Virus record (IMG/VR): IMGVR_UViG_3300017971_000041
Coordinates: 1 to 64,000 of that record
Length of the DNA: 64,000 nt
Direction: 5' to 3' (one strand)
DNA from: a virus
Position 1 is the stretch's first letter; each line of letters starts with the position of its first letter. This document shows positions 1-64,000 of this stretch, one piece after another. Both the position numbers and the translations under genes were made by a program. Below the pieces are notes generated by a model. That model saw only the letters and a list, made by a program, of their open reading frames with translations, had not been told where the DNA came from and did no database searches.

Positions 1-122
1 AAATGTTGATTTTGAAAACATATATAAAATCAATGAGTTAGAGCAGGTAACTTTGAAAACATATATAAATCAATGAGTTACAAATGTTGATTTTGAAAAC
101 ATATATAAAATCAATGAGTTAG
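1..122. repeat. Three tandem ~41-bp repeats
   Basis: Three copies of an AT-rich unit run in tandem. Units 1 (1-41) and 3 (82-122) are identical; unit 2 (about 42-81) differs in its first bases and lacks one A. All contain GAAAACATATATAAA followed by TCAATGAGTTA. No gene covers them. They lie upstream of the rightward packaging genes, so they may bind a regulator or form part of a packaging or control region. Bases 123-279 hold only a possible 16-codon ORF that I do not call. Confidence 0.85.
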
Positions 123-279
123 AAAAACTAGGGGGTGTCTTCTAAATGATAGTGACGGATATGCAAGTGTTCCCCTATAAAAAATTGAACGTTTGAATGG
201 AGTTTACATTTACAAATCGTGATTGATATGATACGTTGTTTTGTAAAATGAAACTGAACTTACACAAAGGAGGCAAATT

Positions 280-1023
280 GTGAACAAATTTTTAAAACCC
301 TACAGACCGAAGGACCCCGTTTGGGCCCGTCGGATGGTTCGTGAAGATCCATACTATGAAGACGTGACTCAAGAACAATTTAATCAACTCGATCCTAGAG
401 ACATTGATGAGCATGACCCACGCTTCGCCGACTCGTGGAAAGATTGGTTGAATGAAGAAGGTCAGTTAGTTTACTGGGACGGTTGCGTGGTACCGAAATC
501 CGACATTGAAAAATATAAGGAATCGCTGCGACAGCAAGCATACTACAATGCACTGCCCAAGCTTATGAACTTGCCATGGGAAGAAGCCCATCCTTTGGAC
601 AAGGATCCTGGTATTGCGCAGCATAAAATAAGGACTTACTGGTATTACTGGAAACGAATGCAAAACGAGCGAGTAAGGGAGAACGTTATGAACGGACGAA
701 AGCCGCATAAAAATATTACCATTCCGGAAGTTGTCGACTATTTGGTCGATGAAGTCATGGACCTTTTGGAAATCTGTATGTTACGAGCAAAGGGCATACC
801 GGTCCCGAGAAAATATGATATGGCGAGTGAAGACATGCAGGTACAAATGATCAATTTGGTAAAGCCATTGATACAGAGCTCACAGGAAACCAGAGCCATC
901 AATGCAACAACCGTCAATGACGTGGTTCAACTTTTGAAAAAAGGGAAAGTCAATATCCATGAAGCTAAGGATCTCATGAAATTGATTCAAATGAAAGCTG
1001 ACATGGAAGAAGAAAATTTTTAA
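280..1023 (+). CDS. Hypothetical protein upstream of terminase
   Basis: A 247-aa soluble protein that I do not recognise. The GTG start is chosen because AGGAGG lies 8 bases upstream. The N-terminal half is acidic and rich in Trp and Tyr; the last ~80 residues are predicted mostly helical, with a Lys/Glu-rich end. There is no signal peptide or membrane segment. It is the first gene of the rightward packaging and head block, 26 bases before a PDDEXK nuclease gene and 0.9 kb before the small terminase, so a role in packaging or early head assembly is possible but only inferred from position. Confidence 0.8.
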   Translation: MNKFLKPYRPKDPVWARRMVREDPYYEDVTQEQFNQLDPRDIDEHDPRFADSWKDWLNEEGQLVYWDGCVVPKSDIEKYKESLRQQAYYNALPKLMNLPWEEAHPLDKDPGIAQHKIRTYWYYWKRMQNERVRENVMNGRKPHKNITIPEVVDYLVDEVMDLLEICMLRAKGIPVPRKYDMASEDMQVQMINLVKPLIQSSQETRAINATTVNDVVQLLKKGKVNIHEAKDLMKLIQMKADMEEENF

Positions 1024-1049
1024 TTGACACCTTTATATAAGGACATCAA

Positions 1050-1490
1050 ATGGCAAAACTAAATGCTCGGAGAAAAGGCGCGAACGGTGAACGAGAGTTC
1101 TGCCGGTGGATCGCCAAATTGCTTGACCTCGATAAAATCCCAGAACGGAATCTGGAACAGGTCCGACATGGCGGAGCTGACGTGTTGGGGATTGGGAATT
1201 TCGTTTTTGAAGTAAAACGCTGTGAGAAGCTGCAACTACGAAAATGGTGGATACAAGTGAAAAATGCTATGATTGATCCCAATACCATACCCGTAGTAGT
1301 CTTCCGTAAAAACAATGACCGCTGGGCAATTTTAATTTCGGCAACTCACATTGGTTTGAAGTATGGATTTATCCAATTGCCTCCGTCGGAAACCGAACAG
1401 TGGTTAAAGCGAAAATACAAAGAGTGGCTGGGTCCCAAAATGAAAAATGAAAAAATTATCCCAGTCGATTTTAAACGAGTCGTATTGTGA
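1050..1490 (+). CDS. PDDEXK-fold nuclease, Holliday-junction-resolvase-like
   Basis: A 146-aa protein with the PDDEXK nuclease layout: a Gly/Glu-rich start with a conserved Glu near residue 14 (GERE), Asp near 44 (GGAD), and an E-x-K near 54-56 (FEVKR). These match the metal-binding residues of small archaeal-type resolvases and phage homologues. AAGGA precedes the ATG. Next to terminase, such an enzyme could resolve branched concatemers before packaging; that is inference. A restriction-like or repair nuclease of the same fold is the main alternative. The catalytic set looks complete. Confidence 0.75.
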   Translation: MAKLNARRKGANGEREFCRWIAKLLDLDKIPERNLEQVRHGGADVLGIGNFVFEVKRCEKLQLRKWWIQVKNAMIDPNTIPVVVFRKNNDRWAILISATHIGLKYGFIQLPPSETEQWLKRKYKEWLGPKMKNEKIIPVDFKRVVL

Positions 1491-1491
1491 A

Positions 1492-1842
1492 TGACGATCA
1501 AACGTTGTGATTTGCGATATTTTGAACGATCATTCGAAATGTATATGATTGCATGCATGAATATACGATCGTTGAATTTTGACGCATATCGTTTGATATT
1601 TGAACGTAATTTGATCGATATGAATTGTGAATTGTGAATTGTGACATAAAATTGAATGATATGAATTGAATGACGATAAAACGTTGTGATTTGCGATATT
1701 TTGAACGATCATTTGAAATGCATATGATCATATGCGTGAACGTATGATCGTTGAATTTTGACGTATATCGTTTGATATTTGAACATGATTTGATCGATAC
1801 GAATCGTGAATTTTGACATAAAATTGAATGATATGAATTGAA
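1492..1842. repeat. Two ~172-179-bp direct repeats with internal inverted repeats
   Basis: The 410-base gap between the nuclease and terS genes is filled by two near-identical direct copies (about 1492-1670 and 1671-1842). The first has an extra ATTGTGA. Each copy contains an imperfect inverted repeat, ATTTTGAACGATCAT facing ACGATCGTTGAATTTTGAC, plus many short GAT/ATC palindromes. Related sequence recurs at about 30370-30460 and 43286-43352. No ORF above 60 codons with a ribosome binding site fits. It may be a pac/terS binding region, a replication origin or a regulator array. Confidence 0.85.
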
Positions 1843-1900
1843 CGTTGACAACGTAGCATCGTTTTGATATGTTCACTCATATCGGGTTTGCGGAGTTATC

Positions 1901-2323
1901 ATGGATTACACAAAAAAATTCGATAAAATAGCTTATGATGTTTTGTCCTCAAAGGGGCTACAATCAAAGATCCACGTGTGCGTTGAACTTGGATGCACAA
2001 AAACTGAACTCGAAAGTTGGATAAAAGCTTATCCTTCTTTCAAATACAATATCGAAATGGGATTGATTGTCGGCGAAATGAAATATCGGGACAAACTGGC
2101 GAAGCTATCTCTTCGCAATTCAGGAAAAATTAATACAAAACTTTTGTTGTTGCTTGGGGGAGATGTCTATGGGTTGGGAGAAATGCAAGAGGACTCGCAG
2201 CCCATAGTCATCAATAACTTTGCAAACAACCAGGACGTTGAGGAGCAAATGAAAAAACGGGGAATACCAATTCCCCAGATTGGAATACCAGATGCGGAAG
2301 ACCCAGACGAACCAGACATTTAA
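1901..2323 (+). CDS. terS: Terminase small subunit
   Basis: A 140-aa protein immediately upstream of and overlapping the large terminase, the usual place for the small subunit that recognises the packaging site and hands DNA to the motor. The N-terminal half reads as a helix-turn-helix (a CVELGCTKTELESWIKAYP-type helix pair at residues ~27-46), as in many phage TerS proteins. The C-terminal ~40 residues are acidic and Pro-rich, plausibly the tail that contacts TerL. GGAG lies upstream of the ATG. The repeat region just upstream is a natural candidate for its binding site. The call rests on fold and context. Confidence 0.8.
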   Translation: MDYTKKFDKIAYDVLSSKGLQSKIHVCVELGCTKTELESWIKAYPSFKYNIEMGLIVGEMKYRDKLAKLSLRNSGKINTKLLLLLGGDVYGLGEMQEDSQPIVINNFANNQDVEEQMKKRGIPIPQIGIPDAEDPDEPDI

Positions 2324-3758
2324 TTCCGCTGAAAGCATTAATCTCCTCGAATCTTGGTGGATTTCAAAATCAGCTAAAAACTTTTACGCTTATCGTCAAT
2401 ACATCGGTAGTAAGGATTTTAAAACTGGGTGGTTCCAACGTGAACTGTCCATGGCTTTACAGCAATTTTATCTAGATTTAAAAGCCAAAAAACGACCCAT
2501 ATTGATTATCGAAGCACCGCCCCAACATGGTAAATCCAGGGCGGTAAACGAGTTTTTGTCCTGGCTTCTGGGAAAGATGCCGAGCCTGTCGATTATTTTT
2601 GCTTCATATTCCGATCGATTGGGTGTCCGGGCGAATCGGTTTCTACAAAGAACGATTGACTCTCAGAAGTTTCAAAATATTTTTGAGAATAACGTCCAAC
2701 TTGGCACAACCCGCGTGGCTACACTCGCAGATCGGGTTCTTCGGAACAATGAAATTTTCGAGTTGGTTGGTCATGAAGGGAGTTTTAGAAATACCACGGT
2801 TAATGGTTCGGTAACAGGTGAGTCTCTGGACCTGGGTGTCATTGATGATCCGGTAAAAGGACGTGCTGAAGCAAACAGTAAAACGATTCAGGAAAAGACT
2901 TGGGATTGGTTTACAGACGATTTTTATACAAGATTTTCAGAATATGCTGGTTTATTACTGATTTTAACTCGCTGGTCGGTTATGGATCTCGCGGCTCGGT
3001 TAAAAGAAAGCGAGCGAAATGTTAAAACGGTAACATTCCGAGCTATTGCTCAGGAGGATGAAGAACATCGAGAACGGGGGGAGGCACTTTTCCCCGAACA
3101 TAAATCGCTTGACTTCCTTAAAAAGCGAAAAAAGAAAATGTCCCTGCATAACTGGGAGGCTTTGTATCAACAGAACCCAGTATTAAAATCAGGAAACATT
3201 TTTAATTCTGACAATTGGAGATGGTACATTCGACTACCAGCTATTCGTTATAAGTTTATCGTCGTTGATACCGCCCAGAAAAAGAATAACTGGAATGACT
3301 TTACAGACTTTCAATGCTGGGGTCATGGATATGACAATTGCATTTACTTGCTAGACCATGTCCATGACCGAATAGAAGCACCGGAATTGAGGAAACTGGC
3401 TGAAGCGTTTTACCAGAAACACGATACTAAACGAATTGAACCCGACGACCCCCTACTCCGTGGTATTTGGATTGAGGACAAGTCGTCTGGGATCGGGCTA
3501 ATTCAGGAGCTTCGAAAGAAAAAATTAAAAGTCAATGCAATCCCCCGGTCCGTGGATAAAATTCAGAGAGCATTTGATACTACTCCTTATATCTCAGCTG
3601 GGCAGGTGTTTTTAAACGAAGACGTTAATAAAGTTGGAGTTATACTTGGAGAATCGGTTGTATTTCCAAATGGTCTTCATGACGACGCAATCGATAATGT
3701 AATGAATGCCATCGATGTGGCTTTTATTTCTGGAACCGATCAAATATTTATAGCATAA
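2292..3758 (+). CDS. terL: Terminase large subunit
   Basis: The ATP-driven packaging motor and headful or cos nuclease. The N-terminal ATPase has Walker A APPQHGKS at ~75-82 and Walker B LGVIDDP at ~182-187. The C-terminal RNase-H-like nuclease shows three acidic sites: VVDTAQ (~326), IEDKSSG (~395) and GLHDD (~466). The length (488 aa) is normal for the family. I start at ATG 2292; a TTG at 2280 is in frame but has no better ribosome binding site. Either way the gene overlaps terS, implying translational coupling. It acts at the prohead portal. Confidence 0.95.
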   Translation: MRKTQTNQTFNSAESINLLESWWISKSAKNFYAYRQYIGSKDFKTGWFQRELSMALQQFYLDLKAKKRPILIIEAPPQHGKSRAVNEFLSWLLGKMPSLSIIFASYSDRLGVRANRFLQRTIDSQKFQNIFENNVQLGTTRVATLADRVLRNNEIFELVGHEGSFRNTTVNGSVTGESLDLGVIDDPVKGRAEANSKTIQEKTWDWFTDDFYTRFSEYAGLLLILTRWSVMDLAARLKESERNVKTVTFRAIAQEDEEHRERGEALFPEHKSLDFLKKRKKKMSLHNWEALYQQNPVLKSGNIFNSDNWRWYIRLPAIRYKFIVVDTAQKKNNWNDFTDFQCWGHGYDNCIYLLDHVHDRIEAPELRKLAEAFYQKHDTKRIEPDDPLLRGIWIEDKSSGIGLIQELRKKKLKVNAIPRSVDKIQRAFDTTPYISAGQVFLNEDVNKVGVILGESVVFPNGLHDDAIDNVMNAIDVAFISGTDQIFIA

Positions 3759-3769
3759 TAGGAACTGAC

Positions 3770-4999
3770 ATGCTTAATTGGTTAAAAAGAAGATTCGAAT
3801 CACGAAATATGGCTCGTTCTACGGCAGTAGTTGAGTATTCTGGGCAGGGCAAAAAGAATGCCCCGATTTATAAAAATTGGACAATTGCCAAAGCGGTCAA
3901 AGAGGGATTCAAATCAAATACTTGGGTATACCGATCCGTGGTTTTAATTACAGATGCGTGTTCGTCGGTTCCTTGGTCAGTATATAGGGACGACTCATTG
4001 TCAGATCCGCTGCCCGATCATGCATTGACTAAGCTTTTAAAAGCTCCGAATCCGAATTTCTCGAAGCAAGATATGTTTGAGATGTTGGTTAGTTGGTTGG
4101 AATTGTCCGGGAACTCATATTTTTATAAAACACAGGTCGATGCAAAAACGGTTGAACTCTGGCCCATCTCTCCAGACTTAATTGTTCCTGTTACCCCGGC
4201 GAAAGTCGACGAATGGGTTGGGGGATATAAATTAACTCGGGAGAAAAATAAACGGAAAATAACATTTACGGCGGATCAAATTATCCATCACAAATACTTT
4301 AACCCGGCCGATGCTTTATTGGGGATCGGTCCTCTTGAAATTGCAGGACCAGTAGTCGACATCGACAACGACCAAAAAGACTTTAACAAGGATGCGGCAC
4401 AAAACCGTGGTATTATTGACGGCGTGTTTGCTTTCAAAAAAGATATTCCCGATCAAGATACAGCGGATGCACTTCGGGATCGAATTGAGGAGTCATATAA
4501 AAAGAAACGAAAAAATATCGTATTGGGCTCGGAGGCTAAATACATTCGAACGGCGATGACTCCAACTGAAATGGATTTTACACAGTCTCGGAAAGATAAT
4601 CGAGATGAAATTTTTATTACTTTCGGGATTCCACCGGCACTGGGTGGGTCGATGGATGCTTCTACTTACAATAACTATCAAGTATCGGAATGGATTTTTT
4701 GGACTGCTACCATAATTCCGAAATTGAAAAAAATTGCTGATACTTTTAATTTGGCTTTTCGGGACGAGAAAAAGGAACAAGAACAAATTGCTCCGATGCT
4801 CAATAAAGTTCCGGCAATACGTCAAATGGTTTCAGAAAAATCCAAAATTGCCGAGCGATTGTCAAAGGCTGGGATCCCCGTACAACAGATAAATCAGATT
4901 CTAGAGCTCGGAGTAAAGAAGTATAAGGGTTGGGATCAGCCATATAGGTCATCGTCGTCTGGTAACAATAAAAACCCAGACACCACGGAGGGCGAATAA
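3770..4999 (+). CDS. Portal protein, HK97 family
   Basis: A 409-aa protein matching HK97-type portals (Phage_portal family): N-terminal NTWVYRSVVLITDACSSVPW, a central LEISGNSY-like strand and the FGIPPALGG segment. Twelve copies form the DNA gateway at one capsid vertex and dock TerL and the connector. AGGAA precedes the ATG. The C-terminus is low-complexity (Ser, Asn, Gly) and ends at TAA 4997. The same frame then stays open for 71 codons and runs into the MuF-type protein, so the stop may interrupt a portal-MuF fusion. Confidence 0.93.
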   Translation: MLNWLKRRFESRNMARSTAVVEYSGQGKKNAPIYKNWTIAKAVKEGFKSNTWVYRSVVLITDACSSVPWSVYRDDSLSDPLPDHALTKLLKAPNPNFSKQDMFEMLVSWLELSGNSYFYKTQVDAKTVELWPISPDLIVPVTPAKVDEWVGGYKLTREKNKRKITFTADQIIHHKYFNPADALLGIGPLEIAGPVVDIDNDQKDFNKDAAQNRGIIDGVFAFKKDIPDQDTADALRDRIEESYKKKRKNIVLGSEAKYIRTAMTPTEMDFTQSRKDNRDEIFITFGIPPALGGSMDASTYNNYQVSEWIFWTATIIPKLKKIADTFNLAFRDEKKEQEQIAPMLNKVPAIRQMVSEKSKIAERLSKAGIPVQQINQILELGVKKYKGWDQPYRSSSSGNNKNPDTTEGE

Positions 5000-5212
5000 G
5001 AGGCCCAGACAAGGGCCCAGACCCAGATTGAGGGTGAGGATGAGGGAAAACCCCAGACTCTGGGTGTTGAAATTGCTTTAAAACACGAAATTCGAGCTAT
5101 TGATCAGGAGAAGGAACGTGAAACCCAGGCCCAGAAGGTCCTGTACCCAATTTTTAAACGTTACTTAAAATCAGTTAAGGACAAAATTGATGGTGTTTTT
5201 AAACAAAACCAG
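5000..5212 (+). other. In-frame open extension between portal and MuF-type gene
   Basis: After the portal TAA (4997-4999), the same frame is open through 5212 and continues into the ATG at 5213. There is no in-frame ATG, GTG or TTG in the stretch, only CTG at 5060 and 5141. The encoded ~71 residues begin Gln/Glu-rich and end in an amphipathic helix (PIFKRYLKSVKDK), as expected for the N-terminus of MuF-type proteins. The stretch therefore looks translated. Possible routes are stop readthrough, a CTG or other unusual start, or a recent nonsense change. Confidence 0.7.
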
Positions 5213-6019
5213 ATGCCACAATTGCAAAATTCCAATTATGTCAATAGCTTAATCGTTCCAGTCTGGGAAAAATACCAGACTGATATCGAGGCTGGGTTCA
5301 AAAAAATTGCTAATTTTTTTGCTTGGCAGATGGTTTTTGAAGTCCGCGCCTCAAATCCGGGTGCAGGTAAAGATGCAATAAATAAGGCATTGGGGAGTTT
5401 ACTTGATGCTTATTTAGAAAAAGAACGTATAATTTTGAAGGAAAAGTCCCACATAGAAGAGACTACTACTGACAAAATCGTTGATATTGTTCGAGATGGT
5501 GCCAAAGAAAAGAAAACGATCAAAGAAATGCAACAGGCAATTTCAGATTCAGGGACATTTTCACCTGAAAGATCACTACGAATTGCTCGTACCATGACCG
5601 GTACAGGCGCCTCACTGGGACAATTACACATGGGCGTGGTAACAGGCGCGACTCATAAGTACTGGCGAGCTGCCGGCCATCAGACGAGGAAGCAACATCT
5701 GAAGCGGAACAATGAGAAACGGAAAATTAATGAAACATTTTCAAGGCAGTATGCAGAAAATATCATTGGACCAATGTATCCTGGAGATCCAAACATATGC
5801 GCTTCTGATCGAATCAACTGCCGCTGTTGGTCAACATTCACCATCGAAGGTAAACGTCAAGACGTCCTTGGAAAACTTGACCGTGGTGAAATCACAGCTG
5901 AAGAGCTTTTAAACGACCTTGGCTTGTTGCCAGTCGATTCCGCTATTGTGGTTGGTACCGAGGCTATTATTGAAACAGTAGCAGGCGAAGCATTGGAGGT
6001 TGAGGGGGTATCGGAATAA
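5213..6019 (+). CDS. MuF / SPP1 gp7-type minor head protein (start uncertain)
   Basis: A head morphogenesis protein, normally present in a few copies inside the head near the portal. The C-terminal half carries the MuF signature: charged TRKQHLKRNNEKR, then P-MYPGDPNICASD-RINCRCW (residues ~165-205 from this ATG). ATG 5213 has no ribosome binding site, and homologues have an extra N-terminal helix, which is encoded in frame upstream at 5000-5212. The true product is therefore probably longer, or is the C-terminal part of a portal fusion. It ends in a short acidic tail before the protease gene. Confidence 0.85.
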   Translation: MPQLQNSNYVNSLIVPVWEKYQTDIEAGFKKIANFFAWQMVFEVRASNPGAGKDAINKALGSLLDAYLEKERIILKEKSHIEETTTDKIVDIVRDGAKEKKTIKEMQQAISDSGTFSPERSLRIARTMTGTGASLGQLHMGVVTGATHKYWRAAGHQTRKQHLKRNNEKRKINETFSRQYAENIIGPMYPGDPNICASDRINCRCWSTFTIEGKRQDVLGKLDRGEITAEELLNDLGLLPVDSAIVVGTEAIIETVAGEALEVEGVSE

Positions 6020-6083
6020 AATGAGATCCATAGAACATGATATTGACGATCTTCCAACAGATACAATTTATTAAGGAGTAAAT

Positions 6084-7310
6084 ATGAAACCTGAATATCG
6101 CCAAATCGGCAAAATACACGATTTCCGACAACAAGGGGATGAAGGGTTTGTTGATGCTTATTTGACAACCTGGGGTTCAATTGATTGGTATAATTCCACG
6201 TTTGCAAAGGGAGCATTTGCCGAGAGTTTTCGGACCGTGAAAATGAGGAATTTGTTTAATCATGAAACTCTTATTGGGAAGGTACTTGAGGCCCGGGAGG
6301 ACGATATTGGCCCCTTTGTTCGAACTAAAATTAATCTAAAAACGACTGCCGGAAAAGACACATGGGAGCATATTGTCGCCGAAGACATCGATTGCTTTTC
6401 ATTTGGGTTCAATGTAATTAAGGATTCTCGTAATAAAGCGGGTGTCCGGGTGTTAGAACAGGTTGAAGTTCTTGAGTGCGGTCCCGTTGTGTTCGAAGCA
6501 AATGGAACGGCCAAAATCGTTGATGTCCGCACAGGAACTCCCTTACGGGGAGACCAAATCGAGTGGAATAAAATGACTCTCGAGGAAAGGAGTAAAATGG
6601 AAAAAGAAACAGATGCCCAGCCCGATGGGATAAAACAAGACGAAAAATGTGGAGAGGATAAGCGTAATATCGATTATGATGTAACCAAAAGGCGAAATGA
6701 GTTGGTACGCCGAGGTTCGATCCTCCTTAATTCATTATTCCAGACTCTCGAGGACAATTATTATCCGGCGATTTGGGGCGAGGGATTAACGGGAGATGAT
6801 GCGATTGCCAACATGGATCGAGCCATTGCGTCTTTCCACGGCGATTATATCGGATGGGTCCGGGAAATTTTTGTGGAATTCGGTGTCGACTCAACCGAAG
6901 CTCGCACCATCCAGATTGTGCCCAATGCAAACTCGGAATTGGTCAAGGCTTTCAGGTCGGTAGTTAAAGATCTCGAAGAAAAAGCCATTGCCAGCTCGTT
7001 CACGGTTGACGAATTAAGAACCCTCTCCCGTGGTAATTTGTTACCGATTGAAGTCCGTTCAAAACTCACTGAATTGGGGGAAGAAGTCGAGGGAGCTCAC
7101 CGTCGTGCTCGAACTGCATTGGTTGAGCAATTATGCGCAGAAATCCGAGCTGGCGGCCTGACGGATGCTGATGTATCGAGGATTCAGGCTTTGCTGCCTC
7201 AGCCTGTTAAAGATGGTAAGGATCCTGAAGCTGTCGAAAGTGTCTGGGAATCCTTGGATTCCAAATTTCGATCAATCCTTTTGGGAACTGAAGAACCCGA
7301 AACCAAATAA
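6084..7310 (+). CDS. Prohead protease, HK97 family S78, with C-terminal extension
   Basis: Serine protease that cleaves the capsid scaffold domain during prohead maturation. Candidate catalytic residues are His60 (FNHETLIGKV) and Ser106 (CFSFGF), with the third residue near Glu128-Glu131 (VEVLECGPVVFEAN), in the order seen in U35/S78 proteases. The protease domain spans about residues 5-170. The remaining ~240 residues are helical and charged; an extension this long might act as scaffold or be self-cleaved, which is inference. AAGGAG lies just upstream of the ATG. It precedes the capsid gene in standard HK97 order. Confidence 0.92.
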   Translation: MKPEYRQIGKIHDFRQQGDEGFVDAYLTTWGSIDWYNSTFAKGAFAESFRTVKMRNLFNHETLIGKVLEAREDDIGPFVRTKINLKTTAGKDTWEHIVAEDIDCFSFGFNVIKDSRNKAGVRVLEQVEVLECGPVVFEANGTAKIVDVRTGTPLRGDQIEWNKMTLEERSKMEKETDAQPDGIKQDEKCGEDKRNIDYDVTKRRNELVRRGSILLNSLFQTLEDNYYPAIWGEGLTGDDAIANMDRAIASFHGDYIGWVREIFVEFGVDSTEARTIQIVPNANSELVKAFRSVVKDLEEKAIASSFTVDELRTLSRGNLLPIEVRSKLTELGEEVEGAHRRARTALVEQLCAEIRAGGLTDADVSRIQALLPQPVKDGKDPEAVESVWESLDSKFRSILLGTEEPETK

Positions 7311-7357
7311 AGATCAATCCCAAAAAAAATTTATAACAAAAAAGAAGGAGAAACAAC

Positions 7358-8584
7358 ATGGCCACACCCGAAATGAAAAAGGAATACGACAATTTCCGAA
7401 CCATTCTGGAGGAATTTCGTACCACAAACGACAAACGCCTGGAAGAAATTGAAGCTCGTAATGGAGAAGTCCTGGCGGAAACTCGGGAAAAGCTCGAGAC
7501 CGTCGAGACAAAGCTGAATGAAAGTGCCAAGCACCTGGATGAATTGAGGACCGCGGCGAACCGTCCCAACATTGTACTGGGCAGCGAGAACATGACTGCC
7601 GAGGAACGGCAAATCCAGGAAGTTCGAAAACGTGCATTCGTGAAATATATTCGCTATGGTCTGGGTGAGGAATCTCGCCAGCAATTTCAGCCGGAAGAAA
7701 TTCGTGCCTTGTCTGGGGCTTCCGACGCCGACGGTGGTTTCCTGGTACCCATCGAATTCGAATCCAACATTATCATGAAGGCGTACAACATGGCCGAACT
7801 TCGTCCCATTTGTAACGTTGGGACAACCGGAAGAGACACCGTAGTATCCGGATCTCTGGCCAAACCCGTGGTTGCCTGGGGTCGTACCGCTATTGCCGTC
7901 TCCCCACAGGATCTCGCCTCTGGCGGGTCCATTTTACATGTTCGTACCATCAAGGGTTTGCTTCCCATGGACAACGATACCCTGGAAGATGCCGAAGCGG
8001 ATATTGTCGGCGAGCTGGAAGACGGTTTCTCACGGGCCATCGCCGAAGCCGAAGACGATGCCTTTGCTGTCGGCGCGGGTGATGATTCCCCCCATGGCGT
8101 TGGGTCCAATTCGACCGTCCAGGCCAATTATGCGGCTTCCGGAGTTGCCGCAGCTTTATCCGATTCCACCCACAACGGTGTAGACGCAATCATTTCCGCC
8201 TATTTTAAAATCAAGAAAACCTATCGCCGGAACGGCGTATGGGCCATGAACTCCACGACCGAGGGAGCTGTCCGTAAACTGAAAGATGGTAACGGCCAGT
8301 ATTTGTGGCAACCGGCCGTCGATGCCGATTCTCCGAATACTCTTCATGGCAAGGTGGTAAAGAATGCCGAAGGCTTACCCGACATCGCTGCCGGAGCCTT
8401 TCCGATCCTGTTCGGTGACTGGTTCGCCGGCTACAAAATCCGGGACCGCCGTGGAATCCTGGTTCAGCGTCTCGTTGAAAAATATGCTGAATATGGACAG
8501 ACTGCCATCCTCGTCTCTAAACGTCTCGCGGGCGGCGTCGTACTGCCGGAAGCATTTTCGTGCGTTAAGATCGCGGCTTCTTAA
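7358..8584 (+). CDS. Major capsid protein, HK97 fold
   Basis: A 408-aa HK97-type capsid subunit. Residues ~1-85 form a charged coiled-coil delta domain (scaffold), probably removed by the upstream protease. Mature sequence likely begins around ALSGASDADGGFLVP, the typical N-arm and E-loop start. Codon choice is visibly more GC-rich than its neighbours, in keeping with very high expression. A strong GAAGGAG precedes the ATG, and a terminator-like hairpin follows 22 bases after the stop. Confidence 0.95.
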   Translation: MATPEMKKEYDNFRTILEEFRTTNDKRLEEIEARNGEVLAETREKLETVETKLNESAKHLDELRTAANRPNIVLGSENMTAEERQIQEVRKRAFVKYIRYGLGEESRQQFQPEEIRALSGASDADGGFLVPIEFESNIIMKAYNMAELRPICNVGTTGRDTVVSGSLAKPVVAWGRTAIAVSPQDLASGGSILHVRTIKGLLPMDNDTLEDAEADIVGELEDGFSRAIAEAEDDAFAVGAGDDSPHGVGSNSTVQANYAASGVAAALSDSTHNGVDAIISAYFKIKKTYRRNGVWAMNSTTEGAVRKLKDGNGQYLWQPAVDADSPNTLHGKVVKNAEGLPDIAAGAFPILFGDWFAGYKIRDRRGILVQRLVEKYAEYGQTAILVSKRLAGGVVLPEAFSCVKIAAS

Positions 8585-8605
8585 TTCTCGAATTATCCGG
8601 CCCCT

Positions 8606-8691
8606 AAAAGGCGGAGTTGTGAAGCCTCCCACATAATACCCTGTACCTTGATCTCGCGGGTCCTTGGGAAAGGGTTCTCCGCCTTTTTTTT
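8606..8691 (+). terminator. Terminator-like hairpin after capsid gene
   Basis: AAAGGCGGAG (8607-8616) pairs with CTCCGCC (8677-8683) plus following T residues, with about 60 bases between the arms and a run of eight T at 8684-8691. It would end or attenuate transcription after the capsid gene. The long loop makes it weaker than a compact terminator. Confidence 0.6.
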
Positions 8692-8709
8692 AAAAATGAA
8701 AGGAATAAC

Positions 8710-9636
8710 ATGTTTTTTCTAAAAACTATAAAGAAATTCTGGTTTGAATTGTTTTTTATTGTATTGGCATTTTTATTTTGTATCACCGAAGTCAATGCGC
8801 AATTTTACCGTCCACATGTTCGGACTCAGTCGTTGTCAGTTATCGGAGACGCCGCTATTGAGGAAGACAGTTCTGGCGGAAACCTCGGGGCGAAAAATCA
8901 ATTGACGGGATTGGTTAATATGGGGCTGGTCGCTGTTGGGACGATGGTTGATGGTAGTGGTGAAACGACTTCGTACATGGATGATACTCCCACAGGTGAG
9001 TGGACTGAGGTCGATGCAAATGCAGCGGTTACGTTGACAGCCGATACTTCATATGCTCGAATCGGATCGAAGAGTTTAAAAATCGCTTTGACCGAAGACG
9101 CCGCTGCTGGAGATGGTGCATCTAATGATATTACCAATGATGACCTATCCAGCAATGAGTCCGTAGGTTTTTGGATTTATGCTGGTGCGCCGATTACTTC
9201 AGGTGATTTTCAGGTAAAGCTTGACGATACCGACGGTACAGATCAAACTTATACAGTTGGCGCCGTAGCTGAGGGAGTATGGACGTGGATTGAATTAGAC
9301 GTTTCCGGGTGTGATACGAATTGTGATACCACAGACAAAGTCCAGTTCCTCATGACGACACAAGGCGCGACGAATCTTGACGCAATTAATATTTATATTG
9401 ACGGAATGTGGAAATGGGATGCCGATGCCGAAGAAGATTTGGGAACGACTATCGTTGACCACGGTGTGATTGGCGTCCAAACTGTTGCAACAGCAGCCGG
9501 CAGTGCGAACACGCCGGCCGTGAAAACCGAAAACACCGACTATTTTGTCCATTATGCGGCCACCGGAAACGACATGATTGTGACCATTACCGATCAATCG
9601 GCGAATTCAGGAACCGTGGTAATTATGAAAGAATAG
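8710..9636 (+). CDS. Exported beta-sandwich protein, carbohydrate-binding-like
   Basis: A 308-aa protein with a clear N-terminal signal sequence: positive start, hydrophobic stretch at ~13-28, and predicted cleavage after VNA (residue ~31). The central part (~90-235) resembles jelly-roll carbohydrate-binding modules (IGSKSLKIAL, VGFWIYAG, DAINIYIDGMWKWD). The gene lies between capsid and connector genes, where head decoration proteins are found, yet an export signal is unusual for a virion part. It could coat the head, bind surface glycans or act outside the cytoplasm. Function is not established. GAAAGGA precedes the ATG. Confidence 0.75.
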   Translation: MFFLKTIKKFWFELFFIVLAFLFCITEVNAQFYRPHVRTQSLSVIGDAAIEEDSSGGNLGAKNQLTGLVNMGLVAVGTMVDGSGETTSYMDDTPTGEWTEVDANAAVTLTADTSYARIGSKSLKIALTEDAAAGDGASNDITNDDLSSNESVGFWIYAGAPITSGDFQVKLDDTDGTDQTYTVGAVAEGVWTWIELDVSGCDTNCDTTDKVQFLMTTQGATNLDAINIYIDGMWKWDADAEEDLGTTIVDHGVIGVQTVATAAGSANTPAVKTENTDYFVHYAATGNDMIVTITDQSANSGTVVIMKE

Positions 9637-9691
9637 TTCGGCATTCACAGTAATCGATTTTTAAACGAAATACTATAAAAGGAGAAGTATT

Positions 9692-10069
9692 ATGAAGATG
9701 GATCCTGGAACTCTATATACGTTCGCTGAAGGCCTCTCAGCGCTGTCTCGCGCGGCCAGTACATATTATACCGCGGCTGTCGATCATGGTGCGAGCGGGC
9801 GAAGCGTCACTTTTTTCCTGTCGTGCGGTACGTTTGCAACTTCCTTGGCGGCAACCGTTCAGTATTCTGCCGACAATAGTTCATGGACCGACGAGCCCAA
9901 TACTACTGCCGGGAACGAAGTCAGTGCCTCTCTTACCACACCTGGAACCGTTCAATTGGATGTTCCCAACCCCCGAGAACGTTATTCCCGCCTTAAGATC
10001 GTTACTGGCGGTACGTGTGTATTCGGGGTAACCTCAGTTTCTGGGCCGAAACACTACGTTGACGCCTAG
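9692..10069 (+). CDS. Putative head decoration / structural protein
   Basis: A 125-aa beta-rich protein with phrases typical of small virion decoration proteins (VQYSADNSSWTDEP and a terminal RLKIVTGGTCVFGV segment), suggesting an Ig-like or jelly-roll fold. It has no signal peptide. AAAGGAG precedes the ATG. It lies between an exported beta-sandwich protein and the connector genes, the usual place for head decoration proteins. The specific role is inferred from position and composition. Confidence 0.7.
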   Translation: MKMDPGTLYTFAEGLSALSRAASTYYTAAVDHGASGRSVTFFLSCGTFATSLAATVQYSADNSSWTDEPNTTAGNEVSASLTTPGTVQLDVPNPRERYSRLKIVTGGTCVFGVTSVSGPKHYVDA

Positions 10070-10088
10070 GCGCACAATACCATAGCCT

Positions 10089-10114
10089 TGTGCCGGGATT
10101 ACTATCCCGGCACA
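10089..10114 (+). other. Strong stem-loop before small gene
   Basis: TGTGCCGGGAT (10089-10099) pairs perfectly with ATCCCGGCACA (10104-10114) around a TACT loop. It has no T run and ends seven bases before the GGAGG of the next gene. It may be a processing site or transcript stabiliser, or may modulate expression of the downstream connector genes. Confidence 0.7.
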
Positions 10115-10130
10115 TATTTGGAGGACAAAA

Positions 10131-10364
10131 ATGCCGTATAAAATGATCCAAACCGTGGAAGCTGCAATTGATGGTGTAACTGTTAAGCAATACCGAGAAG
10201 GTGAAGTTTACGACAGTTTTGGAAACATGACGGAAATATTCATTGAAAACGAATGGGCTGCCGTCGATAAGCCGACAATTGAGCCCGATGAAACGGCTTC
10301 ACGGGCGCCCAAAGAGACACCGGAAAAAATCAAACCCAAAAAACGAACTATTAAAAAGAAATAG
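10131..10364 (+). CDS. Small hypothetical head-region protein
   Basis: A 77-aa protein; GGAGG is well placed upstream. The N-terminal ~45 residues form a small compact domain (YKMIQTVEAAIDGVTVKQY...). The C-terminus is a highly basic Pro/Lys tail (KIKPKKRTIKKK) that might contact DNA. Short proteins of this type often sit between capsid and connector genes in siphophages. I do not recognise a family and assign no function. Confidence 0.75.
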   Translation: MPYKMIQTVEAAIDGVTVKQYREGEVYDSFGNMTEIFIENEWAAVDKPTIEPDETASRAPKETPEKIKPKKRTIKKK

Positions 10365-10375
10365 CGGAGAAAACA

Positions 10376-10936
10376 ATGGCTTGGGAATTGTGTTCATATG
10401 ATCAATTGAAGGACATCCTTGACCTCGAACAGGCGTTGATCTCTGGATATCCGGATCTCGTTGTTATAAAAGAATTGGTCGAGTATGCGATTGAGGCTTA
10501 TTTATTCCGAGATCTCGAGAGTAAAGAACGATCTGAAAGTATTTATATTAATGATACTGCTCGATCAATCATTAGTCTACGGGCGATTCCGATTACAGAT
10601 GTATCTTCGATCTCGTTAGTATCCGGCGAAACGACACTGACCTTGGTTGAAAACAGTGATTTTTTAGTTACTGATTATGGGTTAAAACTGAGTAGTTTAG
10701 CTTCGAATTCAAGGTTGGATATTGTTTATACTGGCGGATATGCTGAGGACGCAATTCCCGAAGCCATCAATCGAGCAGCAGTTTTACAAACTGTTTTTGA
10801 GTTTCAGAACAAGGATCGATTAGGAGCTGAAACGATCTCGACTCAGGCTGGAACTGTAACCCGCCCGGCATTGGATTTGCTGCCCCACATAAAACAATTG
10901 TTATTAAACTATAAGCATAAATTGTGTCTGATATGA
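10376..10936 (+). CDS. Head-tail connector (gp6-like adaptor)
   Basis: A 186-aa protein with the pattern of HK97 gp6 / SPP1 gp15-type adaptors: an N-terminal helical part that sits under the portal (SYDQLKDILDL...LVEYAIEAYLFRD), a central beta region (RAIPITDVSSISLVSG...FLVTDYGLKL...DIVYTGGYAEDAIPEAI) and a terminal helix. It forms the ring that extends the portal. GGAG is upstream. Its order before the gp10-like and terminator genes matches the siphophage connector block. Confidence 0.8.
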   Translation: MAWELCSYDQLKDILDLEQALISGYPDLVVIKELVEYAIEAYLFRDLESKERSESIYINDTARSIISLRAIPITDVSSISLVSGETTLTLVENSDFLVTDYGLKLSSLASNSRLDIVYTGGYAEDAIPEAINRAAVLQTVFEFQNKDRLGAETISTQAGTVTRPALDLLPHIKQLLLNYKHKLCLI

Positions 10937-11106
10937 AAGTCGAAAAATTAAAATCGTATTTGAAACAACCAAGCACCTGGATCGGGATAGTTGCATTGCT
11001 GTCTCTTTTGGGTGTTAAAATAACTCCAGAGATGATTGAAAAATTGCCTCAAGCATGTTTGGTCATGGTCGGGTTATATGAAATTATTCGAGACGAGGGA
11101 AAATGA
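10933..11106 (+). CDS. Small membrane protein, holin-like
   Basis: A 57-aa protein; ATG 10933 is preferred over GTG 10924. It has two hydrophobic stretches (TWIGIVALLSLLGVKI at ~17-32 and ACLVMVGLYEII at ~42-53) split by a short polar turn, with a basic N-terminus. This resembles small phage holin-like proteins, some of which lie in head or tail operons. The gene overlaps both neighbours, so expression is probably coupled. There is a second holin candidate at 27989. Function is inferred only from topology. Confidence 0.6.
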   Translation: MKVEKLKSYLKQPSTWIGIVALLSLLGVKITPEMIEKLPQACLVMVGLYEIIRDEGK

Positions 11107-11753
11107 CCAGTGAAACAAAAATAGAGGTCCACGGTGTGGCGGAAGTTCAGTCGTTGATCAATCGCATCCCCGCTGAATTGTTTGATGAAGCACGAGATGC
11201 TTTTGCTGATGCAGTCCTTAAAGCCCAGGAAAAAACCTCCCGAAATTTACAAGGAGGTCCTTTGTTTACGAGAACGGGTCTTTTAGCGAGTTCAATTAAT
11301 GCCGCCGTATCCGACAGGCGTGGTACATTGAAAACGCTAAAAGCTTCGGTCTTCAGTTCATTTATGGTTGGGAGTCAAGAAGTTCCATATGCGAAAATTC
11401 ATGAAGTTGGGGGAACGATAACAGCAAAAAACAAATATTTAAAAGTCCCAGGCGGACCGTATTTAAATATTCCGTTACCACCAAACAAAACCCCAGCAGG
11501 TGTTATGCGAATGACCCCGGCAATGGTTTTCCGATACGGTGGTTTTATTATTAAGTCAAGGAAACAAAATTATATTGTTATGATGCCTGAAAATCGTGCA
11601 AGCAGGACTGTAAAGTCTATTCCAATGTTTGTATTGAAAAAGTCAGTCAATATAAAACCCAGACTCGGTATGCGAAAAGCAGCAGAGGACCAAATCCCTA
11701 CGCTACTTGGGCGTCTCCGGGCACTTCAATTTTCAGGAGGAACTCGTGGCTGA
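11103..11753 (+). CDS. HK97 gp10-like tail completion / head closure protein
   Basis: A 216-aa protein with the gp10 family motifs: RTGLLASSINAAV (~57-69) followed by PYAKIHEVGGTI (~97-108). Proteins of this family join the head connector to the tail. The long basic C-terminus is acceptable for the family. The start overlaps the stop of the upstream membrane protein (ATGA), and GAGGG lies upstream. The stop overlaps the start of the tail terminator gene, so the genes are coupled. Confidence 0.85.
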   Translation: MTSETKIEVHGVAEVQSLINRIPAELFDEARDAFADAVLKAQEKTSRNLQGGPLFTRTGLLASSINAAVSDRRGTLKTLKASVFSSFMVGSQEVPYAKIHEVGGTITAKNKYLKVPGGPYLNIPLPPNKTPAGVMRMTPAMVFRYGGFIIKSRKQNYIVMMPENRASRTVKSIPMFVLKKSVNIKPRLGMRKAAEDQIPTLLGRLRALQFSGGTRG

Positions 11754-12252
11754 TACATGCATAAAACAAATATTGGACAGCGTTAATACGCATCTGGGTT
11801 TTATTACCTTGGCTAATGGGTACCATTACGACATTCAAAAAATCGAACATGAACGAATAAAACCCTTTAATGGGTTTGATATACCGGCGATAAATTACTG
11901 GGAACTTGGTTTCTCGATTGGTGATGCTGGTGAATTGGCATATGGGTATGATAAACGGATTCTTCCAGTTTATTTTGAGGGCTATAATGCAAAATGGGAC
12001 GACGGAAAATCAAATATTGAAGCGGACCAATTTGCGGCTGATATTTTAACTTGTTTGTATCGTACCTCGGCTGCTCCCAAAGTTTCTGATTCGATTAGTC
12101 GGAATCTAGGGGATTTGGTGGCTCATACAAAGATCAATCAGGTTCAGTATATCGTGGATGCAAGTGATAAGCCATATTGTGGTGTTTTGGTTGTTGTTGA
12201 ATTCCATTTCTTTGCAAAAATTGGCGACTTGTATAACATTGACAACATTTAA
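11746..12252 (+). CDS. Tail terminator-like protein
   Basis: A 168-aa protein placed exactly where siphophages encode the tail terminator, between gp10 and the tail tube. The alternating alpha/beta pattern (ILDSVNTHLGFITL..., ELGFSIGD..., VLVVVEFHFFAKIGDLYNI) fits the family. I choose GTG 11746 because AGGAGG lies at ideal distance; an in-frame TTG at 11707 has none. The protein would cap the growing tail tube and fix its length with the tape measure. Assignment relies on context plus fold-like pattern. Confidence 0.75.
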   Translation: MADTCIKQILDSVNTHLGFITLANGYHYDIQKIEHERIKPFNGFDIPAINYWELGFSIGDAGELAYGYDKRILPVYFEGYNAKWDDGKSNIEADQFAADILTCLYRTSAAPKVSDSISRNLGDLVAHTKINQVQYIVDASDKPYCGVLVVVEFHFFAKIGDLYNIDNI

Positions 12253-12263
12253 AGGAGATACAA

Positions 12264-13289
12264 ATGGCTACTTCAGAAAACGCAAAAGTCCAGATTGAAT
12301 CTGGACAGTCGTTGGTTACTTATGCCCAAATGACCGACAGTGGGGACCAGCAGGTTTTTACCGTTTCCGGGGGTTTGGTTTGGTCTGGTCGAGCAGGATA
12401 TGCTCCGGTAGTTCGACCAAATGGTATTGAATCCGGGCGTAACATTTTATCCGCCCATGCCAGCAATGATACAGTCAGTATTGCCTCGTTTACAGCATTT
12501 ATCGGGGGAACTCAATATTCAGTTAGTGCAACCTCGGCAACCTTCAGTCGTCCGGCGACAGCTTCAAAAGCACAGGTCATATCGATGACTTTGGCTTCTG
12601 ACGGCTCAACCGTCGAAGCCGTTTCAGGTACAATCAGCGCCACTACGGCTTTTTCCGAAACAAGAGGCGCTGCCGGAGGTCCACCACTCATTCCAGTCAA
12701 ATCAGTTGAGTTGGGTCAAATCCGCATCACCGCTGCCACACCCGCCGTGGTTGCTTCGACTGAACTGTACCAAGTTCCTGGCGAACACACAGAACGTTGG
12801 GACTATCCGAACTTTTCGATCAATCGGATAGGCGATGGTGAAGCTGCAACCGTGGCTGCTAAAAAGAACGCCCATGTTGTTTTCGATGACGCAATGGAAG
12901 CGAACCATGTTGGTAGCGTGGCCAAGCAGGTGTTTATTCAATATTATACACCGATCTTTTCGAAAGTACAACGTGCTATCGACTTTACCCCCATTGAGGA
13001 GAGCCATTCGGTTAACAGTCAAGAATTTTACGGGGGAACTGTTGCATCGAAAACGTCCTCACTTGGCCAAGGTTCGTTTACTGCCTTGCTTGACGATGGT
13101 GTTCGGGACAACCTGGTTGCTTTGAAAAATCAGCTCCTGACTTTTAAGTTCTTCCCGGATGAAAATAAAACGCCGTATGTTCTCACCCAGGGATATCTGG
13201 GTCTGGGTCGTACATTCCCGAAGAGCAATCAAAATCAGGCAGCTGCGACGATTTCCGGCGAAACTCAATCGGCGGAATTTAATTCTTAA
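12264..13289 (+). CDS. Major tail tube protein
   Basis: A 341-aa beta-rich protein between the tail terminator and the chaperone/tape-measure genes, the fixed position for the tube subunit. A small all-beta domain occupies residues ~20-150 (perhaps an Ig-like insertion, rich in Ser, Thr and Ala). The rest (HTERWDYPNFSINRIGDGEA... to VKTFPKSNQNQAA-like end) resembles the tube fold. AAAGGAG is upstream. Polymerised rings form the DNA channel. No closer family can be named by eye. Confidence 0.8.
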   Translation: MATSENAKVQIESGQSLVTYAQMTDSGDQQVFTVSGGLVWSGRAGYAPVVRPNGIESGRNILSAHASNDTVSIASFTAFIGGTQYSVSATSATFSRPATASKAQVISMTLASDGSTVEAVSGTISATTAFSETRGAAGGPPLIPVKSVELGQIRITAATPAVVASTELYQVPGEHTERWDYPNFSINRIGDGEAATVAAKKNAHVVFDDAMEANHVGSVAKQVFIQYYTPIFSKVQRAIDFTPIEESHSVNSQEFYGGTVASKTSSLGQGSFTALLDDGVRDNLVALKNQLLTFKFFPDENKTPYVLTQGYLGLGRTFPKSNQNQAAATISGETQSAEFNS

Positions 13290-13319
13290 TCTTTAATTTT
13301 TAACCGTATTGGAGGAAAC

Positions 13320-15158
13320 ATGCCCGCGAAACAAAAACAAATATTGGTAACAGGATTCCCCAGATCTGGGTTTGGCAGCTTAGGTCGGATTCTAAAACTC
13401 AACAGCATTCATGTGGGCCATGAGACAATTGAAGAACATGGGACTGTCTCATGGTGCCACACTGGGTACGGGAAGCTGTCATGGCTTGATGAACCAGTTA
13501 AAGACGTGCGAGACAATTCTGATATTATTGTCCATCTTGTTCGATTTCCACTAAATGTTATAGCTTCAGCAGGGACATTGACCGTGGAAGTAATTAATTT
13601 TATGCGGCAAAATTTAGGGAAACCTGAATTGACCACGGTAACGTTGGCTGATGTAGTTGAATTGTATCTTGATTGGAATCAACGGATCGAAGACAGTGAT
13701 CCACATTGTTGCATAAAAATTGAAGACTTGAATGATTCGGCAGCAGTTCGGGGACTGATTGATCGCTTACGGGCTCCCATGGCAGCGGCCTTTTATCAAG
13801 ATAAGATCGAAAAGGACTTCAATGCTCGCTCACACCAACAGCTGAATTGGCGTATTTTACGAAACGAATTGCCGACTGAATTGTTTGATCGGTTGGTTGC
13901 TAAAACGGAATCATATGGGTATCCGATTCCTGAACCAACCACCGTGGCTGTGTGTATCATGGGGAAAAATGAAAAGCATTACCTCGAATCGTTGGTTAAA
14001 AGTATTAAAGAAGTTAGCCAGCCGAAATCAAAATTTTATGACCGGGCTGTGTATCTCGATACCGGTAGCACTGACGGGTCAGTCGAGTTTATGGAAAAAG
14101 CAGGATTCGAGGTTCATCGAACTGAGTGGCAAGACAATTTCTCTCTGCATCGGAATGAGCTTATTGATATTGTCAAAACTGGATGGATCGTGATGGTTGA
14201 TTGCGACGAACGATTAGTTGGTCATTTCGGGCTCCTGAAGGGTCTCCTCAGCGATGTTCCCTATGATGTCAATGCTCTACGAGTTCGTATGGAAGATTTT
14301 AAAAATGGCAAGGCCTCGATGGTGTGGAATGTTGAGAAAATATTCCGGGCTGATACGTGCCGCTATGAATCCCGCGTCCATAATCAATTGAAATTCGAAG
14401 GGACCGCGCCCCAATGGATGGATGGGAAAATTGAGCACCATGGCTATGATATTTCAAAAGAAGCTATGGATAAGAAAATGGCCCGGACCCAAAAATTGCT
14501 GGCAATGCGGTTAAACGAAAATCCAGACGACCATGATGTTTATTTTTACATGGCCCAGAACGAATCGTATTTTAATAATTATGAGACGGCATTGGGATAC
14601 GTTGAGAAATATATCGAGGCTTATGCAAATAATTCGAAAATCAATAAATCGATATATCTGATTTATTGCCAGCTTCTTTATAATCTCGACCGGTTCCAAC
14701 AACTCGAGGGCGTATATGAATGGTTACTTGTGAATTCCACACATGACCTTGATGTTTATTATCACATGACGGTTTATGGGATTTCAAAGCGAAAGAGTCG
14801 ATGGATAAAGATCGGGACAGAAAATTATATTGAAACCAGTCTCCGTTTCCAGCAATCGCCGGAACTCATGAACTCGTTCTTTTTTCACTACCTCGGCGAT
14901 GAGCATTCCATTTTCATTTTGTCGGCAAATACCACGGAATTGTTTCGGTTAGCTGTAGAACGCCATAAGTACTTGCACAAACTTAAGTCAATCGTCCCAG
15001 AGGGCCATACTTTTGCAGCCAACGTTGACAAACAACTGAAACGATATGGAGTCACTATCGGCTCGAATGTCCAGACCGCGAAGTTGAACAAATGGAAAGA
15101 CAAACCCTACCGTGGTAAGAAAAAATCGAAAAGGGTCCGCCGCGCAAAAAGGCATTAA
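13320..15158 (+). CDS. Sulfotransferase-like + family 2 glycosyltransferase + TPR fusion
   Basis: A 612-aa three-part protein. Residues ~8-22 (TGFPRSGFGSLGR) match the 5'-phosphosulfate loop of PAPS sulfotransferases, and LVRFPLNVIAS (~73-83) matches the 3'-phosphate site. Residues ~208-420 are a GT2 domain: VCIMGKNEKHYL, DTGSTDGS (247-254) and DCDE (294-297) as the DXD metal site. The remainder is TPR-like helices with a very basic tail. It has no export signal, so it acts in the cytoplasm. Placement between tail tube and chaperone genes suggests modification of a virion protein, which is inference. GGAGG is upstream. Confidence 0.85.
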   Translation: MPAKQKQILVTGFPRSGFGSLGRILKLNSIHVGHETIEEHGTVSWCHTGYGKLSWLDEPVKDVRDNSDIIVHLVRFPLNVIASAGTLTVEVINFMRQNLGKPELTTVTLADVVELYLDWNQRIEDSDPHCCIKIEDLNDSAAVRGLIDRLRAPMAAAFYQDKIEKDFNARSHQQLNWRILRNELPTELFDRLVAKTESYGYPIPEPTTVAVCIMGKNEKHYLESLVKSIKEVSQPKSKFYDRAVYLDTGSTDGSVEFMEKAGFEVHRTEWQDNFSLHRNELIDIVKTGWIVMVDCDERLVGHFGLLKGLLSDVPYDVNALRVRMEDFKNGKASMVWNVEKIFRADTCRYESRVHNQLKFEGTAPQWMDGKIEHHGYDISKEAMDKKMARTQKLLAMRLNENPDDHDVYFYMAQNESYFNNYETALGYVEKYIEAYANNSKINKSIYLIYCQLLYNLDRFQQLEGVYEWLLVNSTHDLDVYYHMTVYGISKRKSRWIKIGTENYIETSLRFQQSPELMNSFFFHYLGDEHSIFILSANTTELFRLAVERHKYLHKLKSIVPEGHTFAANVDKQLKRYGVTIGSNVQTAKLNKWKDKPYRGKKKSKRVRRAKRH

Positions 15159-15175
15159 AAATTTTTATTAATTGA

Positions 15176-15205
15176 CATATCCCGGAAATATTTTTCCGGG
15201 ATATG
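15176..15205 (+). other. Perfect 13-bp stem-loop upstream of chaperone gene
   Basis: CATATCCCGGAAA (15176-15188) pairs with TTTCCGGGATATG (15193-15205) around TATT. It has no T run and ends a few bases before the CGGAGG ribosome binding site of the tail chaperone gene, so it may tune translation or mark an RNA processing site rather than stop transcription. Confidence 0.7.
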
Positions 15206-15221
15206 TATATCGGAGGCAAAA

Positions 15222-15728
15222 ATGGATATTGAAAAATTTCGTACAACGAGTTTTAAGAACCGAGTTGCAAAAATCGCGGTTCCGGAATTGAAAAATTTTT
15301 TCCCAGAAGGCGAAGAACCCGTCTGGGAAGTAAGGGGTGTTTCGGGCCACGAGTACGGTCAAATTCAAGAACGGTTAAATAATAAGACTTTCACGGTTGA
15401 ATTTATGAAAGGGATTTCTGATGCAACCGGCCAAAAAGCAGCTGACGCTGTTAAGCGTATGTTAGGCTTTGACGGCGAGACCCCCAATGATTTGATTCGT
15501 CGATTTGACATGTTATTTGTTGCTTCGATAAATCCCGTAATCGAACGGCGAGATGGGATTTTATTGTGTGATGCCTTCCCAACAGTTTTTTATAAAATCA
15601 CGAATAAGATTTTGGAATTGACGGGAAAGGGTAAAGATATGGAGGGGCATATGCCCTGTGGGGACGAGAAGACGTCCAAGCCAGCTGCTGGTACGGATGG
15701 AAATTCGGAAAATTCTTGTACGAACTAA
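15222..15728 (+). CDS. Tail assembly chaperone, upstream (G-like) part
   Basis: A 168-aa protein directly before the tape measure, equivalent to lambda gpG. It has a helical core (EVRGVSGHEYGQIQERL..., AADAVKRMLGF) and a low-complexity C-terminus after residue ~135. CGGAGG precedes the ATG. Its last ~30 codons overlap a second open frame at -1 (15635-15838) that reads as the T-like part, so programmed frameshifting is expected. A G-GGA-AAG heptamer lies in phase at 15623-15629, but slipping there meets TAA at 15632. Confidence 0.8.
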   Translation: MDIEKFRTTSFKNRVAKIAVPELKNFFPEGEEPVWEVRGVSGHEYGQIQERLNNKTFTVEFMKGISDATGQKAADAVKRMLGFDGETPNDLIRRFDMLFVASINPVIERRDGILLCDAFPTVFYKITNKILELTGKGKDMEGHMPCGDEKTSKPAAGTDGNSENSCTN

Positions 15729-15838
15729 GACCAGACATTTTCCCACAGGGCTATTTGACGGACGATGAGCGAATGGTTTGGTCAATATTCCTTGATGAGC
15801 TTGAGCAAATGAGGAAAACAAAACATGGCGGATGTTAA
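15635..15838 (+). CDS. Overlapping -1 frame: tail assembly chaperone T-like part
   Basis: An open frame of 67 codons in the -1 frame relative to the chaperone gene, opening right after TAA 15632 and closing at TAA 15836-15838, 14 bases into the tape measure gene. Its product (RPDIFPQGYLTDDERMVW, then SIFLDELEQMRK) looks like the conserved second part of frameshifted tail chaperones, and the upstream codons (WYGWKFGKFLYEL) also look coding. There is no good start codon. It is probably made only as a frameshift fusion; the shift site is unresolved and lies after 15632. Confidence 0.65.
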   Translation, partial: RYGGAYALWGREDVQASCWYGWKFGKFLYELRPDIFPQGYLTDDERMVWSIFLDELEQMRKTKHGGC

Positions 15839-18542
15839 AAAGACAATTGAAATTTTATTTACAGCTACGGATCGAGCAACTTCAGTATTTGATGACGTAG
15901 CTAGCGGCATGAGCGATTTAAATTCTAATTTAACCAACATGACTCAGCCGTTTGCTGACATTGCTGCAAGAATTGAAAAATTGACAGCGGCGTTGGGAGC
16001 CTTTGGAGCAGTTGGTCTAGCTTATGCATATAATGAATCGCTAAAATTTCAGTCTGCTCAAATCGAACTGGAAAAAGTTGTCGGCGACAATCAAGCTCAA
16101 ATTTTAGCAGCTTCCGACAATGCTCGATTGCTTGGAGCTGAATACGGTAAAATGAGCAGCGAGGTAATCGAGTCGACAGCTTCTTTCAAGCAAGCTGGGT
16201 TCGATGTCGAGGAAGCCATGACATTATCAAAAAATGCCATGGACTTAGTTATTGCCGGCGGAGTAGGAGCAGCCGAATCTTCAGAAATACTGATTTCTAT
16301 ACTCAAAGGCTTTAAAGCTCCTGCTGAAGATGCTGCTCGTGCTATTGACATCATGAACGAAGTAAGCAATAATTATGCCACTGACGTTCAACAACTCGGA
16401 ATTGGTATGGCAGGTATTTCACCAATTGCGAAAACAATGGGCTTTTCAATGGAAGAGACCGCAGGTTTAGTCACGCCAGTTATTGAAGTCTTTCGATCTG
16501 GCTCTGAAGCTGCTATCGCTATGAAGACAGGCCTTTTGAAATTAATCGATGACTCCGCCCCCGTGGAAGCTGCATTGAAACAGTTGGGCGTAGCTCAGAA
16601 AGATGCGAATGGACAGCTAAGGTCTGGTAAAGACATTTTATATGATGTGGCTAAAGCATTCGAATCGGCTAACGAAAATCAAAAATTATTTTTAACGAAA
16701 GAACTCGTCGGTATCGATCAATCAGCACGAATGGTTGAAGTTTTTAACAACCTCACAAAAGCAACCGAAATCACAGCCACGGCGATGGGAGCCGCGGGTA
16801 GTGCAACAGCTGAGGTCGAAAAACGTTTGGCTTCCAGTGAAGTAATTGTTCAACGGACCATCGTTTCTTTTCGAGAATTGGCTGTAACGATCGGTAATCA
16901 ATTTCGAGAAGCTGCTGACGGAGCATTAGAAGGTGCCACTGACATTTTTGATGCTTTAAATGAAGCAGTCGACGAAGGTGTTTTTGATGAAGTTTTTAAT
17001 TATATTGAAGCATTCTTCAATAAAATTGGCGACACAATGTCAGACGTAGCAGAACAACTCCCAGAAGCCTTTGAGGGCATTGAATTTGATGGGTTGATTA
17101 ATGCTATTGACGACTTGTTTTCGGGCCTTACAGACCTCGTTGAGGGCTTTTTTGGAGGCCTTGACTTGACAACTGCTGAAGGAATAGAGGCTGCCGTCCA
17201 AACCGTGGTCGATTCTATTGAAACTTTAATCCAGTTGGCTGCCGGAATAGCCAAAGCTTGGCAACCATTCATTGAGGGTCTGGGGGATTTAGTTCGTAAC
17301 TTTAATGATTCGGGCGAGGAGAGTAAAGAATTAGTCGGCAATATTCTGGGTCTGGGGCAGGCAATAAATTCGATCCTTGGAATAACAGGTGGTTTTGTTG
17401 ATTCGGTTCAAGGGATGACTAGTGCATTGACGGCGATGGCATCTGTCAGTGCTGGACATCATTTAGTTCAACTCCTGGGGTTGTTGACGGGTGGGGTGAT
17501 TTCAGCTCCAGTAATTGGAGTTACTCTTGGAGTAACAGCAATAGCTGGGGGAGTTGCATATGCTGCGAATGAAGTTCTGGATTGGGCATTGGGGGAGGAA
17601 CCAGACGTCCCTGATGCAAATGCAGCTTTTCAAATTGATGTGGGCTATGGAGACGGCACAATTTTTGATCCGACCACAGGGGAGATTCGTGATCAAGAAG
17701 GGAAAATTTTATACACAATTGGTCTGGACAAGGAATCAGTTGTCGATGTACAAACGCGAACTGAAGAAGTAATTGCTGCGTTATATGATGATCCAGAAGG
17801 TGGGATTGGGATTCCAGCATACATTAATAAACCCGATACTGATTCGTTGACTCAAGCTCTCGATGAATTGGGGGTTTTAAAAGTCCCTGTTGAGGCTGAC
17901 ACTGAAAAAGCTGAAACCGATTTGCAGCAATTCCGCAGTGAATGGTATAAACAAGATGGGGAATGGATCGAAATAAAAGTCCCGATTGAGGTCGATACTT
18001 CTGCTATTAAAGACGCGAAAGACGACATTGACAAATTGCCCGATTACAAATTGATTAAAATTGAGGCTGAGAATCAAACCAAAAAAGACATTGCCAGAAT
18101 AAAAGCTGAAGCTGACATTTTGAAACATGCTTTCGAGTTGAAAGCAGACTTAGACATTGCAAAAATCGAAGCAGAAGCTGAAAAAATTGAAGCATTAGCT
18201 GACTCCGTGGCTAGAACCTTTGAGGATACTGGGCAAGCAATTAGCAGTTTGTTTGGGCAGCTTGATAGTGCTGAAAATAATCGAGATCGGTTTGCACTTC
18301 AACGGCAAATTGAACGGGAAAACGAACGCCGTGATAAAGCTTTACAATTGCAAGAAGAATTGGTTCGTGCTGAAGTCGAATTAATGGAAGCCCGGTCAAG
18401 ACGCCTAGATTCTGGCGATGCACTTTTCACAATTAACGGGGAGGGACTTGAACCCCATCTGGAAATGATTTTTATGGAAGTGATGCAGTTGCTTCAAAAT
18501 CGTGCTAATGAAGAAGGGATAAAATTGCTATTGGGGATATAA
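15825..18542 (+). CDS. Tail tape measure protein, TP901 type
   Basis: A 905-aa protein that sets tail length and fills the tube before DNA. The N-terminal ~350 residues match the TP901 tape-measure core (LFTATDRATSVFDDV, then repeated Ala/Gly helical stretches such as VIESTASFKQAGFDVEEA). Hydrophobic segments at ~500-590 may insert in the host membrane on injection. The C-terminus is charged coiled coil (~700-880). GAGG lies 11 bases before the ATG. It follows the chaperone pair as usual. Confidence 0.92.
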   Translation: MADVKKTIEILFTATDRATSVFDDVASGMSDLNSNLTNMTQPFADIAARIEKLTAALGAFGAVGLAYAYNESLKFQSAQIELEKVVGDNQAQILAASDNARLLGAEYGKMSSEVIESTASFKQAGFDVEEAMTLSKNAMDLVIAGGVGAAESSEILISILKGFKAPAEDAARAIDIMNEVSNNYATDVQQLGIGMAGISPIAKTMGFSMEETAGLVTPVIEVFRSGSEAAIAMKTGLLKLIDDSAPVEAALKQLGVAQKDANGQLRSGKDILYDVAKAFESANENQKLFLTKELVGIDQSARMVEVFNNLTKATEITATAMGAAGSATAEVEKRLASSEVIVQRTIVSFRELAVTIGNQFREAADGALEGATDIFDALNEAVDEGVFDEVFNYIEAFFNKIGDTMSDVAEQLPEAFEGIEFDGLINAIDDLFSGLTDLVEGFFGGLDLTTAEGIEAAVQTVVDSIETLIQLAAGIAKAWQPFIEGLGDLVRNFNDSGEESKELVGNILGLGQAINSILGITGGFVDSVQGMTSALTAMASVSAGHHLVQLLGLLTGGVISAPVIGVTLGVTAIAGGVAYAANEVLDWALGEEPDVPDANAAFQIDVGYGDGTIFDPTTGEIRDQEGKILYTIGLDKESVVDVQTRTEEVIAALYDDPEGGIGIPAYINKPDTDSLTQALDELGVLKVPVEADTEKAETDLQQFRSEWYKQDGEWIEIKVPIEVDTSAIKDAKDDIDKLPDYKLIKIEAENQTKKDIARIKAEADILKHAFELKADLDIAKIEAEAEKIEALADSVARTFEDTGQAISSLFGQLDSAENNRDRFALQRQIERENERRDKALQLQEELVRAEVELMEARSRRLDSGDALFTINGEGLEPHLEMIFMEVMQLLQNRANEEGIKLLLGI

Positions 18543-18543
18543 A

Positions 18544-18885
18544 ATGATTTGTATATCGAGTACCATTGGGAGTGGTCGTTCGGTACAATTCCAGGAAACA
18601 GGCGAGACGATATTATACAATTTAAAAGCCCGTTTGTCTCATTCTGAATTATTAGATGGGACTTCATTCGTCTTACATTCCGGAACGAATGTTGGGGACA
18701 TGACACCTAACATTTCCGCGGATTATGAACCGACACTCTGGGCAACTTTAAAAGAGATTCATGAAAATGATTCGACAGTTTTATTATCATGTAAGGAGGG
18801 GCTGTTTTTAGCTTACATCGATTTTCTGTCTTTAAAAGGGACCCAGATCCAAATAACTATGAGGATCCAACAAAGGGAGACATAA
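18544..18885 (+). CDS. Hypothetical protein between tape measure and glycosyltransferase
   Basis: A 113-aa protein beginning one base after the tape measure stop; GGGGAT is the only ribosome binding site. The stop overlaps the next start (TAATG), which suggests co-translation with the glycosyltransferase. The second half is mostly beta (SADYEPTLWATLKEIHENDSTVLLSCKEGLFLAYIDFL). No signal peptide is seen and no family is recognised. Position suggests a distal tail protein or a partner of the glycosyltransferase; neither is proven. Confidence 0.7.
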   Translation: MICISSTIGSGRSVQFQETGETILYNLKARLSHSELLDGTSFVLHSGTNVGDMTPNISADYEPTLWATLKEIHENDSTVLLSCKEGLFLAYIDFLSLKGTQIQITMRIQQRET

Positions 18886-20030
18886 TGATAGCCGCCGCGT
18901 TGATGTTACGCCCAGATGAGTCTGGGCTAGAAAAATGTTTAAATTCAATAGACCCAATAGCAGACGAAATTGTCGCTGTTATCACGGGGGAACCGAGCCA
19001 AAGAACCAAACAGCTATTGTCACGATTTAATGTACAGTTCAATACCACGGTTTGGCGTGAAGATTATTCATATCACAGAAATCAATCTTTCGACATGGTA
19101 AGTCCGGAAGCTGATTGGATCTTGCGTATTGACAGCGACGAGGAATTGATTTTACTGGACAAGAACCAACTGATCAATACACTCAAAACTGCACCAAAAG
19201 AAGTTGATTGTTGTAGATGCAAAATGAAGGACTACCGTGGTAATACCGTCGTGATGGAATTTCCGCAATTGCATTTCTTTCGCGCAGGAACTGTCCAGTG
19301 GCGATATCGAAAACATAATACTCCTATATTTGCTGGAGAAATTATGCATCTCGATTCGTGTGTAACACACCATTATGGGTATGATCTTGAGCCGAAAGCC
19401 ATGGAGGCAAAACGGCAAGAAGCAATTCGGTTGATCAAATTGACGATGCAGGACTATCCCGGTGAGTATCCCGGAGATTTTTATCTTTCCCAGATTTATG
19501 CACAGGATAAACCCAATGAAGCGATTAAACATCTGGTAAAATACATTGCCGAGAATGAAGATTCACCAGGATTTTTGAAGGCTGCTTATTCGTCTCTGAA
19601 TTCCTTGTATGAAAAACTGGGAGAGACTGATAAGGCAATGGAAATTTTAAAAAGAGGTCTGGAGAAATTACCTCTGGATCTCGATTTAAATTTTCTTTTA
19701 TGCCATCAATCTGTTCGAGATAACGATTACCAGTCGATGGTTAAAGGTGCGGAGAGATACATTCAAGCATGGAATATTTATAAAAAACATGTTGACTTTT
19801 ATGATCATTTTTGTTATTTTCATACGGATGAACACATTAGATTCGTATTGCATAAACTGGCCATTGCTCGGCTGCAAGAAGGAATTAGTTACGTTAATCA
19901 CTTTTTTGGATTTGCGGATACTGATAACATTAATGACATAATGGTAAAAGACTTATCAATCCTTGGCATTGATTGGGAATGGGACGTCAATTATCCCATC
20001 GATGCTCAAAATATCCTAAAAGGAGTTTAA
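18885..20030 (+). CDS. Family 2 glycosyltransferase with TPR-like C-terminus
   Basis: A 381-aa cytoplasmic protein. The N-terminal GT2 domain shows MLRPDESGLEKCLNSI, DYSYHRNQSFD and RIDSDEE (DXD at ~83-85), then a His-rich acceptor region (THHYGYD) like that in the upstream fusion gene. Residues ~200-330 are TPR-like helical pairs (YEKLGETDKAMEILKRGLEKLP). It resembles the GT2-TPR part of the 13320 gene, so the two are probably paralogues, but this one lacks the sulfotransferase domain. GGGAG is upstream. It could add sugar to a tail or tip protein. Confidence 0.82.
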   Translation: MIAAALMLRPDESGLEKCLNSIDPIADEIVAVITGEPSQRTKQLLSRFNVQFNTTVWREDYSYHRNQSFDMVSPEADWILRIDSDEELILLDKNQLINTLKTAPKEVDCCRCKMKDYRGNTVVMEFPQLHFFRAGTVQWRYRKHNTPIFAGEIMHLDSCVTHHYGYDLEPKAMEAKRQEAIRLIKLTMQDYPGEYPGDFYLSQIYAQDKPNEAIKHLVKYIAENEDSPGFLKAAYSSLNSLYEKLGETDKAMEILKRGLEKLPLDLDLNFLLCHQSVRDNDYQSMVKGAERYIQAWNIYKKHVDFYDHFCYFHTDEHIRFVLHKLAIARLQEGISYVNHFFGFADTDNINDIMVKDLSILGIDWEWDVNYPIDAQNILKGV

Positions 20031-20031
20031 C

Positions 20032-20601
20032 ATGCAAAAATTGCGAATGGGTGTTCGAGTTGATGCCCAATTAATTAAGAAACGGAAACAAGGCCAAAAA
20101 ATAAAAATTGCATCCACCTGGACCGTGGAGCATTTGCGTCAAGGGAAACAAATCAACCGAATTTCCGTTGATAATATAATGCCGAACCAAGTTATTAACC
20201 ACGTCCTGGATGGAATTTGGTCCGGTGCGACAACTTATGCCACTTGGTATATTTTGATATTTTCTTCGACCAGTACTGCTTATACTCCTGCTTCAACGGA
20301 TACTTATGCGACTCCGAATTTTACCGAAGCCTCGAGTTACACAGGTAACCGACCGACGTGGCAGGAAGCTGGTGCGTCGGCAAAGTCCATTACGAATTCT
20401 GCTAATAAAGCATCGTTTACTATGAATGGTAATGATGCAGCTATCTACGGATGCGCCCTCGTCAATGTTGCAACTCCTGGCGACCAAGCTGCTTCAAATG
20501 GGATTTTGGGCCCAGTAGCTCATTTTCCGGCTGCAATTACGGGTATTGTTAACAACGATGAAATTAAGGTCTATGTGACGATTAGTGGCAGTGACGCCTA
20601 A
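20032..20601 (+). CDS. Putative distal tail / virion protein
   Basis: A 189-aa protein with a basic N-terminal ~60 residues (KKRKQGQKIKIASTW) and a Ser/Thr/Ala-rich beta C-terminus (TATWYILIFSSTSTAYTP-like, then SFTMNGNDAAIYGCALVN). This composition is common in tail-tip and decoration proteins. AAAGGAG is upstream and a compact terminator follows 7 bases after the stop, so it ends a transcription block with the tape measure and glycosyltransferase. I name no family. Confidence 0.65.
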   Translation: MQKLRMGVRVDAQLIKKRKQGQKIKIASTWTVEHLRQGKQINRISVDNIMPNQVINHVLDGIWSGATTYATWYILIFSSTSTAYTPASTDTYATPNFTEASSYTGNRPTWQEAGASAKSITNSANKASFTMNGNDAAIYGCALVNVATPGDQAASNGILGPVAHFPAAITGIVNNDEIKVYVTISGSDA

Positions 20602-20607
20602 GAATGT

Positions 20608-20682
20608 AGTGGGAGCCCAAAATTTTTTAACTTGTCTGTTTTTAAAATTGTTTTTGGGATAAACGTGGGCTCCCACTTTTAA
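20608..20682 (+). terminator. Terminator-like hairpin
   Basis: GTGGGAGCCCA (20609-20619) pairs perfectly with TGGGCTCCCAC (20666-20676), followed by TTTTAATT. The loop is about 46 bases. It separates the tape-measure block from the tail-tip block. Confidence 0.6.
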
Positions 20683-20700
20683 TTGATTCGAGATAATATA

Positions 20701-22227
20701 ATGGGATTGAAAAATAATTTAATATCTGTATGGGACCTTGATGGCGACGCTAACGATTCTCATGGGTCGAATGATGCAACAGCCGGTCCAGGATTAACAT
20801 ATACCACAGGTAAGGTAGGTCAATGCGGTGTGTTTACTAAAGACACCGACGAGACCCTTACAACTGGGTATACGGCACCAGCAGCGACTCATTTTTCAGT
20901 TTCGTTTTGGGTAAAGTATAATGATTCATCAAATTTAAAAATATACGATACAGACGATTCCGACAATTATCTGAGTATCTGGTGTTTTTCTGACGAAATT
21001 CGAGCCTCCGCCCATGACAATACTGATCATCTATTTGTCAACGGAGGCGACATAGCCGACGACGCATGGCACCACGTGGTTGTCGTATACGATAATACCG
21101 AAGTCGAGTTAAGGATTTACGTTGATAATTCACTAATTGCTTCCGATGATACGGCAGTGTCTGGGCTCTCAATTAACGGTGGGGCTGTGTATTTGGGCAG
21201 TGACGGTGGAACTGGCAATCCGTTCGAAGGGAATTTGGATCAAATTGCGATTTGGGATAAGATCATTGATACTGACGACATCTCCGAATTATACAACTCA
21301 GGAAGTGGATTGGCATACTCTTCGTGGTCATACACTGAAGTGCCAGAAGAATACATTGACGATGAATTCTCCTTGACTGAAGGAGCCGACCACAATCATA
21401 GAAATGTAGGTGAGGGTCTGGGTCTCTCGGAATCAGTTTCAGCATTGACGTATACTCAGGGAATTTCTGAAGGAATCGGTCTTTCAGAGGACATTACCGC
21501 GTTAACATATTCCCAGGGAATTTCGGAAGGTCTGGGTTTAAATGATTTAGAAATCGGTGGTCGAGGTTATACAACAGGAATCGAAGAATCATTAGTTATG
21601 TCAGATACACAAGATGGAGAAAATTTTACAGCATGGTACGACAATAATCATTCACGAATCGAATATTATTACACAATAGGATTGACGACACGCACACAGC
21701 GATGGCAGATAAGTCAAGTTATTCCGGCTAAATCGTTTCAAGCTCGTCGTAGGAGCGGATATCCGTCTTACTTATCAGTTGTTGTACCATATTCGGTTGA
21801 AAATCTCAATTATATCACTGCCCACAATGGCGGGGACCTCGTGGTATTAATGGAAGCTCGAGTCAACGGAGTTGTACATTGGTCGGAAGAAATTTCACGA
21901 GTGGCTATCGAGGGATATTCGATAAGTGAGGGCGGGACAAATTCTTCAATTACAATCACTGGACATTATACATATCAGTATGCTCGTGGGTATACTACTT
22001 TGTATACAACGTTAAAAAATGTAATGACTCGGACTTTACAACAAAATGGTTTTTTACGTTTTCGGTGTGCGGTTCCCGATTTTTATTTGTATCCAGGAAT
22101 GAGAGCATATTACGATGGGTCGTATTTTTACGTTGAGTCAATTTCATATGTGGTTAATTCTAGAACCAGCTACATGGACGTGACCGAAGGTTCATACATT
22201 GTCTATCGTGATGGCGGTGGATTGTAA
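20701..22227 (+). CDS. LamG-like tail-tip protein with internal repeats
   Basis: A 508-aa protein. Residues ~5-200 are a concanavalin/LamG-type jelly roll (ISVWDLDGDANDSHG..., FSVSFWVKY, WHHVVVVYDNTEVELRIYVDN, LDQIAIWDKIID), a fold that binds glycans. Then come three repeats of about 24 residues built on SEGLGLSE and LTYTQGI, and a unique C-terminal domain (~310-508) probably anchoring to the tail. I start at ATG 20701; the only upstream choice is TTG 20683. A role in host surface recognition is likely but inferred. Confidence 0.8.
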   Translation: MGLKNNLISVWDLDGDANDSHGSNDATAGPGLTYTTGKVGQCGVFTKDTDETLTTGYTAPAATHFSVSFWVKYNDSSNLKIYDTDDSDNYLSIWCFSDEIRASAHDNTDHLFVNGGDIADDAWHHVVVVYDNTEVELRIYVDNSLIASDDTAVSGLSINGGAVYLGSDGGTGNPFEGNLDQIAIWDKIIDTDDISELYNSGSGLAYSSWSYTEVPEEYIDDEFSLTEGADHNHRNVGEGLGLSESVSALTYTQGISEGIGLSEDITALTYSQGISEGLGLNDLEIGGRGYTTGIEESLVMSDTQDGENFTAWYDNNHSRIEYYYTIGLTTRTQRWQISQVIPAKSFQARRRSGYPSYLSVVVPYSVENLNYITAHNGGDLVVLMEARVNGVVHWSEEISRVAIEGYSISEGGTNSSITITGHYTYQYARGYTTLYTTLKNVMTRTLQQNGFLRFRCAVPDFYLYPGMRAYYDGSYFYVESISYVVNSRTSYMDVTEGSYIVYRDGGGL

Positions 22228-22243
22228 GAAATTTAAGGTGATT

Positions 22244-23959
22244 ATGGGTAAGGGCGAAATAGTAAGCGAAGACGAAGACGGAAAATATCGAATTAAAATA
22301 AAATTTCGTCGAGATCGATACGATGCAGAATTGGAGTATTTGAAACAGCGTATTACTGAAGAGTGGGAAAAATATCAATTGATGGATCCTGGGGTCGAAA
22401 AACAAAAGCAATTAGCCATTTGGACAGCAATGGACAGCCGCCGTGAATTTTTAGAAACTAATTTCCCAGAAGATGAAGAACGAGATGTTTGGTGTGCTGA
22501 CTATACGTTGAACATTGCTCCAGGCACCACGGTGGGGACAATTGAAATTCCCGGTGAGTTGAAAGATGTTTTGATTCGACCTGGTCATGAAGATGCTTAT
22601 ACTTTTGAACCGACTAGAGATGGTCAATTAAATCCCATTTTAAATATTACTCCTTCAGTTAGTTTTTTGTGTTGGGGATTGTTACCTGGATGGCAAAAAT
22701 GGATGCCGACATATCGATTCGGGGAAGTTCGTGCAATCGATTATGAAAACGACAAATGCACCGTGGAACTTGAAGACACATATTCCGACCCGGTTTACGC
22801 CCAGTATTTGGACATTAATCAATCATCATATTTATACAATGTACCGATTGAGTATATGTCATGTAATGCAGCAATATTCGAGGAAGATGATGCGGTACTT
22901 GTCGAATTTGAGGACCAGGAGTGGGAGAATCCGAAAGTCATCGGGTTTAAACAAAATCCAAAGCCATGTGATATTTATATTAAAATCGAATCTGTTAATG
23001 GTTTTGAGGGATATAAAAAGTCAGGATCTTATGTTTTCTTATCGCAGCCAAAGACTCAAGAAATGATCGATTGGCGTGGAATATGGTATGAAGATTTCAC
23101 AATTATCCGAGAAAAGGATACAATTTCCAACTATTTAGTCGAAGTTGATGCCAATGGAGTAGCATGTATGGCCAGAGCGGACATGGACGAAGTTGACAAT
23201 GAGTATGGATTCCACGCGTGGTTCGCTAACGATGACTTGTTTAAGTACATGACAACTGACTATAAAGGGACCTGGCCGCGTTATCTGTGTAAGCACCGAC
23301 GAGCTGACACGTGGACTGATCTGCGGCTGGAGTCTGAATATCGAACTGACGAATGGTTGGACTGGGCTGATTCAAAAGTCGATCCTGTTTCCGGGATCCA
23401 ACATTCTACAGCCCTCGAATCAATGACTAAACAAGAATTCCAAACGGCCGAGGGTGAAACGGTTAAGGGATATGTGATAGCTATAGATGACGTTTACCAG
23501 ATAAAACGTTATTACGAACGGTCGAGGTCCGGACCGACTCACTTGTGGGCTTTACCAGAAGAACAAGACAATATTTCAGGATTTATTTCTGACGTAACGG
23601 GAATATGGGCTTCAGATGACTATTATACTCTCGGGGCATATGGTCCGGTAGATCGTTATCACTTTCCTACTAATAAGGGATATCTTTGCCCCTCCCAGAT
23701 ATCTATTGGCGGTTTAATTTATAATCAATATTCGTATAGTTCAGATTATGACGTGGAATATAGTGCGCCGTATATAAAGTCAGATCGTTACGGAAGAAAT
23801 CCAGAATTTCCATATTTAAGTGACCCCGATGATCCCCACCACTATGGTAGGACTATCATAGCGAAATACGGAACCCCCGTGGACCATAAAGCCACTGTTA
23901 ATTGGGAGATGTACATTTCTTGGGAATTAAAATACGCATTACCTGCAGATTTAACTTAA
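22244..23959 (+). CDS. Tail-tip / baseplate hub-like protein
   Basis: A 571-aa protein, Trp- and Tyr-rich. A central OB-like stretch (FGEVRAIDYENDKCTVELED..., CNAAIFEEDDAVLVEFED, PKVIGFKQNPKPC) resembles the spike or hub OB domains of tail tips. Upstream is a helical charged segment (~20-60). ATG 22244 is chosen because AAGGTG lies 5 bases away; ATG 22211 and TTG 22199 would extend into the previous gene. It is the largest tail protein after the tape measure, so it is probably structural in the tail tip. Confidence 0.7.
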   Translation: MGKGEIVSEDEDGKYRIKIKFRRDRYDAELEYLKQRITEEWEKYQLMDPGVEKQKQLAIWTAMDSRREFLETNFPEDEERDVWCADYTLNIAPGTTVGTIEIPGELKDVLIRPGHEDAYTFEPTRDGQLNPILNITPSVSFLCWGLLPGWQKWMPTYRFGEVRAIDYENDKCTVELEDTYSDPVYAQYLDINQSSYLYNVPIEYMSCNAAIFEEDDAVLVEFEDQEWENPKVIGFKQNPKPCDIYIKIESVNGFEGYKKSGSYVFLSQPKTQEMIDWRGIWYEDFTIIREKDTISNYLVEVDANGVACMARADMDEVDNEYGFHAWFANDDLFKYMTTDYKGTWPRYLCKHRRADTWTDLRLESEYRTDEWLDWADSKVDPVSGIQHSTALESMTKQEFQTAEGETVKGYVIAIDDVYQIKRYYERSRSGPTHLWALPEEQDNISGFISDVTGIWASDDYYTLGAYGPVDRYHFPTNKGYLCPSQISIGGLIYNQYSYSSDYDVEYSAPYIKSDRYGRNPEFPYLSDPDDPHHYGRTIIAKYGTPVDHKATVNWEMYISWELKYALPADLT

Positions 23960-24002
23960 TGCAAACAGCGCTAAGCGCTAATAACTATACAGGAGGTCTA
24001 AA

Positions 24003-24326
24003 ATGGCTTTAGCTTTAACGGAAAGAAGTGGACGGCAACCAACTTGGGAAGGAAAATTTACTGTAGACGATGACACTTCCGATTATCTTTTTTTGCCGGC
24101 ATTATCGGGCAGATACGTGGCGGTAGGTGTTATTCCCGGCGCAAACGGGGGCAAGATTCAGCATACAATTTCTTCGATATCGGCTGTTGAAGGTGGTTCA
24201 GCTATCTGGTATGATTGGCCCCATGGCATGGTTAGTGCGAATAAAATGGATTATTTGTTAAGCCCTATTACGGCTATTCGGTTTGTGGCTTCCGGCGGTG
24301 AGGTTGATTTCGAAGTACTGATATAA
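24003..24326 (+). CDS. Small structural protein
   Basis: A 107-aa beta-rich protein with no signal peptide and a strong AGGAGG. The sequence (YLFLPALSGRYVAVGVIPGAN, then RFVASGGEVDFEVLI at the end) resembles small one-domain decoration proteins that line up beside fibre genes. It lies between the hub-like protein and an exported fibre-like protein. No precise function can be given. Confidence 0.7.
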   Translation: MALALTERSGRQPTWEGKFTVDDDTSDYLFLPALSGRYVAVGVIPGANGGKIQHTISSISAVEGGSAIWYDWPHGMVSANKMDYLLSPITAIRFVASGGEVDFEVLI

Positions 24327-24337
24327 GGAGGTTTAAA

Positions 24338-25339
24338 ATGAAAAAGTTTAGTTTGGCCTTGATGTTATTCTTGGCTCCTTTTACGGCGTCTGCTCAATAC
24401 GGTGGTTCGCCTTACGGCGGTGGACCTATTAACTTATCTTTAAATCTTCAGACAAATGGTAACTGGATTACTAATGACGGCGGGGATGAGGGGATTTACA
24501 TTGACGCTGACGGAAATGTTGGTATTGGGACAGACAGTCCTACTTCTGTGTTAACTATCGAACCGGATACTGACGACATAGCTTTTCAAATTGATGATAC
24601 TAACGCTAAGATAGCTTGGCAGGATGGTCCCTATCTTTCCACGAGTTCGTTGTATACTGCTGCTTATGATTTTAGTACTTCCCACTGGGATGGTTCCGGA
24701 GTAGTGACGACTTTATTTTTGGAGGCATCGACTGGGTTTGTCGGCGTTGGGGGGACTTCTCCTGAGTGTGGGCTTCATGTAGGTGATGGATCTTCTGAAA
24801 TCGTTAGTACTACTAACGATTTGTATATCTCGGGCAATGTCGAAGTAGATGGCACCCTATATTCGGACACTAACCTTTTTGTGGGTGGATATCTTTCTGC
24901 AGCCACAATTCGGGCTAAGTCCACAGACATTTCATTGGCCACGGTAGCCGGATCGTCCCTTGTTACGATTAAAGCCGACGGTAAAGTGGGTATAGGTGCG
25001 GCTTCCCCTGTGGCTTTATTAGACGTTAATGGTTCGATAGCTAAAAATATCACTACTCCTGATTTAACGGGCAATAGCTATACAATAACCGCTACAGATT
25101 ATGCCGTACTTATTGACGACGACGACGCACAAGTAACAGGCACTGTAGTGATAGCACTCCCCGCCGTGGCTACTAATACAGGAAGGGAGTTGGTCATCAA
25201 AAAGATAGGAAATAGCTATACCGTTCAGTTAGACGGTAACGGCAGCGAAACCATCGACGAGTCCCTTACTAAAAATCTTTCCACTCAATATGATAGCTAT
25301 ACGATTATTTGCAATGGAACGGAATGGTGGATTGAATAA
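24338..25339 (+). CDS. Fibre-like protein with signal peptide
   Basis: A 333-aa protein. The first 20 residues are a textbook signal peptide (MKKFSLALMLFL..., cleavage after ASA). It then has tail-fibre-type repeats: GNVGIGTDSPTSVLTI near 60 and GKVGIGAASPVALLDVNG near 215, the VGIGT motif of trimeric fibres. The C-terminus is beta-rich (YTIICNGTEWWIE). TAAGGAGG is upstream. Export of a fibre-like protein is odd for a phage: it may be displayed on or released from the host, or the signal may be an accident of sequence. Confidence 0.78.
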   Translation: MKKFSLALMLFLAPFTASAQYGGSPYGGGPINLSLNLQTNGNWITNDGGDEGIYIDADGNVGIGTDSPTSVLTIEPDTDDIAFQIDDTNAKIAWQDGPYLSTSSLYTAAYDFSTSHWDGSGVVTTLFLEASTGFVGVGGTSPECGLHVGDGSSEIVSTTNDLYISGNVEVDGTLYSDTNLFVGGYLSAATIRAKSTDISLATVAGSSLVTIKADGKVGIGAASPVALLDVNGSIAKNITTPDLTGNSYTITATDYAVLIDDDDAQVTGTVVIALPAVATNTGRELVIKKIGNSYTVQLDGNGSETIDESLTKNLSTQYDSYTIICNGTEWWIE

Positions 25340-25348
25340 GGAGGCGTA

Positions 25349-25942
25349 ATGACTTATACAACTAAAGACGGCATAATAGAAAACCCGATGTGGAACGACT
25401 TAATAGGATATTTAGCTGGGAAGAATATTGACGTTACTTCTGGCAGGATTGATTATAGTTATCCTAATGGCGCGGTAGCTTTCCAGAACAATGCTCGCTA
25501 TGCCGATGAACCAGTAGTTGTTCGTCACCAGATTCACCATGGATTTTACTTTGGATCCGGAGCTGTAGCGCGACCCCATTTACATTGGCTCCAGCAACAT
25601 TCTACTAATATCCCCAACTGGCTTTTTGGGTATAGATTAGTAGAAAACGGAGATTCGGCAACTATTGAAACGGACTTTTCCAACTTTACTTTTTCCGTTC
25701 CACAAAGTCATGTTTTTACTTATTCGTCGGGCGTTTTGGCGCAGATAACGAAGTTTACGGAAATAGATATTTCAGATTTAAGTCCCAGTGATTTTATAAT
25801 TACTGTTCTTTTCCGCGATACGACTAACGCCAGTACTTTATTTTCTGATGTAGATCCTTCCAGCCTTGTAGAGTACGCTACGGATTTGGATCTTCATCTC
25901 AAAATTGATGCGTTGGGAAGCAGGGAGGAGTATACCAAATGA
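25349..25942 (+). CDS. Hypothetical virion-associated protein
   Basis: A 197-aa protein with no signal peptide, with TAAGGAGG just upstream. It is aromatic- and His-rich in the middle (VVVRHQIHHGFYFGSGAVARPHLHW), followed by a beta sandwich-like pattern and an acidic end. The His-rich, jelly-roll-like centre is common among phage structural proteins. The last four bases overlap the next start (ATGA), so the two are coupled. I cannot name a family. Confidence 0.7.
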   Translation: MTYTTKDGIIENPMWNDLIGYLAGKNIDVTSGRIDYSYPNGAVAFQNNARYADEPVVVRHQIHHGFYFGSGAVARPHLHWLQQHSTNIPNWLFGYRLVENGDSATIETDFSNFTFSVPQSHVFTYSSGVLAQITKFTEIDISDLSPSDFIITVLFRDTTNASTLFSDVDPSSLVEYATDLDLHLKIDALGSREEYTK

Positions 25943-26457
25943 AAAAAATAGTATTAGTAGGCTTGGGAGTCGCATGTCTTGTCTTAGTCATTAGCTTTTT
26001 TACTAATGCTACATATATCCAGGGAACGGGTGTTGAAGAAGGCGTCTTTGCTTACATGACGGCTGAGTCCGATACCACGTGTACGGCTGCAGAAACGTGG
26101 TATGCGATAGCTGGTGCGTTTACTAATTCGCCGATGTCCGGTTTTATTTTTGATACGGACCACATCGAATATAGCGGTTTGGAACCCGTTTACTTTAAAA
26201 TTGACTGGTTTTCCACGGTGAGTTCGGGTACAAATGGATCTGTTGGTCATTTTGGCGTTTATCTTAATGGCGTCTTAGTCGATTCGTCCGTAATGGGTGT
26301 TTACATGAAAACAGCGGATGAGCCTTTTTCGGCAGCGGGCACCTGTGTTATCGAACTGGATACTGACGATGAGATCCAGCTTCGGGTCAAGTCTGATGGA
26401 GCTGGGGATGTTTTTACTATTTATCATTTTACTACCACCATCAACCGTTTTTATTAA
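25939..26457 (+). CDS. Exported or membrane-anchored beta-sandwich protein
   Basis: A 172-aa protein starting with a signal or anchor sequence (MKKIVLVGLGVACLVLVISFF). The rest is a single beta domain with Cys pairs (DTTCTAAETW... and AGTCVIELDTDDEIQLRVK), with the C1q/TNF-like jelly-roll rhythm also found in receptor-binding tips. It overlaps the upstream gene by four bases. It is probably exposed outside the cytoplasm; a role in surface display or exclusion is speculative. Confidence 0.7.
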   Translation: MKKIVLVGLGVACLVLVISFFTNATYIQGTGVEEGVFAYMTAESDTTCTAAETWYAIAGAFTNSPMSGFIFDTDHIEYSGLEPVYFKIDWFSTVSSGTNGSVGHFGVYLNGVLVDSSVMGVYMKTADEPFSAAGTCVIELDTDDEIQLRVKSDGAGDVFTIYHFTTTINRFY

Positions 26458-26478
26458 TCTGAAGCTTGGAGGCTTATT

Positions 26479-26808
26479 ATGAAAATCAGTATTCCCCTTA
26501 TGTTATTGATTTTACTGGTTTTAGAGAGTTGTGTTTTCCATGGAACCCATCGTTCGAATTGCGTTTCAAAAGCATTTCAAAACGCAACAGCATGGCGAAT
26601 TAATACGGGCGAAACCGTGTTGATTTCTGAGCAAAAATGGCATGGGCGTAACCACTGGCAAGCAAAAACCCTTTCTGGAACGTACTTATGTGGGAATGGC
26701 TGGCAAGTTACTGTCTGTGAAAACGAAGGTAAAGAATACAATAGCCTTCGGTTAGACGACGCTATGGAAAAATTTTTAACTTTTAGAGTACCCTATGGGG
26801 AGGAGTAA
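26479..26808 (+). CDS. Small predicted lipoprotein
   Basis: A 109-aa protein with a basic start, a hydrophobic run (IPLMLLILLVL) and LESC at residues ~15-18, an acceptable lipobox with Cys18 for lipidation. The mature part holds more Cys residues and a Trp-rich patch (TAWRINTGETVLISEQKWHG). TTGGAGG precedes the ATG. It could sit in the inner or outer membrane. As a phage lipoprotein it may act in lysis (outer spanin-like) or superinfection exclusion; it is longer than most outer spanins. Function unknown. Confidence 0.65.
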   Translation: MKISIPLMLLILLVLESCVFHGTHRSNCVSKAFQNATAWRINTGETVLISEQKWHGRNHWQAKTLSGTYLCGNGWQVTVCENEGKEYNSLRLDDAMEKFLTFRVPYGEE

Positions 26809-26811
26809 AAA

Positions 26812-27198
26812 ATGAAACAATTTAAATTACTTATTATATGGTTCCTGGTATTTTTTTCTTTATCTGCGCCTGCGTTTTCGGATAAATCGGTAACTTTTGA
26901 TCAGTACTTTCCAGTATTTATCAACAGTCGTGCGGTGGAATTGAATTATGGTTCGTTAGGAGAACCAGATTTAAAACTAACCGAAATCATCACGGTCAAA
27001 ATAAAAGTAAAAGAGCAGAATGGGGTTCCAAGTTATTTTTATAAGAAAAAATGGGATATAAGAGTCAATAATCCTGATGGCTTGCCCCAATTACCGTCGG
27101 CGTGTAAAACTGCAAATCGGGTAGATTGTGATAAGTGGTTGTATTTAAATACGGCCACAGAAGCGATAAATGTAAATTATTCCCCCTCTTTCGAGTAA
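26812..27198 (+). CDS. Exported hypothetical protein
   Basis: A 128-aa protein with a clear signal peptide (MKQFKLLIIWFLVFFSLS, cleavage after AFS near residue 23). The mature part is beta-rich with two Cys near the C-terminus (SACKTANRVDCDKW). It begins four bases after the upstream lipoprotein stop, behind GGGGAGGAG. No family is recognised. It is one of a run of exported products at the end of the late region. Confidence 0.7.
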   Translation: MKQFKLLIIWFLVFFSLSAPAFSDKSVTFDQYFPVFINSRAVELNYGSLGEPDLKLTEIITVKIKVKEQNGVPSYFYKKKWDIRVNNPDGLPQLPSACKTANRVDCDKWLYLNTATEAINVNYSPSFE

Positions 27199-27224
27199 CT
27201 GCCGTGGATTTTAGGAAAATTTTT

Positions 27225-27983
27225 ATGCGTCCTTTACTTATTTTATTTATCAGTTTGACGGTGTCTCCTGCATCGGCTTTATCTATTTTCTTCGTACCCG
27301 GTCCTGATAAAGCCGCCACAGAACACCGGATTTACTGGGAAAGTGGCTCTAATAACGGCTATGCAAGCCTCCAAATGCCGAAAACTATCATGGATTTTGG
27401 ACACTTAGCGGCAGGGAAGTACTTTTTTTGGGTGACAGCGCTTGATAAATATGGAAATGAGTCGGATAAATCAGAAGTTTTAGAAGTTCGAGTTATTGAT
27501 GGAAAGACGGAAAACGATTTATTCCCTATTCATATAATCATAAAATCGCCTTCAGAAATAATTATCCACTCGTTAGGAGTTGATTCTGAAACAAAAGTTT
27601 CGAATGGTGACGGGGGGATTTATATTGTGGGTAATCAATATACCACGTTAACCGACATTGCTAATTTTCTTGGATCCGACATTGGACTTGGGAATATTGA
27701 GCTTTGGGTCGAGGTACCAATTGAGACCCTGGCCCAAAGTGTTCCAGACACCTTTCCGAATAGTACGAGTCCGGGCGGGCAAATGGTCTGGGAAAATTAC
27801 AATCCTCCGATAATAAAAACCCAGACCCATGCAATCATGAAAGTAGCAGAACGGTTAGGAAAAAATTACAAACCAATGTCTTTCGATATATATACTCGTT
27901 ATCGAACTGAGTTTGGTATTGAAGCAATTTTAACCCAACACGAACTTCTGACTAAATTACAAACGACGGAGATCCGGGAGTAA
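27225..27983 (+). CDS. Exported protein with fibronectin-III-like domain
   Basis: A 252-aa protein. ATG 27225 (AGGA upstream) gives a good signal peptide (MRPLLILFISLTVSPASA). An in-frame GTG at 27135 would bury it and overlap the previous gene. Residues ~25-90 resemble a fibronectin type III fold (HRIYWESGSNNGYASL..., GKYFFWVTALDKYGNESDKSE). The remaining ~150 residues are of unknown fold and Pro/Thr-rich. It is possibly surface-active on host or virion; not shown. Confidence 0.72.
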   Translation: MRPLLILFISLTVSPASALSIFFVPGPDKAATEHRIYWESGSNNGYASLQMPKTIMDFGHLAAGKYFFWVTALDKYGNESDKSEVLEVRVIDGKTENDLFPIHIIIKSPSEIIIHSLGVDSETKVSNGDGGIYIVGNQYTTLTDIANFLGSDIGLGNIELWVEVPIETLAQSVPDTFPNSTSPGGQMVWENYNPPIIKTQTHAIMKVAERLGKNYKPMSFDIYTRYRTEFGIEAILTQHELLTKLQTTEIRE

Positions 27984-27988
27984 AATTT

Positions 27989-28333
27989 ATGGAAAAACAC
28001 TTGACTCAATGGTTCGAGCAATTCCTGGGAGTTTGTCCTGTTTTTGTTATTGCGTTGTTCGGAGGCTTCGCACGGGTATTAAATCGAGACGAGTCTAAAT
28101 CAAAAGCTACTTACGGGGAATACATTGCTGGATTAGTAACAGCTGCCTTTGTTGGGTTAATTGTTCATTGGGTTTCTGATGCGGTCGGACTCGAGCCTAA
28201 AGTCAAATCGATAGCCATAGCACTGGGCGGATATCGCTCAAAGGACGTGCTATCTGTTTTATCAAAACTATTTATCGAGGTCCTCAATGTAAAATTTTTT
28301 AAAAGCCTATTCAACCCCCGGAGTGACAAATGA
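27989..28333 (+). CDS. Holin, LydA-like
   Basis: A 114-aa protein with two or three membrane helices: CPVFVIALFGGFARVL (~15-30), YIAGLVTAAFVGLIVHWVSD (~45-64) and an amphipathic SIAIALGGYRSKDVLSVL (~74-91). The GGFARVL and GxRSKDVL patterns are those of the LydA/Hol family of phage holins. It would open the inner membrane to release the endolysin. The amidase endolysin candidate lies far away at 55939-56511, an unusual separation. GGGAG is upstream and the stop overlaps the next gene. Confidence 0.75.
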   Translation: MEKHLTQWFEQFLGVCPVFVIALFGGFARVLNRDESKSKATYGEYIAGLVTAAFVGLIVHWVSDAVGLEPKVKSIAIALGGYRSKDVLSVLSKLFIEVLNVKFFKSLFNPRSDK

Positions 28334-28839
28334 AAGAATTATCAGAACTGATTTCTATGGACATCAACATTCTGCTCGGCCACTGGACACTCCTCGTGGT
28401 TATCAATCTTGTTTACGTGTCGTGGATTTGGATTACTGTCGATTCGGTTATGGAAAAGACGCCTTCAGAATGCTTGATGTTACCCATTATAATGAAACGA
28501 CAAGATTGCATTACTCGGAAGATTTATTATTTAAAAATTATTCTGTTGGTCCAGCTTGTGTATTTTATGTATTATTCTCATTGGTTCATATACCAATACT
28601 ACCACGGGTGTCCATGCACACATGTTTTTCAATTTATGATGCCGGTCCATGAACAATCTCATTTAATTTCAACGGTATTTTTTAGATGGGTATTTATTGA
28701 GGGAGTCGTTCACTTGTTTTGTTTTCGATTAGCTTATGAAGTTCGAAGGGACCTAAAGAAAACATTTCGTAGTTACCGAAAGGGGACAAGATGCAAGTCA
28801 TGTGACCGCAAGTGCCCCCTGATGACGGTACGGTTATGA
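28330..28839 (+). CDS. Multi-pass membrane protein
   Basis: A 169-aa protein with about four hydrophobic segments (WTLLVVINLVYVSWIWI, YYLKIILLVQLVYFMYY, and two weaker ones around 100-135). It ends in a basic tail with a CKSCDRKC cluster that could bind metal. It overlaps the holin stop by four bases and is the last rightward gene before the convergent early block. The other frame at 28323-28652 is rejected. It may assist lysis or be an exclusion protein; no family is recognised. Confidence 0.65.
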   Translation: MKELSELISMDINILLGHWTLLVVINLVYVSWIWITVDSVMEKTPSECLMLPIIMKRQDCITRKIYYLKIILLVQLVYFMYYSHWFIYQYYHGCPCTHVFQFMMPVHEQSHLISTVFFRWVFIEGVVHLFCFRLAYEVRRDLKKTFRSYRKGTRCKSCDRKCPLMTVRL

Positions 28840-28843
28840 GGAA

Positions 28844-29068
28844 TTAGTCCACGGATTGGAACAAGGCGTTAGCAAATGCCGTGGTAATTTCATGATTATA
28901 ACCGCGCTCAATGGATGATTCTTTCAGCATTTTTACATTGCCCCGAATAACAAACATCTTATCGAGTGTTCGTTCGAGTTTCTCCAGCGCGGTGTGTTGG
29001 ACTGAATCTGTGGGGGCAATCGCTTCATGTAAATCATTAATGAGTTGTTTTGCTTGTACAGAATCCAT
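28844..29068 (-). CDS. Small hypothetical protein
   Basis: A 74-aa helical, charged, soluble protein. AGGAGGA lies upstream of the ATG. It is the second gene of a two-gene leftward unit driven by the promoter at 29346-29374. The leading part (VQAKQLINDLHEAIAPT) and the rest are predicted helical, so it may be an all-helical early protein. No family is recognised. Confidence 0.75.
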   Translation of the reverse strand: MDSVQAKQLINDLHEAIAPTDSVQHTALEKLERTLDKMFVIRGNVKMLKESSIERGYNHEITTAFANALFQSVD

Positions 29069-29076
29069 TGTTCCTC

Positions 29077-29319
29077 CTATTTCTCGTTTTGAGAGTAAAT
29101 GCCAATGACTCGAACAATACCTTCGCGGGTGCAGAGGTATTTGTGCAAGTCGATTAAAAATCGTTTCTCAGGTCGATCAATCGAGTAAATCTCCGGCTCA
29201 CCATCGACAGTTACAATAACCACATGTTCGGACATGATGCCCAAAGATTTATCGAAACCGTAATATTCAACATTGTTGCCAGATTCGTCTTGTACAGTAA
29301 ATGTTCTCTGGTCGTTCAT
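29077..29319 (-). CDS. Small hypothetical early protein
   Basis: An 80-aa protein with beta-rich N-terminal ~60 residues (TFTVQDESGNNVEYYG..., VVIVTVDGEPEIYSID) and a helical end. AAAGGAG lies 5 bases before the ATG. It is the first gene of its own promoter cassette. It has an acidic, soluble composition typical of small early phage proteins that touch host enzymes; no target can be named. Confidence 0.78.
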   Translation of the reverse strand: MNDQRTFTVQDESGNNVEYYGFDKSLGIMSEHVVIVTVDGEPEIYSIDRPEKRFLIDLHKYLCTREGIVRVIGIYSQNEK

Positions 29320-29345
29320 GTAATTCTCCTTTCGTGTTATGGGTA

Positions 29346-29374
29346 TTTATATTCGAAAAAATATTAAATGTCAA
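29346..29374 (-). promoter_or_regulatory. Sigma70-like promoter
   Basis: Leftward TTGACA (29369-29374), 17-bp spacer, TATAAA (29346-29351). It drives the 29319 and 29068 genes. Confidence 0.8.
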
Positions 29375-29378
29375 CAGG

Positions 29379-29416
29379 AAAGGTCCCTTTATTGTGAAAG
29401 GGACCTTTTTTTTTCG
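29379..29416. terminator. Strong hairpin with T run reading rightward
   Basis: AAAGGTCCCTTT (29379-29390) pairs with AAAGGGACCTTT (29397-29408), followed on the + strand by a run of T. It lies just after the leftward 29417 gene and just before the next promoter. On the + strand it would stop late transcripts entering the early region; on the minus strand it lacks a long T run. Confidence 0.8.
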
Positions 29417-29785
29417 TTATGCAATCACAGAATATACCCAGCGAAAATTGCTCATTTTGAACATCCAGAATGTTTCATGTTCAGACGGGGGCAGTTCATG
29501 TCTGTGTTTACGCAGGCGAGCACGGACAGCTTTCGCGGAAATTCCCAGTTGTTCAGCGAGATATTTAGGTGTAAAATATACAACCTGTTTTTGTTCCTGT
29601 TTTTGTGTTCCTTTAACGTATCCAATTTCTGGATCGAAATTCGGAATCGGACCACCGAGGTCGTTAATGGAGACATTAAATTTTTTCATTACTAACGAGA
29701 GTTTCGCCATTGCTGCTTTCATTTCTCCCTCAGTTCCAGGTCGGGCAGCAAGATTATATATTGATTGTATCGTTGACATGTTCAT
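29417..29785 (-). CDS. DUF2786-like + C-terminal HTH protein (family member A)
   Basis: A 122-aa two-domain protein. Residues ~3-45 (IQSIYNLAARPGTEGEMKAA, then LVMKKFNVSINDLGG) resemble DUF2786, a short helical domain. After a linker, residues ~68-122 form the shared helix-turn-helix module of this region (YFTPKYLAEQLGISAKAVRA, LRKHRHELPP, WMF). It is a close paralogue of the 34180 gene in the opposite orientation. A leader and a GGGG ribosome site precede it. It is likely a DNA-binding regulator; the target is unknown. Confidence 0.82.
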   Translation of the reverse strand: MNMSTIQSIYNLAARPGTEGEMKAAMAKLSLVMKKFNVSINDLGGPIPNFDPEIGYVKGTQKQEQKQVVYFTPKYLAEQLGISAKAVRARLRKHRHELPPSEHETFWMFKMSNFRWVYSVIA

Positions 29786-29823
29786 GTTTTTTCCCCTTAG
29801 TGTTTGTTGTTAATCTTGCTTTG

Positions 29824-29852
29824 TTTATAAGAGAGAAAAAGATTTCTGTCAA
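29824..29852 (-). promoter_or_regulatory. Sigma70-like promoter
   Basis: Leftward TTGACA (29847-29852), 17-bp spacer, TATAAA (29824-29829). The -35 sits in a near-palindromic TTTCTGTTGACAGAAA. It drives the 29785 gene. Confidence 0.82.
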
Positions 29853-29865
29853 CAGAAATTCTCGT

Positions 29866-30312
29866 TTATTTTAAATGTTGGATAAAAATTTTCATGACGG
29901 GTTCTCGATGGGCAGAATCAAATTCCCAGCCTCTGGGTTTTAGTGGTTGGGGGATTGAAGTGCGATTTGAGCGCAGAATTTGACGTACCTTAGATGGCTT
30001 CAATCCAGTTTCTTCAACAATCGTTTTTACATTAAATGTACGGCCGCTAGGGACGAAATCTGGGTCTGGTTTGTATGAACCCGATCCAGGCTTCGCCGTC
30101 TTTGTTTTTGTATCAGGAGACGGTTTCTGTGTGGGCTCTACGGAAGTATCGATGAAGATAACGAATGTTGAATTTTCACACAGTATGCGTAACTGTTCAG
30201 CTACCTCCGTGGCTTTATCTTCAGTAAATTTATTTTTCCCTTGAACCATGATGGGTTCTTCATCATAGTTGCCCTTCCGAAGTAATTTGTGGATGGAACA
30301 ATTCTCAATCAT
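29866..30312 (-). CDS. C-terminal HTH fusion protein (family member B)
   Basis: A 148-aa protein; ATG 30312 is chosen because AAAGGA lies upstream (an in-frame ATG at 30327 has none). Residues ~1-65 form a small unknown domain (KFTEDKATEVAEQLRILC), followed by a Pro/Lys linker. Residues ~92-148 are the shared HTH module (FNVKTIVEETGLKPSKVRQI, LRSN, then GWEF). No consensus promoter was found directly upstream; the gap carries a GATCGTTGAA-type repeat that could take part in control. Confidence 0.75.
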   Translation of the reverse strand: MIENCSIHKLLRKGNYDEEPIMVQGKNKFTEDKATEVAEQLRILCENSTFVIFIDTSVEPTQKPSPDTKTKTAKPGSGSYKPDPDFVPSGRTFNVKTIVEETGLKPSKVRQILRSNRTSIPQPLKPRGWEFDSAHREPVMKIFIQHLK

Positions 30313-30344
30313 TGATATTCCTTTCATAATTTACATATTTTCGT

Positions 30345-30460
30345 TTTGTAGACGTCGTCAGGTCGTCATATTTCAACGATCGTTGTTTCACATGTATTAT
30401 CATATGCATTTTCATTAAACGTTCGATATTCGACGAATCGTGTTGAATTTGACAAAAATG
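30345..30460. repeat. GATCGTTGAA/TTGAATTTGAC repeat region
   Basis: Noncoding DNA with TTTCAACGATCGTTG (about 30377-30391), TATTATCATATGCAT, and GTGTTGAATTTGACA (about 30440-30454). It is related to the arms found at 1530-1590, 1730-1790 and 43286-43352. It also holds ACATGTATT and its inverse AATACATGT about 60 bases apart. It may be a binding site for a shared protein. Confidence 0.6.
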
Positions 30461-30489
30461 CATAAGAAAATACATGTAATTTGTAATAT

Positions 30490-30792
30490 TTAACGTGTGG
30501 GGTAATATTTCAAGAATTCAAGAAGGAGATCGTTCACTGTTTTTATGCCAGAATGTACCCATAGAGTTATACGCTGAAGGGCTCCTCCCCCAGTTTCCGG
30601 GGATTGCCATAGTTCAAATCGATAATACCTTTCTGTCTTTATTTCTGGTAGCTTACCGTCAATATAATCCCAAAGTTGTGTTTTATCCGTCTCGATTGGT
30701 ACCTGAATATTCTCAATCTCGTCATATTGATCAAAATTAATTTGTTTCCCTGCGGCTGGTCCACCGATAAGGTGGTTATATTTTATTTCCAT
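30490..30792 (-). CDS. Hypothetical phage protein
   Basis: A 100-aa soluble protein. The N-terminus (KYNHLIGGPAAGKQINFDQY) is not a P-loop. The central RYYRFELWQSPETGGGALQRITLWVHSG stretch is beta-rich and resembles short conserved phage proteins of unknown role. AAGGAG lies just before the ATG, and a hairpin at 30807-30824 separates it from the upstream gene, so it is probably reached by readthrough from the 31100 promoter. Confidence 0.75.
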   Translation of the reverse strand: MEIKYNHLIGGPAAGKQINFDQYDEIENIQVPIETDKTQLWDYIDGKLPEIKTERYYRFELWQSPETGGGALQRITLWVHSGIKTVNDLLLEFLKYYPTR

Positions 30793-30806
30793 ATTTTCTC
30801 CTTGTT

Positions 30807-30824
30807 GGGCGCCCGAAGGCGCCC
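30807..30824. other. Stem-loop between genes
   Basis: GGGCGCC (30807-30813) and GGCGCCC (30818-30824) form a tight GC-rich hairpin around a GAA-containing loop. There is no long T run in either direction. It is possibly a weak terminator or a processing site. Confidence 0.6.
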
Positions 30825-30831
30825 GTTTCAG

Positions 30832-31035
30832 TTATTTAATAAAATCGATTTCCACGGTTGCATATGACAGTCGGGCAGCGGCTTTGACACCTCTGATGTA
30901 AGAGGAGACATCAGCAGGTTTGTAAAATGTTTCAGTATTTCTGAGAGTGCTTGCGATTCTGGAGGTTGTTACCTCAAATGTTGCAGTTTCGAGCATTTCG
31001 TCGAGGGAGGTTTTTATTTCGATGCGAATTTTCAT
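30832..31035 (-). CDS. Small hypothetical early protein
   Basis: A 67-aa protein; ATG 31035 is preferred because GAAAGGA is well placed, whereas the longer frame to 31146 crosses the promoter. The first strand (KIRIEIKTSLDEMLETATFEV) and last strand (AARLSYATVEIDFI) look like a compact alpha/beta domain. It is the first gene of its cassette. Function unknown. Confidence 0.75.
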   Translation of the reverse strand: MKIRIEIKTSLDEMLETATFEVTTSRIASTLRNTETFYKPADVSSYIRGVKAAARLSYATVEIDFIK

Positions 31036-31071
31036 GATGGTTCCTTTCTGTTTGTTGTTAGTCATGCTTCT

Positions 31072-31100
31072 GTTATAAGAGAGAATGATCGGGATGTCAA
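31072..31100 (-). promoter_or_regulatory. Sigma70-like promoter
   Basis: Leftward TTGACA (31095-31100), 17-bp spacer, TATAAC (31072-31077). It drives the 31035 gene and perhaps the 30792 gene. Confidence 0.78.
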
Positions 31101-31132
31101 AGAAAAATGGAAAATTCTTTTCATAAAACCAA

Positions 31133-31157
31133 GGAGCCCCTCCCAATGAGGGGCTCC
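31133..31157 (-). terminator. Terminator after DUF6011-like gene
   Basis: GGAGCCCC (31133-31140) pairs with GGGGCTCC (31150-31157); reading leftward the hairpin is followed by TTGGTTTTA. It lies just past the 3' end of the 31185 gene. Confidence 0.7.
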
Positions 31158-31184
31158 CACAACAACAACAACAACAACGAAAGG

Positions 31185-31622
31185 CTACATATACCCGTAG
31201 CAGGTTGGACCGAAACCCGTCTTAATGCTCTTGGGGACGGTCAGTCGACGGCCACAACGTCCGCAGCGGCCTTCATGATAAAAGTGAACGGTCTCGGGGA
31301 TTTGTTTCGTTTGGCTGTTTTTCAATTTTGAATACACCCATTTAAATGCCTGCATCGAAATTGCTTTTTCCGAGACTCGAGATTTTTTCGTAAGACGGAA
31401 ATTCATATCCCGATCAATGATTCCCATATATGAATAATTTGAATTATTATCAGGGCCAGACAGCAATGAAACGAACCAAATTTTATTCGTGAACATGTCA
31501 AAATCCCGAGGCTTTGAAATTTTAAAGGTGAAGCGGTTTCTGGTCGACTCGTTCTCAATTGTAAAAATCGATTTGCCCGCAAGAATAAATGATAGAGCAT
31601 CGTCCCAGCTAATTTCATTCAT
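31185..31622 (-). CDS. DUF6011-type zinc-ribbon protein
   Basis: A 145-aa protein; ATG 31622 follows GAAAGGA. Residues ~1-105 are of unknown fold (beta-rich, aromatic). The C-terminal ~30 residues carry CGRCGRRLTVPKSIKTGFGP then TCYG, the Cys4 zinc ribbon of the DUF6011 family, which is frequent at the end of phage and plasmid proteins. It may bind nucleic acid or protein. It is transcribed from the promoter inside the neighbouring small membrane-protein gene. Confidence 0.82.
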   Translation of the reverse strand: MNEISWDDALSFILAGKSIFTIENESTRNRFTFKISKPRDFDMFTNKIWFVSLLSGPDNNSNYSYMGIIDRDMNFRLTKKSRVSEKAISMQAFKWVYSKLKNSQTKQIPETVHFYHEGRCGRCGRRLTVPKSIKTGFGPTCYGYM

Positions 31623-31657
31623 GATGATTCCTTTCAATTAATATCAATTATGTTTAA

Positions 31658-31686
31658 TATTTACATGACATTCATTAATAAGTCAA
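31658..31686 (-). promoter_or_regulatory. Sigma70-like promoter
   Basis: Leftward TTGACT (31681-31686), 17-bp spacer, TAAATA (31658-31663). It overlaps the last codons of the 31848 gene and drives the 31622 gene. Confidence 0.7.
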
Positions 31687-31848
31687 CAAATATTTTAAAA
31701 ATATTTCTCCGGACACAACGAAGATACAGACACAAATAATAAATTCTGCAAAGGCCTTGCTTCTAATCGTCTCAACACACCCAACGAAGGCAACTATCCA
31801 AGTCGTTATCGCCAGTATGGCAACAGATAATGCAGTCAACTCAATCAT
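31675..31848 (-). CDS. 57-aa two-helix membrane protein
   Basis: A short gene read directly from the sequence. ATG 31848 follows GGGGGAAGGG and overlaps the end of the upstream gene. The product has one hydrophobic helix at ~5-25 (ALSVAILAITTWIVAFVG) and another at ~36-56 (FIICVCIFVVSGEIFL), separated by a short polar turn (ETIRSKAFAE). It may be holin-like, an exclusion protein or a toxin-like factor. No family is recognised, but the ribosome site and coupling support translation. Confidence 0.65.
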   Translation of the reverse strand: MIELTALSVAILAITTWIVAFVGCVETIRSKAFAEFIICVCIFVVSGEIFLKYLLTY

Positions 31849-32045
31849 CCCTTCCCCCGTGATATTACATCATTAGAGCCCTCACCGTGGACGAATCGGA
31901 CTTGGGTCCACGGGATGCGATATAATCCCTGTGATATGTCGTTGGTTTCAATGAACAAGAATTTAGAGTCGGTCAGGTCGTAGCGGACTCGACCCAAAAC
32001 TACGATTTCTCTGTCTATGAGTTGGATTGTAAGGGCGCGATTCAT
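31845..32045 (-). CDS. Small hypothetical protein
   Basis: A 66-aa, beta-rich soluble protein (ALTIQLIDREIVVLGRVRYD, then FLFIETNDISQG). AGGGGG precedes the ATG, which overlaps the stop of the zinc-cluster gene upstream. It is one of five tightly packed leftward genes transcribed from 33308. It may be an SH3-like or OB-like small fold; not certain. Confidence 0.7.
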   Translation of the reverse strand: MNRALTIQLIDREIVVLGRVRYDLTDSKFLFIETNDISQGLYRIPWTQVRFVHGEGSNDVISRGKG

Positions 32046-32476
32046 GACAAACCCCCTATTGTGTTGGATAACAGGTGTCCAGTGATGTTTGTTGAGAATG
32101 ATTCTTCTTTGGAATCTGGGTTCTCATAACAGTCTTGGCATAAAAACCGCAAGCCAGGGCCAACAGGTTTGTGGTTACAGCATGAGCATGTTTTCCTGGC
32201 TAATGGTTTTTTCGGAACGTCGGCATAATCATTGCGGCAGGACTCACAATTTTGGATATTTAGAACGTCCTTGTCTTTGTATAAAACGAATATCTTATTA
32301 CATTTTGCACACGGCTTTTTGATAGCCACGAGTTTTTTGGGTTTCTTGCCGCAAATTTTACAAGGTTGGAAAATTTTACGTTCTCGCCGTAAATGGTCTC
32401 CCCATTGGTGGCAACAGTCGTATTTGTAAAATTTCTCGCCGTTATTAATTTGAAGACGGGCTTTACGAATTGCCAT
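32042..32476 (-). CDS. Multi-zinc-ribbon protein
   Basis: A 144-aa protein with at least five Cys pairs: CCHQ (~21-24), CKICGKKP (~43), CAKCNK (~55), CESC (~77), CSCCNHKP (~95) and CQDC (~111). This is a chain of zinc ribbons without an obvious enzyme core. It is probably a nucleic-acid or protein binder. ATG 32476 follows AAAGGAG; a longer frame to 32608 crosses the upstream gene. The stop overlaps the next start. Confidence 0.75.
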   Translation of the reverse strand: MAIRKARLQINNGEKFYKYDCCHQWGDHLRRERKIFQPCKICGKKPKKLVAIKKPCAKCNKIFVLYKDKDVLNIQNCESCRNDYADVPKKPLARKTCSCCNHKPVGPGLRFLCQDCYENPDSKEESFSTNITGHLLSNTIGGLS

Positions 32477-32867
32477 TACTTTTCTCCTTTGCTTTTTTGA
32501 CACACCCAAAGTCGATGTCAGCCAGGGCGGATATGACAGCACATGTTTGGCAAGGTCTCGAGGTCCAGTGATGTGGGTCCTGTTCGATGGCTTCCAATAT
32601 TGGAGCAAGACAAAGAGATCTCAACTCAAGGATCGCAGTACGAACTTGGGTCGCAAGGTTAGCAGCTTGGTCCCTCTCTTCAATTAATGCATTGAATAAT
32701 TCGATTCCTTCTTCGGGGACATCAGGTAAATTACCTCCCGGCCAAGCAGTTTTCATGATCTCTGTGAACGACCCCCAAGTCAAAAAATATCCATCAAAAT
32801 TGTCTAAATCTCCCTTCAGATTCGGACATGCTTCGTAAATTTTGTCCATCAATTCTTGTTCGTTCAT
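32463..32867 (-). CDS. Hypothetical protein
   Basis: A 134-aa, mostly helical, acidic protein starting at ATG 32867, overlapping the stop of the upstream gene. It has a C-terminal CQTCAVISALADIDFGCVKK patch. The sequence FDGYFLTWGSFTEIMKTAWPGG near residue 25 is conserved-looking but not recognised. It is a co-transcribed member of the 33067-31675 operon. Confidence 0.72.
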   Translation of the reverse strand: MNEQELMDKIYEACPNLKGDLDNFDGYFLTWGSFTEIMKTAWPGGNLPDVPEEGIELFNALIEERDQAANLATQVRTAILELRSLCLAPILEAIEQDPHHWTSRPCQTCAVISALADIDFGCVKKAKEKSNGNS

Positions 32868-33067
32868 TACACCCCCCGCTCAATAGTTAATAAATCCGCG
32901 TTCATAGCTGCCTGTAAATATGTCAGGGGAAGGAGCTGATTGTGCCAAAAGACCACATCCGTGGTTGTAACTCGTTGAACGATCATCAGAATTTGATTGT
33001 TTACGCCAGAGATTAAAAGATCTCCTGGTCTCATCTCAGCCAAGTCTCTGATTTTTTGTCTTTGCAT
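32867..33067 (-). CDS. Small hypothetical protein
   Basis: A 66-aa protein; ATG 33067 follows GAAAGGAAC. Its stop overlaps the next ATG (TAATG). The composition (GDLLISGVNNQILMIVQRVTTTDVVFWHN) suggests a small beta barrel. It is the first gene of a leftward operon that has an unusually long (~210-nt) leader from the promoter at 33280-33308. Function unknown. Confidence 0.72.
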   Translation of the reverse strand: MQRQKIRDLAEMRPGDLLISGVNNQILMIVQRVTTTDVVFWHNQLLPLTYLQAAMNADLLTIERGV

Positions 33068-33279
33068 GTTTGTAGTTCCTTTCAGAAAATCAAAATTAGT
33101 TATCCTACGCAAACAGAAACAGCCAAATTTAAACGTTTACAGTTGCTTGTGCTTGCACCTATCCCGTTTATAGAGTAGCGTTGAATTTTCGCTATCTGGG
33201 GAATTTATCAAAATTCATGCCAATTTTTTTATCGTGCTGAAAGACAAATCTGGCATGAAAATTGCTATTTAATATTCAC
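33068..33279 (-). promoter_or_regulatory. Long 5' leader with inverted repeats
   Basis: About 210 bases between the promoter at 33280-33308 and the 33067 gene. It contains TTCATGCCA (33214-33222) facing TGGCATGAA (33251-33259), a perfect 9-bp inverted repeat, and a smaller AGCG/CGCT hairpin. Most other cassettes have leaders of ~50 bases. This may be a cis-acting RNA or a repressor site. Confidence 0.5.
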
Positions 33280-33308
33280 GTTATATCTCGAATCGATCCT
33301 GATGTCAA
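33280..33308 (-). promoter_or_regulatory. Sigma70-like promoter
   Basis: Leftward TTGACA (33303-33308), 17-bp spacer, TATAAC (33280-33285). It drives the five-gene operon 33067-31675. Confidence 0.75.
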
Positions 33309-33318
33309 TAAAAATCCC

Positions 33319-33347
33319 GGGAGACAGACAAGATTTGTCTGTCTCCC
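33319..33347. terminator. Bidirectional-type terminator
   Basis: GGGAGACAGACAA (33319-33331) pairs with TTGTCTGTCTCCC (33335-33347). Reading leftward it is followed by GGGATTTTTATT; rightward by AAAATTTTATTT. It ends the 33590 gene just before the next promoter. Confidence 0.78.
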
Positions 33348-33353
33348 AAAATT

Positions 33354-33590
33354 TTATTTCAGGAGCTTTAAATTGGCAAGGATATTGCTTATAGCCACAT
33401 CAACTACGACCCGATCCGTCGTTGGAAGAGACCCCGTTCGATCTTCGATTATTTCGAGATTGTCAGAAATTACTGTAGCGATTTGATTAATCTCGGTTCG
33501 GGTTTCAGTGGCTGCCATTTCAATGTCTTCTAATTCAAAATCAGTATACAGTAGATCGATAATTTTTTGGAGCTTGTTAGTTGTCGTCAT
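33354..33590 (-). CDS. Small acidic helical protein
   Basis: A 78-aa acidic, all-helical protein (KLQKIIDLLYTDFELEDIEM, then TRTEINQIATVISDNLEIIED). CGGAGG precedes the ATG. It is a single-gene cassette with its own promoter (33636-33664) and terminator. The negative charge could mimic DNA or bind a basic partner, as in some phage anti-host proteins; this is only a guess from composition. Confidence 0.75.
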   Translation of the reverse strand: MTTTNKLQKIIDLLYTDFELEDIEMAATETRTEINQIATVISDNLEIIEDRTGSLPTTDRVVVDVAISNILANLKLLK

Positions 33591-33635
33591 GTTGTTTCCT
33601 CCGTGTTGTTGTTGTTGTTTTGTTAATCATGATTA

Positions 33636-33664
33636 TTTATACAAGACATCAATAGAAAGGTCAA
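33636..33664 (-). promoter_or_regulatory. Sigma70-like promoter
   Basis: Leftward TTGACC (33659-33664), 17-bp spacer, TATAAA (33636-33641). An ACAACAACAACA-rich leader follows. It drives the 33590 gene. Confidence 0.78.
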
Positions 33665-33672
33665 CAGAAATC

Positions 33673-33762
33673 CTAGCCATGACCAAAATTTTTGAAATGA
33701 GCGTTTTTAATGTTGGAATTAAGGATGGTGGCCTGGTTGTTGATGAGTTCGATTCTGTTCAT
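33673..33762 (-). CDS. 29-aa microprotein with full expression cassette
   Basis: A very short ORF read from the sequence: ATG 33762, TAG at 33673-33675. AAGGAG precedes it, after a CAACAACAACAA leader, and the promoter at 33809-33837 lies upstream. The product begins MNRIELINNQATIL and is polar (Asn, His, Lys). Complete transcription and translation signals argue for expression; alternatively it is the remnant of a longer cassette gene. Confidence 0.5.
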   Translation of the reverse strand: MNRIELINNQATILNSNIKNAHFKNFGHG

Positions 33763-33808
33763 TTTGTTTCTCCTTGTTGTTGTTGTTTGTTGTTCATCTT
33801 GCTTTATA

Positions 33809-33837
33809 TATATACCACGGGTCCTTTAAGATGTCAA
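33809..33837 (-). promoter_or_regulatory. Sigma70-like promoter (leftward of divergent pair)
   Basis: Leftward TTGACA (33832-33837), 17-bp spacer, TATATA (33809-33814). It mirrors the rightward promoter at 34108-34136. Confidence 0.75.
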
Positions 33838-34112
33838 GAAAAATCCCAGATTTTTTTTAAAAATTTCCACGGTCTTAGCTCTCGAAAATCCGATGCTGTT
33901 TGTTTTTAGATAGCTAGCTATCGACATTAAAAACAGGAACCATAAATCAGACCTGGCTGTCTGTACGAGAGATGCCGTCAACAGCAGCCAGACTCGATAT
34001 TTAGAACGTATTTCTTTTGTCGATAGCTAGCTATGAACGAGATCTCCAAACATGATTTTTGAGCAACTGAGCAGCAGAAAAAAACTCTAAAAAATCCGGG
34101 GTTTTTCTTGAC
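33831..34112. repeat. Large imperfect inverted repeat between divergent promoters
   Basis: The left arm (33831-33922) and right arm (34022-34112) read as inverted copies: both run from TGTCAAGAAAAA and CCC-GATTTTTT at the -35 box to the palindrome GATAGCTAGCTAT, with diverged sequence between. The palindromes (33909-33922, 34022-34035) lie 72 and 73 bases from the two -35 boxes. About 100 bases of unrelated noncoding DNA separate the arms. It probably controls the 33762 and 34180 genes together. Confidence 0.7.
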
Positions 34113-34136
34113 AAACCCAAGCGGCTTTGGTATATA
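34108..34136 (+). promoter_or_regulatory. Sigma70-like promoter (rightward)
   Basis: TTGACA (34108-34113), 17-bp spacer, TATATA (34131-34136). An AACACACAACAAC leader follows. It drives the 34180 gene. Confidence 0.82.
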
Positions 34137-34179
34137 TCAAGCACAACACACAACAACTTACTAACGAAAGGAACAAAAC

Positions 34180-34551
34180 ATGAAAAAACAACTAATTCAA
34201 AAAATTTACAATCTCGCCGCCGCACCAGGAACTGCAGGAGAAGGATTTGCTGCAATGACAAAATTGGCCGCTCTCCTCAATAAATACAACTATAACATTA
34301 ATGATTTCGGCGGCCCGATCCCGGGATTCGACCCGAAAACGGGTCCGACCACCGATGACGCTTCTGATGAAAAATCCGAAGAAATTCAATATGTTACACC
34401 TAAAGAAATTGCTGCAAAAATGGGCATCTCCGCAAAAACTCTCCGCGCCCGTCTTCGCAAACATATCAACGATCTTCCGATCTCCGAACACGAAAAACGT
34501 TGGGTGTTTAAGGCTGAAGATATTGATTTTATTATCAATATCGTCTCCTAA
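34180..34551 (+). CDS. DUF2786-like + C-terminal HTH protein (family member C)
   Basis: A 123-aa protein, the only rightward member of the HTH family. Residues ~5-45 (LIQKIYNLAAAPGTAGEGFA, then LLNKYNYNINDFGG) are DUF2786-like; ~70-123 are the HTH module (YVTPKEIAAKMGISAKTLRA, LRKHINDLP, RWVF). It is closely related to the 29785 gene along its whole length. GAAAGGA precedes the ATG, and it has its own promoter and strong terminator. It is probably a DNA-binding regulator, possibly acting on the palindromes flanking its promoter. Confidence 0.85.
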   Translation: MKKQLIQKIYNLAAAPGTAGEGFAAMTKLAALLNKYNYNINDFGGPIPGFDPKTGPTTDDASDEKSEEIQYVTPKEIAAKMGISAKTLRARLRKHINDLPISEHEKRWVFKAEDIDFIINIVS

Positions 34552-34569
34552 TACACAATCACACAACTC

Positions 34570-34596
34570 GCCCCCGTCGTTCGACGGGGGCTTTTT
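34570..34596 (+). terminator. Strong rho-independent terminator
   Basis: GCCCCCGTCG pairs with CGACGGGGGC around TT, followed by TTTTTC. It ends the 34180 transcript. Confidence 0.9.
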
Positions 34597-35032
34597 CGGG
34601 GGTTTTTAGCGTAGCTATGAGACGAGATTGAATGATTGTCCACGGTGGGTAGGATCCCTCGTGTTTGCATTTATGTTAAAATGTCGGCGGCCTGACAGCG
34701 CTTGTTGACCAGTTCCTCAGGAGCTGTAAATCGCGGCATATTGACGAGGGGATAGCTAGCATACCAGGTTGTCGATTGTCGTGAAAATGGGTTGCTAAAC
34801 CGCCGTGGTACGCCCACGCCCGTAAGACAGCTGTACTCCTGAATACCACGGTAGTCGACAGTGTCGTATGCCAGCTATCCACCAGGATAATGCATGCTCT
34901 GAGGACTCCGTGGTTGACTCACAGGACAATGAGAGCAGAACACCTTCAGACCTCCGTGGTTGTCAGTATTTTTATTAGTTGAGTATGGCTATCCGCTTTT
35001 TCGGTGCTCGTTGTAAATCTTATTTAACAGCG
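34597..35032. other. Noncoding stretch rich in CCGTGG and GATAGC sites
   Basis: No ORF here has a ribosome site or plausible composition. It holds five CCACGG/CCGTGG hexamers in about 330 bases (near 34629, 34803, 34844, 34908, 34955), a GATAGCTAGCATAC site, GCTATCC at about 34870 and 34987, and a segment (CAGTATTTTTATTAGTT, about 34962) that recurs near 36322. It looks like decayed or regulatory DNA. Confidence 0.5.
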
Positions 35033-35302
35033 TCAGGGGGGTACAGGCCCTTGAAGGTCCCTCAATGCGCGTATATTCGACTCAGATCGGAAATGCATGT
35101 TCATGTATTCAATTGATCGGCGCCCGTCAAATACCGTCACTGACAGCGTTATAACAGGCTGGTTGTTCAGCTCGCGATATTTGAATGCTAATTGACAATG
35201 CATGTTATGATATTCATTGTATGTCGATAGGTCGATATTCGTCAGCTGAGGCTCTGCATTTTTCAATGTCCTGATAAAAAAAATGATATTGTCGAACGTC
35301 AT
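35033..35302 (-). CDS. Possible hypothetical protein (weak)
   Basis: An 89-aa frame from ATG 35302. It has no ribosome binding site and no promoter, unlike its neighbours. Its composition is nevertheless protein-like (LSTYNEYHNMHCQLAFKYRE, then VITLSVTVFDGRRSIEYMN, alternating beta). It could be a decayed cassette gene whose upstream signals were lost, or a chance frame. Confidence 0.3.
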   Translation of the reverse strand: MTFDNIIFFIRTLKNAEPQLTNIDLSTYNEYHNMHCQLAFKYRELNNQPVITLSVTVFDGRRSIEYMNMHFRSESNIRALRDLQGPVPP

Positions 35303-35435
35303 ATTATGAGTCTGGGTTTTGTTATTGGATGGTGTCACGAATACGTCTGGGATATCGTTGTGAGAGGAGCCAGATAGCCGAAAATGGCAATATTGGAGCT
35401 GTACTCAATGCTTGCTATTCGGGCTGGTTTTGACC

Positions 35436-35469
35436 AAAAAAAATCGAGCGAGACATGCGTCTCGCCCGA
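35436..35469. terminator. Bidirectional terminator
   Basis: CGAGCGAGAC (35444-35453) pairs with GTCTCGCCCG (35458-35467; one mismatch). AAAAAAA precedes and ATTTTTG follows on the + strand, so it works both ways. It ends the 35964 gene. Confidence 0.85.
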
Positions 35470-35484
35470 TTTTTGTGTTGTGTG

Positions 35485-35964
35485 TTAGATGATTTTTTTG
35501 ATAATTTCAAGCGTATAGCGAATGTTAAAAACCCATCGTCCCTCGATTTCAGTCGGGGGCAATGTTTCGCCGTTGTCGCGCAATTTGCGCAGTTTGCGTC
35601 TGATTGATTTTTGATCGATGCCTGTTTTGTATGCAATGTCTTTCATCGTGAACGTTACAGGCGTGTCAGGTACGATTATGACAATGATCGGGCGCGAGGT
35701 TAATTCTTCACAATTTGCGGAGACAGGCAGGTCGTTTTCGACGAAGACAGCGTAATCAAACAGGGTCTCGTTATGTTCGTGAATTAATTCAGGATTTTCA
35801 ATTTTTGTTTCTGTAATCGTTACGTTCATGTCAGCCTCCAAATGTTTGATTTTTTTAATGATAAGACGTTTCGCCATTTTGTTTGATTTGAGTGATTTCA
35901 GGCCTGCAATGTTGCGCAGTTCGTTCAGTCGAGTGAAGAGTTCGTTTGTAGTTGCGTTTTTCAT
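35485..35964 (-). CDS. C-terminal HTH fusion protein (family member D)
   Basis: A 159-aa protein; ATG 35964 follows GAAAGGA, so the longer frame to 36018 is not used. The N-terminal ~45 residues (ELFTRLNELRNIAGLKSLKS, then KRLIIKKIKHLEADM) match the start of the 42289 protein, so the two share both ends. The C-terminal ~55 residues are the HTH module (FTMKDIAYKTGIDQKSIRRK, LRKLRD, GRWVF). The middle is variable and acidic. Own promoter and terminator. Likely a DNA-binding early protein. Confidence 0.82.
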   Translation of the reverse strand: MKNATTNELFTRLNELRNIAGLKSLKSNKMAKRLIIKKIKHLEADMNVTITETKIENPELIHEHNETLFDYAVFVENDLPVSANCEELTSRPIIVIIVPDTPVTFTMKDIAYKTGIDQKSIRRKLRKLRDNGETLPPTEIEGRWVFNIRYTLEIIKKII

Positions 35965-36024
35965 TTTGTTTTCCTTTCGTTTGAGTTGTTGTTGTTGGTC
36001 ACGTTTTCTGTTAATCATGCTTCT

Positions 36025-36053
36025 TTTATAAGAGAGATCGGTCGTGATGTCAA
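36025..36053 (-). promoter_or_regulatory. Sigma70-like promoter
   Basis: Leftward TTGACA (36048-36053), 17-bp spacer, TATAAA (36025-36030). Upstream, AAATCTAGGATTTTC matches the conserved flank seen at several cassettes. It drives the 35964 gene. Confidence 0.82.
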
Positions 36054-36580
36054 AGAAAATCCTAGATTTTTTTACATATTAGGTAAGTTTTTTCAAAATC
36101 AGAAATAACGTACTGAATTTGTTGGACAAATCACCCAACTCCAACTGAGGTCCTCAAATCAGCCACGTTGGGAGATCGTCCTTATGTGAATAGTACGTAT
36201 CGTCTACCGCTCCGATCTTCTCGTCTGGCTTGACTCACTCCGCGGAAACGATTCCTATTTTAATGAATAAAAATGCAGGTATGGCGTTTAAAAAAGCCAC
36301 GGTGTGAGGGCTCGAAAATGGTGAGTATTTTTATTGTTCGTAGCTGGCATACGGGGGAAAATTAACAGAGCACATTCGAGCTCTGAGGCGGTTGGACTAT
36401 TCCATTTTCGTTATTGATTTAAAAGTGGAAGTTTTGTTGGGTAACAATGGAGAAATTCGCCAATGGACACGGTTCATTGCGCCGATTTTGAATTCTTACG
36501 TCCCGTCTCTTATGCTTGCTATCCACGTCCGTGTGGAGCCGTATGATGCATTAAAACGTCTCTATTTAATGATTCTAAAA
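36054..36580. other. Noncoding stretch
   Basis: About 530 bases with no convincing gene: the one sizeable rightward frame (36392-36652) has no ribosome site and runs through the terminator. It contains GAGTATTTTTATTGTTCGTAGC (a copy of the 34962 segment), TAGCTGGCATAC, GCTTGCTATCC at about 36508 and one CCACGG. It may hold operators or a decayed cassette. Confidence 0.5.
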
Positions 36581-36612
36581 AAACGATTCGCGGACGGGTA
36601 CGCGAATCGTTT
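36581..36612. terminator. Bidirectional terminator
   Basis: AAACGATTCGCG (36581-36592) pairs perfectly with CGCGAATCGTTT (36601-36612), with A and T runs on both sides. It ends the 36960 gene. Confidence 0.88.
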
Positions 36613-36624
36613 TTTTTTAGAATT

Positions 36625-36960
36625 TTACATAGGTGTCAAGAATGTTGCATGAATACGGTAGAATTTGTTTGTGTGAGTTCGTATCAATATCAGGTTAGTA
36701 CGTTTGATATGGTGCACAATTTCGACAAATTCACATGTATGAAATGTGGGAGCATATTCATCGATTTTTGCATCGATTATGAACGTTTCAGACGTGTTAA
36801 TCGGTTGTGCAATCATCAGGAATGACAGGCGTTCGAGTTTGTTGTAGTCAAATAGTGTGTTTTCGAGTTCAAACAGGCAAGATTTGCAGATAAGTACGTT
36901 CATGTGGATTTTCAGGTCGTCGTCGTTGTGGAGATTTTGACAAAAATAACAATGTTTCAT
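36625..36960 (-). CDS. Small protein with N-terminal zinc ribbon
   Basis: A 111-aa protein; ATG 36960 follows AAAGGAC. The start MKHCYFCQN and CKSC near residue 28 form a Cys4 zinc site. The rest is alpha/beta with a His-rich beta segment (FVEIVHHIKRTNLILIRTH). It lacks the shared HTH module although it lies within the same cassette array. It could be a nucleic-acid-binding or adaptor protein. Confidence 0.75.
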   Translation of the reverse strand: MKHCYFCQNLHNDDDLKIHMNVLICKSCLFELENTLFDYNKLERLSFLMIAQPINTSETFIIDAKIDEYAPTFHTCEFVEIVHHIKRTNLILIRTHTNKFYRIHATFLTPM

Positions 36961-37012
36961 TTGATGTCCTTTTGTGTTATGTTGTTGTTGTTTCCCGTCG
37001 TTCATGAGTATA

Positions 37013-37041
37013 TTTTTACCAAATTTTGTTCGTGGTGTCAA
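37013..37041 (-). promoter_or_regulatory. Sigma70-like promoter (leftward of divergent pair)
   Basis: Leftward TTGACA (37036-37041), 17-bp spacer, TAAAAA (37013-37018). It drives the 36960 gene. Confidence 0.7.
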
Positions 37042-37043
37042 CA

Positions 37044-37082
37044 GAAAAAATGGATTTAAAAATCTTTTTTAAATCCATTTTT
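37044..37082. terminator. Hairpin between divergent promoters
   Basis: AAAAAATGGATTTAAAA (37044-37060) pairs with TTTTAAATCCATTTTTT (37066-37082). It sits exactly between two divergent promoters, so it may insulate them or serve as an operator. Confidence 0.75.
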
Positions 37083-37095
37083 TGTCGATTTTCTG

Positions 37096-37124
37096 TTGAC
37101 ATCCGCTCTAATTTCTGTTATTTA
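37096..37124 (+). promoter_or_regulatory. Sigma70-like promoter (rightward)
   Basis: TTGACA (37096-37101), 17-bp spacer, TATTTA (37119-37124). An AACAATAACAC leader follows. It drives the 37171 gene. Confidence 0.72.
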
Positions 37125-37170
37125 TATATTCATGAACGACAACAATAACACAAAAACAGAAAGGGACAAC

Positions 37171-37449
37171 ATGAACGAAAAACGCGATTTACCCGAAATA
37201 ACTGATCGTGATCTCTGTGAATTATTTATTGATCAATGTGCATTGTTTGACCCCTCACATGTCAAAAACATTATGTCTCGTCTCGACCGTGAACGTGCGA
37301 ATTTTCGACAAATTTACGACATCATGGAATCAATCGGATTTGACTCAATGTACGATCATTTCCTCGATTACACTGAATTCGATGATCTGTCGATTGACAT
37401 TGAACATGTTTGCTATAACGCTGTCGAATTATTGATGAAAAAATTGTAA
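37171..37449 (+). CDS. Small acidic helical protein
   Basis: A 92-aa rightward gene inside the leftward block; ATG 37171 follows AAAGGG. The protein is acidic and helical (LPEITDRDLCELFIDQCALF, then FDSMYDHFLDYTEFDD). It has no HTH module. It has its own promoter and terminator. The strong negative charge again raises the possibility of DNA mimicry or binding of a basic host factor, which is unproven. Confidence 0.78.
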   Translation: MNEKRDLPEITDRDLCELFIDQCALFDPSHVKNIMSRLDRERANFRQIYDIMESIGFDSMYDHFLDYTEFDDLSIDIEHVCYNAVELLMKKL

Positions 37450-37457
37450 CGATAACA

Positions 37458-37489
37458 AAAAATGCGATGTCTTCACGAATCGCATTTTT
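37458..37489 (+). terminator. Rho-independent terminator
   Basis: AAAAATGCGAT (37458-37468) pairs with ATCGCATTTTT (37479-37489). It ends the 37171 transcript. Confidence 0.85.
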
Positions 37490-37510
37490 GGCGGAAAATT
37501 TAGAATTTTT

Positions 37511-37585
37511 GGAATAGAGATTGCATCGGAGAAATGGAATAGAAATTGCCGGAGAGTTTTGGAATAGAAATTGCATCGGGCTTTT
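37511..37585. repeat. Three tandem 25-bp repeats (iteron-like)
   Basis: Three units at 37511, 37536 and 37561, each starting GGAATAGARATTGC and spaced exactly 25 bp. They end four bases before a rightward promoter. There are no spacers, so it is not CRISPR. This could be a repressor/activator array or replication iterons. Confidence 0.8.
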
Positions 37586-37588
37586 TTG

Positions 37589-37617
37589 TTGACAAGAAAA
37601 AATAAAAATGGTAAAAT
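37589..37617 (+). promoter_or_regulatory. Sigma70-like promoter with no downstream ORF
   Basis: TTGACA (37589-37594), 17-bp spacer, TAAAAT (37612-37617), directly after the 25-bp repeats. No gene follows on the + strand; the next terminator is at 37883-37929. Confidence 0.7.
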
Positions 37618-37948
37618 TAACTAACACTCCGAGTAGAATTGACTTCTCCTTAAGTCAGTGTCTGTACTTCTTTTTTGACATGGATAGCAAGCGATCTGAT
37701 GTTCTATAAACTCGTTATGTACGCAATATAGACCGCCCTCTGATCGAAATTTCCCAGACATCAATGACATTTAATCTCCATTTTCGTAATTTTAAATCAG
37801 GCCGTTAAATAGCGAATTTTCAACCTGGATAGCTAGCTATCCGTGTATTGTAAACGTGCTATATTTGCTGAATAAACCAGATCTGGGGCGAGATTTAAGA
37901 GACATCACACAGAAAAATCTCGCCCCAGAATTTATAATCCTTCTACGA
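37618..37948. other. Noncoding stretch; possible ~300-nt RNA gene
   Basis: There is no ORF longer than 10 codons with a start signal on the + strand. It includes GGATAGCAAGC (about 37682), the 16-bp palindrome GGATAGCTAGCTATCC (37827-37842) and a terminator. Being bounded by a promoter and a terminator makes an RNA product possible, but it may simply be an operator or origin region. Confidence 0.35.
37883..37929. terminator. Long-stem terminator
   Basis: TCTGGGGCGAGATTT pairs with AAATCTCGCCCCAGA (15 bp) around about 17 bases. It lies 20 bases past the end of the leftward 38350 gene and would also end rightward transcripts from 37617. Confidence 0.75.
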
Positions 37949-38350
37949 TCAATTCAAAGAGTTGATGTCTGTATTTCTTACTATTAGCCACGGTCTTTGC
38001 AAGCGTCTGGCAGCTGTTGCAGTCAGTAACCAACTCGCTGTAGCCAGCGACCAGTTCGTGATGCATCGTGCATTTTTCGACGTTAAGACGTTCACAACAG
38101 TGCCTTCTGACGACTTTCTGTACAACGAAGCAACCTCCTCGTGGTTAGTATACATGTCCCCGGCATGTAAATATTGTTCCGGAGAAATTAAAGTATCGAT
38201 TTGATCATAAGGAATCAGGACGTCAATGTCCGAAATCCCCTCGACATAATCTCCAAATACAAAAGATCCGGTTATTTTTCCTGACATAAGAAATTTTACA
38301 GGAAGACATTTTTTATCTTGTATTGCTCGTTTGATTTTTTGGGATATCAT
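37949..38350 (-). CDS. Nucleotidyltransferase-like protein
   Basis: A 133-aa protein with the DNA polymerase beta superfamily signature GSFVFGDYVEGISDID (residues ~28-43): GS, then the two-Asp motif. The third acidic residue is not obvious. It resembles minimal nucleotidyltransferases (MNT) or phage-encoded relatives that modify tRNA, proteins or toxins. GGAGA precedes the ATG, which overlaps the upstream stop. The C-terminal half is helical. Target unknown. Confidence 0.7.
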   Translation of the reverse strand: MISQKIKRAIQDKKCLPVKFLMSGKITGSFVFGDYVEGISDIDVLIPYDQIDTLISPEQYLHAGDMYTNHEEVASLYRKSSEGTVVNVLTSKNARCITNWSLATASWLLTATAARRLQRPWLIVRNTDINSLN

Positions 38351-38721
38351 GATTTGTCTCCTTTGATTCCAATGTAATATCCGTGTTTCCTCGGGGTCTT
38401 ACGGATCAGTTTTGGTCTGGACATAACAGCTTGGTATTTCAGAGAAACTTTGTACTCAAAATATTCCCGGGTCTGGGTCCAACCACGGGTGTTGGGTCTT
38501 TTAGGTGGTCGAGATAGTTCGACGTCCATGGCACCAATGAAGCTGTCAATGGCTGCTATCAAACGTATATCATTAACCCGTATCGTGTTGACCGCTTTTT
38601 CAAATGCCTTTATTTCTTGTTCCAGTTTGATCTGTTCTTCGATCATTTTGCGTAGAGTTGCGGCAGCAGTGACAAGAGAGAGACCTTTCCCGGATTTAAA
38701 TTTCAGAACTTGGTTGTCCAT
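38347..38721 (-). CDS. Hypothetical protein
   Basis: A 124-aa protein. Residues ~15-65 are helical (AATLRKMIEEQIKLEQEIKA and IRLIAAIDSFIGAMDVEL). The C-terminal half is basic (PPKRPNTRGWTQTREYFEYK, then RKTPRKHG), so nucleic-acid contact is possible. GGAG is upstream. It lies between a DnaQ-like exonuclease and a nucleotidyltransferase in one leftward operon. No family is recognised. Confidence 0.72.
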   Translation of the reverse strand: MDNQVLKFKSGKGLSLVTAAATLRKMIEEQIKLEQEIKAFEKAVNTIRVNDIRLIAAIDSFIGAMDVELSRPPKRPNTRGWTQTREYFEYKVSLKYQAVMSRPKLIRKTPRKHGYYIGIKGDKS

Positions 38722-38729
38722 GTTTTCTC

Positions 38730-39305
38730 CTATATTTTACTGTACAGTTTCAGAATGCATTCACGGGTTGCTCGAACATCGACCAATGCATCATGAGCCC
38801 CCTCGAGGTCTACCTTCAGTACATTACAAACCGTTTGCAATTTATAATTTGGGAAAATGAATTCTTGTCTCCGGAGTTCATACATCAAACAAATCTGCCG
38901 TAAATCCAAGAAAGCAGAGCGGATGAATGAGAACCAATATGGGTCGTTATTTTTCAAAAAGAACGAGCTGATGAATTGACAATCAAAATCAACATTTTGA
39001 CCACACAAGACAAATTTGTCGTTTCGGTTATATGGGTCCACATATTGAGATAAGAATTTCTTGAACTCGTAGTATACTTCATCCCCGGGCGCGAAACCTT
39101 CCATATCTTGTTTTGCAATGCCATGGACAGCCAATGATTTGTCGGTAATCGAATCAAAATTGAAGGGCCGGATATTCCGTATAAACTCGAACACTGACGA
39201 CTCCCCATTGACAATAATTTCGGCAAGAGCAGCCACTTGGATGACGTCATTTTCTTTAGGATCCAACCCCGTGGTTTCTGTATCCATCCACAAAAATTTA
39301 AACAT
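38730..39305 (-). CDS. DnaQ-like 3'-5' exonuclease
   Basis: A 191-aa DEDDh exonuclease. Motif I is WMDTETTG (Asp8, Glu10), motif II NVDFD near 100, and motif III HDALVDVRAT near 170 with the His-x4-Asp of DEDDh enzymes. The length matches the single-domain proofreading family. It may trim DNA ends, proofread or degrade host RNA. It sits in the same operon as the DNA ligase. An AGGAGG-like GGAGGCGC precedes the ATG. Confidence 0.9.
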   Translation of the reverse strand: MFKFLWMDTETTGLDPKENDVIQVAALAEIIVNGESSVFEFIRNIRPFNFDSITDKSLAVHGIAKQDMEGFAPGDEVYYEFKKFLSQYVDPYNRNDKFVLCGQNVDFDCQFISSFFLKNNDPYWFSFIRSAFLDLRQICLMYELRRQEFIFPNYKLQTVCNVLKVDLEGAHDALVDVRATRECILKLYSKI

Positions 39306-39306
39306 A

Positions 39307-39636
39307 TTAGCGCCTCCTATAATAAAGTTTTTCGGTAGAAAGTAAATAGTTGTAAAATCGAACTAAGAAAATTTCTCGGGTTGGGATTCGTCCCCAGTAT
39401 AATTGAAGCTTTTTTAATTTGTTGATTTCTCGAGTCAGGTTACCCCGCTCAGGGCCCTCGCACGTTGGTTCTCCACGTTTTATGATACAGAACTCATATA
39501 CCAAGAGGAAGTACTCATTCATTGTATTTTTCATCGTGTTAAGGTCCTGAAAGCGGATATCCCGTTCAACGATCTCGAGGACAAATCGCTTGAAATCCTG
39601 CAATGTACAATTGATTTTTTGTCCATTTATTATCAT
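39307..39636 (-). CDS. Hypothetical protein
   Basis: A 109-aa basic, helical protein (LQDFKRFVLEIVERDIRFQD, ending LLSTEKLYYRRR). The start overlaps the ligase stop and its own stop abuts the DnaQ-like gene, so the three are co-translated. No motif or family is recognised. Its basic charge and context suggest an accessory to DNA repair or joining. Confidence 0.7.
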   Translation of the reverse strand: MIINGQKINCTLQDFKRFVLEIVERDIRFQDLNTMKNTMNEYFLLVYEFCIIKRGEPTCEGPERGNLTREINKLKKLQLYWGRIPTREIFLVRFYNYLLSTEKLYYRRR

Positions 39637-40826
39637 TTATCCCATCGCCATCCCTTAAATCGTGGTTGTCGGAGTGAGCCTTTTTTCGTTTCTTCTTTAT
39701 ACTCGATTGTAGCAACTACGCCCATGAATCGATCTTTGTTTTCCCAAATGTATGAACGGACCAGGGTTTTTTCATTGCCTAAAAGGACCGACTTAAATCC
39801 CGTCCCAACCCGAACTTCTCGATTTTTATACTGGACGACAATACCCCCGAGCGACCCTTCGTTTGCCCCCGTCCCCTCGTAGAACCCGATAACTCGACAA
39901 TCAACGGATTTTATCGGGACTCGCCTTTGCCAATCATAACCACGTTTGTCTTTGTACAGTGAATTTGGATCATAGATTACGATTCCTTCCTCTCCATCAT
40001 TAACACTCTGGGCGAAAAATAAATCGAGCTCCTTAAATGAATTAATCGGGTAGTGAGGAATGAGTTGGATGTGACTTGAACCCAACACTCCCGTCTCGAA
40101 ATGTTCAGCTAATATGTTATAACGTTCGGCCTTTATAGCCTCCACGGATGGGATGTCAAAGACATTCAAAATCGCGGTTGGAAGTTGTTGGTGGTTGCGA
40201 ATCAATCCCGAGGCGGAATCGAAGTGGTGGCCTGGGACTGTAATCTCGGCGTCGAGTTCGTATGGATACGATTCCAATGCTTCAAGCAAATGGTCGACTC
40301 CAAGGACTTCATGGCCAGACCGTGTTACGAGCTTTCCCCCTATGTATCTTCCTCGGACTCCGTCTTTTTTGACTGCAGCCAGGACCGGGATTTTTGTGCG
40401 TTTTTTCTTATACGATTTTAAAAGCATTACCGAGGGCTTTTTTGACCCATCGAAAGTCAATGGAATGAGGCCGGGGAAAACGGTATTAATTGTCCGAATT
40501 CCAATACCAGCCCGGAGATCTCTGTCGATAATACGCTTTGCCAACTCACATGTCGGTCCGTCCATTGCTTGCAAACATTGCCGGACTTTCATTTCAGCTT
40601 CGGCCCCAGATAATTCCCTCGTGGATAATAAATCGAGCATTTGAAAAAACGAATCCTCGAGAATGTTTACGGAGCCAGCCCCTCTGATGTCAGGAGCTGT
40701 GATAAAATATTTTTTAAAAGGATTGTATGTATATTCTAAGATCTCCCGTAGGTGATGATTTTTATTTAAAATTTCTTGTTTCTTATGGCCGGATGCACGA
40801 CTGATACAATCAATGATCTCTAACAC
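39633..40826 (-). CDS. ATP-dependent DNA ligase
   Basis: A 397-aa ligase. The adenylation motif I is VKKDGVRG, with Lys153 forming the AMP adduct. Motif III is in YELDAEITVPG, motif IV in DGEEGIVIYD, and motif V in RRVPIKSVDCRVIGF. A short OB domain (~305-397) follows. An N-terminal ~130-residue helical part precedes the catalytic core, as in some larger phage ligases. It seals nicks at Okazaki fragments and repair sites. Confidence 0.94.
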   Translation of the reverse strand: MLEIIDCISRASGHKKQEILNKNHHLREILEYTYNPFKKYFITAPDIRGAGSVNILEDSFFQMLDLLSTRELSGAEAEMKVRQCLQAMDGPTCELAKRIIDRDLRAGIGIRTINTVFPGLIPLTFDGSKKPSVMLLKSYKKKRTKIPVLAAVKKDGVRGRYIGGKLVTRSGHEVLGVDHLLEALESYPYELDAEITVPGHHFDSASGLIRNHQQLPTAILNVFDIPSVEAIKAERYNILAEHFETGVLGSSHIQLIPHYPINSFKELDLFFAQSVNDGEEGIVIYDPNSLYKDKRGYDWQRRVPIKSVDCRVIGFYEGTGANEGSLGGIVVQYKNREVRVGTGFKSVLLGNEKTLVRSYIWENKDRFMGVVATIEYKEETKKGSLRQPRFKGWRWDK

Positions 40827-40840
40827 AGTTCCCCCTTTCG

Positions 40841-40870
40841 ACTAATGTCATGTATTCTCACGACATTAGT
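40841..40870. other. Inverted repeat upstream of ligase
   Basis: ACTAATGTC (40841-40849) and GACATTAGT (40862-40870) form a perfect 9-bp inverted repeat. There is no T run. It could be an operator or a weak terminator of the upstream gene. Confidence 0.6.
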
Positions 40871-40886
40871 AGAAGTATGATTTTTG

Positions 40887-41192
40887 TTATATGAAGCCCA
40901 GGTATTCGAACAATTGCTCAGGCGTAAAATCGTAGATCAGATATGTAGCCATAATATAATTTGCCTCGTCGACTGTCCACAATTGACTATAAAAGTTCAG
41001 TTGTGCAGCCAATAATAAGAGATTGTTCGTGTTGATGGATTTTTCCGAATGAGTTGCCAGGACCGCCTTAAAGCGGTCAATTTGCGAGAGAATGTCAGCG
41101 TCGGTAACAATATAACTCTCCATAAAGCAGTGTCGTTCCTTGTCCTTTAAAGCAGTGTAACGTCTTAATTCTTCTACGTCCCGAAATTTCAT
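40887..41192 (-). CDS. Hypothetical protein
   Basis: A 101-aa helical protein with no clear motif (YIVTDADILSQIDRFKAVLA, then NTNNLLLLAAQLNFYSQLW). AAGGAGGAAT precedes the ATG. It lies between an HTH-module gene and the ligase operon and probably shares the transcript from 41688. Function unknown. Confidence 0.75.
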   Translation of the reverse strand: MKFRDVEELRRYTALKDKERHCFMESYIVTDADILSQIDRFKAVLATHSEKSINTNNLLLLAAQLNFYSQLWTVDEANYIMATYLIYDFTPEQLFEYLGFI

Positions 41193-41207
41193 AATTCCTC
41201 CTTGTTG

Positions 41208-41627
41208 TTATATGTCCAAAATTTCAATCAAATCTTTTTCATAGCGACTGTCAAATTTCCATGTTTTGTTAGAAAGTCGAGGGGGGAGTTCGTAAGATTT
41301 TTGTTTCCTCAAAATTTTACGAATTTTTGAAGGTTTCATGTTCAGTTCTATTGCAAGATCAGCAGGTGTTATGATTCGAATTTTGTTTTCGTGCAATTCA
41401 CAATTAATTGTTCTTCGACAAAGAATCGTAACAATTCGTGTGATTGAATGATCGGAGAGATTTAAATTTTCGCCGGTCAAAGAGTCAGCAAAATCACGAT
41501 AATGAGCAGGACCCTCTTTTGAGATATCAATTTTCTTTTCGGAGCAGGTATCGAGTAAATTTTGATACATAGAATCGTGTTTTTTATTTATGTAGTTGAT
41601 GTCGTTTTTAATTTGTGATTTTTGCAT
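41208..41627 (-). CDS. C-terminal HTH fusion protein (family member E)
   Basis: A 139-aa protein. The N-terminal ~80 residues are helical and unique (YINKKHDSMYQNLLDTCSEK, then LSDHSITRIVTILCRRTI). The last ~55 carry the HTH module (IITPADLAIELNMKPSKIRK, LRKQKSYELPP, WKFD). GAGGAG is upstream and the promoter is at 41660-41688. Probably a DNA-binding regulator. Confidence 0.82.
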   Translation of the reverse strand: MQKSQIKNDINYINKKHDSMYQNLLDTCSEKKIDISKEGPAHYRDFADSLTGENLNLSDHSITRIVTILCRRTINCELHENKIRIITPADLAIELNMKPSKIRKILRKQKSYELPPRLSNKTWKFDSRYEKDLIEILDI

Positions 41628-41659
41628 TGTGTTTCTCCTCGTTGTTAATTGTTACGTTG

Positions 41660-41688
41660 TTTATAATAGAGAAATCACACAATGTCAA
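41660..41688 (-). promoter_or_regulatory. Sigma70-like promoter
   Basis: Leftward TTGACA (41683-41688), 17-bp spacer, TATAAA (41660-41665). It drives the 41627 gene. Confidence 0.82.
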
Positions 41689-41699
41689 CAAAAATCTTA

Positions 41700-41738
41700 G
41701 GAAATAAAAGCCAGATTCCGAATCCGGCTTTTATTTCC
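41700..41738. terminator. Long-stem terminator
   Basis: GGAAATAAAAGCCAGATTC pairs with GAATCCGGCTTTTATTTCC (one mismatch) around a very short loop. It lies between the end of the 42289 gene and the next promoter. Confidence 0.8.
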
Positions 41739-41758
41739 CCAACAACAACAACGACACA

Positions 41759-42289
41759 TTAAAACAGAGTGAGAATATGGTCCCAATATTCGATCCTGAA
41801 GACCCAGCCTCCGGGTTTTTCAGATTCGGGTAGCAAGTCAGATTCGTCTTCCCGGTATTTACGAAGGATTCGGCGAGTTTTAACCGGAGTTATTTTTAAA
41901 TGATTAGCAATGTCTTTAACAGTAAAAGTTTCCACGGGGGTGGGATCTGGCTCGACAATCTCGTCCAGGTCGGTCAATTCAGCTACCGCCTCTTCGTTCA
42001 GGGTATCAGCGAGTTCGATCAATTTTTCAGTCGTCCAGGTTTCCATCGGAGCAAACCAGTAAGTGCCCTCGGCATTTTTAATAGACGTTATCAGTTCCTC
42101 GCGGCAATTTTCAGTAGGGGTCGGTTTTTTGATTGTGGTCAGTTTTGCGGCCAGGACCTCGATTTTTTCGATCATAACGGCTTTAGAATATTTACAAGAT
42201 TTCAGAGGTTTCATTCCTGAAGATTGTCGCAGATTGTTTAGGTGGGCGAATATTTCTTTCGCGGTATTTGTCGTATCGATCGTGGTCAT
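41759..42289 (-). CDS. C-terminal HTH fusion protein (family member F)
   Basis: A 176-aa protein. Residues ~10-48 (EIFAHLNNLRQSSGMKPLKS, then KAVMIEKIEVLAAKL) match the N-terminus of the 35964 protein. The centre is unique and acidic. The last ~55 residues are the HTH module (FTVKDIANHLKITPVKTRRI, LRKYRED, GWVF). GGAGG precedes the ATG, and the promoter at 42334-42362 has a perfect TATACT -10. Sharing both ends with member D but not the middle suggests duplication with central divergence. Confidence 0.83.
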   Translation of the reverse strand: MTTIDTTNTAKEIFAHLNNLRQSSGMKPLKSCKYSKAVMIEKIEVLAAKLTTIKKPTPTENCREELITSIKNAEGTYWFAPMETWTTEKLIELADTLNEEAVAELTDLDEIVEPDPTPVETFTVKDIANHLKITPVKTRRILRKYREDESDLLPESEKPGGWVFRIEYWDHILTLF

Positions 42290-42333
42290 TGTTGCCTCCT
42301 GTGTTTGTTGAATTTGTTTCGTTTTGAAGATCC

Positions 42334-42362
42334 AGTATAAGAGACATTGATTGAGGTGTCAA
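42334..42362 (-). promoter_or_regulatory. Sigma70-like promoter overlapping a hairpin
   Basis: Leftward TTGACA (42357-42362), 17-bp spacer, TATACT (42334-42339). The -35 lies inside the GGTGTCAACAC arm of the adjoining hairpin. Confidence 0.82.
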
Positions 42363-42392
42363 CACAAATCCCGGGTGTTGACACCTTTTTTT
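42355..42392 (+). terminator. Hairpin with T run reading rightward
   Basis: GGTGTCAACAC (42355-42365) pairs with GTGTTGACACC (42375-42385), followed by TTTTTTT on the + strand. It lies past the end of the leftward 43137 gene and shares bases with the next promoter. Confidence 0.78.
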
Positions 42393-42393
42393 A

Positions 42394-43137
42394 TTATTTT
42401 ACAATTTTCTTGATAACATCAGTTCGATATTTCATTTCCCATACCCAACGACCCGATTGGATCGGTTGTGGCAATTCGTTTTTCAATTTACGAATTTTGA
42501 TTCTGAGTTTTTTCGCGGGGATTCCGAATTCTTTCGAAAGATCTTGGACAGAAAATGTTTCAGATGGGGATTCCATGTTCTCATATGGATCGACGACTTT
42601 TGGTTTTACAGTTTTTGGATCGGGTGCAGGTTTTTGCGTTTGCGTTTGTGTTTGTTTCTGATGTTTGACCTTTTTATTGACAATTGACAGATTCCTGCAT
42701 CCACAACTTGCACAACGGGAATGAGCGATTTTATGACGAAAACGTTTTGTCAATTTGATTCGATAAGCAAGGGGTTTTTTACATCCCTCACAGACAACAA
42801 CGTAATTAAAGGTAGGCCCGTCTCCAGCATTCGTCGTTCGGGTAGGCTCGGCCCCAATTCGTTTAGCAATTTGTTTCCAAACGTGGTCATGAGCAGAATA
42901 GCCACGGGTTTTGACGTCAATCATGTGAGCAATTTCATGCAAAATTACGTCTTCAAATTCTGGTTTTGGGAAGGTTCCTATGACGTGCGAGAATCTGACC
43001 TCGAGGACCTCTTTTGTGTCGCGAATGTATTTGACAGCGCCCATAGTTCTTTGTGCATTCGTCAAAATTATTGGGATATTTTCAAATCCATGCATTTTCA
43101 TCATTTTGCGGGCAGTGTAAGCAATGTCAGTCATCAT
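42394..43137 (-). CDS. SprT-like zinc metallopeptidase fused to HTH module (family member G)
   Basis: A 247-aa protein, the longest of the HTH family. Residues ~1-150 are SprT-like: HEIAHMID (His67, Glu68, His71), a downstream His near 85 as third zinc ligand, and a zinc ribbon (CEGC at ~116, CASC at ~142). SprT/Spartan proteases clear DNA-protein crosslinks; phage SprT-like proteins are common but poorly known. A Gln/Lys linker follows, then the HTH (FSVQDLSKEFGIPAKKLRIK, GRWVW). The HTH could steer proteolysis to DNA sites. AAAGGAG lies upstream; ATG 43134 is an alternative start. Confidence 0.88.
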   Translation of the reverse strand: MMTDIAYTARKMMKMHGFENIPIILTNAQRTMGAVKYIRDTKEVLEVRFSHVIGTFPKPEFEDVILHEIAHMIDVKTRGYSAHDHVWKQIAKRIGAEPTRTTNAGDGPTFNYVVVCEGCKKPLAYRIKLTKRFRHKIAHSRCASCGCRNLSIVNKKVKHQKQTQTQTQKPAPDPKTVKPKVVDPYENMESPSETFSVQDLSKEFGIPAKKLRIKIRKLKNELPQPIQSGRWVWEMKYRTDVIKKIVK

Positions 43138-43177
43138 TTTCTCCTTTGTTGTTGTGTTCTATGTTGTTGTTATGAAG

Positions 43178-43206
43178 AACATATGAGAAAATGATTTAAA
43201 TGTCAA
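43178..43206 (-). promoter_or_regulatory. Sigma70-like promoter
   Basis: Leftward TTGACA (43201-43206), 17-bp spacer, TATGTT (43178-43183). It drives the 43137 gene. Confidence 0.75.
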
Positions 43207-43285
43207 CAAAAAATCTAGATTTTATAGAAAAATTTTATTCCTTATTATAACATGATATTTTACGAATGTAGACAGTGTCAGATGA

Positions 43286-43352
43286 TCAAAATTCAACGAT
43301 CATATCGACACGCATATAATGACATGTATCGAAAATTATCGTTGAATTTTGA
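43286..43352. repeat. Perfect 15-bp inverted repeat
   Basis: TCAAAATTCAACGAT (43286-43300) and ATCGTTGAATTTTGA (43338-43352) are perfect inverses around a 37-base spacer with TATCGACACGCATA and CATGTATCGA. The arms match sequence at 1530-1590 and 1730-1790 and, more weakly, 30377-30454. It is a likely protein-binding site in the gap between the HTH block and the polymerase operon. Confidence 0.8.
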
Positions 43353-43395
43353 CGAGCTCATGAACCACATTATTTTCATCAATAAAATCAATATG

Positions 43396-43665
43396 TTATT
43401 GTTTATCCAGAGACAGGAATGCCATAATTTCGTTTAATTCTCTGGCATTGCGTAGCAAATTGAGTCGACCCCTCAGTCTTTGAACCATAGCAAACCGTTG
43501 GCGGGACTTCAATTCCACATATAGTAACTCCCGTACCTCGTCCTCTTGCATGAATTTTAATCCTACATGGATCTTTTTCCAGTTCGACAAGCGGTCCAGT
43601 ATTTCAATAAATCTGGGCTTCGACATTTCTATATTATCAAATAATTCAGTTACAAAAGTTCCCAT
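43396..43665 (-). CDS. Hypothetical protein
   Basis: An 89-aa helical, basic protein (FIEILDRLSNWKKIHVGLKF, then KSRQRFAMVQRLRGRLNLLR). It begins ten bases after the DNA polymerase stop and ends that operon. No motif is recognised; its position and charge suggest a replication accessory. Its ribosome site (AGGTAAATACA) is weak. Confidence 0.68.
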   Translation of the reverse strand: MGTFVTELFDNIEMSKPRFIEILDRLSNWKKIHVGLKFMQEDEVRELLYVELKSRQRFAMVQRLRGRLNLLRNARELNEIMAFLSLDKQ

Positions 43666-43674
43666 TGTATTTAC

Positions 43675-45663
43675 CTATTTTTTATATCGTTTTGTTTCGA
43701 ATCCAGCCGCCTTAAGTGGAAAACCAGTGTATACTTCGTCTCGATTACACATGATTTTATTGACTTCATCAATCGAGACCCCTCCATCAATCGGGGTTTC
43801 AATCACGACTTCGTCGTGGACAGTCAAGATTATTTTGTGTCCGAGTCTTTCGAGATCCAAGACAGCTTCCATCAATATCTCCCGACACATTGCTTGAGTT
43901 GCATTTTCAGCCAATCGACCAGGAGTCAATGACACCCGTCTCCAACTGTTTTTTGAAGTCATCCCCAGGTGTGTTACAGATTGAGTCCAACCCCAAGGCG
44001 CCTTTACTTCCTCCACCCGTGGTTTATAATATGCTAGGGCTTTCCCGTTGGGGAGAATCAAAAAAAGAAATCCTTGATGGCTCATAAATTGGATGTATCC
44101 AAATGAGGTCAAGGTACCTTGATTGATGATTGCGTCTTCAGCTGCGTCTTTGAGACCATACCAGAATTCTTTTACATGATAATATTTTTCACGGAAAATA
44201 TCGATTGTTCGTTTTGCTCCAGCCATGTCAAGATTGAAGCCTCTCATTAAACAATCCTCGAGGAATTTCTTGGCCCCCATCCCATATCCGCACCCGAGAA
44301 TTGTAAGCTTCCCGTGTCGTCTCATTTCGGAATCCTTTGGGATTTGATCATAGGACAAGTCGTAAAGTGAAGTCGCCATATCTGTATACAAACACAATCC
44401 GTTTTCAATTTTCCGCAATGCATCTTCTTGTCCGGCTAACCAAAACAAACCACGGTTTTCGACTTGTGAGTAATCAGACACAACAAATTTATATCCAGGA
44501 GGAGCGGTGATAGAGGGGCGTATCAACGCGGAACATGCATATAAGAAGTCAGGAAAGACACCCATCAAATCGACCAACGAATCATTTTTAAACATTTCAA
44601 TGGCTTTCTCGATATCCATTGATTTGATTTCAGCTCGAGGCAAGTTTTGAGGCTGCAATAAACGGCCTCCCTCCCGCCCCGTGGTAGCTCGATGGTATTT
44701 AAGACAATCACGGATTCGCCCGTCGAAACACACAGCTTGCTGTAGTTTGGGGAATTTTTTAATCGAACTTTTCCCAGCTGTTTTTCGAATTTCAAGTAAC
44801 GTTTTAACGCCCGGAAAATTATCAATCTCTGGATCTTCGAGACTTTTTGTAACAGTGTCAGCAGTCAAGTCTGGCAATTCATATCCCTGCGATTCGCACC
44901 ATTGGAGGATTTTTGCTCGTTGATTAATTGTTTGGACTTTATTGCCAGTTATGATTCCGACCATCGCCGTAACATCTTCGAGATATTCCTCGGTTCGATT
45001 AACCACGGCATCGATTAATTCGAGATCAATCGGAATTCCGCGTTCATTTTTTCGGACGGTATGGCGCCAAATTTCGAGTTCATTACCAACGTAGCCCCAG
45101 GGAAGTTTGGTGAGGATGGCACGTTCGGCTTCCACGTCCTGGATGCAGTAGTCGTACATTTCTTGATAAAGGTCCGGAAATAGTTCCTTTGTCCATCGAA
45201 TGTACGGGTTTTTCTTTGATGGTTTTTGTGGTTTCGACAATTTCTGAATTAAATATGATCCCCGTTTGTCTTTTTGGATTGCCAATTTCAGGACCTCACC
45301 ACATTTGTCAAGAGCCAACGGGAGAGCGAATGCCGAAGCAATTGCTTGTGTGTCACGGTATTGGTTGAAGGGAATTTTCGGCCAAGCGAATTTTCTCATG
45401 CAAACATAATTCCAAAGATATCGCTCGAAGGCAACATTCCAGCCATATACCAAGTATCCGGCCTCGATTCGCTCAAACAAGTCAACCGGCGGTGGAAGGT
45501 CTGGGTGCCAGAGTCTGGGTTCTTCATCATTGAAAGCATATGCCAGACAGATGATGTCAGTTGAGGGATCCATTGCATATCGACCCGACCCAACAACTTT
45601 AATGTCAGCTTTCGAATATGACTCAAAGTCCATGTTTATTCGGGGGCTTTTATCGTCTTCCAT
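43675..45663 (-). CDS. Family A DNA polymerase with 3'-5' exonuclease
   Basis: A 662-aa replicative-type polymerase. The exonuclease starts at DFES (Asp12, Glu14), with NVAFE near 76 and YCIQD (Asp176). The polymerase part shows GREGGRLLQPQNLP (~329), motif A VVSDYSQVENRG (Asp397), motif B KLTILGCGYGMG (~452-463) and motif C VHDEVV (~615-620). No 5'-nuclease domain is present. It resembles T7/podophage-type Pol A enzymes. It would copy the phage genome together with the helicase, primase and ligase. Confidence 0.93.
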   Translation of the reverse strand: MEDDKSPRINMDFESYSKADIKVVGSGRYAMDPSTDIICLAYAFNDEEPRLWHPDLPPPVDLFERIEAGYLVYGWNVAFERYLWNYVCMRKFAWPKIPFNQYRDTQAIASAFALPLALDKCGEVLKLAIQKDKRGSYLIQKLSKPQKPSKKNPYIRWTKELFPDLYQEMYDYCIQDVEAERAILTKLPWGYVGNELEIWRHTVRKNERGIPIDLELIDAVVNRTEEYLEDVTAMVGIITGNKVQTINQRAKILQWCESQGYELPDLTADTVTKSLEDPEIDNFPGVKTLLEIRKTAGKSSIKKFPKLQQAVCFDGRIRDCLKYHRATTGREGGRLLQPQNLPRAEIKSMDIEKAIEMFKNDSLVDLMGVFPDFLYACSALIRPSITAPPGYKFVVSDYSQVENRGLFWLAGQEDALRKIENGLCLYTDMATSLYDLSYDQIPKDSEMRRHGKLTILGCGYGMGAKKFLEDCLMRGFNLDMAGAKRTIDIFREKYYHVKEFWYGLKDAAEDAIINQGTLTSFGYIQFMSHQGFLFLILPNGKALAYYKPRVEEVKAPWGWTQSVTHLGMTSKNSWRRVSLTPGRLAENATQAMCREILMEAVLDLERLGHKIILTVHDEVVIETPIDGGVSIDEVNKIMCNRDEVYTGFPLKAAGFETKRYKK

Positions 45664-45665
45664 GT

Positions 45666-46427
45666 TTACTCCTTGTATTGAGGAAGGTTTGATGGTAAAG
45701 TTTCGTGAATACCTTCGGTTATTTCATGGTTCTTATCGATTTTACCGATTGCCATTACTGAGATTGCTGCCATTTGCAACAGCCGCTTCTTTAGCTCAAT
45801 TCGCCAGTGGGGATTTTGTAACGAGATTTGTGAAATCTTATCAAGACGTTTAGCAAATACTCGTCTCATTTCCTCCAAACCCATCCCGTGGTTCATGTCA
45901 GACCAAAGAAATTCTTGGACGGTCCTGGCGGCTTTAATCGTTTTAGCGATTGCTAATTCTTCGAGGTCAAGGGCAGCTTGTGTGTCTTGATATTGGATTT
46001 CCTTGATATTAGCTTCCCGGATAAGGGCATCGCGGCAATCGCTGGATAAATAGTGTTTGATATAGTAAATTCGTTTAATTTTTGTCGTTGATATCAGTTT
46101 AATACAATTAATACAAGGTCGTACTGTACAATATAACTCTGTGTTTGTCAACCCTTCTTTTCCACAGGATTTTAATCCCTCGATTAAGACATTTACCTCA
46201 GCGTGTATTGCCGGACATTTATCAAGGTCTTTTCCTGAATTGTCGCCTTTAGGATTTCGTTTACAGGTTTCACAATGGGGGTGACCAGATGGGGGCCCAT
46301 TGTAACCGGTTGCAACAATTCGACTATCTCGGACCAACAATGCCCCAACCCGACGACTGAGGCACGTTGACCGAGCGGCAACCAATTTTGTGATTTCCAT
46401 AAAATAATTTTGGCGGCCGAGTCGCAT
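45666..46427 (-). CDS. dCMP deaminase with C-terminal extension
   Basis: A 253-aa zinc enzyme. The deaminase core has RVGALLVRDSRIVATGYNG, HAE (His75, Glu77) and PCINC (Cys105, Cys108), converting dCMP to dUMP. The last ~95 residues (MRRVFAKRLDKISQISLQNP, then LLQMAAISVMAIGKI) form an extra helical domain not found in ordinary dCMP deaminases; its role is unknown. It lies between the polymerase and a ThyA-family enzyme, four bases from each, suggesting tight coupling. Confidence 0.9.
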   Translation of the reverse strand: MRLGRQNYFMEITKLVAARSTCLSRRVGALLVRDSRIVATGYNGPPSGHPHCETCKRNPKGDNSGKDLDKCPAIHAEVNVLIEGLKSCGKEGLTNTELYCTVRPCINCIKLISTTKIKRIYYIKHYLSSDCRDALIREANIKEIQYQDTQAALDLEELAIAKTIKAARTVQEFLWSDMNHGMGLEEMRRVFAKRLDKISQISLQNPHWRIELKKRLLQMAAISVMAIGKIDKNHEITEGIHETLPSNLPQYKE

Positions 46428-46430
46428 GAT

Positions 46431-47126
46431 TTAGAATTCTCCTTTGACATGGGCGTGGAAAGTATGTAACGATCCGATGTTATGATAAAACCACCCGGGG
46501 GTAACGCCAACTTGGTCAGCGATATATTGCATCAATTTGATCGTGGTATATACATCCGATGCATAAAATAAAACATAATCACACGATCTCTGGGAATAGA
46601 TAACGTGTAATTTATTTCCACGGATGAAGAATTGATAAGTCAAAGAGCACGGGACTCGGTCGCGGCCTCCCCAGTTCATCATGTCTTTGTTCGATTCATA
46701 CATGGAAATAATTGCCTGGCGAGTATTCGGACGTTCTTTCAATTCCTGAATAACGTACGGAATCTGGGCCTGCCAGCGTTCGGGATAGGCGTAAGAGAAA
46801 CAGCCATTGCGGATATAGGGTTTCCAAAAATCCTGTCGAATTTTCCAAGCTTCGCCGGGATTTTTATTGACGATGGAAAAATCCAGTCGTTCGGCAATTT
46901 CTGCATGGACCCAATCAATATCCATGTTCATGTAAGCCAGCAATTCCTCGAGGTCGTTGTACTGTTGAATGCAGTAGGAATAGCTCATGAGTTCGAGAGT
47001 CCGGAAGTCCGGATCGTCGCCGACGTATTTGTCTTGTACGGTATCGGACTGGTATTCGATTCCCATTTCTTTCAATTCCCGTGCTAACTCTTTAGCACAC
47101 TCGATAGTCGATTGATAAACTCTCAT
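46431..47126 (-). CDS. ThyA-family enzyme, predicted dCMP hydroxymethylase
   Basis: A 231-aa thymidylate-synthase-fold protein. The core matches ThyA: RPNTRQAII, the nucleophile in RVPC (Cys160), QFFIRGNKLHVIYSQRSCD (Arg180-Asp183), and a C-terminal GSLHTFHAH. Where ThyA has GLPFN, this has FYASD: Asp191 replaces the Asn that selects dUMP. The same Asn-to-Asp change marks T4-type dCMP hydroxymethylase, so dCMP is the likely substrate. The overall length is short for ThyA. GGAGG precedes the ATG. Confidence 0.8.
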   Translation of the reverse strand: MRVYQSTIECAKELARELKEMGIEYQSDTVQDKYVGDDPDFRTLELMSYSYCIQQYNDLEELLAYMNMDIDWVHAEIAERLDFSIVNKNPGEAWKIRQDFWKPYIRNGCFSYAYPERWQAQIPYVIQELKERPNTRQAIISMYESNKDMMNWGGRDRVPCSLTYQFFIRGNKLHVIYSQRSCDYVLFYASDVYTTIKLMQYIADQVGVTPGWFYHNIGSLHTFHAHVKGEF

Positions 47127-47138
47127 TATTTTCCTCCG

Positions 47139-47207
47139 TTAATAAAATAATAATATGAATAACACGTACCCAATGATGAAAATACTTAAAATTGTGTCAG
47201 AATTCAT
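47139..47207 (-). CDS. 22-aa membrane microprotein (candidate)
   Basis: A short ORF between promoter 47217-47245 and the ThyA-like gene: MNSDTILSIFIIGYVLFILL then FY and stop. It is one hydrophobic helix. The upstream GAAAGAAA is a poor ribosome site. It could be a leader peptide for the next gene or a membrane-active microprotein; equally it may not be translated. Confidence 0.35.
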   Translation of the reverse strand: MNSDTILSIFIIGYVLFILLFY

Positions 47208-47216
47208 GATGTTTCT

Positions 47217-47245
47217 TTCATAACACACATGGATGTCAGAGTCAA
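47217..47245 (-). promoter_or_regulatory. Sigma70-like promoter
   Basis: Leftward TTGACT (47240-47245), 17-bp spacer, TATGAA (47217-47222). It drives the 47207 ORF, the ThyA-like gene and the polymerase operon. Confidence 0.65.
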
Positions 47246-47251
47246 TAAATT

Positions 47252-48397
47252 TTATCTGCCAAGGTGTCTCTGGACGATTTTATTTTGTTTGGCTAGTCGA
47301 ACACATGAAGGCCGGTATCTGGGTCTCTCGGTCAAAAATGCATGAAATTGATCGATTAAGAAGCCCGGGAATTCACACGGGATACATCTCCCGGTTTGAC
47401 GAATTAGCGTCCCATTCATGTTGTGGCGCCAGGTGCCATCGTCTTCAAGTTTTTCGGAATAAAAAATAAAGTCATCGGGAAAGCCCATGATTCGAGCTCG
47501 TTCACGGATCGTTGTTGGTAAGTTCGTTACTGGGTGAATGATCGGGTTGGTACCAATCAGTGTCGGGGAAGGCCCATCGTACTTCGGTTTTCGAAAACCG
47601 AAATGGAATTTCTGTTCACCACGGTCATTGATATAATGTAGGGGTTTGTTGTCCTTTTTATCCCTGAAGATCTTTTGTACTTCTCCCCAGTTCATGGGTC
47701 CATCACGAAAAACCCGATTCCCAGCACGGGCTGAACTGTGGATTGAATGGAGAATATGGTTCGGCAACCTCCCGTGGCAGTCCTCAAGGTCCCGGATAAC
47801 TTCTTTCAATGATTTCCCAATGTTGCGTTCGCCCGGCATGAATTGGTAGCCTAGATCGTGCAAGGAGGCAATAATAAACAGACGGTTCCGGTTCTTTTGG
47901 GAATTACCGTAGTGATAATTCGATACATATTCCACGTCAATGTGGTAATCAGGCAACAGAGATTTGTACAGCTCTGGCGGATTTGCTTCAAGGGATTTGG
48001 GAAGGTTGTCAAAGAAAGCAAACTTCGGTTTAATGACATTAACTATTCGAATCCATTCAAGAAACTCATCGGAGGCTTTCGATGCATACTCTTTACGTTC
48101 TGCCCCTGTTTTGTTGACGAGATTCGAATAGCGTCCACATTTCGGGTGTCCCCCGATAACATCGACCTTTCCAACCAAATCCTTTTTGATAAAGTCTGGC
48201 AGTTCGCTGTCTGATTTGACGAGCCAGGCGCCGGGGAAATTTTCGAGGAAGGTATTTCTGCCGTTTTCATCGAAGTGATGGCAAAACCCCCGAGGTTCAA
48301 TGTTCCCATATAATTTATGGCCAGCTCTATGGGCATAAACGAATGGTGACCCGATTCCCGCATATACACCCAACATTTTCAAAGGTCTTTCAATCAT
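47252..48397 (-). CDS. DNA cytosine-5 methyltransferase-like protein (divergent)
   Basis: A 381-aa protein with the C5-MTase order of motifs: VYAGIGSPFVYAHRAGH (I), IEPR (II), GGHPKCGRYSN (IV, Cys87 as nucleophile), FFDNLPKS (VI, Asp in place of the usual Glu), QKNRNRLFII (VIII), RERARIMGFPDDF (IX) and QTGRCIPCEFPG (X). Motifs IV and VI depart from GGPPCQ and ENV, so substrate or chemistry may differ. ATG 48397 follows TTGGAGA. It may protect phage DNA or act on modified cytosine. Confidence 0.82.
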   Translation of the reverse strand: MIERPLKMLGVYAGIGSPFVYAHRAGHKLYGNIEPRGFCHHFDENGRNTFLENFPGAWLVKSDSELPDFIKKDLVGKVDVIGGHPKCGRYSNLVNKTGAERKEYASKASDEFLEWIRIVNVIKPKFAFFDNLPKSLEANPPELYKSLLPDYHIDVEYVSNYHYGNSQKNRNRLFIIASLHDLGYQFMPGERNIGKSLKEVIRDLEDCHGRLPNHILHSIHSSARAGNRVFRDGPMNWGEVQKIFRDKKDNKPLHYINDRGEQKFHFGFRKPKYDGPSPTLIGTNPIIHPVTNLPTTIRERARIMGFPDDFIFYSEKLEDDGTWRHNMNGTLIRQTGRCIPCEFPGFLIDQFHAFLTERPRYRPSCVRLAKQNKIVQRHLGR

Positions 48398-48454
48398 TAT
48401 ATTTTCTCCAAGTAACAAGCATTTAATTCGTTATGGTTCATGGGGGCCTTTTAT

Positions 48455-49081
48455 TTAATAATTCGAATTTTGCCGGAAAACATTGACCAATGCTTTTTTA
48501 TGATAAAAAACATACAAAGCTTCCATTGACCCGACATGGTGAAAAATCGTATTCAACAAAGAAACGTAGCCGAGGACCATCGAACTCACGAATCGGTTCC
48601 AGTCAGTTAACACATGGGTGTTTTTCCACGGTTTGTTTTTAAGGAGATTGCAGGCTATTCCAATGTGATAGGTGGTATTCAGCATTTGCAGTGGATCCTT
48701 TACCAAGTCAACCGTCGGGCGGGGGGTGTATTTCTCGAAATGGGTCGGTTGGATATCACACAGAATGAGCATTTCGGTATAGAAGTGCAAGGCGTCAATC
48801 AATTCTTCGACCAGATGTACCTTGCTGTGGTCCGCGGCTTCGATGGCTTCGGTAATTTCTTCTGTTACACGCCAGGCATAGTCTTTGATAATGTATTGCC
48901 AAACCGGGTCGTCAATCGAAAACGGCCGACCAACAACGAAACCCAAGCCCAGACCATTGCCTTCCTCAATGCCTTTATATTTTTCGTGCAATTCCGCCTG
49001 TCTGGCGAAGATTCCTTTAATTTGTTCGAACGGTGTTTTTGGGATGACTAATCCTTTTACGTCTGCGTCGTTGACATTCAT
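48455..49081 (-). CDS. All-alpha dUTPase/dCTPase-like NTP pyrophosphatase
   Basis: A 208-aa helical enzyme of the dimeric dUTPase/MazG superfamily. The metal motif lies at WRVTEEITEAIEAADHS (Glu74, Glu75, Glu78) and VEELIDALHF (Glu92, Glu93, Asp96). T4 gp56, a dCTPase/dUTPase, belongs to this superfamily and removes dCTP in a phage with modified cytosine. Here it sits beside a predicted dCMP hydroxymethylase and dCMP deaminase, so it may supply dCMP/dUMP; substrate choice cannot be read from sequence alone. AGGAGG is upstream. Confidence 0.82.
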   Translation of the reverse strand: MNVNDADVKGLVIPKTPFEQIKGIFARQAELHEKYKGIEEGNGLGLGFVVGRPFSIDDPVWQYIIKDYAWRVTEEITEAIEAADHSKVHLVEELIDALHFYTEMLILCDIQPTHFEKYTPRPTVDLVKDPLQMLNTTYHIGIACNLLKNKPWKNTHVLTDWNRFVSSMVLGYVSLLNTIFHHVGSMEALYVFYHKKALVNVFRQNSNY

Positions 49082-49139
49082 GATTTTTCCTCCTATTGCA
49101 ATTTAATAAGTTTAACATTGTCCACGTCATTGACATGGT

Positions 49140-49652
49140 TTAGGTTTCGTAACCAGCCTCTCTGCATATTCTTTTTAATCGTATCATAGACAAATTTCGA
49201 AAGTCAACAGGAATCACTTTTAAATCAAGAATTGTCGAACAATGGACCATAATATTTTGGTATCGAGTATAAATATCAAAGTACCGTTGTCGAACTTGCT
49301 CCACGTGTTCTTTGGATTTATGTTCTTTCTGGTTCAAGTAATGCAATTTTGATTCCAGATATTCCCATCCGGGGTTGCAATATATAATAAAAGGATTTAA
49401 TTTTTGTAGTGCGTTCCACAGTATTTCGGGTTTGACAAGGATTTTACCACGGAGGGTGCAATATACTTGTTCGGAAATACACGGGTGGCGGTCCAAAAGC
49501 ATGTCCTTCGGAGTATTTTCAATTCGGGCCATAATTTCTTCAGGTGACTTCGGAGGCGCACCGAAATGGTGAATTTTCAAACCAGTGAATTCCGAAAGAT
49601 GCCTCCCAACCGTGGTTTTCCCAGACAAATCGGGTCCTTCTAATAATATCAT
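49140..49652 (-). CDS. Thymidylate-kinase-like P-loop nucleotide kinase
   Basis: A 170-aa kinase with Walker A GPDLSGKTT (~6-14), a DRHPCISE segment like the TMPK DR motif (~55) and a basic lid (VRQRYFDIYTRY). It probably phosphorylates a deoxynucleoside monophosphate. In this operon it could act on the product of either ThyA-family enzyme. The start ATG overlaps the end of the 50011 antisense frame, which I reject. GGAC precedes the start. Confidence 0.85.
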   Translation of the reverse strand: MILLEGPDLSGKTTVGRHLSEFTGLKIHHFGAPPKSPEEIMARIENTPKDMLLDRHPCISEQVYCTLRGKILVKPEILWNALQKLNPFIIYCNPGWEYLESKLHYLNQKEHKSKEHVEQVRQRYFDIYTRYQNIMVHCSTILDLKVIPVDFRNLSMIRLKRICREAGYET

Positions 49653-49688
49653 TTTTTGTCCTTTTTTAGAAATGTAGAAAAGAGATTT

Positions 49689-49709
49689 TGAAAAAAGCCC
49701 CCGAAGGGG
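49689..49709 (-). terminator. Rho-independent terminator
   Basis: Read leftward: GGCCCC, TTCG loop, GGGGGC, then TTTTTTC. It ends the 50363 gene just before the kinase start, so the kinase operon needs readthrough or another start. Confidence 0.8.
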
Positions 49710-49742
49710 CCTATTTCATAGTAGCGAAGGATCGAGCGGGTA

Positions 49743-50363
49743 TTACTTCGGAGCCAAGCCCATGTCGGCGGATTTGCCGGTGGCCAAGGACGAAAATACT
49801 GGATACAAACGTATCCATTTCTTGGCCGATTTTTTGGTGGTAACTTCGGCAATGGCGTCGGTGAACTCGTCGCTGGTAGCATCGGGTTTGGAGAAAAAGA
49901 GATCCACGATGGTTTTGTTGATTTTGGATCCCTTCGGGCCGCCCTTGCTTTTCTTCGGTCTGGTCGGCATGGCCAAGTCCATGTCTTCGAGGCGTTTGCG
50001 AATCTGCGCAATCACTTTTTTCTCGGTGGCGCCGGTAATGTTTTTGACGGCCTCGGCAATGATCGGTTTGAAACCTTCGAAGGACAAGTCTTCCTGGGTC
50101 AGATCCTCGGCGAGTTCCAGGTTTTCGTCCAAGTATTCGGAAATGTTTTCTCGAATTTCGGCCGGGGATATGACCAGCCCTTCGCTGATGGTAATGGCGC
50201 GGTACAGGCGGACCAGGTTGGAAAATGGGATTCCCTGTTCGAACATTTTGGTTTTGATTTCATCGGGATCTTGTTTGTTTTCAAAGCCCTGCATGATAAC
50301 ACTTTTGGCATTTTCATATTGGGTTTCCGGGATTCCTTTGATTGTTTGTTTTTCGTTGGACAT
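49743..50363 (-). CDS. Abundant-type early protein of unknown function
   Basis: A 206-aa soluble protein with GC-rich, capsid-like codon choice, suggesting very high expression. It is helical with a conserved-looking C-terminus (KPDATSDEFTDAIAEVTTKK, then KKWIRLYPVFSSL) and a basic, Gly/Lys-rich patch near 140 (RPKKSKGGPKGSK). It has its own strong promoter with TATATT and TTGACA, plus GGAGG. It could be a DNA-binding or nucleoid-like protein; not recognised. Confidence 0.75.
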   Translation of the reverse strand: MSNEKQTIKGIPETQYENAKSVIMQGFENKQDPDEIKTKMFEQGIPFSNLVRLYRAITISEGLVISPAEIRENISEYLDENLELAEDLTQEDLSFEGFKPIIAEAVKNITGATEKKVIAQIRKRLEDMDLAMPTRPKKSKGGPKGSKINKTIVDLFFSKPDATSDEFTDAIAEVTTKKSAKKWIRLYPVFSSLATGKSADMGLAPK

Positions 50364-50414
50364 GATGCCTCCTTAATTATTTGTTTATGGTATTCGTAAT
50401 CAATTGTTAAGTTG

Positions 50415-50443
50415 AATATACCAAATATCATTTAGTGTGTCAA
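50415..50443 (-). promoter_or_regulatory. Sigma70-like promoter
   Basis: Leftward TTGACA (50438-50443), 17-bp spacer, TATATT (50415-50420). It drives the 50363 gene. Confidence 0.82.
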
Positions 50444-50449
50444 CACATT

Positions 50450-50596
50450 TTACCAAATTTTAATGTTTTTTATACGTTTTATATTCACATGTTTTTTAAC
50501 GTAATCAACAACCTCCTGGGGATCGTCGCCCCGGAGAACGATGAAATCCGTACGACCTTTGTCGTCAATGTAATCAATTTTAAATTCTTTTTCCAT
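50450..50596 (-). CDS. 48-aa small protein
   Basis: A short gene read from the sequence: ATG 50596, stop at 50450-50452. GAAAGGAAG is upstream and a consensus promoter lies 40 bases above it. The product is charged with a beta-alpha-beta look (EFKIDYIDDKGRTDFIVLRG, then VVDYVKKHVNIK). The full set of signals makes it a real early gene; function unknown. Confidence 0.7.
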   Translation of the reverse strand: MEKEFKIDYIDDKGRTDFIVLRGDDPQEVVDYVKKHVNIKRIKNIKIW

Positions 50597-50634
50597 ATTT
50601 TCTTCCTTTCTGTTAATGTTGATGTTTATGCTTT

Positions 50635-50663
50635 AATATAATAGCTAAACAAATCTTTGTCAA
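50635..50663 (-). promoter_or_regulatory. Sigma70-like promoter
   Basis: Leftward TTGACA (50658-50663), 17-bp spacer, TATATT (50635-50640). It drives the 50596 gene. Confidence 0.8.
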
Positions 50664-50687
50664 CAGAAAAAGAATAAAAATCTAAAA

Positions 50688-50978
50688 TTAATTCCAATCA
50701 TCGACCCAATAGTACGATCCATCATTAATTAACTGGGTAATTAATTTCCCAGACTCCAACAAAGGAACGCCTTGTCTGGTTGTATGAATAACCAGAGCTA
50801 CCATACGTGATACAACGACCTTTTGATGGCAACAAATAAAATATCCGGACCTATTTTTAAACATCCCCAGACGTCCCATGTTTTGATATGAGTATCGATT
50901 TCGATCAGATTTGCTACGTCTGTGGTGTCCCTTGGCCTCGGTTAAAAATATTGTCTGCATTAAATCAGCTCGATCCAC
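50688..50978 (-). CDS. Hypothetical protein
   Basis: A 96-aa basic protein; AGGAGAG precedes the ATG. It has an Arg/His/Lys-rich N-terminal third (GHHRRSKSDRNRYSYQ), a FICCHQK patch and a C-terminal beta/helix part (VALVIHTTRQGVPLLESGKL). It abuts the helicase gene in the same operon. The basic N-terminus may contact nucleic acid. No family is recognised. Confidence 0.72.
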   Translation of the reverse strand: MDRADLMQTIFLTEAKGHHRRSKSDRNRYSYQNMGRLGMFKNRSGYFICCHQKVVVSRMVALVIHTTRQGVPLLESGKLITQLINDGSYYWVDDWN

Positions 50979-50987
50979 AATTCTCTC

Positions 50988-52622
50988 CTAAGATGGTATG
51001 TTTTCTTCTTTAGTTTCGTAGTATTTGGGAGACTTTTCAGGAGTCGCAAATTCAACTTCCTCGATTGACCAATAACGCCCCCCGACAAATACTTTTATGC
51101 GGGCCGGAATTCGTAACTGACTACGGACTTTATACAATTCATCCACGGTGAGTGGCATCTTTTCAAGGCCTCCTGTGAAACGGAATAGTGTCCAATTTTT
51201 AGCTTTGGTTCGTGCATAGCCCTTGTGGTCGAGACAAATGTATTCAGTAACATAATTCAAACGGCATTTATAAATAACTTTTAATGAATTTGGTTTTCCT
51301 GGTTTTTTATGGATTTTATAAAACACCTTATCTACATTGAGCCATTTTCGTTTCTTAGCTAAATCATTTTGAATGATGTCCACGGTGTCTGCTTTAGTTT
51401 TGATTTTTTCTTTAAACACGAATTCGTGACCACAAACTGCACAGAAGCGAGTTAGTGTGTGGGTAATGACCATGCATTTTGGACATTGTTTTGTTGGGGC
51501 TTTCCCTTTTTGTTTTTTACCTTTTGGTTTGGGAACAATCACATTATTAATAGGACCTAGTCGACTCGTGTTACCGGCAAAGTCAAGGACTAGACAATGG
51601 GTTTTCCCAGGGGCCATTCGCAATCCACGGCCGACCATTTGTACATGCAAGACAGCGCTTTTGGTCGGGCGCAATAGTACAATCAAATCAATGTTGGGGG
51701 CGTCAAACCCGGTGGTTACCATACCGACTGAAACTACACATCTGATTTCTTTGTTTTTAAATTGCTGAATGATTTCATCACGATCTCCATTTACCTTTGT
51801 ATGAAGAGCCCGGGATTTAATCCCCAGAGAATTTAACTCAGCTGTAATGTTTTCACAATGTTCGATATTGATAGCAAAAACCAACCAGGAATGGTAATTC
51901 CATTGGCCAATATCGACTGCCTCCTTAACAGCGGCCTTTGTAATCGAGAGCCGGTCGACCTTCTCAGCTAATTGTTTTTGATTAAAATCCCCAGCTGTGG
52001 TTTTCACCCCCGTGGTATCCAACTCATTTTTTGTTGCTCTGGAAATTAAATTGCATAAATAGCCATCAGTAATCAATTTATTAAAGCTTTTAGTCGATGA
52101 TAAATCATATGATAATTTATCGAATATTCGATCTTTGCCTTTATAAATGTATCCTATACCACGGCGGAATACTGTAGCTGACAATCCGACACATTTCGAA
52201 TTAATGGCTGTTAAGAATTTTCGATACATTGACGAGCCCTTTGGTGGGATCTGGTGGCATTCGTCAATGATTGTTAAATCGAATTTCTTAAATTTGCTTG
52301 GGTGTCGGTAAACCGATTGAATTCCGGCAACAGTGATTTTTTGGATGTCTCGAATTTTCAGCCCAGAACTGTATAAACCAATTGAAATGCCAGGGAAAAA
52401 TTCACAAATGGCTTCATGGTTCTGGGTTAAAATTTCTTTTGTGGCAGCCAATACGAGAATATTTTTTTGTGGAAATTTTTCCAAAAATTCATAGATGAAT
52501 TGCCCCATTATAACTGTCTTGCCGGCTCCAGTAGGAACTGCTATTACTGGATTGTACTCTTCGACGTCCTGTAACAGTGCTTTAACTGCTTCTTGTTGAT
52601 AATCTCGTGGTTCAAATCTCAT
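50988..52622 (-). CDS. SF2 DEAD/DECH-box helicase, RecG/UvsW/type III Res-like
   Basis: A 544-aa DNA helicase. ATG 52622 follows GGAGG (the longer frame to 52712 crosses the promoter). Motif I is PTGAGKT (~30-36), motif II DECH (~120-123), GLSATVFRRG follows as motif III, and motif VI is QMVGRGLRMA. A Cys4 zinc finger (CPKC and CAVC) lies at ~385-410. It resembles phage UvsW and Res-III helicases that unwind branched DNA or start recombination. It is likely the main helicase here, although a replicative type may lie outside the window. Confidence 0.9.
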   Translation of the reverse strand: MRFEPRDYQQEAVKALLQDVEEYNPVIAVPTGAGKTVIMGQFIYEFLEKFPQKNILVLAATKEILTQNHEAICEFFPGISIGLYSSGLKIRDIQKITVAGIQSVYRHPSKFKKFDLTIIDECHQIPPKGSSMYRKFLTAINSKCVGLSATVFRRGIGYIYKGKDRIFDKLSYDLSSTKSFNKLITDGYLCNLISRATKNELDTTGVKTTAGDFNQKQLAEKVDRLSITKAAVKEAVDIGQWNYHSWLVFAINIEHCENITAELNSLGIKSRALHTKVNGDRDEIIQQFKNKEIRCVVSVGMVTTGFDAPNIDLIVLLRPTKSAVLHVQMVGRGLRMAPGKTHCLVLDFAGNTSRLGPINNVIVPKPKGKKQKGKAPTKQCPKCMVITHTLTRFCAVCGHEFVFKEKIKTKADTVDIIQNDLAKKRKWLNVDKVFYKIHKKPGKPNSLKVIYKCRLNYVTEYICLDHKGYARTKAKNWTLFRFTGGLEKMPLTVDELYKVRSQLRIPARIKVFVGGRYWSIEEVEFATPEKSPKYYETKEENIPS

Positions 52623-52641
52623 AGTTTTCCTCCATTGTGTT

Positions 52642-52670
52642 AGTATATCATGGAGAGTTAACGTTGTCAA
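52642..52670 (-). promoter_or_regulatory. Sigma70-like promoter
   Basis: Leftward TTGACA (52665-52670), 17-bp spacer, TATACT (52642-52647). It lies at the 3' end of the 53071 gene and drives the helicase operon. Confidence 0.82.
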
Positions 52671-53071
52671 TAGAAAAGTTTCCCGGTCAATAAAAACAAT
52701 AACCGATTCCAAAAGCCCAGATTTTTAATTCGCCGGATAGTTTTTTCGAGATCCGCGATTTCTGTAAGGTTCAAAGCCTCTTTTATTTTTAATGAATCGA
52801 CTTCATAACTCAATTGACTTAACGAATGGAGGGGAATATTCAACAATTTATGTACTCGTTCAGTAAAACCAATATAAACAGGCTCCTTCTGTCCAGCAAA
52901 ATAAAACGGCTGGGGATAGACCTTTTCAACTTGCGTCTTCGGTTTCGTTGACAAATCTGTGATATGGTTTGAAGTCAAATAGGGAGCTATGGTTTTGGTC
53001 AATACTTCGGTTCCAGCCACATTGTGAGTCTCTATTGTTTTGATATCAGTAATTATAATTGCTTTTTTCAT
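52667..53071 (-). CDS. Hypothetical protein
   Basis: A 134-aa protein whose start lies after an in-frame-free gap; GGGGGT is the ribosome site. It has an alpha/beta N-terminal half (KAIIITDIKTIETHN...), a middle segment with PFYFAGQKEPVYIGF and a basic helical end (DLEKTIRRIKNLGFW). The first bases of the next promoter overlap its 3' end. No family is recognised. Confidence 0.7.
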   Translation of the reverse strand: MKKAIIITDIKTIETHNVAGTEVLTKTIAPYLTSNHITDLSTKPKTQVEKVYPQPFYFAGQKEPVYIGFTERVHKLLNIPLHSLSQLSYEVDSLKIKEALNLTEIADLEKTIRRIKNLGFWNRLLFLLTGKLFY

Positions 53072-53118
53072 AATACCCCCGTAATTAATGACGGGATGTT
53101 GAGTCCCATCGTTTGGAT

Positions 53119-53889
53119 TTATTTTCTCACAGCAATTTCATTATTGGTAACGGCTTCCGACAATTCGAAAGTATAATCATACAGATGCAGGCCCTTCGAG
53201 GTTGCAATGATTTGTCCGTTGTCGACTCCGATTTCCGAGGCACAAATTTGCTTTAACATTTCGATTATGGCCAAGTTTGCTGGAAACCCAGACCATAAAT
53301 CCCAGGACCGGAAATAAGGAAAGAAATGCAATGCTCCATCCTGAATCCGAGTATCGATATGGCGTAAGCATGGCGGATCGACCAAGCTCATGTCCGAAGG
53401 TTTGGCAATTTGTAGGACCATTTGGTTGTTTCGAGGCCCAAACGCCTTATACGTCCGAATCATGTAATCGACTTGATTTAACAAAACACATGGATTTGAT
53501 CGTAAAGAGGTGAAAATACCACGGAGGAGGTCGATGTTAGTTTCTCGAACTTCCGTGGTGATATCTTGTGCATATAAACGGTTTCCATAAGTATATGCTT
53601 CGTTGTCATCTATGTCAGGAGTCAAAAGGTATTGGGAATATCCCTCGACATAGCCTTCTTGAACGGGGTCCGGCAGTCCCAAAACGGGGTTCAGTTGAGG
53701 CAACATGGGATTGTCCCACGGACGTCGGATGTGGATAGTTACGAAATCCAGCTCGAGTCGTTTGCTTAAAGCAAAGGATCCTTTATCAATGTTAAATGTT
53801 CGGCCTTCGGTAACAGCAGCATATACTGCTTGGAACCAAGCATCGGAGATTGTTACTGCATCAATTGAAATAGGCTTAAGTACGTCCAT
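53119..53889 (-). CDS. ThyA-family thymidylate synthase, divergent type
   Basis: A 256-aa ThyA-fold protein. The catalytic site is DPPCLRHID (Cys174), followed by a strand ending in FRSWDLWSGFPAN (Arg194, Asp197, Gly201, Asn205) and HLYDY. All dUMP-contact residues, including the Asn that selects uracil, are present, so dUMP is the likely substrate. The N-terminal ~100 residues differ from bacterial ThyA. With the Asp-type enzyme at 46431, the phage carries two ThyA paralogues. It acts in dTMP or modified-dUMP synthesis. Confidence 0.82.
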   Translation of the reverse strand: MDVLKPISIDAVTISDAWFQAVYAAVTEGRTFNIDKGSFALSKRLELDFVTIHIRRPWDNPMLPQLNPVLGLPDPVQEGYVEGYSQYLLTPDIDDNEAYTYGNRLYAQDITTEVRETNIDLLRGIFTSLRSNPCVLLNQVDYMIRTYKAFGPRNNQMVLQIAKPSDMSLVDPPCLRHIDTRIQDGALHFFPYFRSWDLWSGFPANLAIIEMLKQICASEIGVDNGQIIATSKGLHLYDYTFELSEAVTNNEIAVRK

Positions 53890-54332
53890 TATCTTCCTTT
53901 CTGGGGCTTGTCAATTGGTCCCTTTTTGCCTTCTGAAATCGGACCATTGTTAAAATCGGGGGCGGCAATTCGGGGGACATCCTCAATTTCGATCACCCGG
54001 GAAATATCCATCCAGGCCGAGTCAATGAGCTTTCCTTCCCTTGCTTGGGGGGTTACAAGGGCCTGGATACATCCCGATAAATCAAATGAGATCGAGGTAA
54101 CGATTCCCCTAAAACCAGTTACTTTATCTCGTACGGGCTTACCCAACATGGATATATGAGTCATGGTGTTCTCCTTTCGTATGGTAAATTGATTTTCGTT
54201 CAGCCAACTATGGAATTCTTTAGCTGTGTAATAACATTTGTCTGGGTCTCGAATGCACAGATGTCCTTCATCGTACTCGATCAGGGCCTGGCATTTGACG
54301 TCTTTACAAAATTCGTATTTTTGATATCTCAT
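53889..54332 (-). CDS. Two-part hypothetical protein with internal start
   Basis: A 147-aa frame from ATG 54332 (AGAGG upstream). The N-terminal ~50 residues have four Cys (CKDVKCQAL, CIRDPDKC) like a small zinc domain. From ATG 54164, which has its own AAAGGAG, comes a 91-aa part (GKPVRDKVTGFRGIVTSISF, then GCIQALVTPQ) matching a family of small phage proteins with a VTGF-G pattern. Two products, long and short, are plausible. A shorter relative is at 57916-58053. Confidence 0.72.
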   Translation of the reverse strand: MRYQKYEFCKDVKCQALIEYDEGHLCIRDPDKCYYTAKEFHSWLNENQFTIRKENTMTHISMLGKPVRDKVTGFRGIVTSISFDLSGCIQALVTPQAREGKLIDSAWMDISRVIEIEDVPRIAAPDFNNGPISEGKKGPIDKPQKGR

Positions 54333-54340
54333 GTCAACCT

Positions 54341-54868
54341 CTAAAATATTATTTGTTTCATGAACGAAACGGTTCCTTGGCGTAGATTTCCACGTTCGGG
54401 GCGATTCGTGAAAATATAGTCATAATCGAATTCCATTGACAGAATGTCAGCCGTGCAGTCTGGTACCGGTTTATTCGGATCCCGGACGAGTACGGTTATA
54501 AAATCGACTGGACACTTTTGTCGAAGTTTATTGATTTCCTTCGGCTCCCGGACATGTACAAATAAAACGAATGGTTGTCCGAGGTTCCTGCAAGCCCGGA
54601 TTTGTTGAAGAGTCTCCTTCAACGGGAAATCACAGTAGTCGATGGAAAGCCACTTCAATGTTTGCCAATGGTTCCTCAATTCGTCCGTCTTGCCTTCGTC
54701 GCCTTCTTTGATTCCGACCATTGCACAAGCTTTTTTAATTGTATCAATGGTCGAATAATTAAAAGACCAAACCCCGTGGCGGTCCAATAGCTTGCGCAGT
54801 TCCTCAACAAAGGTGTCCTTTCCGTGGCCACCTGGGCCATTTACAACAATAACTTTTTGGATTTCCAT
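54341..54868 (-). CDS. P-loop deoxynucleotide kinase-like protein
   Basis: A 175-aa protein with Walker A VNGPGGHGKDTF (~9-20), a DTIKKACAM segment and a C-terminal TNRPERGNLRQ. The GKDT form of the loop is typical of phage dNMP kinases and their relatives. A second kinase of the TMPK type lies at 49140. It probably works on deoxynucleotides, but which one is unknown. It starts two bases before the nuclease stop downstream of 54871. Confidence 0.78.
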   Translation of the reverse strand: MEIQKVIVVNGPGGHGKDTFVEELRKLLDRHGVWSFNYSTIDTIKKACAMVGIKEGDEGKTDELRNHWQTLKWLSIDYCDFPLKETLQQIRACRNLGQPFVLFVHVREPKEINKLRQKCPVDFITVLVRDPNKPVPDCTADILSMEFDYDYIFTNRPERGNLRQGTVSFMKQIIF

Positions 54869-54870
54869 GT

Positions 54871-55707
54871 TTACCTTTTGTATTCGTGTTTAATGGATTT
54901 TAACAATTTATAATGTTGACACCCCAGACGTTGTTGATCGGTTACGAGCTGTAAGTCATCGTAATAGGAGCACTTCCATCGACCCTCAGGATGTAAGTCC
55001 AGATAATCACAGGTGCGACAATTACGCTCCACATGAGCATTACCGTGGCAAATTGCATTAGCATCGCAAAATCGGCACTCAAACCATGTAGGTTTGAATT
55101 TTTTGGGCGGCGGGTCCTCAGATAAAATGATTCGTTCAGCTTTTCGCTCCAGATCCTGAGCATATCCCTTGTCAAGTTTCACCCGTTCGAAGTACATGGC
55201 ATCTGTATTTTTATTGACTGCGATGAACATGGCGCGGGTCAATTTCAATTTATACATGTAAATTTGCATTTGGGCATAATAAACAGGCTTTGAAACTTTG
55301 ACACTGCGGGTCTTTGAAATCTCTTTAAAATACTTATCACTCATGGTTTTGTATTCCATAAGGTGTACAGTTTTGGGAGCTTCAACAATGCCCAGACCCT
55401 TGCCATCACAATGACCTTTACAATGCCCAAATCCCAAAACAACTTCAGCTTGGTCATCAAATGTCTGGATTCCGATTTTTGCGAGTTCAGCTTCAATCGC
55501 CGGCTCTTCGCGGTGTCCACGGTTGAAGAGACGTTTCAGACGTGCGGGAATTTCTCGATTGTAGCACCAACGAAACGAATACCAAAGATACCGGTCACAT
55601 GAATGGCCCAATTTCGAACAGCCCAGATAGGGCCTCAGTTCCCCTGGCTCAGTTAGTTCCTCAATTTTTGCAGCTGTCGTGTTTTTAAATTTTGTTAATT
55701 GTACCAC
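54871..55707 (-). CDS. RecB/Cas4-like PDD-EXK exonuclease
   Basis: A 278-aa nuclease of the RecB/Cas4 superfamily: GHREEPAIE (~64-72), GHCDG (Asp101), a second metal motif EYKT (Glu118, Lys120), and the YYAQMQIYMY helix with Gln146. Cys residues (CSKLGHSC near 30, several at 200-235 and CQHY at the end) could hold an iron-sulfur cluster as in Cas4 and AddB. It may resect DNA ends with the Sak4-like protein. GGGGGTAA precedes the ATG. Confidence 0.85.
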   Translation of the reverse strand: MVQLTKFKNTTAAKIEELTEPGELRPYLGCSKLGHSCDRYLWYSFRWCYNREIPARLKRLFNRGHREEPAIEAELAKIGIQTFDDQAEVVLGFGHCKGHCDGKGLGIVEAPKTVHLMEYKTMSDKYFKEISKTRSVKVSKPVYYAQMQIYMYKLKLTRAMFIAVNKNTDAMYFERVKLDKGYAQDLERKAERIILSEDPPPKKFKPTWFECRFCDANAICHGNAHVERNCRTCDYLDLHPEGRWKCSYYDDLQLVTDQQRLGCQHYKLLKSIKHEYKR

Positions 55708-55709
55708 AA

Positions 55710-55955
55710 TTACCCCCTTAAGCGTTTAATAAATTGCAATATTTCATCCTCGGCTCGGGTATATACTTCAGCCATTACCGAATTTGAAACATTCTTTTCT
55801 TGAAAATTATAAATCAAATCATATAAAATCCCCCTATATCCAAAATAAAACGTTATGCTAATAGTGCCGGGAAATGTATCACGTTGGATAAAAAGCTTCA
55901 AATGAAGGTCATGTTCGTGCTTCATTTTTTCCATAAATTCAAACATTTGTTTCAT
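55710..55955 (-). CDS. Small hypothetical protein
   Basis: An 81-aa protein; ATG 55955 follows GGAGG, so it starts inside the 3' end of the amidase gene. The first helix (MKQMFEFMEKMKHEHDLHLK) and a beta pair (TISITFYFGYRGILYDL) suggest a small alpha/beta fold. The remainder is helical. It may be translated with the amidase. Role unknown. Confidence 0.7.
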   Translation of the reverse strand: MKQMFEFMEKMKHEHDLHLKLFIQRDTFPGTISITFYFGYRGILYDLIYNFQEKNVSNSVMAEVYTRAEDEILQFIKRLRG

Positions 55956-56511
55956 TGTCAAAGGCCTCCAAAGTTTGGAATATTGATTGTATAATTGTCT
56001 CAATGATCGGGATTTGACACATTGTTTTTTCATAATCCGAATCATTATCGATGAAAAACGGCTCCAAAATTATACAAGGGGCCTTCGTATATTTCAACAA
56101 AAACCCACCCCGATCTTCACACGTCCGTGGTTTAGTACCACGGTTGGGGAGTTTGAGGATCTTGACGAGGTTGTTTTGGAATATTTGTGCGGCTACTTGG
56201 CCCAGTCTGGATTTGTGGTAGTACAGAGTTTCGGTGCCTGAGGCCTTAGTATTGAAAGCGTTACAGTGAAAGCTAATGATTAATACTGGATCGTAGTAAT
56301 TGATGTCTGCAGGGAGGTTGGCATACCCATCCCTGAAAATTTCAATCGGAGCGATGGGTAAATTATCATAAATTATTCGGTTGACGATTCGGTGAACCAA
56401 TAAATTATTGTAGGCATACTCGGTCATAAAATAATTCTCGTTAATAGCTCCTTTAGATTGCGCGGAATGTCCAATTACTAAAGCAACTTTCGGTCGACAT
56501 ATATTTCCCAT
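55939..56511 (-). CDS. N-acetylmuramoyl-L-alanine amidase endolysin (Amidase_3)
   Basis: A 190-aa cell-wall amidase. It shows the Amidase_3 zinc pattern: VIGHSAQ (His) near 13, an early Glu in NYFMTEYAY, SFHCNAFNTKASGTE (second His) and a late Glu in CIILEPFFIDN. ATG 56511 follows AAGGAGACAG; an upstream frame to 56568 has no site. There is no signal peptide, so a holin is needed; the holin genes are 28 kb away. It cleaves peptidoglycan at the amide bond during lysis. Confidence 0.9.
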   Translation of the reverse strand: MGNICRPKVALVIGHSAQSKGAINENYFMTEYAYNNLLVHRIVNRIIYDNLPIAPIEIFRDGYANLPADINYYDPVLIISFHCNAFNTKASGTETLYYHKSRLGQVAAQIFQNNLVKILKLPNRGTKPRTCEDRGGFLLKYTKAPCIILEPFFIDNDSDYEKTMCQIPIIETIIQSIFQTLEAFDNETNV

Positions 56512-56550
56512 TTCTGTCTCCTTAAAGGTCACGAGATTAAATAATTTCGT

Positions 56551-56580
56551 GAACGTCAACACAATCATGCATTGACGTTC
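56551..56580. other. Inverted repeat upstream of amidase
   Basis: GAACGTCAA (56551-56559) and TTGACGTTC (56572-56580) are perfect inverses. They carry TTGACG but no good -10 element follows. It could be an operator or terminator between the 56805 gene and the amidase. Confidence 0.6.
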
Positions 56581-56586
56581 ATAAAA

Positions 56587-56805
56587 TCATTTAATTCGTT
56601 CTGGGTTCAAATCACGAATCTTAAGTTGAGTTGCTCCGTCATATTCTTGACCAACGATTGTTCCGATCTCGTCATAACATCGGGGACAAAGTAATCCCCA
56701 AGGACCGTGGACAGTTAGAGTATCGAAGAACGATTTTTCTTTATTCAAATTACATTTGCAGATATCACATGTCGGATTTTTTCGTAACCATTTTTTCGGA
56801 CCCAT
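56587..56805 (-). CDS. Small zinc-ribbon protein
   Basis: A 72-aa protein with CDICKCN (~13) and CPRC (~41), a Cys4 zinc ribbon common in small phage proteins. AAAGGAG lies upstream. The middle WGLLCPRCYDEIG and the C-terminal QLKIRDLNPERIK are otherwise unremarkable. A weak TTGACT-N17-CAATAA lies at about 56845-56873, too poor to call with confidence. Role unknown. Confidence 0.75.
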   Translation of the reverse strand: MGPKKWLRKNPTCDICKCNLNKEKSFFDTLTVHGPWGLLCPRCYDEIGTIVGQEYDGATQLKIRDLNPERIK

Positions 56806-56876
56806 TAATTTTCTCCTTTGTTGTTATTGTTAATGTTAATCATGTTATTGCACAAAAGAGATTTCCGAGTCAACAG

Positions 56877-57176
56877 TTATTTTTCGAAATTACTACCGAC
56901 AGTTCGGTATATGTAGCATGGTTCGATGTTTTGAAACATGTTATCAACTACAGATTTCCATTGACCTTGACAGTGTTGTGGCATCCGTTCTGATATTGAG
57001 GCAATGATCTCGTACCATTTCCGCATAGCATAACAGGTGCCAATGGTATCTTCACTGAATAAATTGGCAACAGCAATTAAACGACCTTGTGGGATCCCAG
57101 CCCGTTTAGTTTCCTGGCTGATGAATAGGCGGATCGATTTATAAAGCTCTGGATTTTTTCGGAATTTGTATAGCAT
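56877..57176 (-). CDS. Hypothetical protein
   Basis: A 99-aa helical, basic protein (IRLFISQETKRAGIPQGRLI, then WYEIIASISERMPQHCQGQW). It starts shortly after the terminator of the DUF669 gene, and GGAC precedes the ATG. No motif or family is recognised. It is the last gene of the recombination block. Confidence 0.7.
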   Translation of the reverse strand: MLYKFRKNPELYKSIRLFISQETKRAGIPQGRLIAVANLFSEDTIGTCYAMRKWYEIIASISERMPQHCQGQWKSVVDNMFQNIEPCYIYRTVGSNFEK

Positions 57177-57189
57177 ATATGTCCTATGG

Positions 57190-57217
57190 AAAGGCGAGGA
57201 CGCTAGCCCCCGCCTTT
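57190..57217 (-). terminator. Terminator after DUF669 gene
   Basis: AAAGGCG (57190-57196) and CGCCTTT (57211-57217) frame a GC-rich loop (GGGGGCTAGCGTCCT when read leftward). The T run is short, so it is a weak terminator. Confidence 0.6.
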
Positions 57218-57226
57218 AATACAATG

Positions 57227-57724
57227 TTATTTTTTCATCCACGGTGGGGTTTTTGACTTGCCCTCGGCAGCTGTAGAAGGTCCGGCAGCCGTCGTGCTTT
57301 CGTCGCCCGGTTGGTAGTCGCCGGTATATTTCCCGTATAAGGTGATTTTATTCGATTCCGGATAAGCGGCCGTGGCTTTTGTTTTTCCGACCTTCAGGCT
57401 CATCGGGATCCCATGCAATTCTTCGGAGTCCTCGACTGCGACTTTTTCACAGGCCTGGCAAATGGAATTCATGGTTTTGTTGGCAATTTGCACGGCGACC
57501 GGGTTCGGATTGTCGAGATTGAGCTTGTCGAACAGGATTCGGCCTTTATACTTGCCATCAATAATACGAATCTGGAGATCCAGATATGATCCGTCGCCGG
57601 CTTTCGTCTTTTTCATCTGTGATTTGACAATCATGCCAGCATAGTCTCCTACTGGGATTGCCGAGTAGTCATTCATGCCTTCATTATTGTTTTCGGTATT
57701 TGCGGGGGTAAACAGTCTTGCCAT
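57227..57724 (-). CDS. DUF669 single-strand-binding-like recombination partner
   Basis: A 165-aa protein of the DUF669 family (IPVGDYAGMIVKSQMKKTKA, LDLQIRIIDGKYKGRILFDK, LNLDNPNPVAVQIANKTM), with a Pro-rich tail ending PPWMKK. DUF669 proteins usually sit beside Sak4-type or Erf-type recombinases and bind single-stranded DNA. The neighbour 58031 is Sak4-like, so the pair is typical. Codon choice is GC-rich, as in highly expressed genes. AGGAGG is upstream. Confidence 0.88.
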   Translation of the reverse strand: MARLFTPANTENNNEGMNDYSAIPVGDYAGMIVKSQMKKTKAGDGSYLDLQIRIIDGKYKGRILFDKLNLDNPNPVAVQIANKTMNSICQACEKVAVEDSEELHGIPMSLKVGKTKATAAYPESNKITLYGKYTGDYQPGDESTTAAGPSTAAEGKSKTPPWMKK

Positions 57725-57733
57725 GGTATCCTC

Positions 57734-57826
57734 CTATAAAAATGTTAGGGTTAGTCCCAGTTTCAAATATAAAAGTATGAAAAAAGTCAAAACTACTAAA
57801 AATATAATTTCTTCTTCAGTCCACAT
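57734..57826 (-). CDS. 30-aa membrane microprotein (candidate)
   Basis: A short ORF whose end lies ten bases from the DUF669 start: MWTEEEIIFLVVLTFFILLY then LKLGLTLTFL. It is a single hydrophobic helix with an acidic start. GAGG lies 8-9 bases upstream. It could be a membrane-active microprotein or not translated at all. Confidence 0.4.
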   Translation of the reverse strand: MWTEEEIIFLVVLTFFILLYLKLGLTLTFL

Positions 57827-57915
57827 TATTGATGGCCTCATATATGTTTACTATGGGGCAATTCATGTTAATTAATCGATCTTCGTTGATTGTTTCTGGA
57901 TGCCGCCTTGTTTGT

Positions 57916-58053
57916 TCAAAGACGGGGAAGGGGGTGGTAATCCCTTCTCCTGTCCCAATGTTCAGTTCGTGACATTGTGAGTCCATAAAATCCAGTTACT
58001 ACGTCATGAACTGTTTCCCCGATTTGGAATTTATACTTTTTCTTCCGTTTCAT
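57916..58053 (-). CDS. Truncated VTGF-family protein
   Basis: A 45-aa frame starting inside the Sak4-like gene (GAGGA upstream of ATG 58053). MKRKKKYKFQIGETVHDVV and TGFYGLTMSRTEHW match the start of the family that includes the 54164 internal product, but the end (DRRRDYHPLPRL) does not, as if a frameshift or truncation removed the rest. It may be a shortened or decaying gene. Bases 57827-57915 hold no gene. Confidence 0.55.
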   Translation of the reverse strand: MKRKKKYKFQIGETVHDVVTGFYGLTMSRTEHWDRRRDYHPLPRL

Positions 58054-58825
58054 CGGTTTCCTCAATTGTTTCTTTTTCTTCTCCCGGGAGTGGTGCGTCT
58101 GAAGTCGGTTCGGTTTTGCGGCGTTCTTCATTTTCGGCCCTAACTTTCGGCCCAGTCAGAATTTTTTCAAAAATAGCGGTCAAGTTCGGGGGCTCGATCT
58201 CGGCCAATTTGCCGGATCGGTCTTTCCCATCATAACGTAAATCCGCATAAGTTTGCAGGTACCGGTAAACCGTCCCGTCTTCGGTTTTCCCAAGACGCAG
58301 CGGGAAAACCTCGTCGAAGAAGAAGGGCAAGCCGTTAAGCAACTGTTTACCAGGCATGCTCGGCTTATATGACGTAACGCCGGAAGCTTCATCGGTGAAA
58401 GTAACCTGTTTGGCTGAGAAATAAACATTTTTCCCGTGCAAATCTCTGAAAGCACGAATCATGCCAGACATGGTATCAGCCAGTCGGCCATATGCCTGGC
58501 GGGGATCGCGTTCTTCTCCCTTAAATTGGGATAACATAACTTCAGCGATTTCTGTAACCGAGTCCAAGCATAACGTGTAGTATTGTTTGGCTTCGTCGGA
58601 TCGCTTTGCCCACTCGTAGATTTCGAACACGTCATCCACGGATTTGACTTCGATATACGGGATGTTTTTGTCCTGCAGAGACAGCAATCCAGATTCTGCG
58701 GAAATGATGATTGGTCCGGGGGCGGATGATGCCAGCACCGTTTTTCCGTAGCCGGCGGGCGAAAATACCAGACACTTGACTCCATTTAGGCCATAATCCT
58801 TAGTCGTTTGGATTTTTATTGCCAT
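58031..58825 (-). CDS. Sak4-like RecA-fold recombinase/ATPase
   Basis: A 264-aa ATPase of the AAA_24/Sak4 type: Walker A FSPAGYGKT (~21-29) and CLDSVTEIAEV as the Walker B-like strand. The C-terminal ~40 residues are very acidic (EEKETIEETDETEEK). Sak4 anneals or exchanges single strands with a DUF669/SSB partner, found next door at 57227. ATG 58825 follows GGAGG; a longer frame to 58906 overlaps another real gene. It has GC-rich codons like its neighbours. Confidence 0.87.
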   Translation of the reverse strand: MAIKIQTTKDYGLNGVKCLVFSPAGYGKTVLASSAPGPIIISAESGLLSLQDKNIPYIEVKSVDDVFEIYEWAKRSDEAKQYYTLCLDSVTEIAEVMLSQFKGEERDPRQAYGRLADTMSGMIRAFRDLHGKNVYFSAKQVTFTDEASGVTSYKPSMPGKQLLNGLPFFFDEVFPLRLGKTEDGTVYRYLQTYADLRYDGKDRSGKLAEIEPPNLTAIFEKILTGPKVRAENEERRKTEPTSDAPLPGEEKETIEETDETEEKV

Positions 58826-58973
58826 TCTTGATTTCCTCCAATTGGTCTTCGAGTTCTTGACATATTTCAATAATCCAGGTGCGGGTCGCACAATCAAGGT
58901 TACCAAAATGGTGATTGTAATTGTACTCTCTCTGGATTTTACGATTGATTTTATGAAATATTTTTTTACCCAT
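58800..58973 (-). CDS. Small hypothetical protein overlapping Sak4 start
   Basis: A 57-aa basic, helical frame read from the sequence: MGKKIFHKINRKIQREYNYN, then LDCATRTWIIEICQELEDQL. It overlaps the Sak4-like start by 26 bases, implying coupling, but has no clear ribosome binding site. The codon pattern looks coding and explains the longer antisense-frame extension of Sak4. Function unknown. Confidence 0.5.
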   Translation of the reverse strand: MGKKIFHKINRKIQREYNYNHHFGNLDCATRTWIIEICQELEDQLEEIKNGNKNPND

Positions 58974-58995
58974 TTTCTATACCATTGATAGATAT

Positions 58996-59523
58996 TTACT
59001 GTTTTTCAGCAACCATTTGCTCGATCAGGTCCAGGCGGCTGTTGAGGTTTTCGAACTGACTGAACAGCTTTCTGATGGCTTTTAAGGCGGTATTTCGTGC
59101 TTTCGCCGGGTCATTATCGAAATCCATTCTCAAGTATTTGTCATATTCCGACTCGTGGTTTTTCGCCGACTCTACTTTTTCCCTGCGTTTTTTGGCAACC
59201 TCAGCGGCGTCCCTCATTGCTTTCGAAACCTCTTTCATAGCAGCAGTGATCCCAAACGGGTCGAGGTTGTCAAAGCCAACATTCGTCACGGGGACCGTTT
59301 CGCCACAAGTACACCTTTCGATTTTCGAGTTTTTTCCTTCAATCGGCGCCTTGCTGGGAATCGCATCCAGGCTGATCTCAATGGTACATTTTTCCTCGGA
59401 CTCAAAAACCTTGCGACAAGTCACGCGGAGTTCGTCAATTCCCCCGTCAATGAAGAGAGGCTTAACAATTTCATTAATTTTGTCGGATAATTCACCCATT
59501 TGTTGTTCAATTTTTGCGCTCAT
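58996..59523 (-). CDS. Hypothetical protein with C-terminal coiled coil
   Basis: A 175-aa protein with GC-rich codons. Its N-terminal half is alpha/beta (INEIVKPLFIDGGIDELRVT, then CTIEISLDAI), it has a CTCGE pair, and ~100-175 are charged helices (MRDAAEVAKKRREKVESAKN). AAGGAG is upstream. It lies in the recombination operon with the Sak4-like gene. It may be an accessory of recombination or replication; not recognised. Confidence 0.75.
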   Translation of the reverse strand: MSAKIEQQMGELSDKINEIVKPLFIDGGIDELRVTCRKVFESEEKCTIEISLDAIPSKAPIEGKNSKIERCTCGETVPVTNVGFDNLDPFGITAAMKEVSKAMRDAAEVAKKRREKVESAKNHESEYDKYLRMDFDNDPAKARNTALKAIRKLFSQFENLNSRLDLIEQMVAEKQ

Positions 59524-59557
59524 GATTGCTCCTTTTGTGTTAGTTGGGGGTTATGGA

Positions 59558-59947
59558 TTAAACCTTGATTTTGAGAGTTGGCATGCCAGGTTTTTCGGTA
59601 ATCGCCTGCATAAGCAAACAATCGTCCGGCAATTGATTGAAAAATTTAGCCACGAGTTTGGGTTTGAAAGTCAACGCCTGGTGTTCTGAGTCGGACAGTT
59701 CTTTGTAGATGGAAGACAGGACGGCTTCGTCGATGGATTGGTTAATTTTCTTTGTAGCCGTTACTTTCAAGCCAGAGGAGGACGTGATGGTAGCTGTTTT
59801 AAAGTCGGGATCGCCGGTGATGGCTTCGTGCTTTTCGAAAATCTCCTCGCACAATTCCCGACGCATGGTTGCTTCTTTTTGTTTCAGGATTTTGAATTTT
59901 TGGTACAATTCATGCCATTCGAGATATTTGTCTTTGGTTTCATTCAT
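59558..59947 (-). CDS. Hypothetical recombination-operon protein
   Basis: A 129-aa protein: a helical, charged N-terminal ~45 residues (WHELYQKFKILKQKEATMRR), then a beta-rich centre (FKTATITSSSGLKVTATKKI) and a helical end. Proteins of this size and pattern often precede Sak4-like genes in phages. AAGGAGG precedes the ATG. GC-rich codons suggest good expression. No function is named. Confidence 0.72.
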   Translation of the reverse strand: MNETKDKYLEWHELYQKFKILKQKEATMRRELCEEIFEKHEAITGDPDFKTATITSSSGLKVTATKKINQSIDEAVLSSIYKELSDSEHQALTFKPKLVAKFFNQLPDDCLLMQAITEKPGMPTLKIKV

Positions 59948-60021
59948 TCGTTTTCCTCCTTATTAAAATTTTGTTTTCTGGAGTCTCCGGGACAATCAAT
60001 TTCTGTCTGGGAAAGTCATCT

Positions 60022-60095
60022 TGGTCGGGGGAGGGAGATTCGAACTCCCAACCAAGGCTCCCAAAGCCCTTATGTTACCATTACAGCATCCCCCG
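60022..60095 (-). tRNA. tRNA-Pro(UGG)
   Basis: A complete cloverleaf read leftward, 74 nt including an encoded CCA. Acceptor CGGGGGA pairs with TCCCCCG; anticodon stem AGGGC/GCCTT encloses TTTGGGA with anticodon TGG; T arm GGGAG-TTCGAAT-CTCCC. The D stem has one mismatch at position 10-25. The proline type matches the CGGGG acceptor start of known tRNA-Pro. It lies behind its own promoter (60143-60171). Confidence 0.93.
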
Positions 60096-60142
60096 ATTTT
60101 TATTATTCCTTTGACCATTCATTCAGTCATTTGAATAATTAA

Positions 60143-60171
60143 TTTATATACTATTCAAAACGTTATGTCAA
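60143..60171 (-). promoter_or_regulatory. Sigma70-like promoter for tRNA
   Basis: Leftward TTGACA (60166-60171), 17-bp spacer, TATAAA (60143-60148). It starts transcription about 40 bases before tRNA-Pro and probably continues into the recombination operon. Confidence 0.8.
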
Positions 60172-60179
60172 CATTTATT

Positions 60180-60419
60180 TTAACAATGAGGACACTCTGG
60201 GCGATCACATCGCAGACACCACGGTGAGGTAATGGGCTCGGGACAATATGTCCTGACCAAGGATCCCATCGTTTCCTCAAATGAGGCATGCCAGCTGCCT
60301 TCGGTATCCTGCCAGATAATCGTGAATTGCGAAGAGATCAATTTATTGCGGGCATTAGCTATCATGGTAGCTTGTTCTTTCGTACATTTCATCGGTTTGG
60401 GTCTATCGAGACAAGACAT
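60180..60419 (-). CDS. Small hypothetical protein with Cys-rich end
   Basis: A 79-aa protein. After a basic start (MSCLDRPKPMKCTKEQATMI), a helix-beta core (SSQFTIIWQDTEGSWHASFE) leads to a terminal CLRCDRPECPHC that could bind zinc. GGGGGG is the ribosome site, very close to the stop of the upstream gene. Co-transcribed with 60690. Function unknown. Confidence 0.72.
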   Translation of the reverse strand: MSCLDRPKPMKCTKEQATMIANARNKLISSQFTIIWQDTEGSWHASFEETMGSLVRTYCPEPITSPWCLRCDRPECPHC

Positions 60420-60420
60420 T

Positions 60421-60690
60421 TTACCCCCTTTTTTGATTTAAAAATTCTTTACGAGCTATACATTCTTCATTGAAAGCAATTTCAGTCATACATTTTTTGA
60501 TAAGACCAGATCGATAGGTAACCGTCATTGTCAAAACGTCTTGTTTGAACGGCCCTTCTGGTAATAATTCAGCATGAAGCAAATTTTGTACATGAGTTTT
60601 CGTATGTTTTATTGTTAATCGAAAAGCTTCGATATCGATCCCTTGTAATATTTGGGAATCAGTATATTCTCCGGTCAGTATTGGTTGCAT
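60421..60690 (-). CDS. Hypothetical protein
   Basis: An 89-aa alpha/beta protein (DIEAFRLTIKHTKTHVQNLL, then VLTMTVTYRSGLIKKCMTEI). GAAAGGA precedes the ATG, with the promoter at 60720-60748. It heads a two-gene unit with 60419. No family is recognised. Confidence 0.75.
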   Translation of the reverse strand: MQPILTGEYTDSQILQGIDIEAFRLTIKHTKTHVQNLLHAELLPEGPFKQDVLTMTVTYRSGLIKKCMTEIAFNEECIARKEFLNQKRG

Positions 60691-60719
60691 GTCGATCCTT
60701 TCTGTTAATGTTTATTCCT

Positions 60720-60748
60720 GTTATAATAGACTATTTCATACATGTCAA
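60720..60748 (-). promoter_or_regulatory. Sigma70-like promoter
   Basis: Leftward TTGACA (60743-60748), 17-bp spacer, TATAAC (60720-60725). It drives the 60690 gene. Confidence 0.8.
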
Positions 60749-60756
60749 TACTTATT

Positions 60757-60990
60757 TTAACGAATTCTGACTCGTTCAACATATTGATCTCGATTAGAGC
60801 AAAATTTTCGCCATACAGCCCACAAATTTGCTTGCCATTTGTAATGAAAATAATCCTCATGTAGGGCATTCAAACACGAAACTTTCCAAATATAAATTAC
60901 CTCAAATGTTGATTTACACATAACACCTCCCAAAACAGAGACAGCTGACGTAAATAAAACGATCATTATAATAATGACATACGACATCAT
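60757..60990 (-). CDS. Possible small membrane protein
   Basis: A 77-aa frame from ATG 60990 (TTG 61008 is also in frame). It has one strong hydrophobic helix (MMSYVIIIMIVLFTSAVSVL) followed by an amphipathic Trp-rich part (YKWQANLWAVWRKFC) and an Arg-rich end. There is no ribosome site. It begins right after the hairpin that ends the next operon. It may be a membrane protein of the early block or a chance frame. Confidence 0.4.
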   Translation of the reverse strand: MMSYVIIIMIVLFTSAVSVLGGVMCKSTFEVIYIWKVSCLNALHEDYFHYKWQANLWAVWRKFCSNRDQYVERVRIR

Positions 60991-61010
60991 GTAACATTTT
61001 TCGTGCAAAA

Positions 61011-61032
61011 TGGGCGCCTTTTACAGCGCCCA
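61011..61032 (-). terminator. Hairpin after 62213 gene
   Basis: TGGGCGC (61011-61017) pairs with GCGCCCA (61026-61032); read leftward it is followed by TTTT. It is a weak rho-independent terminator. Confidence 0.65.
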
Positions 61033-61037
61033 GTCAG

Positions 61038-62213
61038 TTATTTGCAGAAAACGCGAGTCAATAAGGTTTCTTTACGGCCTTTATATTCTTTATGCGCCTT
61101 AACAGTTGCTTTACATTTCCAAACGTCTCCGTCTTCGACGTCCAATTCATTTGATGAAAACCAAGTGAATAAGTTTCCTTCCGGATCCTTGAATTTAACC
61201 ATCGTACCAATTCCCCATTCAGATTCGGTCGTTCGTGAGTAAAGCACCTGCAGGAGCATATCGTACCTTTCTTTGATTTCTCCAAAATGTTGACTAGCCA
61301 GTTGTTCTTTTTTGAGTTTTTGTTTTTCAGTATCACGTTGACAGCACCCGATAGCGGACACAAGCAGAGCGATATTGTCCCAATTTACAAATCCTTCCCC
61401 GACAATCATTTTCAAATTTTGGATGTAATTTGAATTGCCGACTTGATGTTCTATCCATTCCGTAGTTTTTACCACGGATTCGTAGTCCTGCGGAACAATT
61501 TGGATTGGGCGTTCGATTTTAATTCCAGGTGTCGAATGCAGATTCTCCTTGAGTGTCGAAGCTGTCGGGACAAGTGATTCGTTCATATAAGCAGCTTTCT
61601 TAGACACCCATCCGTATTGACGAATGCAGGCAGCGCCCAGGGCCAAAATCTCTCCGATTGAGTATAAACGAGGTGTTTTAAGCCCACATTGAGTTTCTTC
61701 AAAATCATTATTGTTCAAAAATTCGAAAATTGCGGAGTAGTAATTTGCGAGAGCTTTCGGGGATTTGTGTCCAAGGAAATCCTTCAGACATTGACGTCCG
61801 ACTTGTAATAAACGCCCATCGTCATGTTGGACAAGGAAAGTGTGCTTACGATTGCGATTCGTTTGGCAATGGTCACAACACCTACGTTCTCGATACATTT
61901 CAGGAGCCTCGAATCCTGGAATCGATTGAATCATGTTTTTAGTTTCCGTGAAATACTCGAGCTTTGCACACAGAGACCAGCCTTCAATTTTAGGAGCAGA
62001 CCCTTCGACCTCGATGGGGAAATATTTTCTGAAGATTTTTAATCGGACACCGAGTTCATCCTCACCCGTGGTAATTTCTTCGATGAAGGATTCTCCGACG
62101 GTCATTGTAGGGGGCTCAACGTTCAGTTTTTTTGCTCGTTTAACGAGCTTATTGAAAGCCATTTGGAAATCTTCTAAATTTTGTTCGGGGATATTAAAAA
62201 TGTTGTCAGGCAT
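61038..62213 (-). CDS. Zinc-ribbon protein with C-terminal OB-like domain
   Basis: A 391-aa protein. A Cys4/Cys site with RCCDHCQTNRNRKHT and QVGRQCLKDFLG (~110-150) is the hallmark of a widespread phage and plasmid protein family of unknown role. The C-terminal ~80 residues (VKFKDPEGNLFTWFSSNELD, then GDVWKCKATVKAHKEYKGRK) look like an OB fold, so nucleic-acid binding is likely. AAGGAG precedes the ATG; the promoter is at 62253-62281. Confidence 0.8.
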   Translation of the reverse strand: MPDNIFNIPEQNLEDFQMAFNKLVKRAKKLNVEPPTMTVGESFIEEITTGEDELGVRLKIFRKYFPIEVEGSAPKIEGWSLCAKLEYFTETKNMIQSIPGFEAPEMYRERRCCDHCQTNRNRKHTFLVQHDDGRLLQVGRQCLKDFLGHKSPKALANYYSAIFEFLNNNDFEETQCGLKTPRLYSIGEILALGAACIRQYGWVSKKAAYMNESLVPTASTLKENLHSTPGIKIERPIQIVPQDYESVVKTTEWIEHQVGNSNYIQNLKMIVGEGFVNWDNIALLVSAIGCCQRDTEKQKLKKEQLASQHFGEIKERYDMLLQVLYSRTTESEWGIGTMVKFKDPEGNLFTWFSSNELDVEDGDVWKCKATVKAHKEYKGRKETLLTRVFCK

Positions 62214-62252
62214 GTTGTTTCTCCTTGTAGATTATGTTTAAATCATGAGAAG

Positions 62253-62281
62253 AATTTATATGAAAAATATTCGTTTGTCAA
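62253..62281 (-). promoter_or_regulatory. Sigma70-like promoter
   Basis: Leftward TTGACA (62276-62281), 17-bp spacer, TAAATT (62253-62258). It drives the 62213 gene. Confidence 0.75.
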
Positions 62282-62289
62282 CAGAAATC

Positions 62290-62643
62290 TTACATTTTCC
62301 GATAAATCTCGTCCGTTGTAAACATTCGACCTTTTATATAAGAACGTTGAATCATCCCAGTCGATGCAAATCCAACGACCAAATACCCGCCTCGATGAGT
62401 GCCAAACGAATGGATCTCACCACGGTCAGTTTTACGAATGGTCGCAGCAGAACGCAGCTGGAGCCCTTCGTTGAATCCGTCTTTAATCCCGGCCCAGAAT
62501 AGATCGTGTTGTTTTTTATCCTGTTTTTTATGGATGTATTTAGGGATCGAGACCTTGTTTATGGCCGATGTATAGTCGAAAGCTTGTTCAGAAAGTTTCA
62601 GTCCCTGTCGTAAACCTGATTTATATTCGCGTGTATTTTTCAT
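62290..62643 (-). CDS. Hypothetical protein
   Basis: A 117-aa basic protein. ATG 62643 is preferred because AAAGGAG fits; ATG 62649 is two codons upstream. The N-terminal ~70 residues are helical and charged (YKSGLRQGLKLSEQAFDYTS). The last ~50 contain FGTHRGGYLVVGF and IQRSYIKGRMF beta strands. It is not recognised. Its own promoter lies at 62674-62702. Confidence 0.72.
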   Translation of the reverse strand: MKNTREYKSGLRQGLKLSEQAFDYTSAINKVSIPKYIHKKQDKKQHDLFWAGIKDGFNEGLQLRSAATIRKTDRGEIHSFGTHRGGYLVVGFASTGMIQRSYIKGRMFTTDEIYRKM

Positions 62644-62673
62644 TTTCATCTCCTTTGTTTGAATTAGGATTCC

Positions 62674-62702
62674 TTTATATAAGAAGAATTCAAACAAGTC
62701 AA
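62674..62702 (-). promoter_or_regulatory. Sigma70-like promoter
   Basis: Leftward TTGACT (62697-62702), 17-bp spacer, TATAAA (62674-62679). It drives the 62643 gene. Confidence 0.8.
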
Positions 62703-62716
62703 CAAAAATCCTAGTT

Positions 62717-62995
62717 TTAATCTATGGGTTGTATAATAAATCCGTATTTTTGAACTCGAGCCCGTTCGATCTCTTGACGCCGGATTTCCACGGTTAGGGC
62801 TTTCCTGTGGGACTCCACAGTGGGTAGCTCTCGGTATGTTTTGCCAGCTGGGTCACTGGTCTCAACGATTCGGCATGAGTCGGACGGTTTCCCGTCGTCG
62901 TCAATCTGAATTTCCAGGGCTAATCCTAGCGGGTGTAAAAATTGTCGATTTAGTTCTTGCAAATAGCCGTGGTCAATAAATAATTGAAAATCCAT
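62717..62995 (-). CDS. Small conserved hypothetical protein
   Basis: A 92-aa protein with a pattern seen in many phage and prophage proteins: FLHPLGLALEIQIDDDGKPS, SCRIVETSDPAGKTYRELP and a charged helix. AAAGGAGG is upstream. It is the first gene of the leftward block at this end. Family role unknown. Confidence 0.78.
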   Translation of the reverse strand: MDFQLFIDHGYLQELNRQFLHPLGLALEIQIDDDGKPSDSCRIVETSDPAGKTYRELPTVESHRKALTVEIRRQEIERARVQKYGFIIQPID

Positions 62996-63015
62996 TATTT
63001 TCCTCCTTTACGTTC

Positions 63016-63044
63016 AATATACATACCTTTATATATAATGTCAA
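63016..63044 (-). promoter_or_regulatory. Sigma70-like promoter (leftward of divergent pair)
   Basis: Leftward TTGACA (63039-63044), 17-bp spacer, TATATT (63016-63021). It drives the 62995 gene. Confidence 0.8.
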
Positions 63045-63073
63045 CCCGATAAAAATTTCATAAAAAAAAGATG

Positions 63074-63102
63074 TTGACATAATCATTTTATTATGGTACA
63101 TT
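63074..63102 (+). promoter_or_regulatory. Sigma70-like promoter (rightward)
   Basis: TTGACA (63074-63079), 17-bp spacer, TACATT (63097-63102), about 30 bases from the leftward promoter. It drives the primase-like gene through an attenuator-like hairpin. Confidence 0.78.
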
Positions 63103-63138
63103 TAGCATAACGTTCATGTTCCCGTGAATACTGCAGAG

Positions 63139-63169
63139 AAACCGCTGGAATTGGCCCCCGGCGGTTTTT
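63139..63169 (+). terminator. Attenuator-like hairpin in primase leader
   Basis: AAACCGCTGG (63139-63148) pairs with CCGGCGGTTT (63158-63167; one G-T pair), followed by TTTTT. It lies between the promoter and the start codon, so it should cap transcription into the gene unless antiterminated. Confidence 0.7.
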
Positions 63170-63222
63170 CCATTTCCCGGGGACCTAGACATCAACCAGA
63201 AGGCAATAGAAAGGAAATGTCT

Positions 63223-64000
63223 ATGCAAGCCGTATTTGTTGGGAACAGAAACGCAAGTGGCAACCCAAGTGCACTATTAAAACGACACACTGTTAATGAT
63301 TTTTCTGATTTTTGCAAACAATTTTTAGAAACATGTTCAGCTGGGTCAAAAAGCAATACTTACCTAACAATTGCCGATAACGTAAGAATAACCCCCGGAA
63401 ATCCAGATAAACCCAACTCTTACCTTGGAACCGACCATTACCATCGAAACAATCTCTCCCAATTATCCGCTTGGTTATTACCGTTCGATGGAGACAATTC
63501 AAAATCAAAGCCAGGGTCGTGCATTGACCCAAAGCTTGTTCATGAGACTCTTAAGAGATTAAATCTTACTCACTGCATTTATACGACCCATTCGCATATA
63601 ACCGGCAAACGCAATCGATGGCGTCTTTTTCTGCCTTGCAAATTGAAAGGTCCTAACGAACTAAGAGCCACGGTTGAAGATTTATACAAAATGTTAGTTC
63701 GATATGGGTGTAAAGATTTAGCACCTACCACGGAGAGTAAGACATGGTCACAGCCGTGGTTTCTGCCAACACGGACAGATCCCTCTGACGGGCACTTTCA
63801 GTACTTTATTTATACCAAAGGTGTTGAATACGTCGCAGTTAAAGGACCCAAACCGAGCAAAGATTCTCATGACCAACGTACCGATTTTGACCAGACAGCT
63901 TCCGATATTCTCGAAGTAATTAAATATGGCCTTGACGGATTACATCCGGCAATGAATAAATTCATTTATGGAGCGGTTCGCGATGGACGTCCGCCTGCAT
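63223..64000 (+). CDS. Primase-like replication protein (3' end cut by window)
   Basis: An open frame from ATG 63223 (AAAGG upstream; ATG 63217 is also possible) to the window edge, at least 259 aa. The first ~200 residues resemble the PrimPol/replication-initiator N-terminal domain: WLLPFDGDNS with its Asp pair, then HCIYTTHSHITGKRNRWRLF, the THSH and Arg strand typical of that family. It is likely a primase or primase-helicase that starts phage DNA synthesis, here facing rightward, unlike most early genes. The rest lies outside. Confidence 0.75.
   Translation, partial: MQAVFVGNRNASGNPSALLKRHTVNDFSDFCKQFLETCSAGSKSNTYLTIADNVRITPGNPDKPNSYLGTDHYHRNNLSQLSAWLLPFDGDNSKSKPGSCIDPKLVHETLKRLNLTHCIYTTHSHITGKRNRWRLFLPCKLKGPNELRATVEDLYKMLVRYGCKDLAPTTESKTWSQPWFLPTRTDPSDGHFQYFIYTKGVEYVAVKGPKPSKDSHDQRTDFDQTASDILEVIKYGLDGLHPAMNKFIYGAVRDGRPPA

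Follow-up and report, generated by a model that had tools for sequence, protein, structure and literature searches.

A run of genes on the minus strand of the window (the whole stretch of DNA analysed, 64 kb out of a 66,676-base virus record) is best explained as a cytosine-modification operon, with which the phage would modify dCMP before replication and would afterwards tailor its DNA with a carboxymethyl-type group (probability about 0.45). That the phage DNA carries a modified cytosine made before polymerisation, as a sequence-only reading of the same DNA had proposed, is well supported, namely by the dCMP-selecting Asp of the ThyA-family protein ThyA1, by synteny, and by a set of Pfam families tied to modified-cytosine contigs (PMC8670742). 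Inside the interval with which it dealt, however, that reading had overlooked a homologue of C5-cytosine methyltransferases (C5-MTases) and therefore left out the second half of the likely pathway.

In the order of transcription, and with intergenic gaps of 2 to 125 bases, the block begins with a dNMP/thymidylate-kinase-like P-loop protein of 170 aa (49140–49652), which is matched only by phrog_761 (E = 4.5e-10), Pfam remaining under its cut-off. It is followed by an all-alpha dUTPase_2/MazG-type nucleotide pyrophosphohydrolase of 208 aa, a dUTPase or dCTPase (48455–49081; phrog_12184, E = 2.6e-15; PF08761 with 23.3 bits, barely above the cut-off of 22.9), by the C5-MTase homologue with remodelled motifs (47252–48397; PF00145, E = 1.2e-14), and by ThyA1, a predicted dCMP-modifying enzyme of 231 aa (46431–47126; PF00303, E = 1.2e-17; phrog_160, E = 6.4e-29). 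Then come a dCMP deaminase (45666–46427; PF00383, E = 1.9e-21; phrog_174, E = 2.8e-41), which has the zinc site HAE plus PCxxC and, compared with several shorter relatives, a C-terminal extension of about 100 aa, and a family A DNA polymerase (43675–45663; PF00476, E = 6.1e-18), which synteny marks as the final gene of the conserved block. Also on the minus strand are ThyA2, an Asn-type (dUMP) thymidylate-synthase-like protein (53119–53889; PF00303, E = 1.5e-10) that is closest to TIGR03283, albeit with 89.6 bits and thus under the cut-off of 174.55, and a second dNMP-kinase-like protein with a weak match (54341–54868; phrog_139, E = 2.8e-6), which is a possible counterpart of T4 gp1. Pfam and PHROG matches thus bear out the four genes that the sequence-only reading had named (ThyA, dCMP deaminase, dUTPase/dCTPase-like enzyme and dNMP-kinase-like protein), the match of the last one being weak.

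The order of the six genes of the block is conserved in related phage contigs with 43–73% protein identity, and the gene grouping is therefore not due to chance. The block is intact in two contigs from other metagenomes (L005, L006), two more (L002, L012) have its last four genes, beginning with the methyltransferase, and syntenic homologues of the kinase-like gene are present in L005, L006, L009 and L010. In the syntenic contigs the identities are 59–62% for the C5-MTase homologue, 67–73% for ThyA1 and 45–51% for the deaminase. A nucleotide search of the window directly against the phage collection gave no match, and an analysis of dinucleotide composition in the window was without a signal.

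The C5-MTase homologue belongs to a clade in which the characteristic motifs of these enzymes are altered. In the window protein they read GHPKCG (with Cys87), FFDNLPKS (with Asp130) and YGNSQKNRNR, followed by Arg337. Motif IV of the clade is HP[KE]CG versus the canonical GPPCQ, the Pro and the Gln being replaced and the Cys being kept; Cys87 is retained in every complete family sequence. The canonical ENV is D[ND]LPKS, with Asp for Glu in 18 of the 19 family sequences that have a residue there, versus Glu in all 110 other C5-MTases, and motif VIII is longer by one residue. The position of the motif X Asn, which is Asn in 103 of the 110 other enzymes, is occupied by Arg in 6 and by Lys in 14 of the 21 family sequences, only L039 having Asn. 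This position corresponds to Asn304 of M.HhaI and to Arg350 of CmoX, which contacts the carboxyl group of carboxy-SAM (Cx-SAM), and M.MpeI was engineered to accept Cx-SAM by the exchange N374K (PMC12783734). In an alignment with the CmoX orthologue from Synechococcus phage RN05-S, Arg337 of the window protein falls on Arg350. The AlphaFold2 model (pLDDT 91.9) has the fold of a C5-MTase, with M.HaeIII, plant MET1, M.HhaI and CmoX (8yf3) among its best structure matches. The residues thus suggest a Cx-SAM-dependent tailoring enzyme that would add a carboxyl-bearing group.

CmoX acts together with CmoA and CmoY in Synechococcus phage S-B43, where 5-carboxymethylcytosine is formed (PMC12783734). 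Although the clade shares with it the C5-MTase homology, the basic residue at the Cx-SAM carboxyl position and, in relatives of the window phage, an asparagine-synthetase homologue, it differs in having HP[KE]CG for SPPC (GHPKC in the window) and D[ND]L for ENV. The published CmoX survey required SPPC (PMC12783734), and the clade therefore lies outside its filter. In the tree the clade has a support of 100/99, with L044 and L052 as sister group (98/93), and CmoX stands elsewhere on a long branch, so that an Arg or Lys at the carboxyl position would be convergent.

What sets the clade further apart from CmoX is its company. When viral and bacterial genome collections were scanned with the methyltransferase rather than with ThyA as query, a ThyA relative with Asp in the selector column was found within 10 kb at 19 of 19 clade loci, versus 3 of 96 loci of other C5-MTases (3/17 viral, 0/79 bacterial), two of these three being the sister group L044/L052. 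The Fisher p value is 6e-19, for loci that are not independent of one another, since L007 and L008 are near-identical and the window-type loci are close kin. Thymidylate synthase is nowhere mentioned in the CmoX publication (PMC12783734).

An asparagine-synthetase-like gene accompanies all 12 Lys-type viral records, and its product has the N-terminal Cys and the SGGLDS loop intact. No such gene was found in the window record or in any other of the six Arg-type records, nor in the Asn-type L039 or in L044/L052, and there was one in only 1 of 16 Asp-type ThyA records picked without reference to the methyltransferase. CmoY is an amide ligase of the asparagine synthetase family, which joins 5-carboxymethylcytosine to glycine, and for family members with a glutamine-hydrolysing domain its authors infer the use of ammonia (PMC12783734). 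For this reason the Lys-type enzyme and the asparagine synthetase homologue look like a carboxymethyl-then-amide pair, by analogy. It should be noted, however, that TIGR00740, the model for CmoA, is absent from the window record and from 20 related records, and that tblastn with phage CmoA gave nothing significant. Cx-SAM would therefore need to come from the host.

The two enzymes could also act on different cytosines: ThyA1 would replace a fraction of the cytosine pool, and those cytosines left plain would be carboxymethylated or methylated by the C5-MTase homologue where they lie in a short motif. For such an arrangement it speaks that CmoX, which has the same fold and a catalytic Cys, uses plain cytosine (at GC) as substrate (PMC12783734), and that Cys87 is kept. 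Yet the pairing with an Asp-type ThyA is without exception and the motif changes are limited to the paired clade, which suggests a shared substrate and makes two separate modifications doubtful.

With respect to ThyA1, the sequence-only reading had recognised in Asp191 the change characteristic of T4 gp42. Indeed, Asp191 stands in the alignment column that has Asp179 in T4 gp42 and, in ordinary thymidylate synthases, the Asn by which dUMP is selected, and it is invariant in the 22 aligned family members, as is the catalytic Cys160 (T4 Cys148) in the family. With Asp at the selector site the substrate becomes dCMP instead of dUMP. Asp there is also a mark of contigs with modified cytosine, to which thymidylate synthase with Asp177, PRA-PH, dCMP deaminase and MafB19-deaminase are statistically tied as Pfam families (PMC8670742). 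This supports dCMP as the probable substrate of ThyA1. The contigs of that study, obtained by MetaGPA, resemble the window in the Asp-type thymidylate synthase and in the neighbouring PRA-PH/MazG and dCMP deaminase genes; unlike the window, they encode a 5hmC carbamoyltransferase (PF16861), which is absent from the 36 records tested here, and carbamoylation was rejected.

If the phage followed T4 closely, ThyA1 would make 5-hydroxymethyl-dCMP, the DNA would carry 5hmC and the C5-MTase homologue would be a sequence-specific methyltransferase of minor relevance. The likeness emphasised in the sequence-only reading holds nearly completely (gp42, 56, cd, 1 and td): the window has the same supporting enzyme kinds, a ThyA fold with catalytic Cys and dCMP-selecting Asp, and a second, Asn-type ThyA. 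ThyA1 also has no long C-terminal tail of the kind that in thymidylate synthases closes off the active site so that hydride can be transferred, and that is absent from T4 dCMP hydroxymethylase (dCH) (PMC6400193); the protein ends ten residues past His221. However, the signature of hydroxymethylation, which consists of an acidic residue (Asp or Glu) at position −3 relative to the Cys and of Ser/Thr-x-Tyr (PMC6400193), is not found. In place of T4 Asp145, which activates water and whose exchange (D145N) yields no 5-hydroxymethyl-dCMP (PMC6400193), ThyA1 has Arg157, with Arg in all aligned relatives. Likewise, Ser94-x-Tyr96 of T4 corresponds to Tyr112-x-Tyr114; Tyr96 is kept and Ser94 is not, the relatives having His or Tyr at position 112. 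For the equivalent of the catalytic Glu60 of T4, N-terminal alignments of ThyA1 disagree with each other. Furthermore, the operon contains no conserved alpha/beta-glucosyltransferase module, and in its stead a C5-MTase homologue that is syntenic and conserved with ThyA1. A plain T4-type pathway is thus unlikely.

The solved structure nearest to ThyA1 in sequence is AfhB of Escherichia phage HY126 (9iqu/9iqc, E = 1.6e-14), deposited as a dCMP hydroxylase, and AfhB was also the top match in the fold search (E = 1.6e-16), in which MilA had a higher query TM-score (0.80). Together with the missing signature residues this makes "hydroxymethyl" no more than one possibility, whereas "modified cytosine" is supported. 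Alternatively, ThyA1 may be an AfhB-like 5-hydroxy-dCMP synthase, the C5-MTase homologue then O-carboxymethylating the 5-hydroxyl group to 5-carboxymethoxycytosine. Such synthases are members of the thymidylate synthase superfamily (PMC13390438), and the product would be the DNA counterpart of cmo5U, which CmoB makes from ho5U with Cx-SAM (PMC12783734). AfhB shares the dCMP-selecting Asp and the short C-terminus, but the identity is only about 21–22%, and AfhB keeps Glu at position −3 from the Cys and Thr where T4 has Ser94, the corresponding residues of ThyA1 being Arg and Tyr. ThyA1 therefore matches neither T4 dCH nor AfhB exactly. Moreover, neither a glycosyltransferase nor a flavin partner is conserved, and arabinosylation genes were not seen, so that this assignment, too, has a low probability.

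Methylation of dCMP as in phage XP12, with 5-methyl-dCMP as product of ThyA1, is very unlikely. In thymidylate synthase, a change from Asn to Asp is indeed enough by itself to make the enzyme methylate dCMP (Liu and Santi 1992, as cited in PMC8670742), but ThyA1 lacks the C-terminal tail on which sealing of the active site for hydride transfer depends (PMC6400193).

ThyA2 has Asn in the selector column, in agreement with the sequence-only reading, and Cys in the catalytic column; it can serve dTMP synthesis and is the functional counterpart of T4 td. Least probable of all is nucleotide-pool housekeeping with normal bases in the DNA, since, although dCMP deaminase, dUTPase and thymidylate synthase are common in phages with normal DNA, the Asn-type ThyA2 is already there and the Asp of ThyA1, invariant in all relatives, is linked to modified-cytosine contigs.

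From gene content, residues, synteny and co-occurrence we infer the following chemistry for the preferred pathway, dCMP modification followed by carboxymethyl-type tailoring. Before polymerisation ThyA1 would add a C5 substituent to dCMP rather than to dUMP, an oxygen-bearing group (hydroxymethyl or hydroxyl) being likelier than methyl. The supporting enzymes (pyrophosphohydrolase, kinase-like proteins, dCMP deaminase and ThyA2) would play the parts of T4 gp56, gp1, cd and td in removing dCTP, in phosphorylating the modified nucleotide and in providing dTMP. The C5-MTase homologue would then transfer to the DNA a carboxymethyl group from Cx-SAM held by Arg337, either to the pre-modified cytosine or to cytosine in its place. 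The pre-modified base is the likeliest target because the partner enzyme already occupies C5 and because the catalytic Glu and motif IV are changed in just that company. In relatives, an asparagine-synthetase-like enzyme would finally convert the carboxylate to the amide; the window phage, which does not have this gene, would retain the free acid.

In its most specific form, which is possible but tentative, the modification is a composite one: a ThyA relative of a third kind, with Arg for the water-activating Asp, would add an oxygen at C5 before replication, the remodelled C5-MTase would O-carboxymethylate it from Cx-SAM, and relatives would amidate the product with their glutamine-dependent asparagine-synthetase homologue. 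The predicted base would be 5-carboxymethoxycytosine or 5-(carboxymethoxy)methylcytosine, with the tRNA route from ho5U to cmo5U, in which CmoB uses Cx-SAM, as chemical precedent (PMC12783734). Against tailoring of a pre-modified base it can be held that a C5-transferase would be left without an ordinary substrate if every cytosine were substituted at C5, and that the catalytic Cys, although kept, is not obviously needed for O-alkylation. The proposal is made less certain by the conserved Cys, by the lack of CmoA and by the fact that the window phage encodes no amide ligase.

Already known are the occurrence of PRA-PH and dCMP deaminase alongside an Asp-type ThyA on contigs with modified cytosine (PMC8670742) and the enzymes CmoX and CmoY (PMC12783734). 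In the literature searched, mostly outside subscription journals and preprints, no paper was found that ties an Asp-type ThyA to a CmoX-like enzyme or to an asparagine-synthetase homologue, and the combination of Asp-type ThyA and C5-MTase, like the HP[KE]CG / D[ND]LPKS clade itself, appears to be undescribed there. If correct, the proposed pathway would join two separately known routes, precursor modification by a ThyA-type enzyme and post-replicative carboxymethylation and amidation as by CmoX and CmoY, and it names a C5-MTase clade that the SPPC filter of the published survey would exclude. It would also add another base for restriction and type IV systems to recognise and a new DNA-functionalising enzyme. 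Not every Asp-type ThyA should be annotated as a hydroxymethylase.

Base glycosylation by two GT2-like genes of the structural module (13320–15158 and 18885–20030) was considered and rejected, GT2 genes occurring in only some related records and being unlinked to the operon. As to other methyltransferases, an extra N6/N4 amino-methyltransferase (PF01555) is shared by 8 relatives, but none was seen at window-type loci.

The window encodes a homologue of C5-cytosine methyltransferases with remodelled motifs (C5MT-variant, 47252-48397, minus strand). Locus L036 has a tandem pair of C5MT-variant genes (4422-5627 and 5615-6829); in the second, PDDF is replaced by PDYF and motif IV contains HPDC. 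C5-methyltransferase relatives with the motifs GSPxCG, ENLPK and YGNSQK, and with motif X absent or unaligned, are found in L150 and L151, two gut-type or environmental records that each carry elsewhere a ThyA relative with the dCMP-selecting Asp (Asp-type ThyA). These relatives appear to represent a stage ancestral to the C5MT clade. A contig assigned by binning to Myxococcaceae, possibly a prophage or phage contig, likewise carries the pair of C5MT-variant and Asp-type ThyA (L060:8001-10522).

Beside the operon of clade members with Lys at the Cx-SAM carboxyl position (Lys-type) there is recurrently an N6/N4-type amino-methyltransferase of about 290-305 aa (L007, L008, L010, L029, L035, L038, L040 and L041; e.g., L010:11504-12391, with a PF01555 match), which may be a third modifier.

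The Asp-type ThyA gene of L052 (5872-7818) is split at the catalytic Cys by an insertion that looks like an intein, and a second Asp-type paralogue lies in the same record (3812-4744). In L005, PolA (12233-14318) is apparently in two frames with a break near 14016, possibly a frameshift or an assembly error. In the record of L014, which has an Asp-type ThyA, no PF00145 methyltransferase was found; it carries a different asparagine-synthetase gene with a higher score (G020:25080-25892).

Within the tail/structural module of the window there are two GT2-like glycosyltransferase genes (13320-15158 and, with TPR repeats, 18885-20030). The window's dCMP deaminase (45666-46427) has a C-terminal excess of about 100 residues relative to several syntenic relatives of 141-153 aa.
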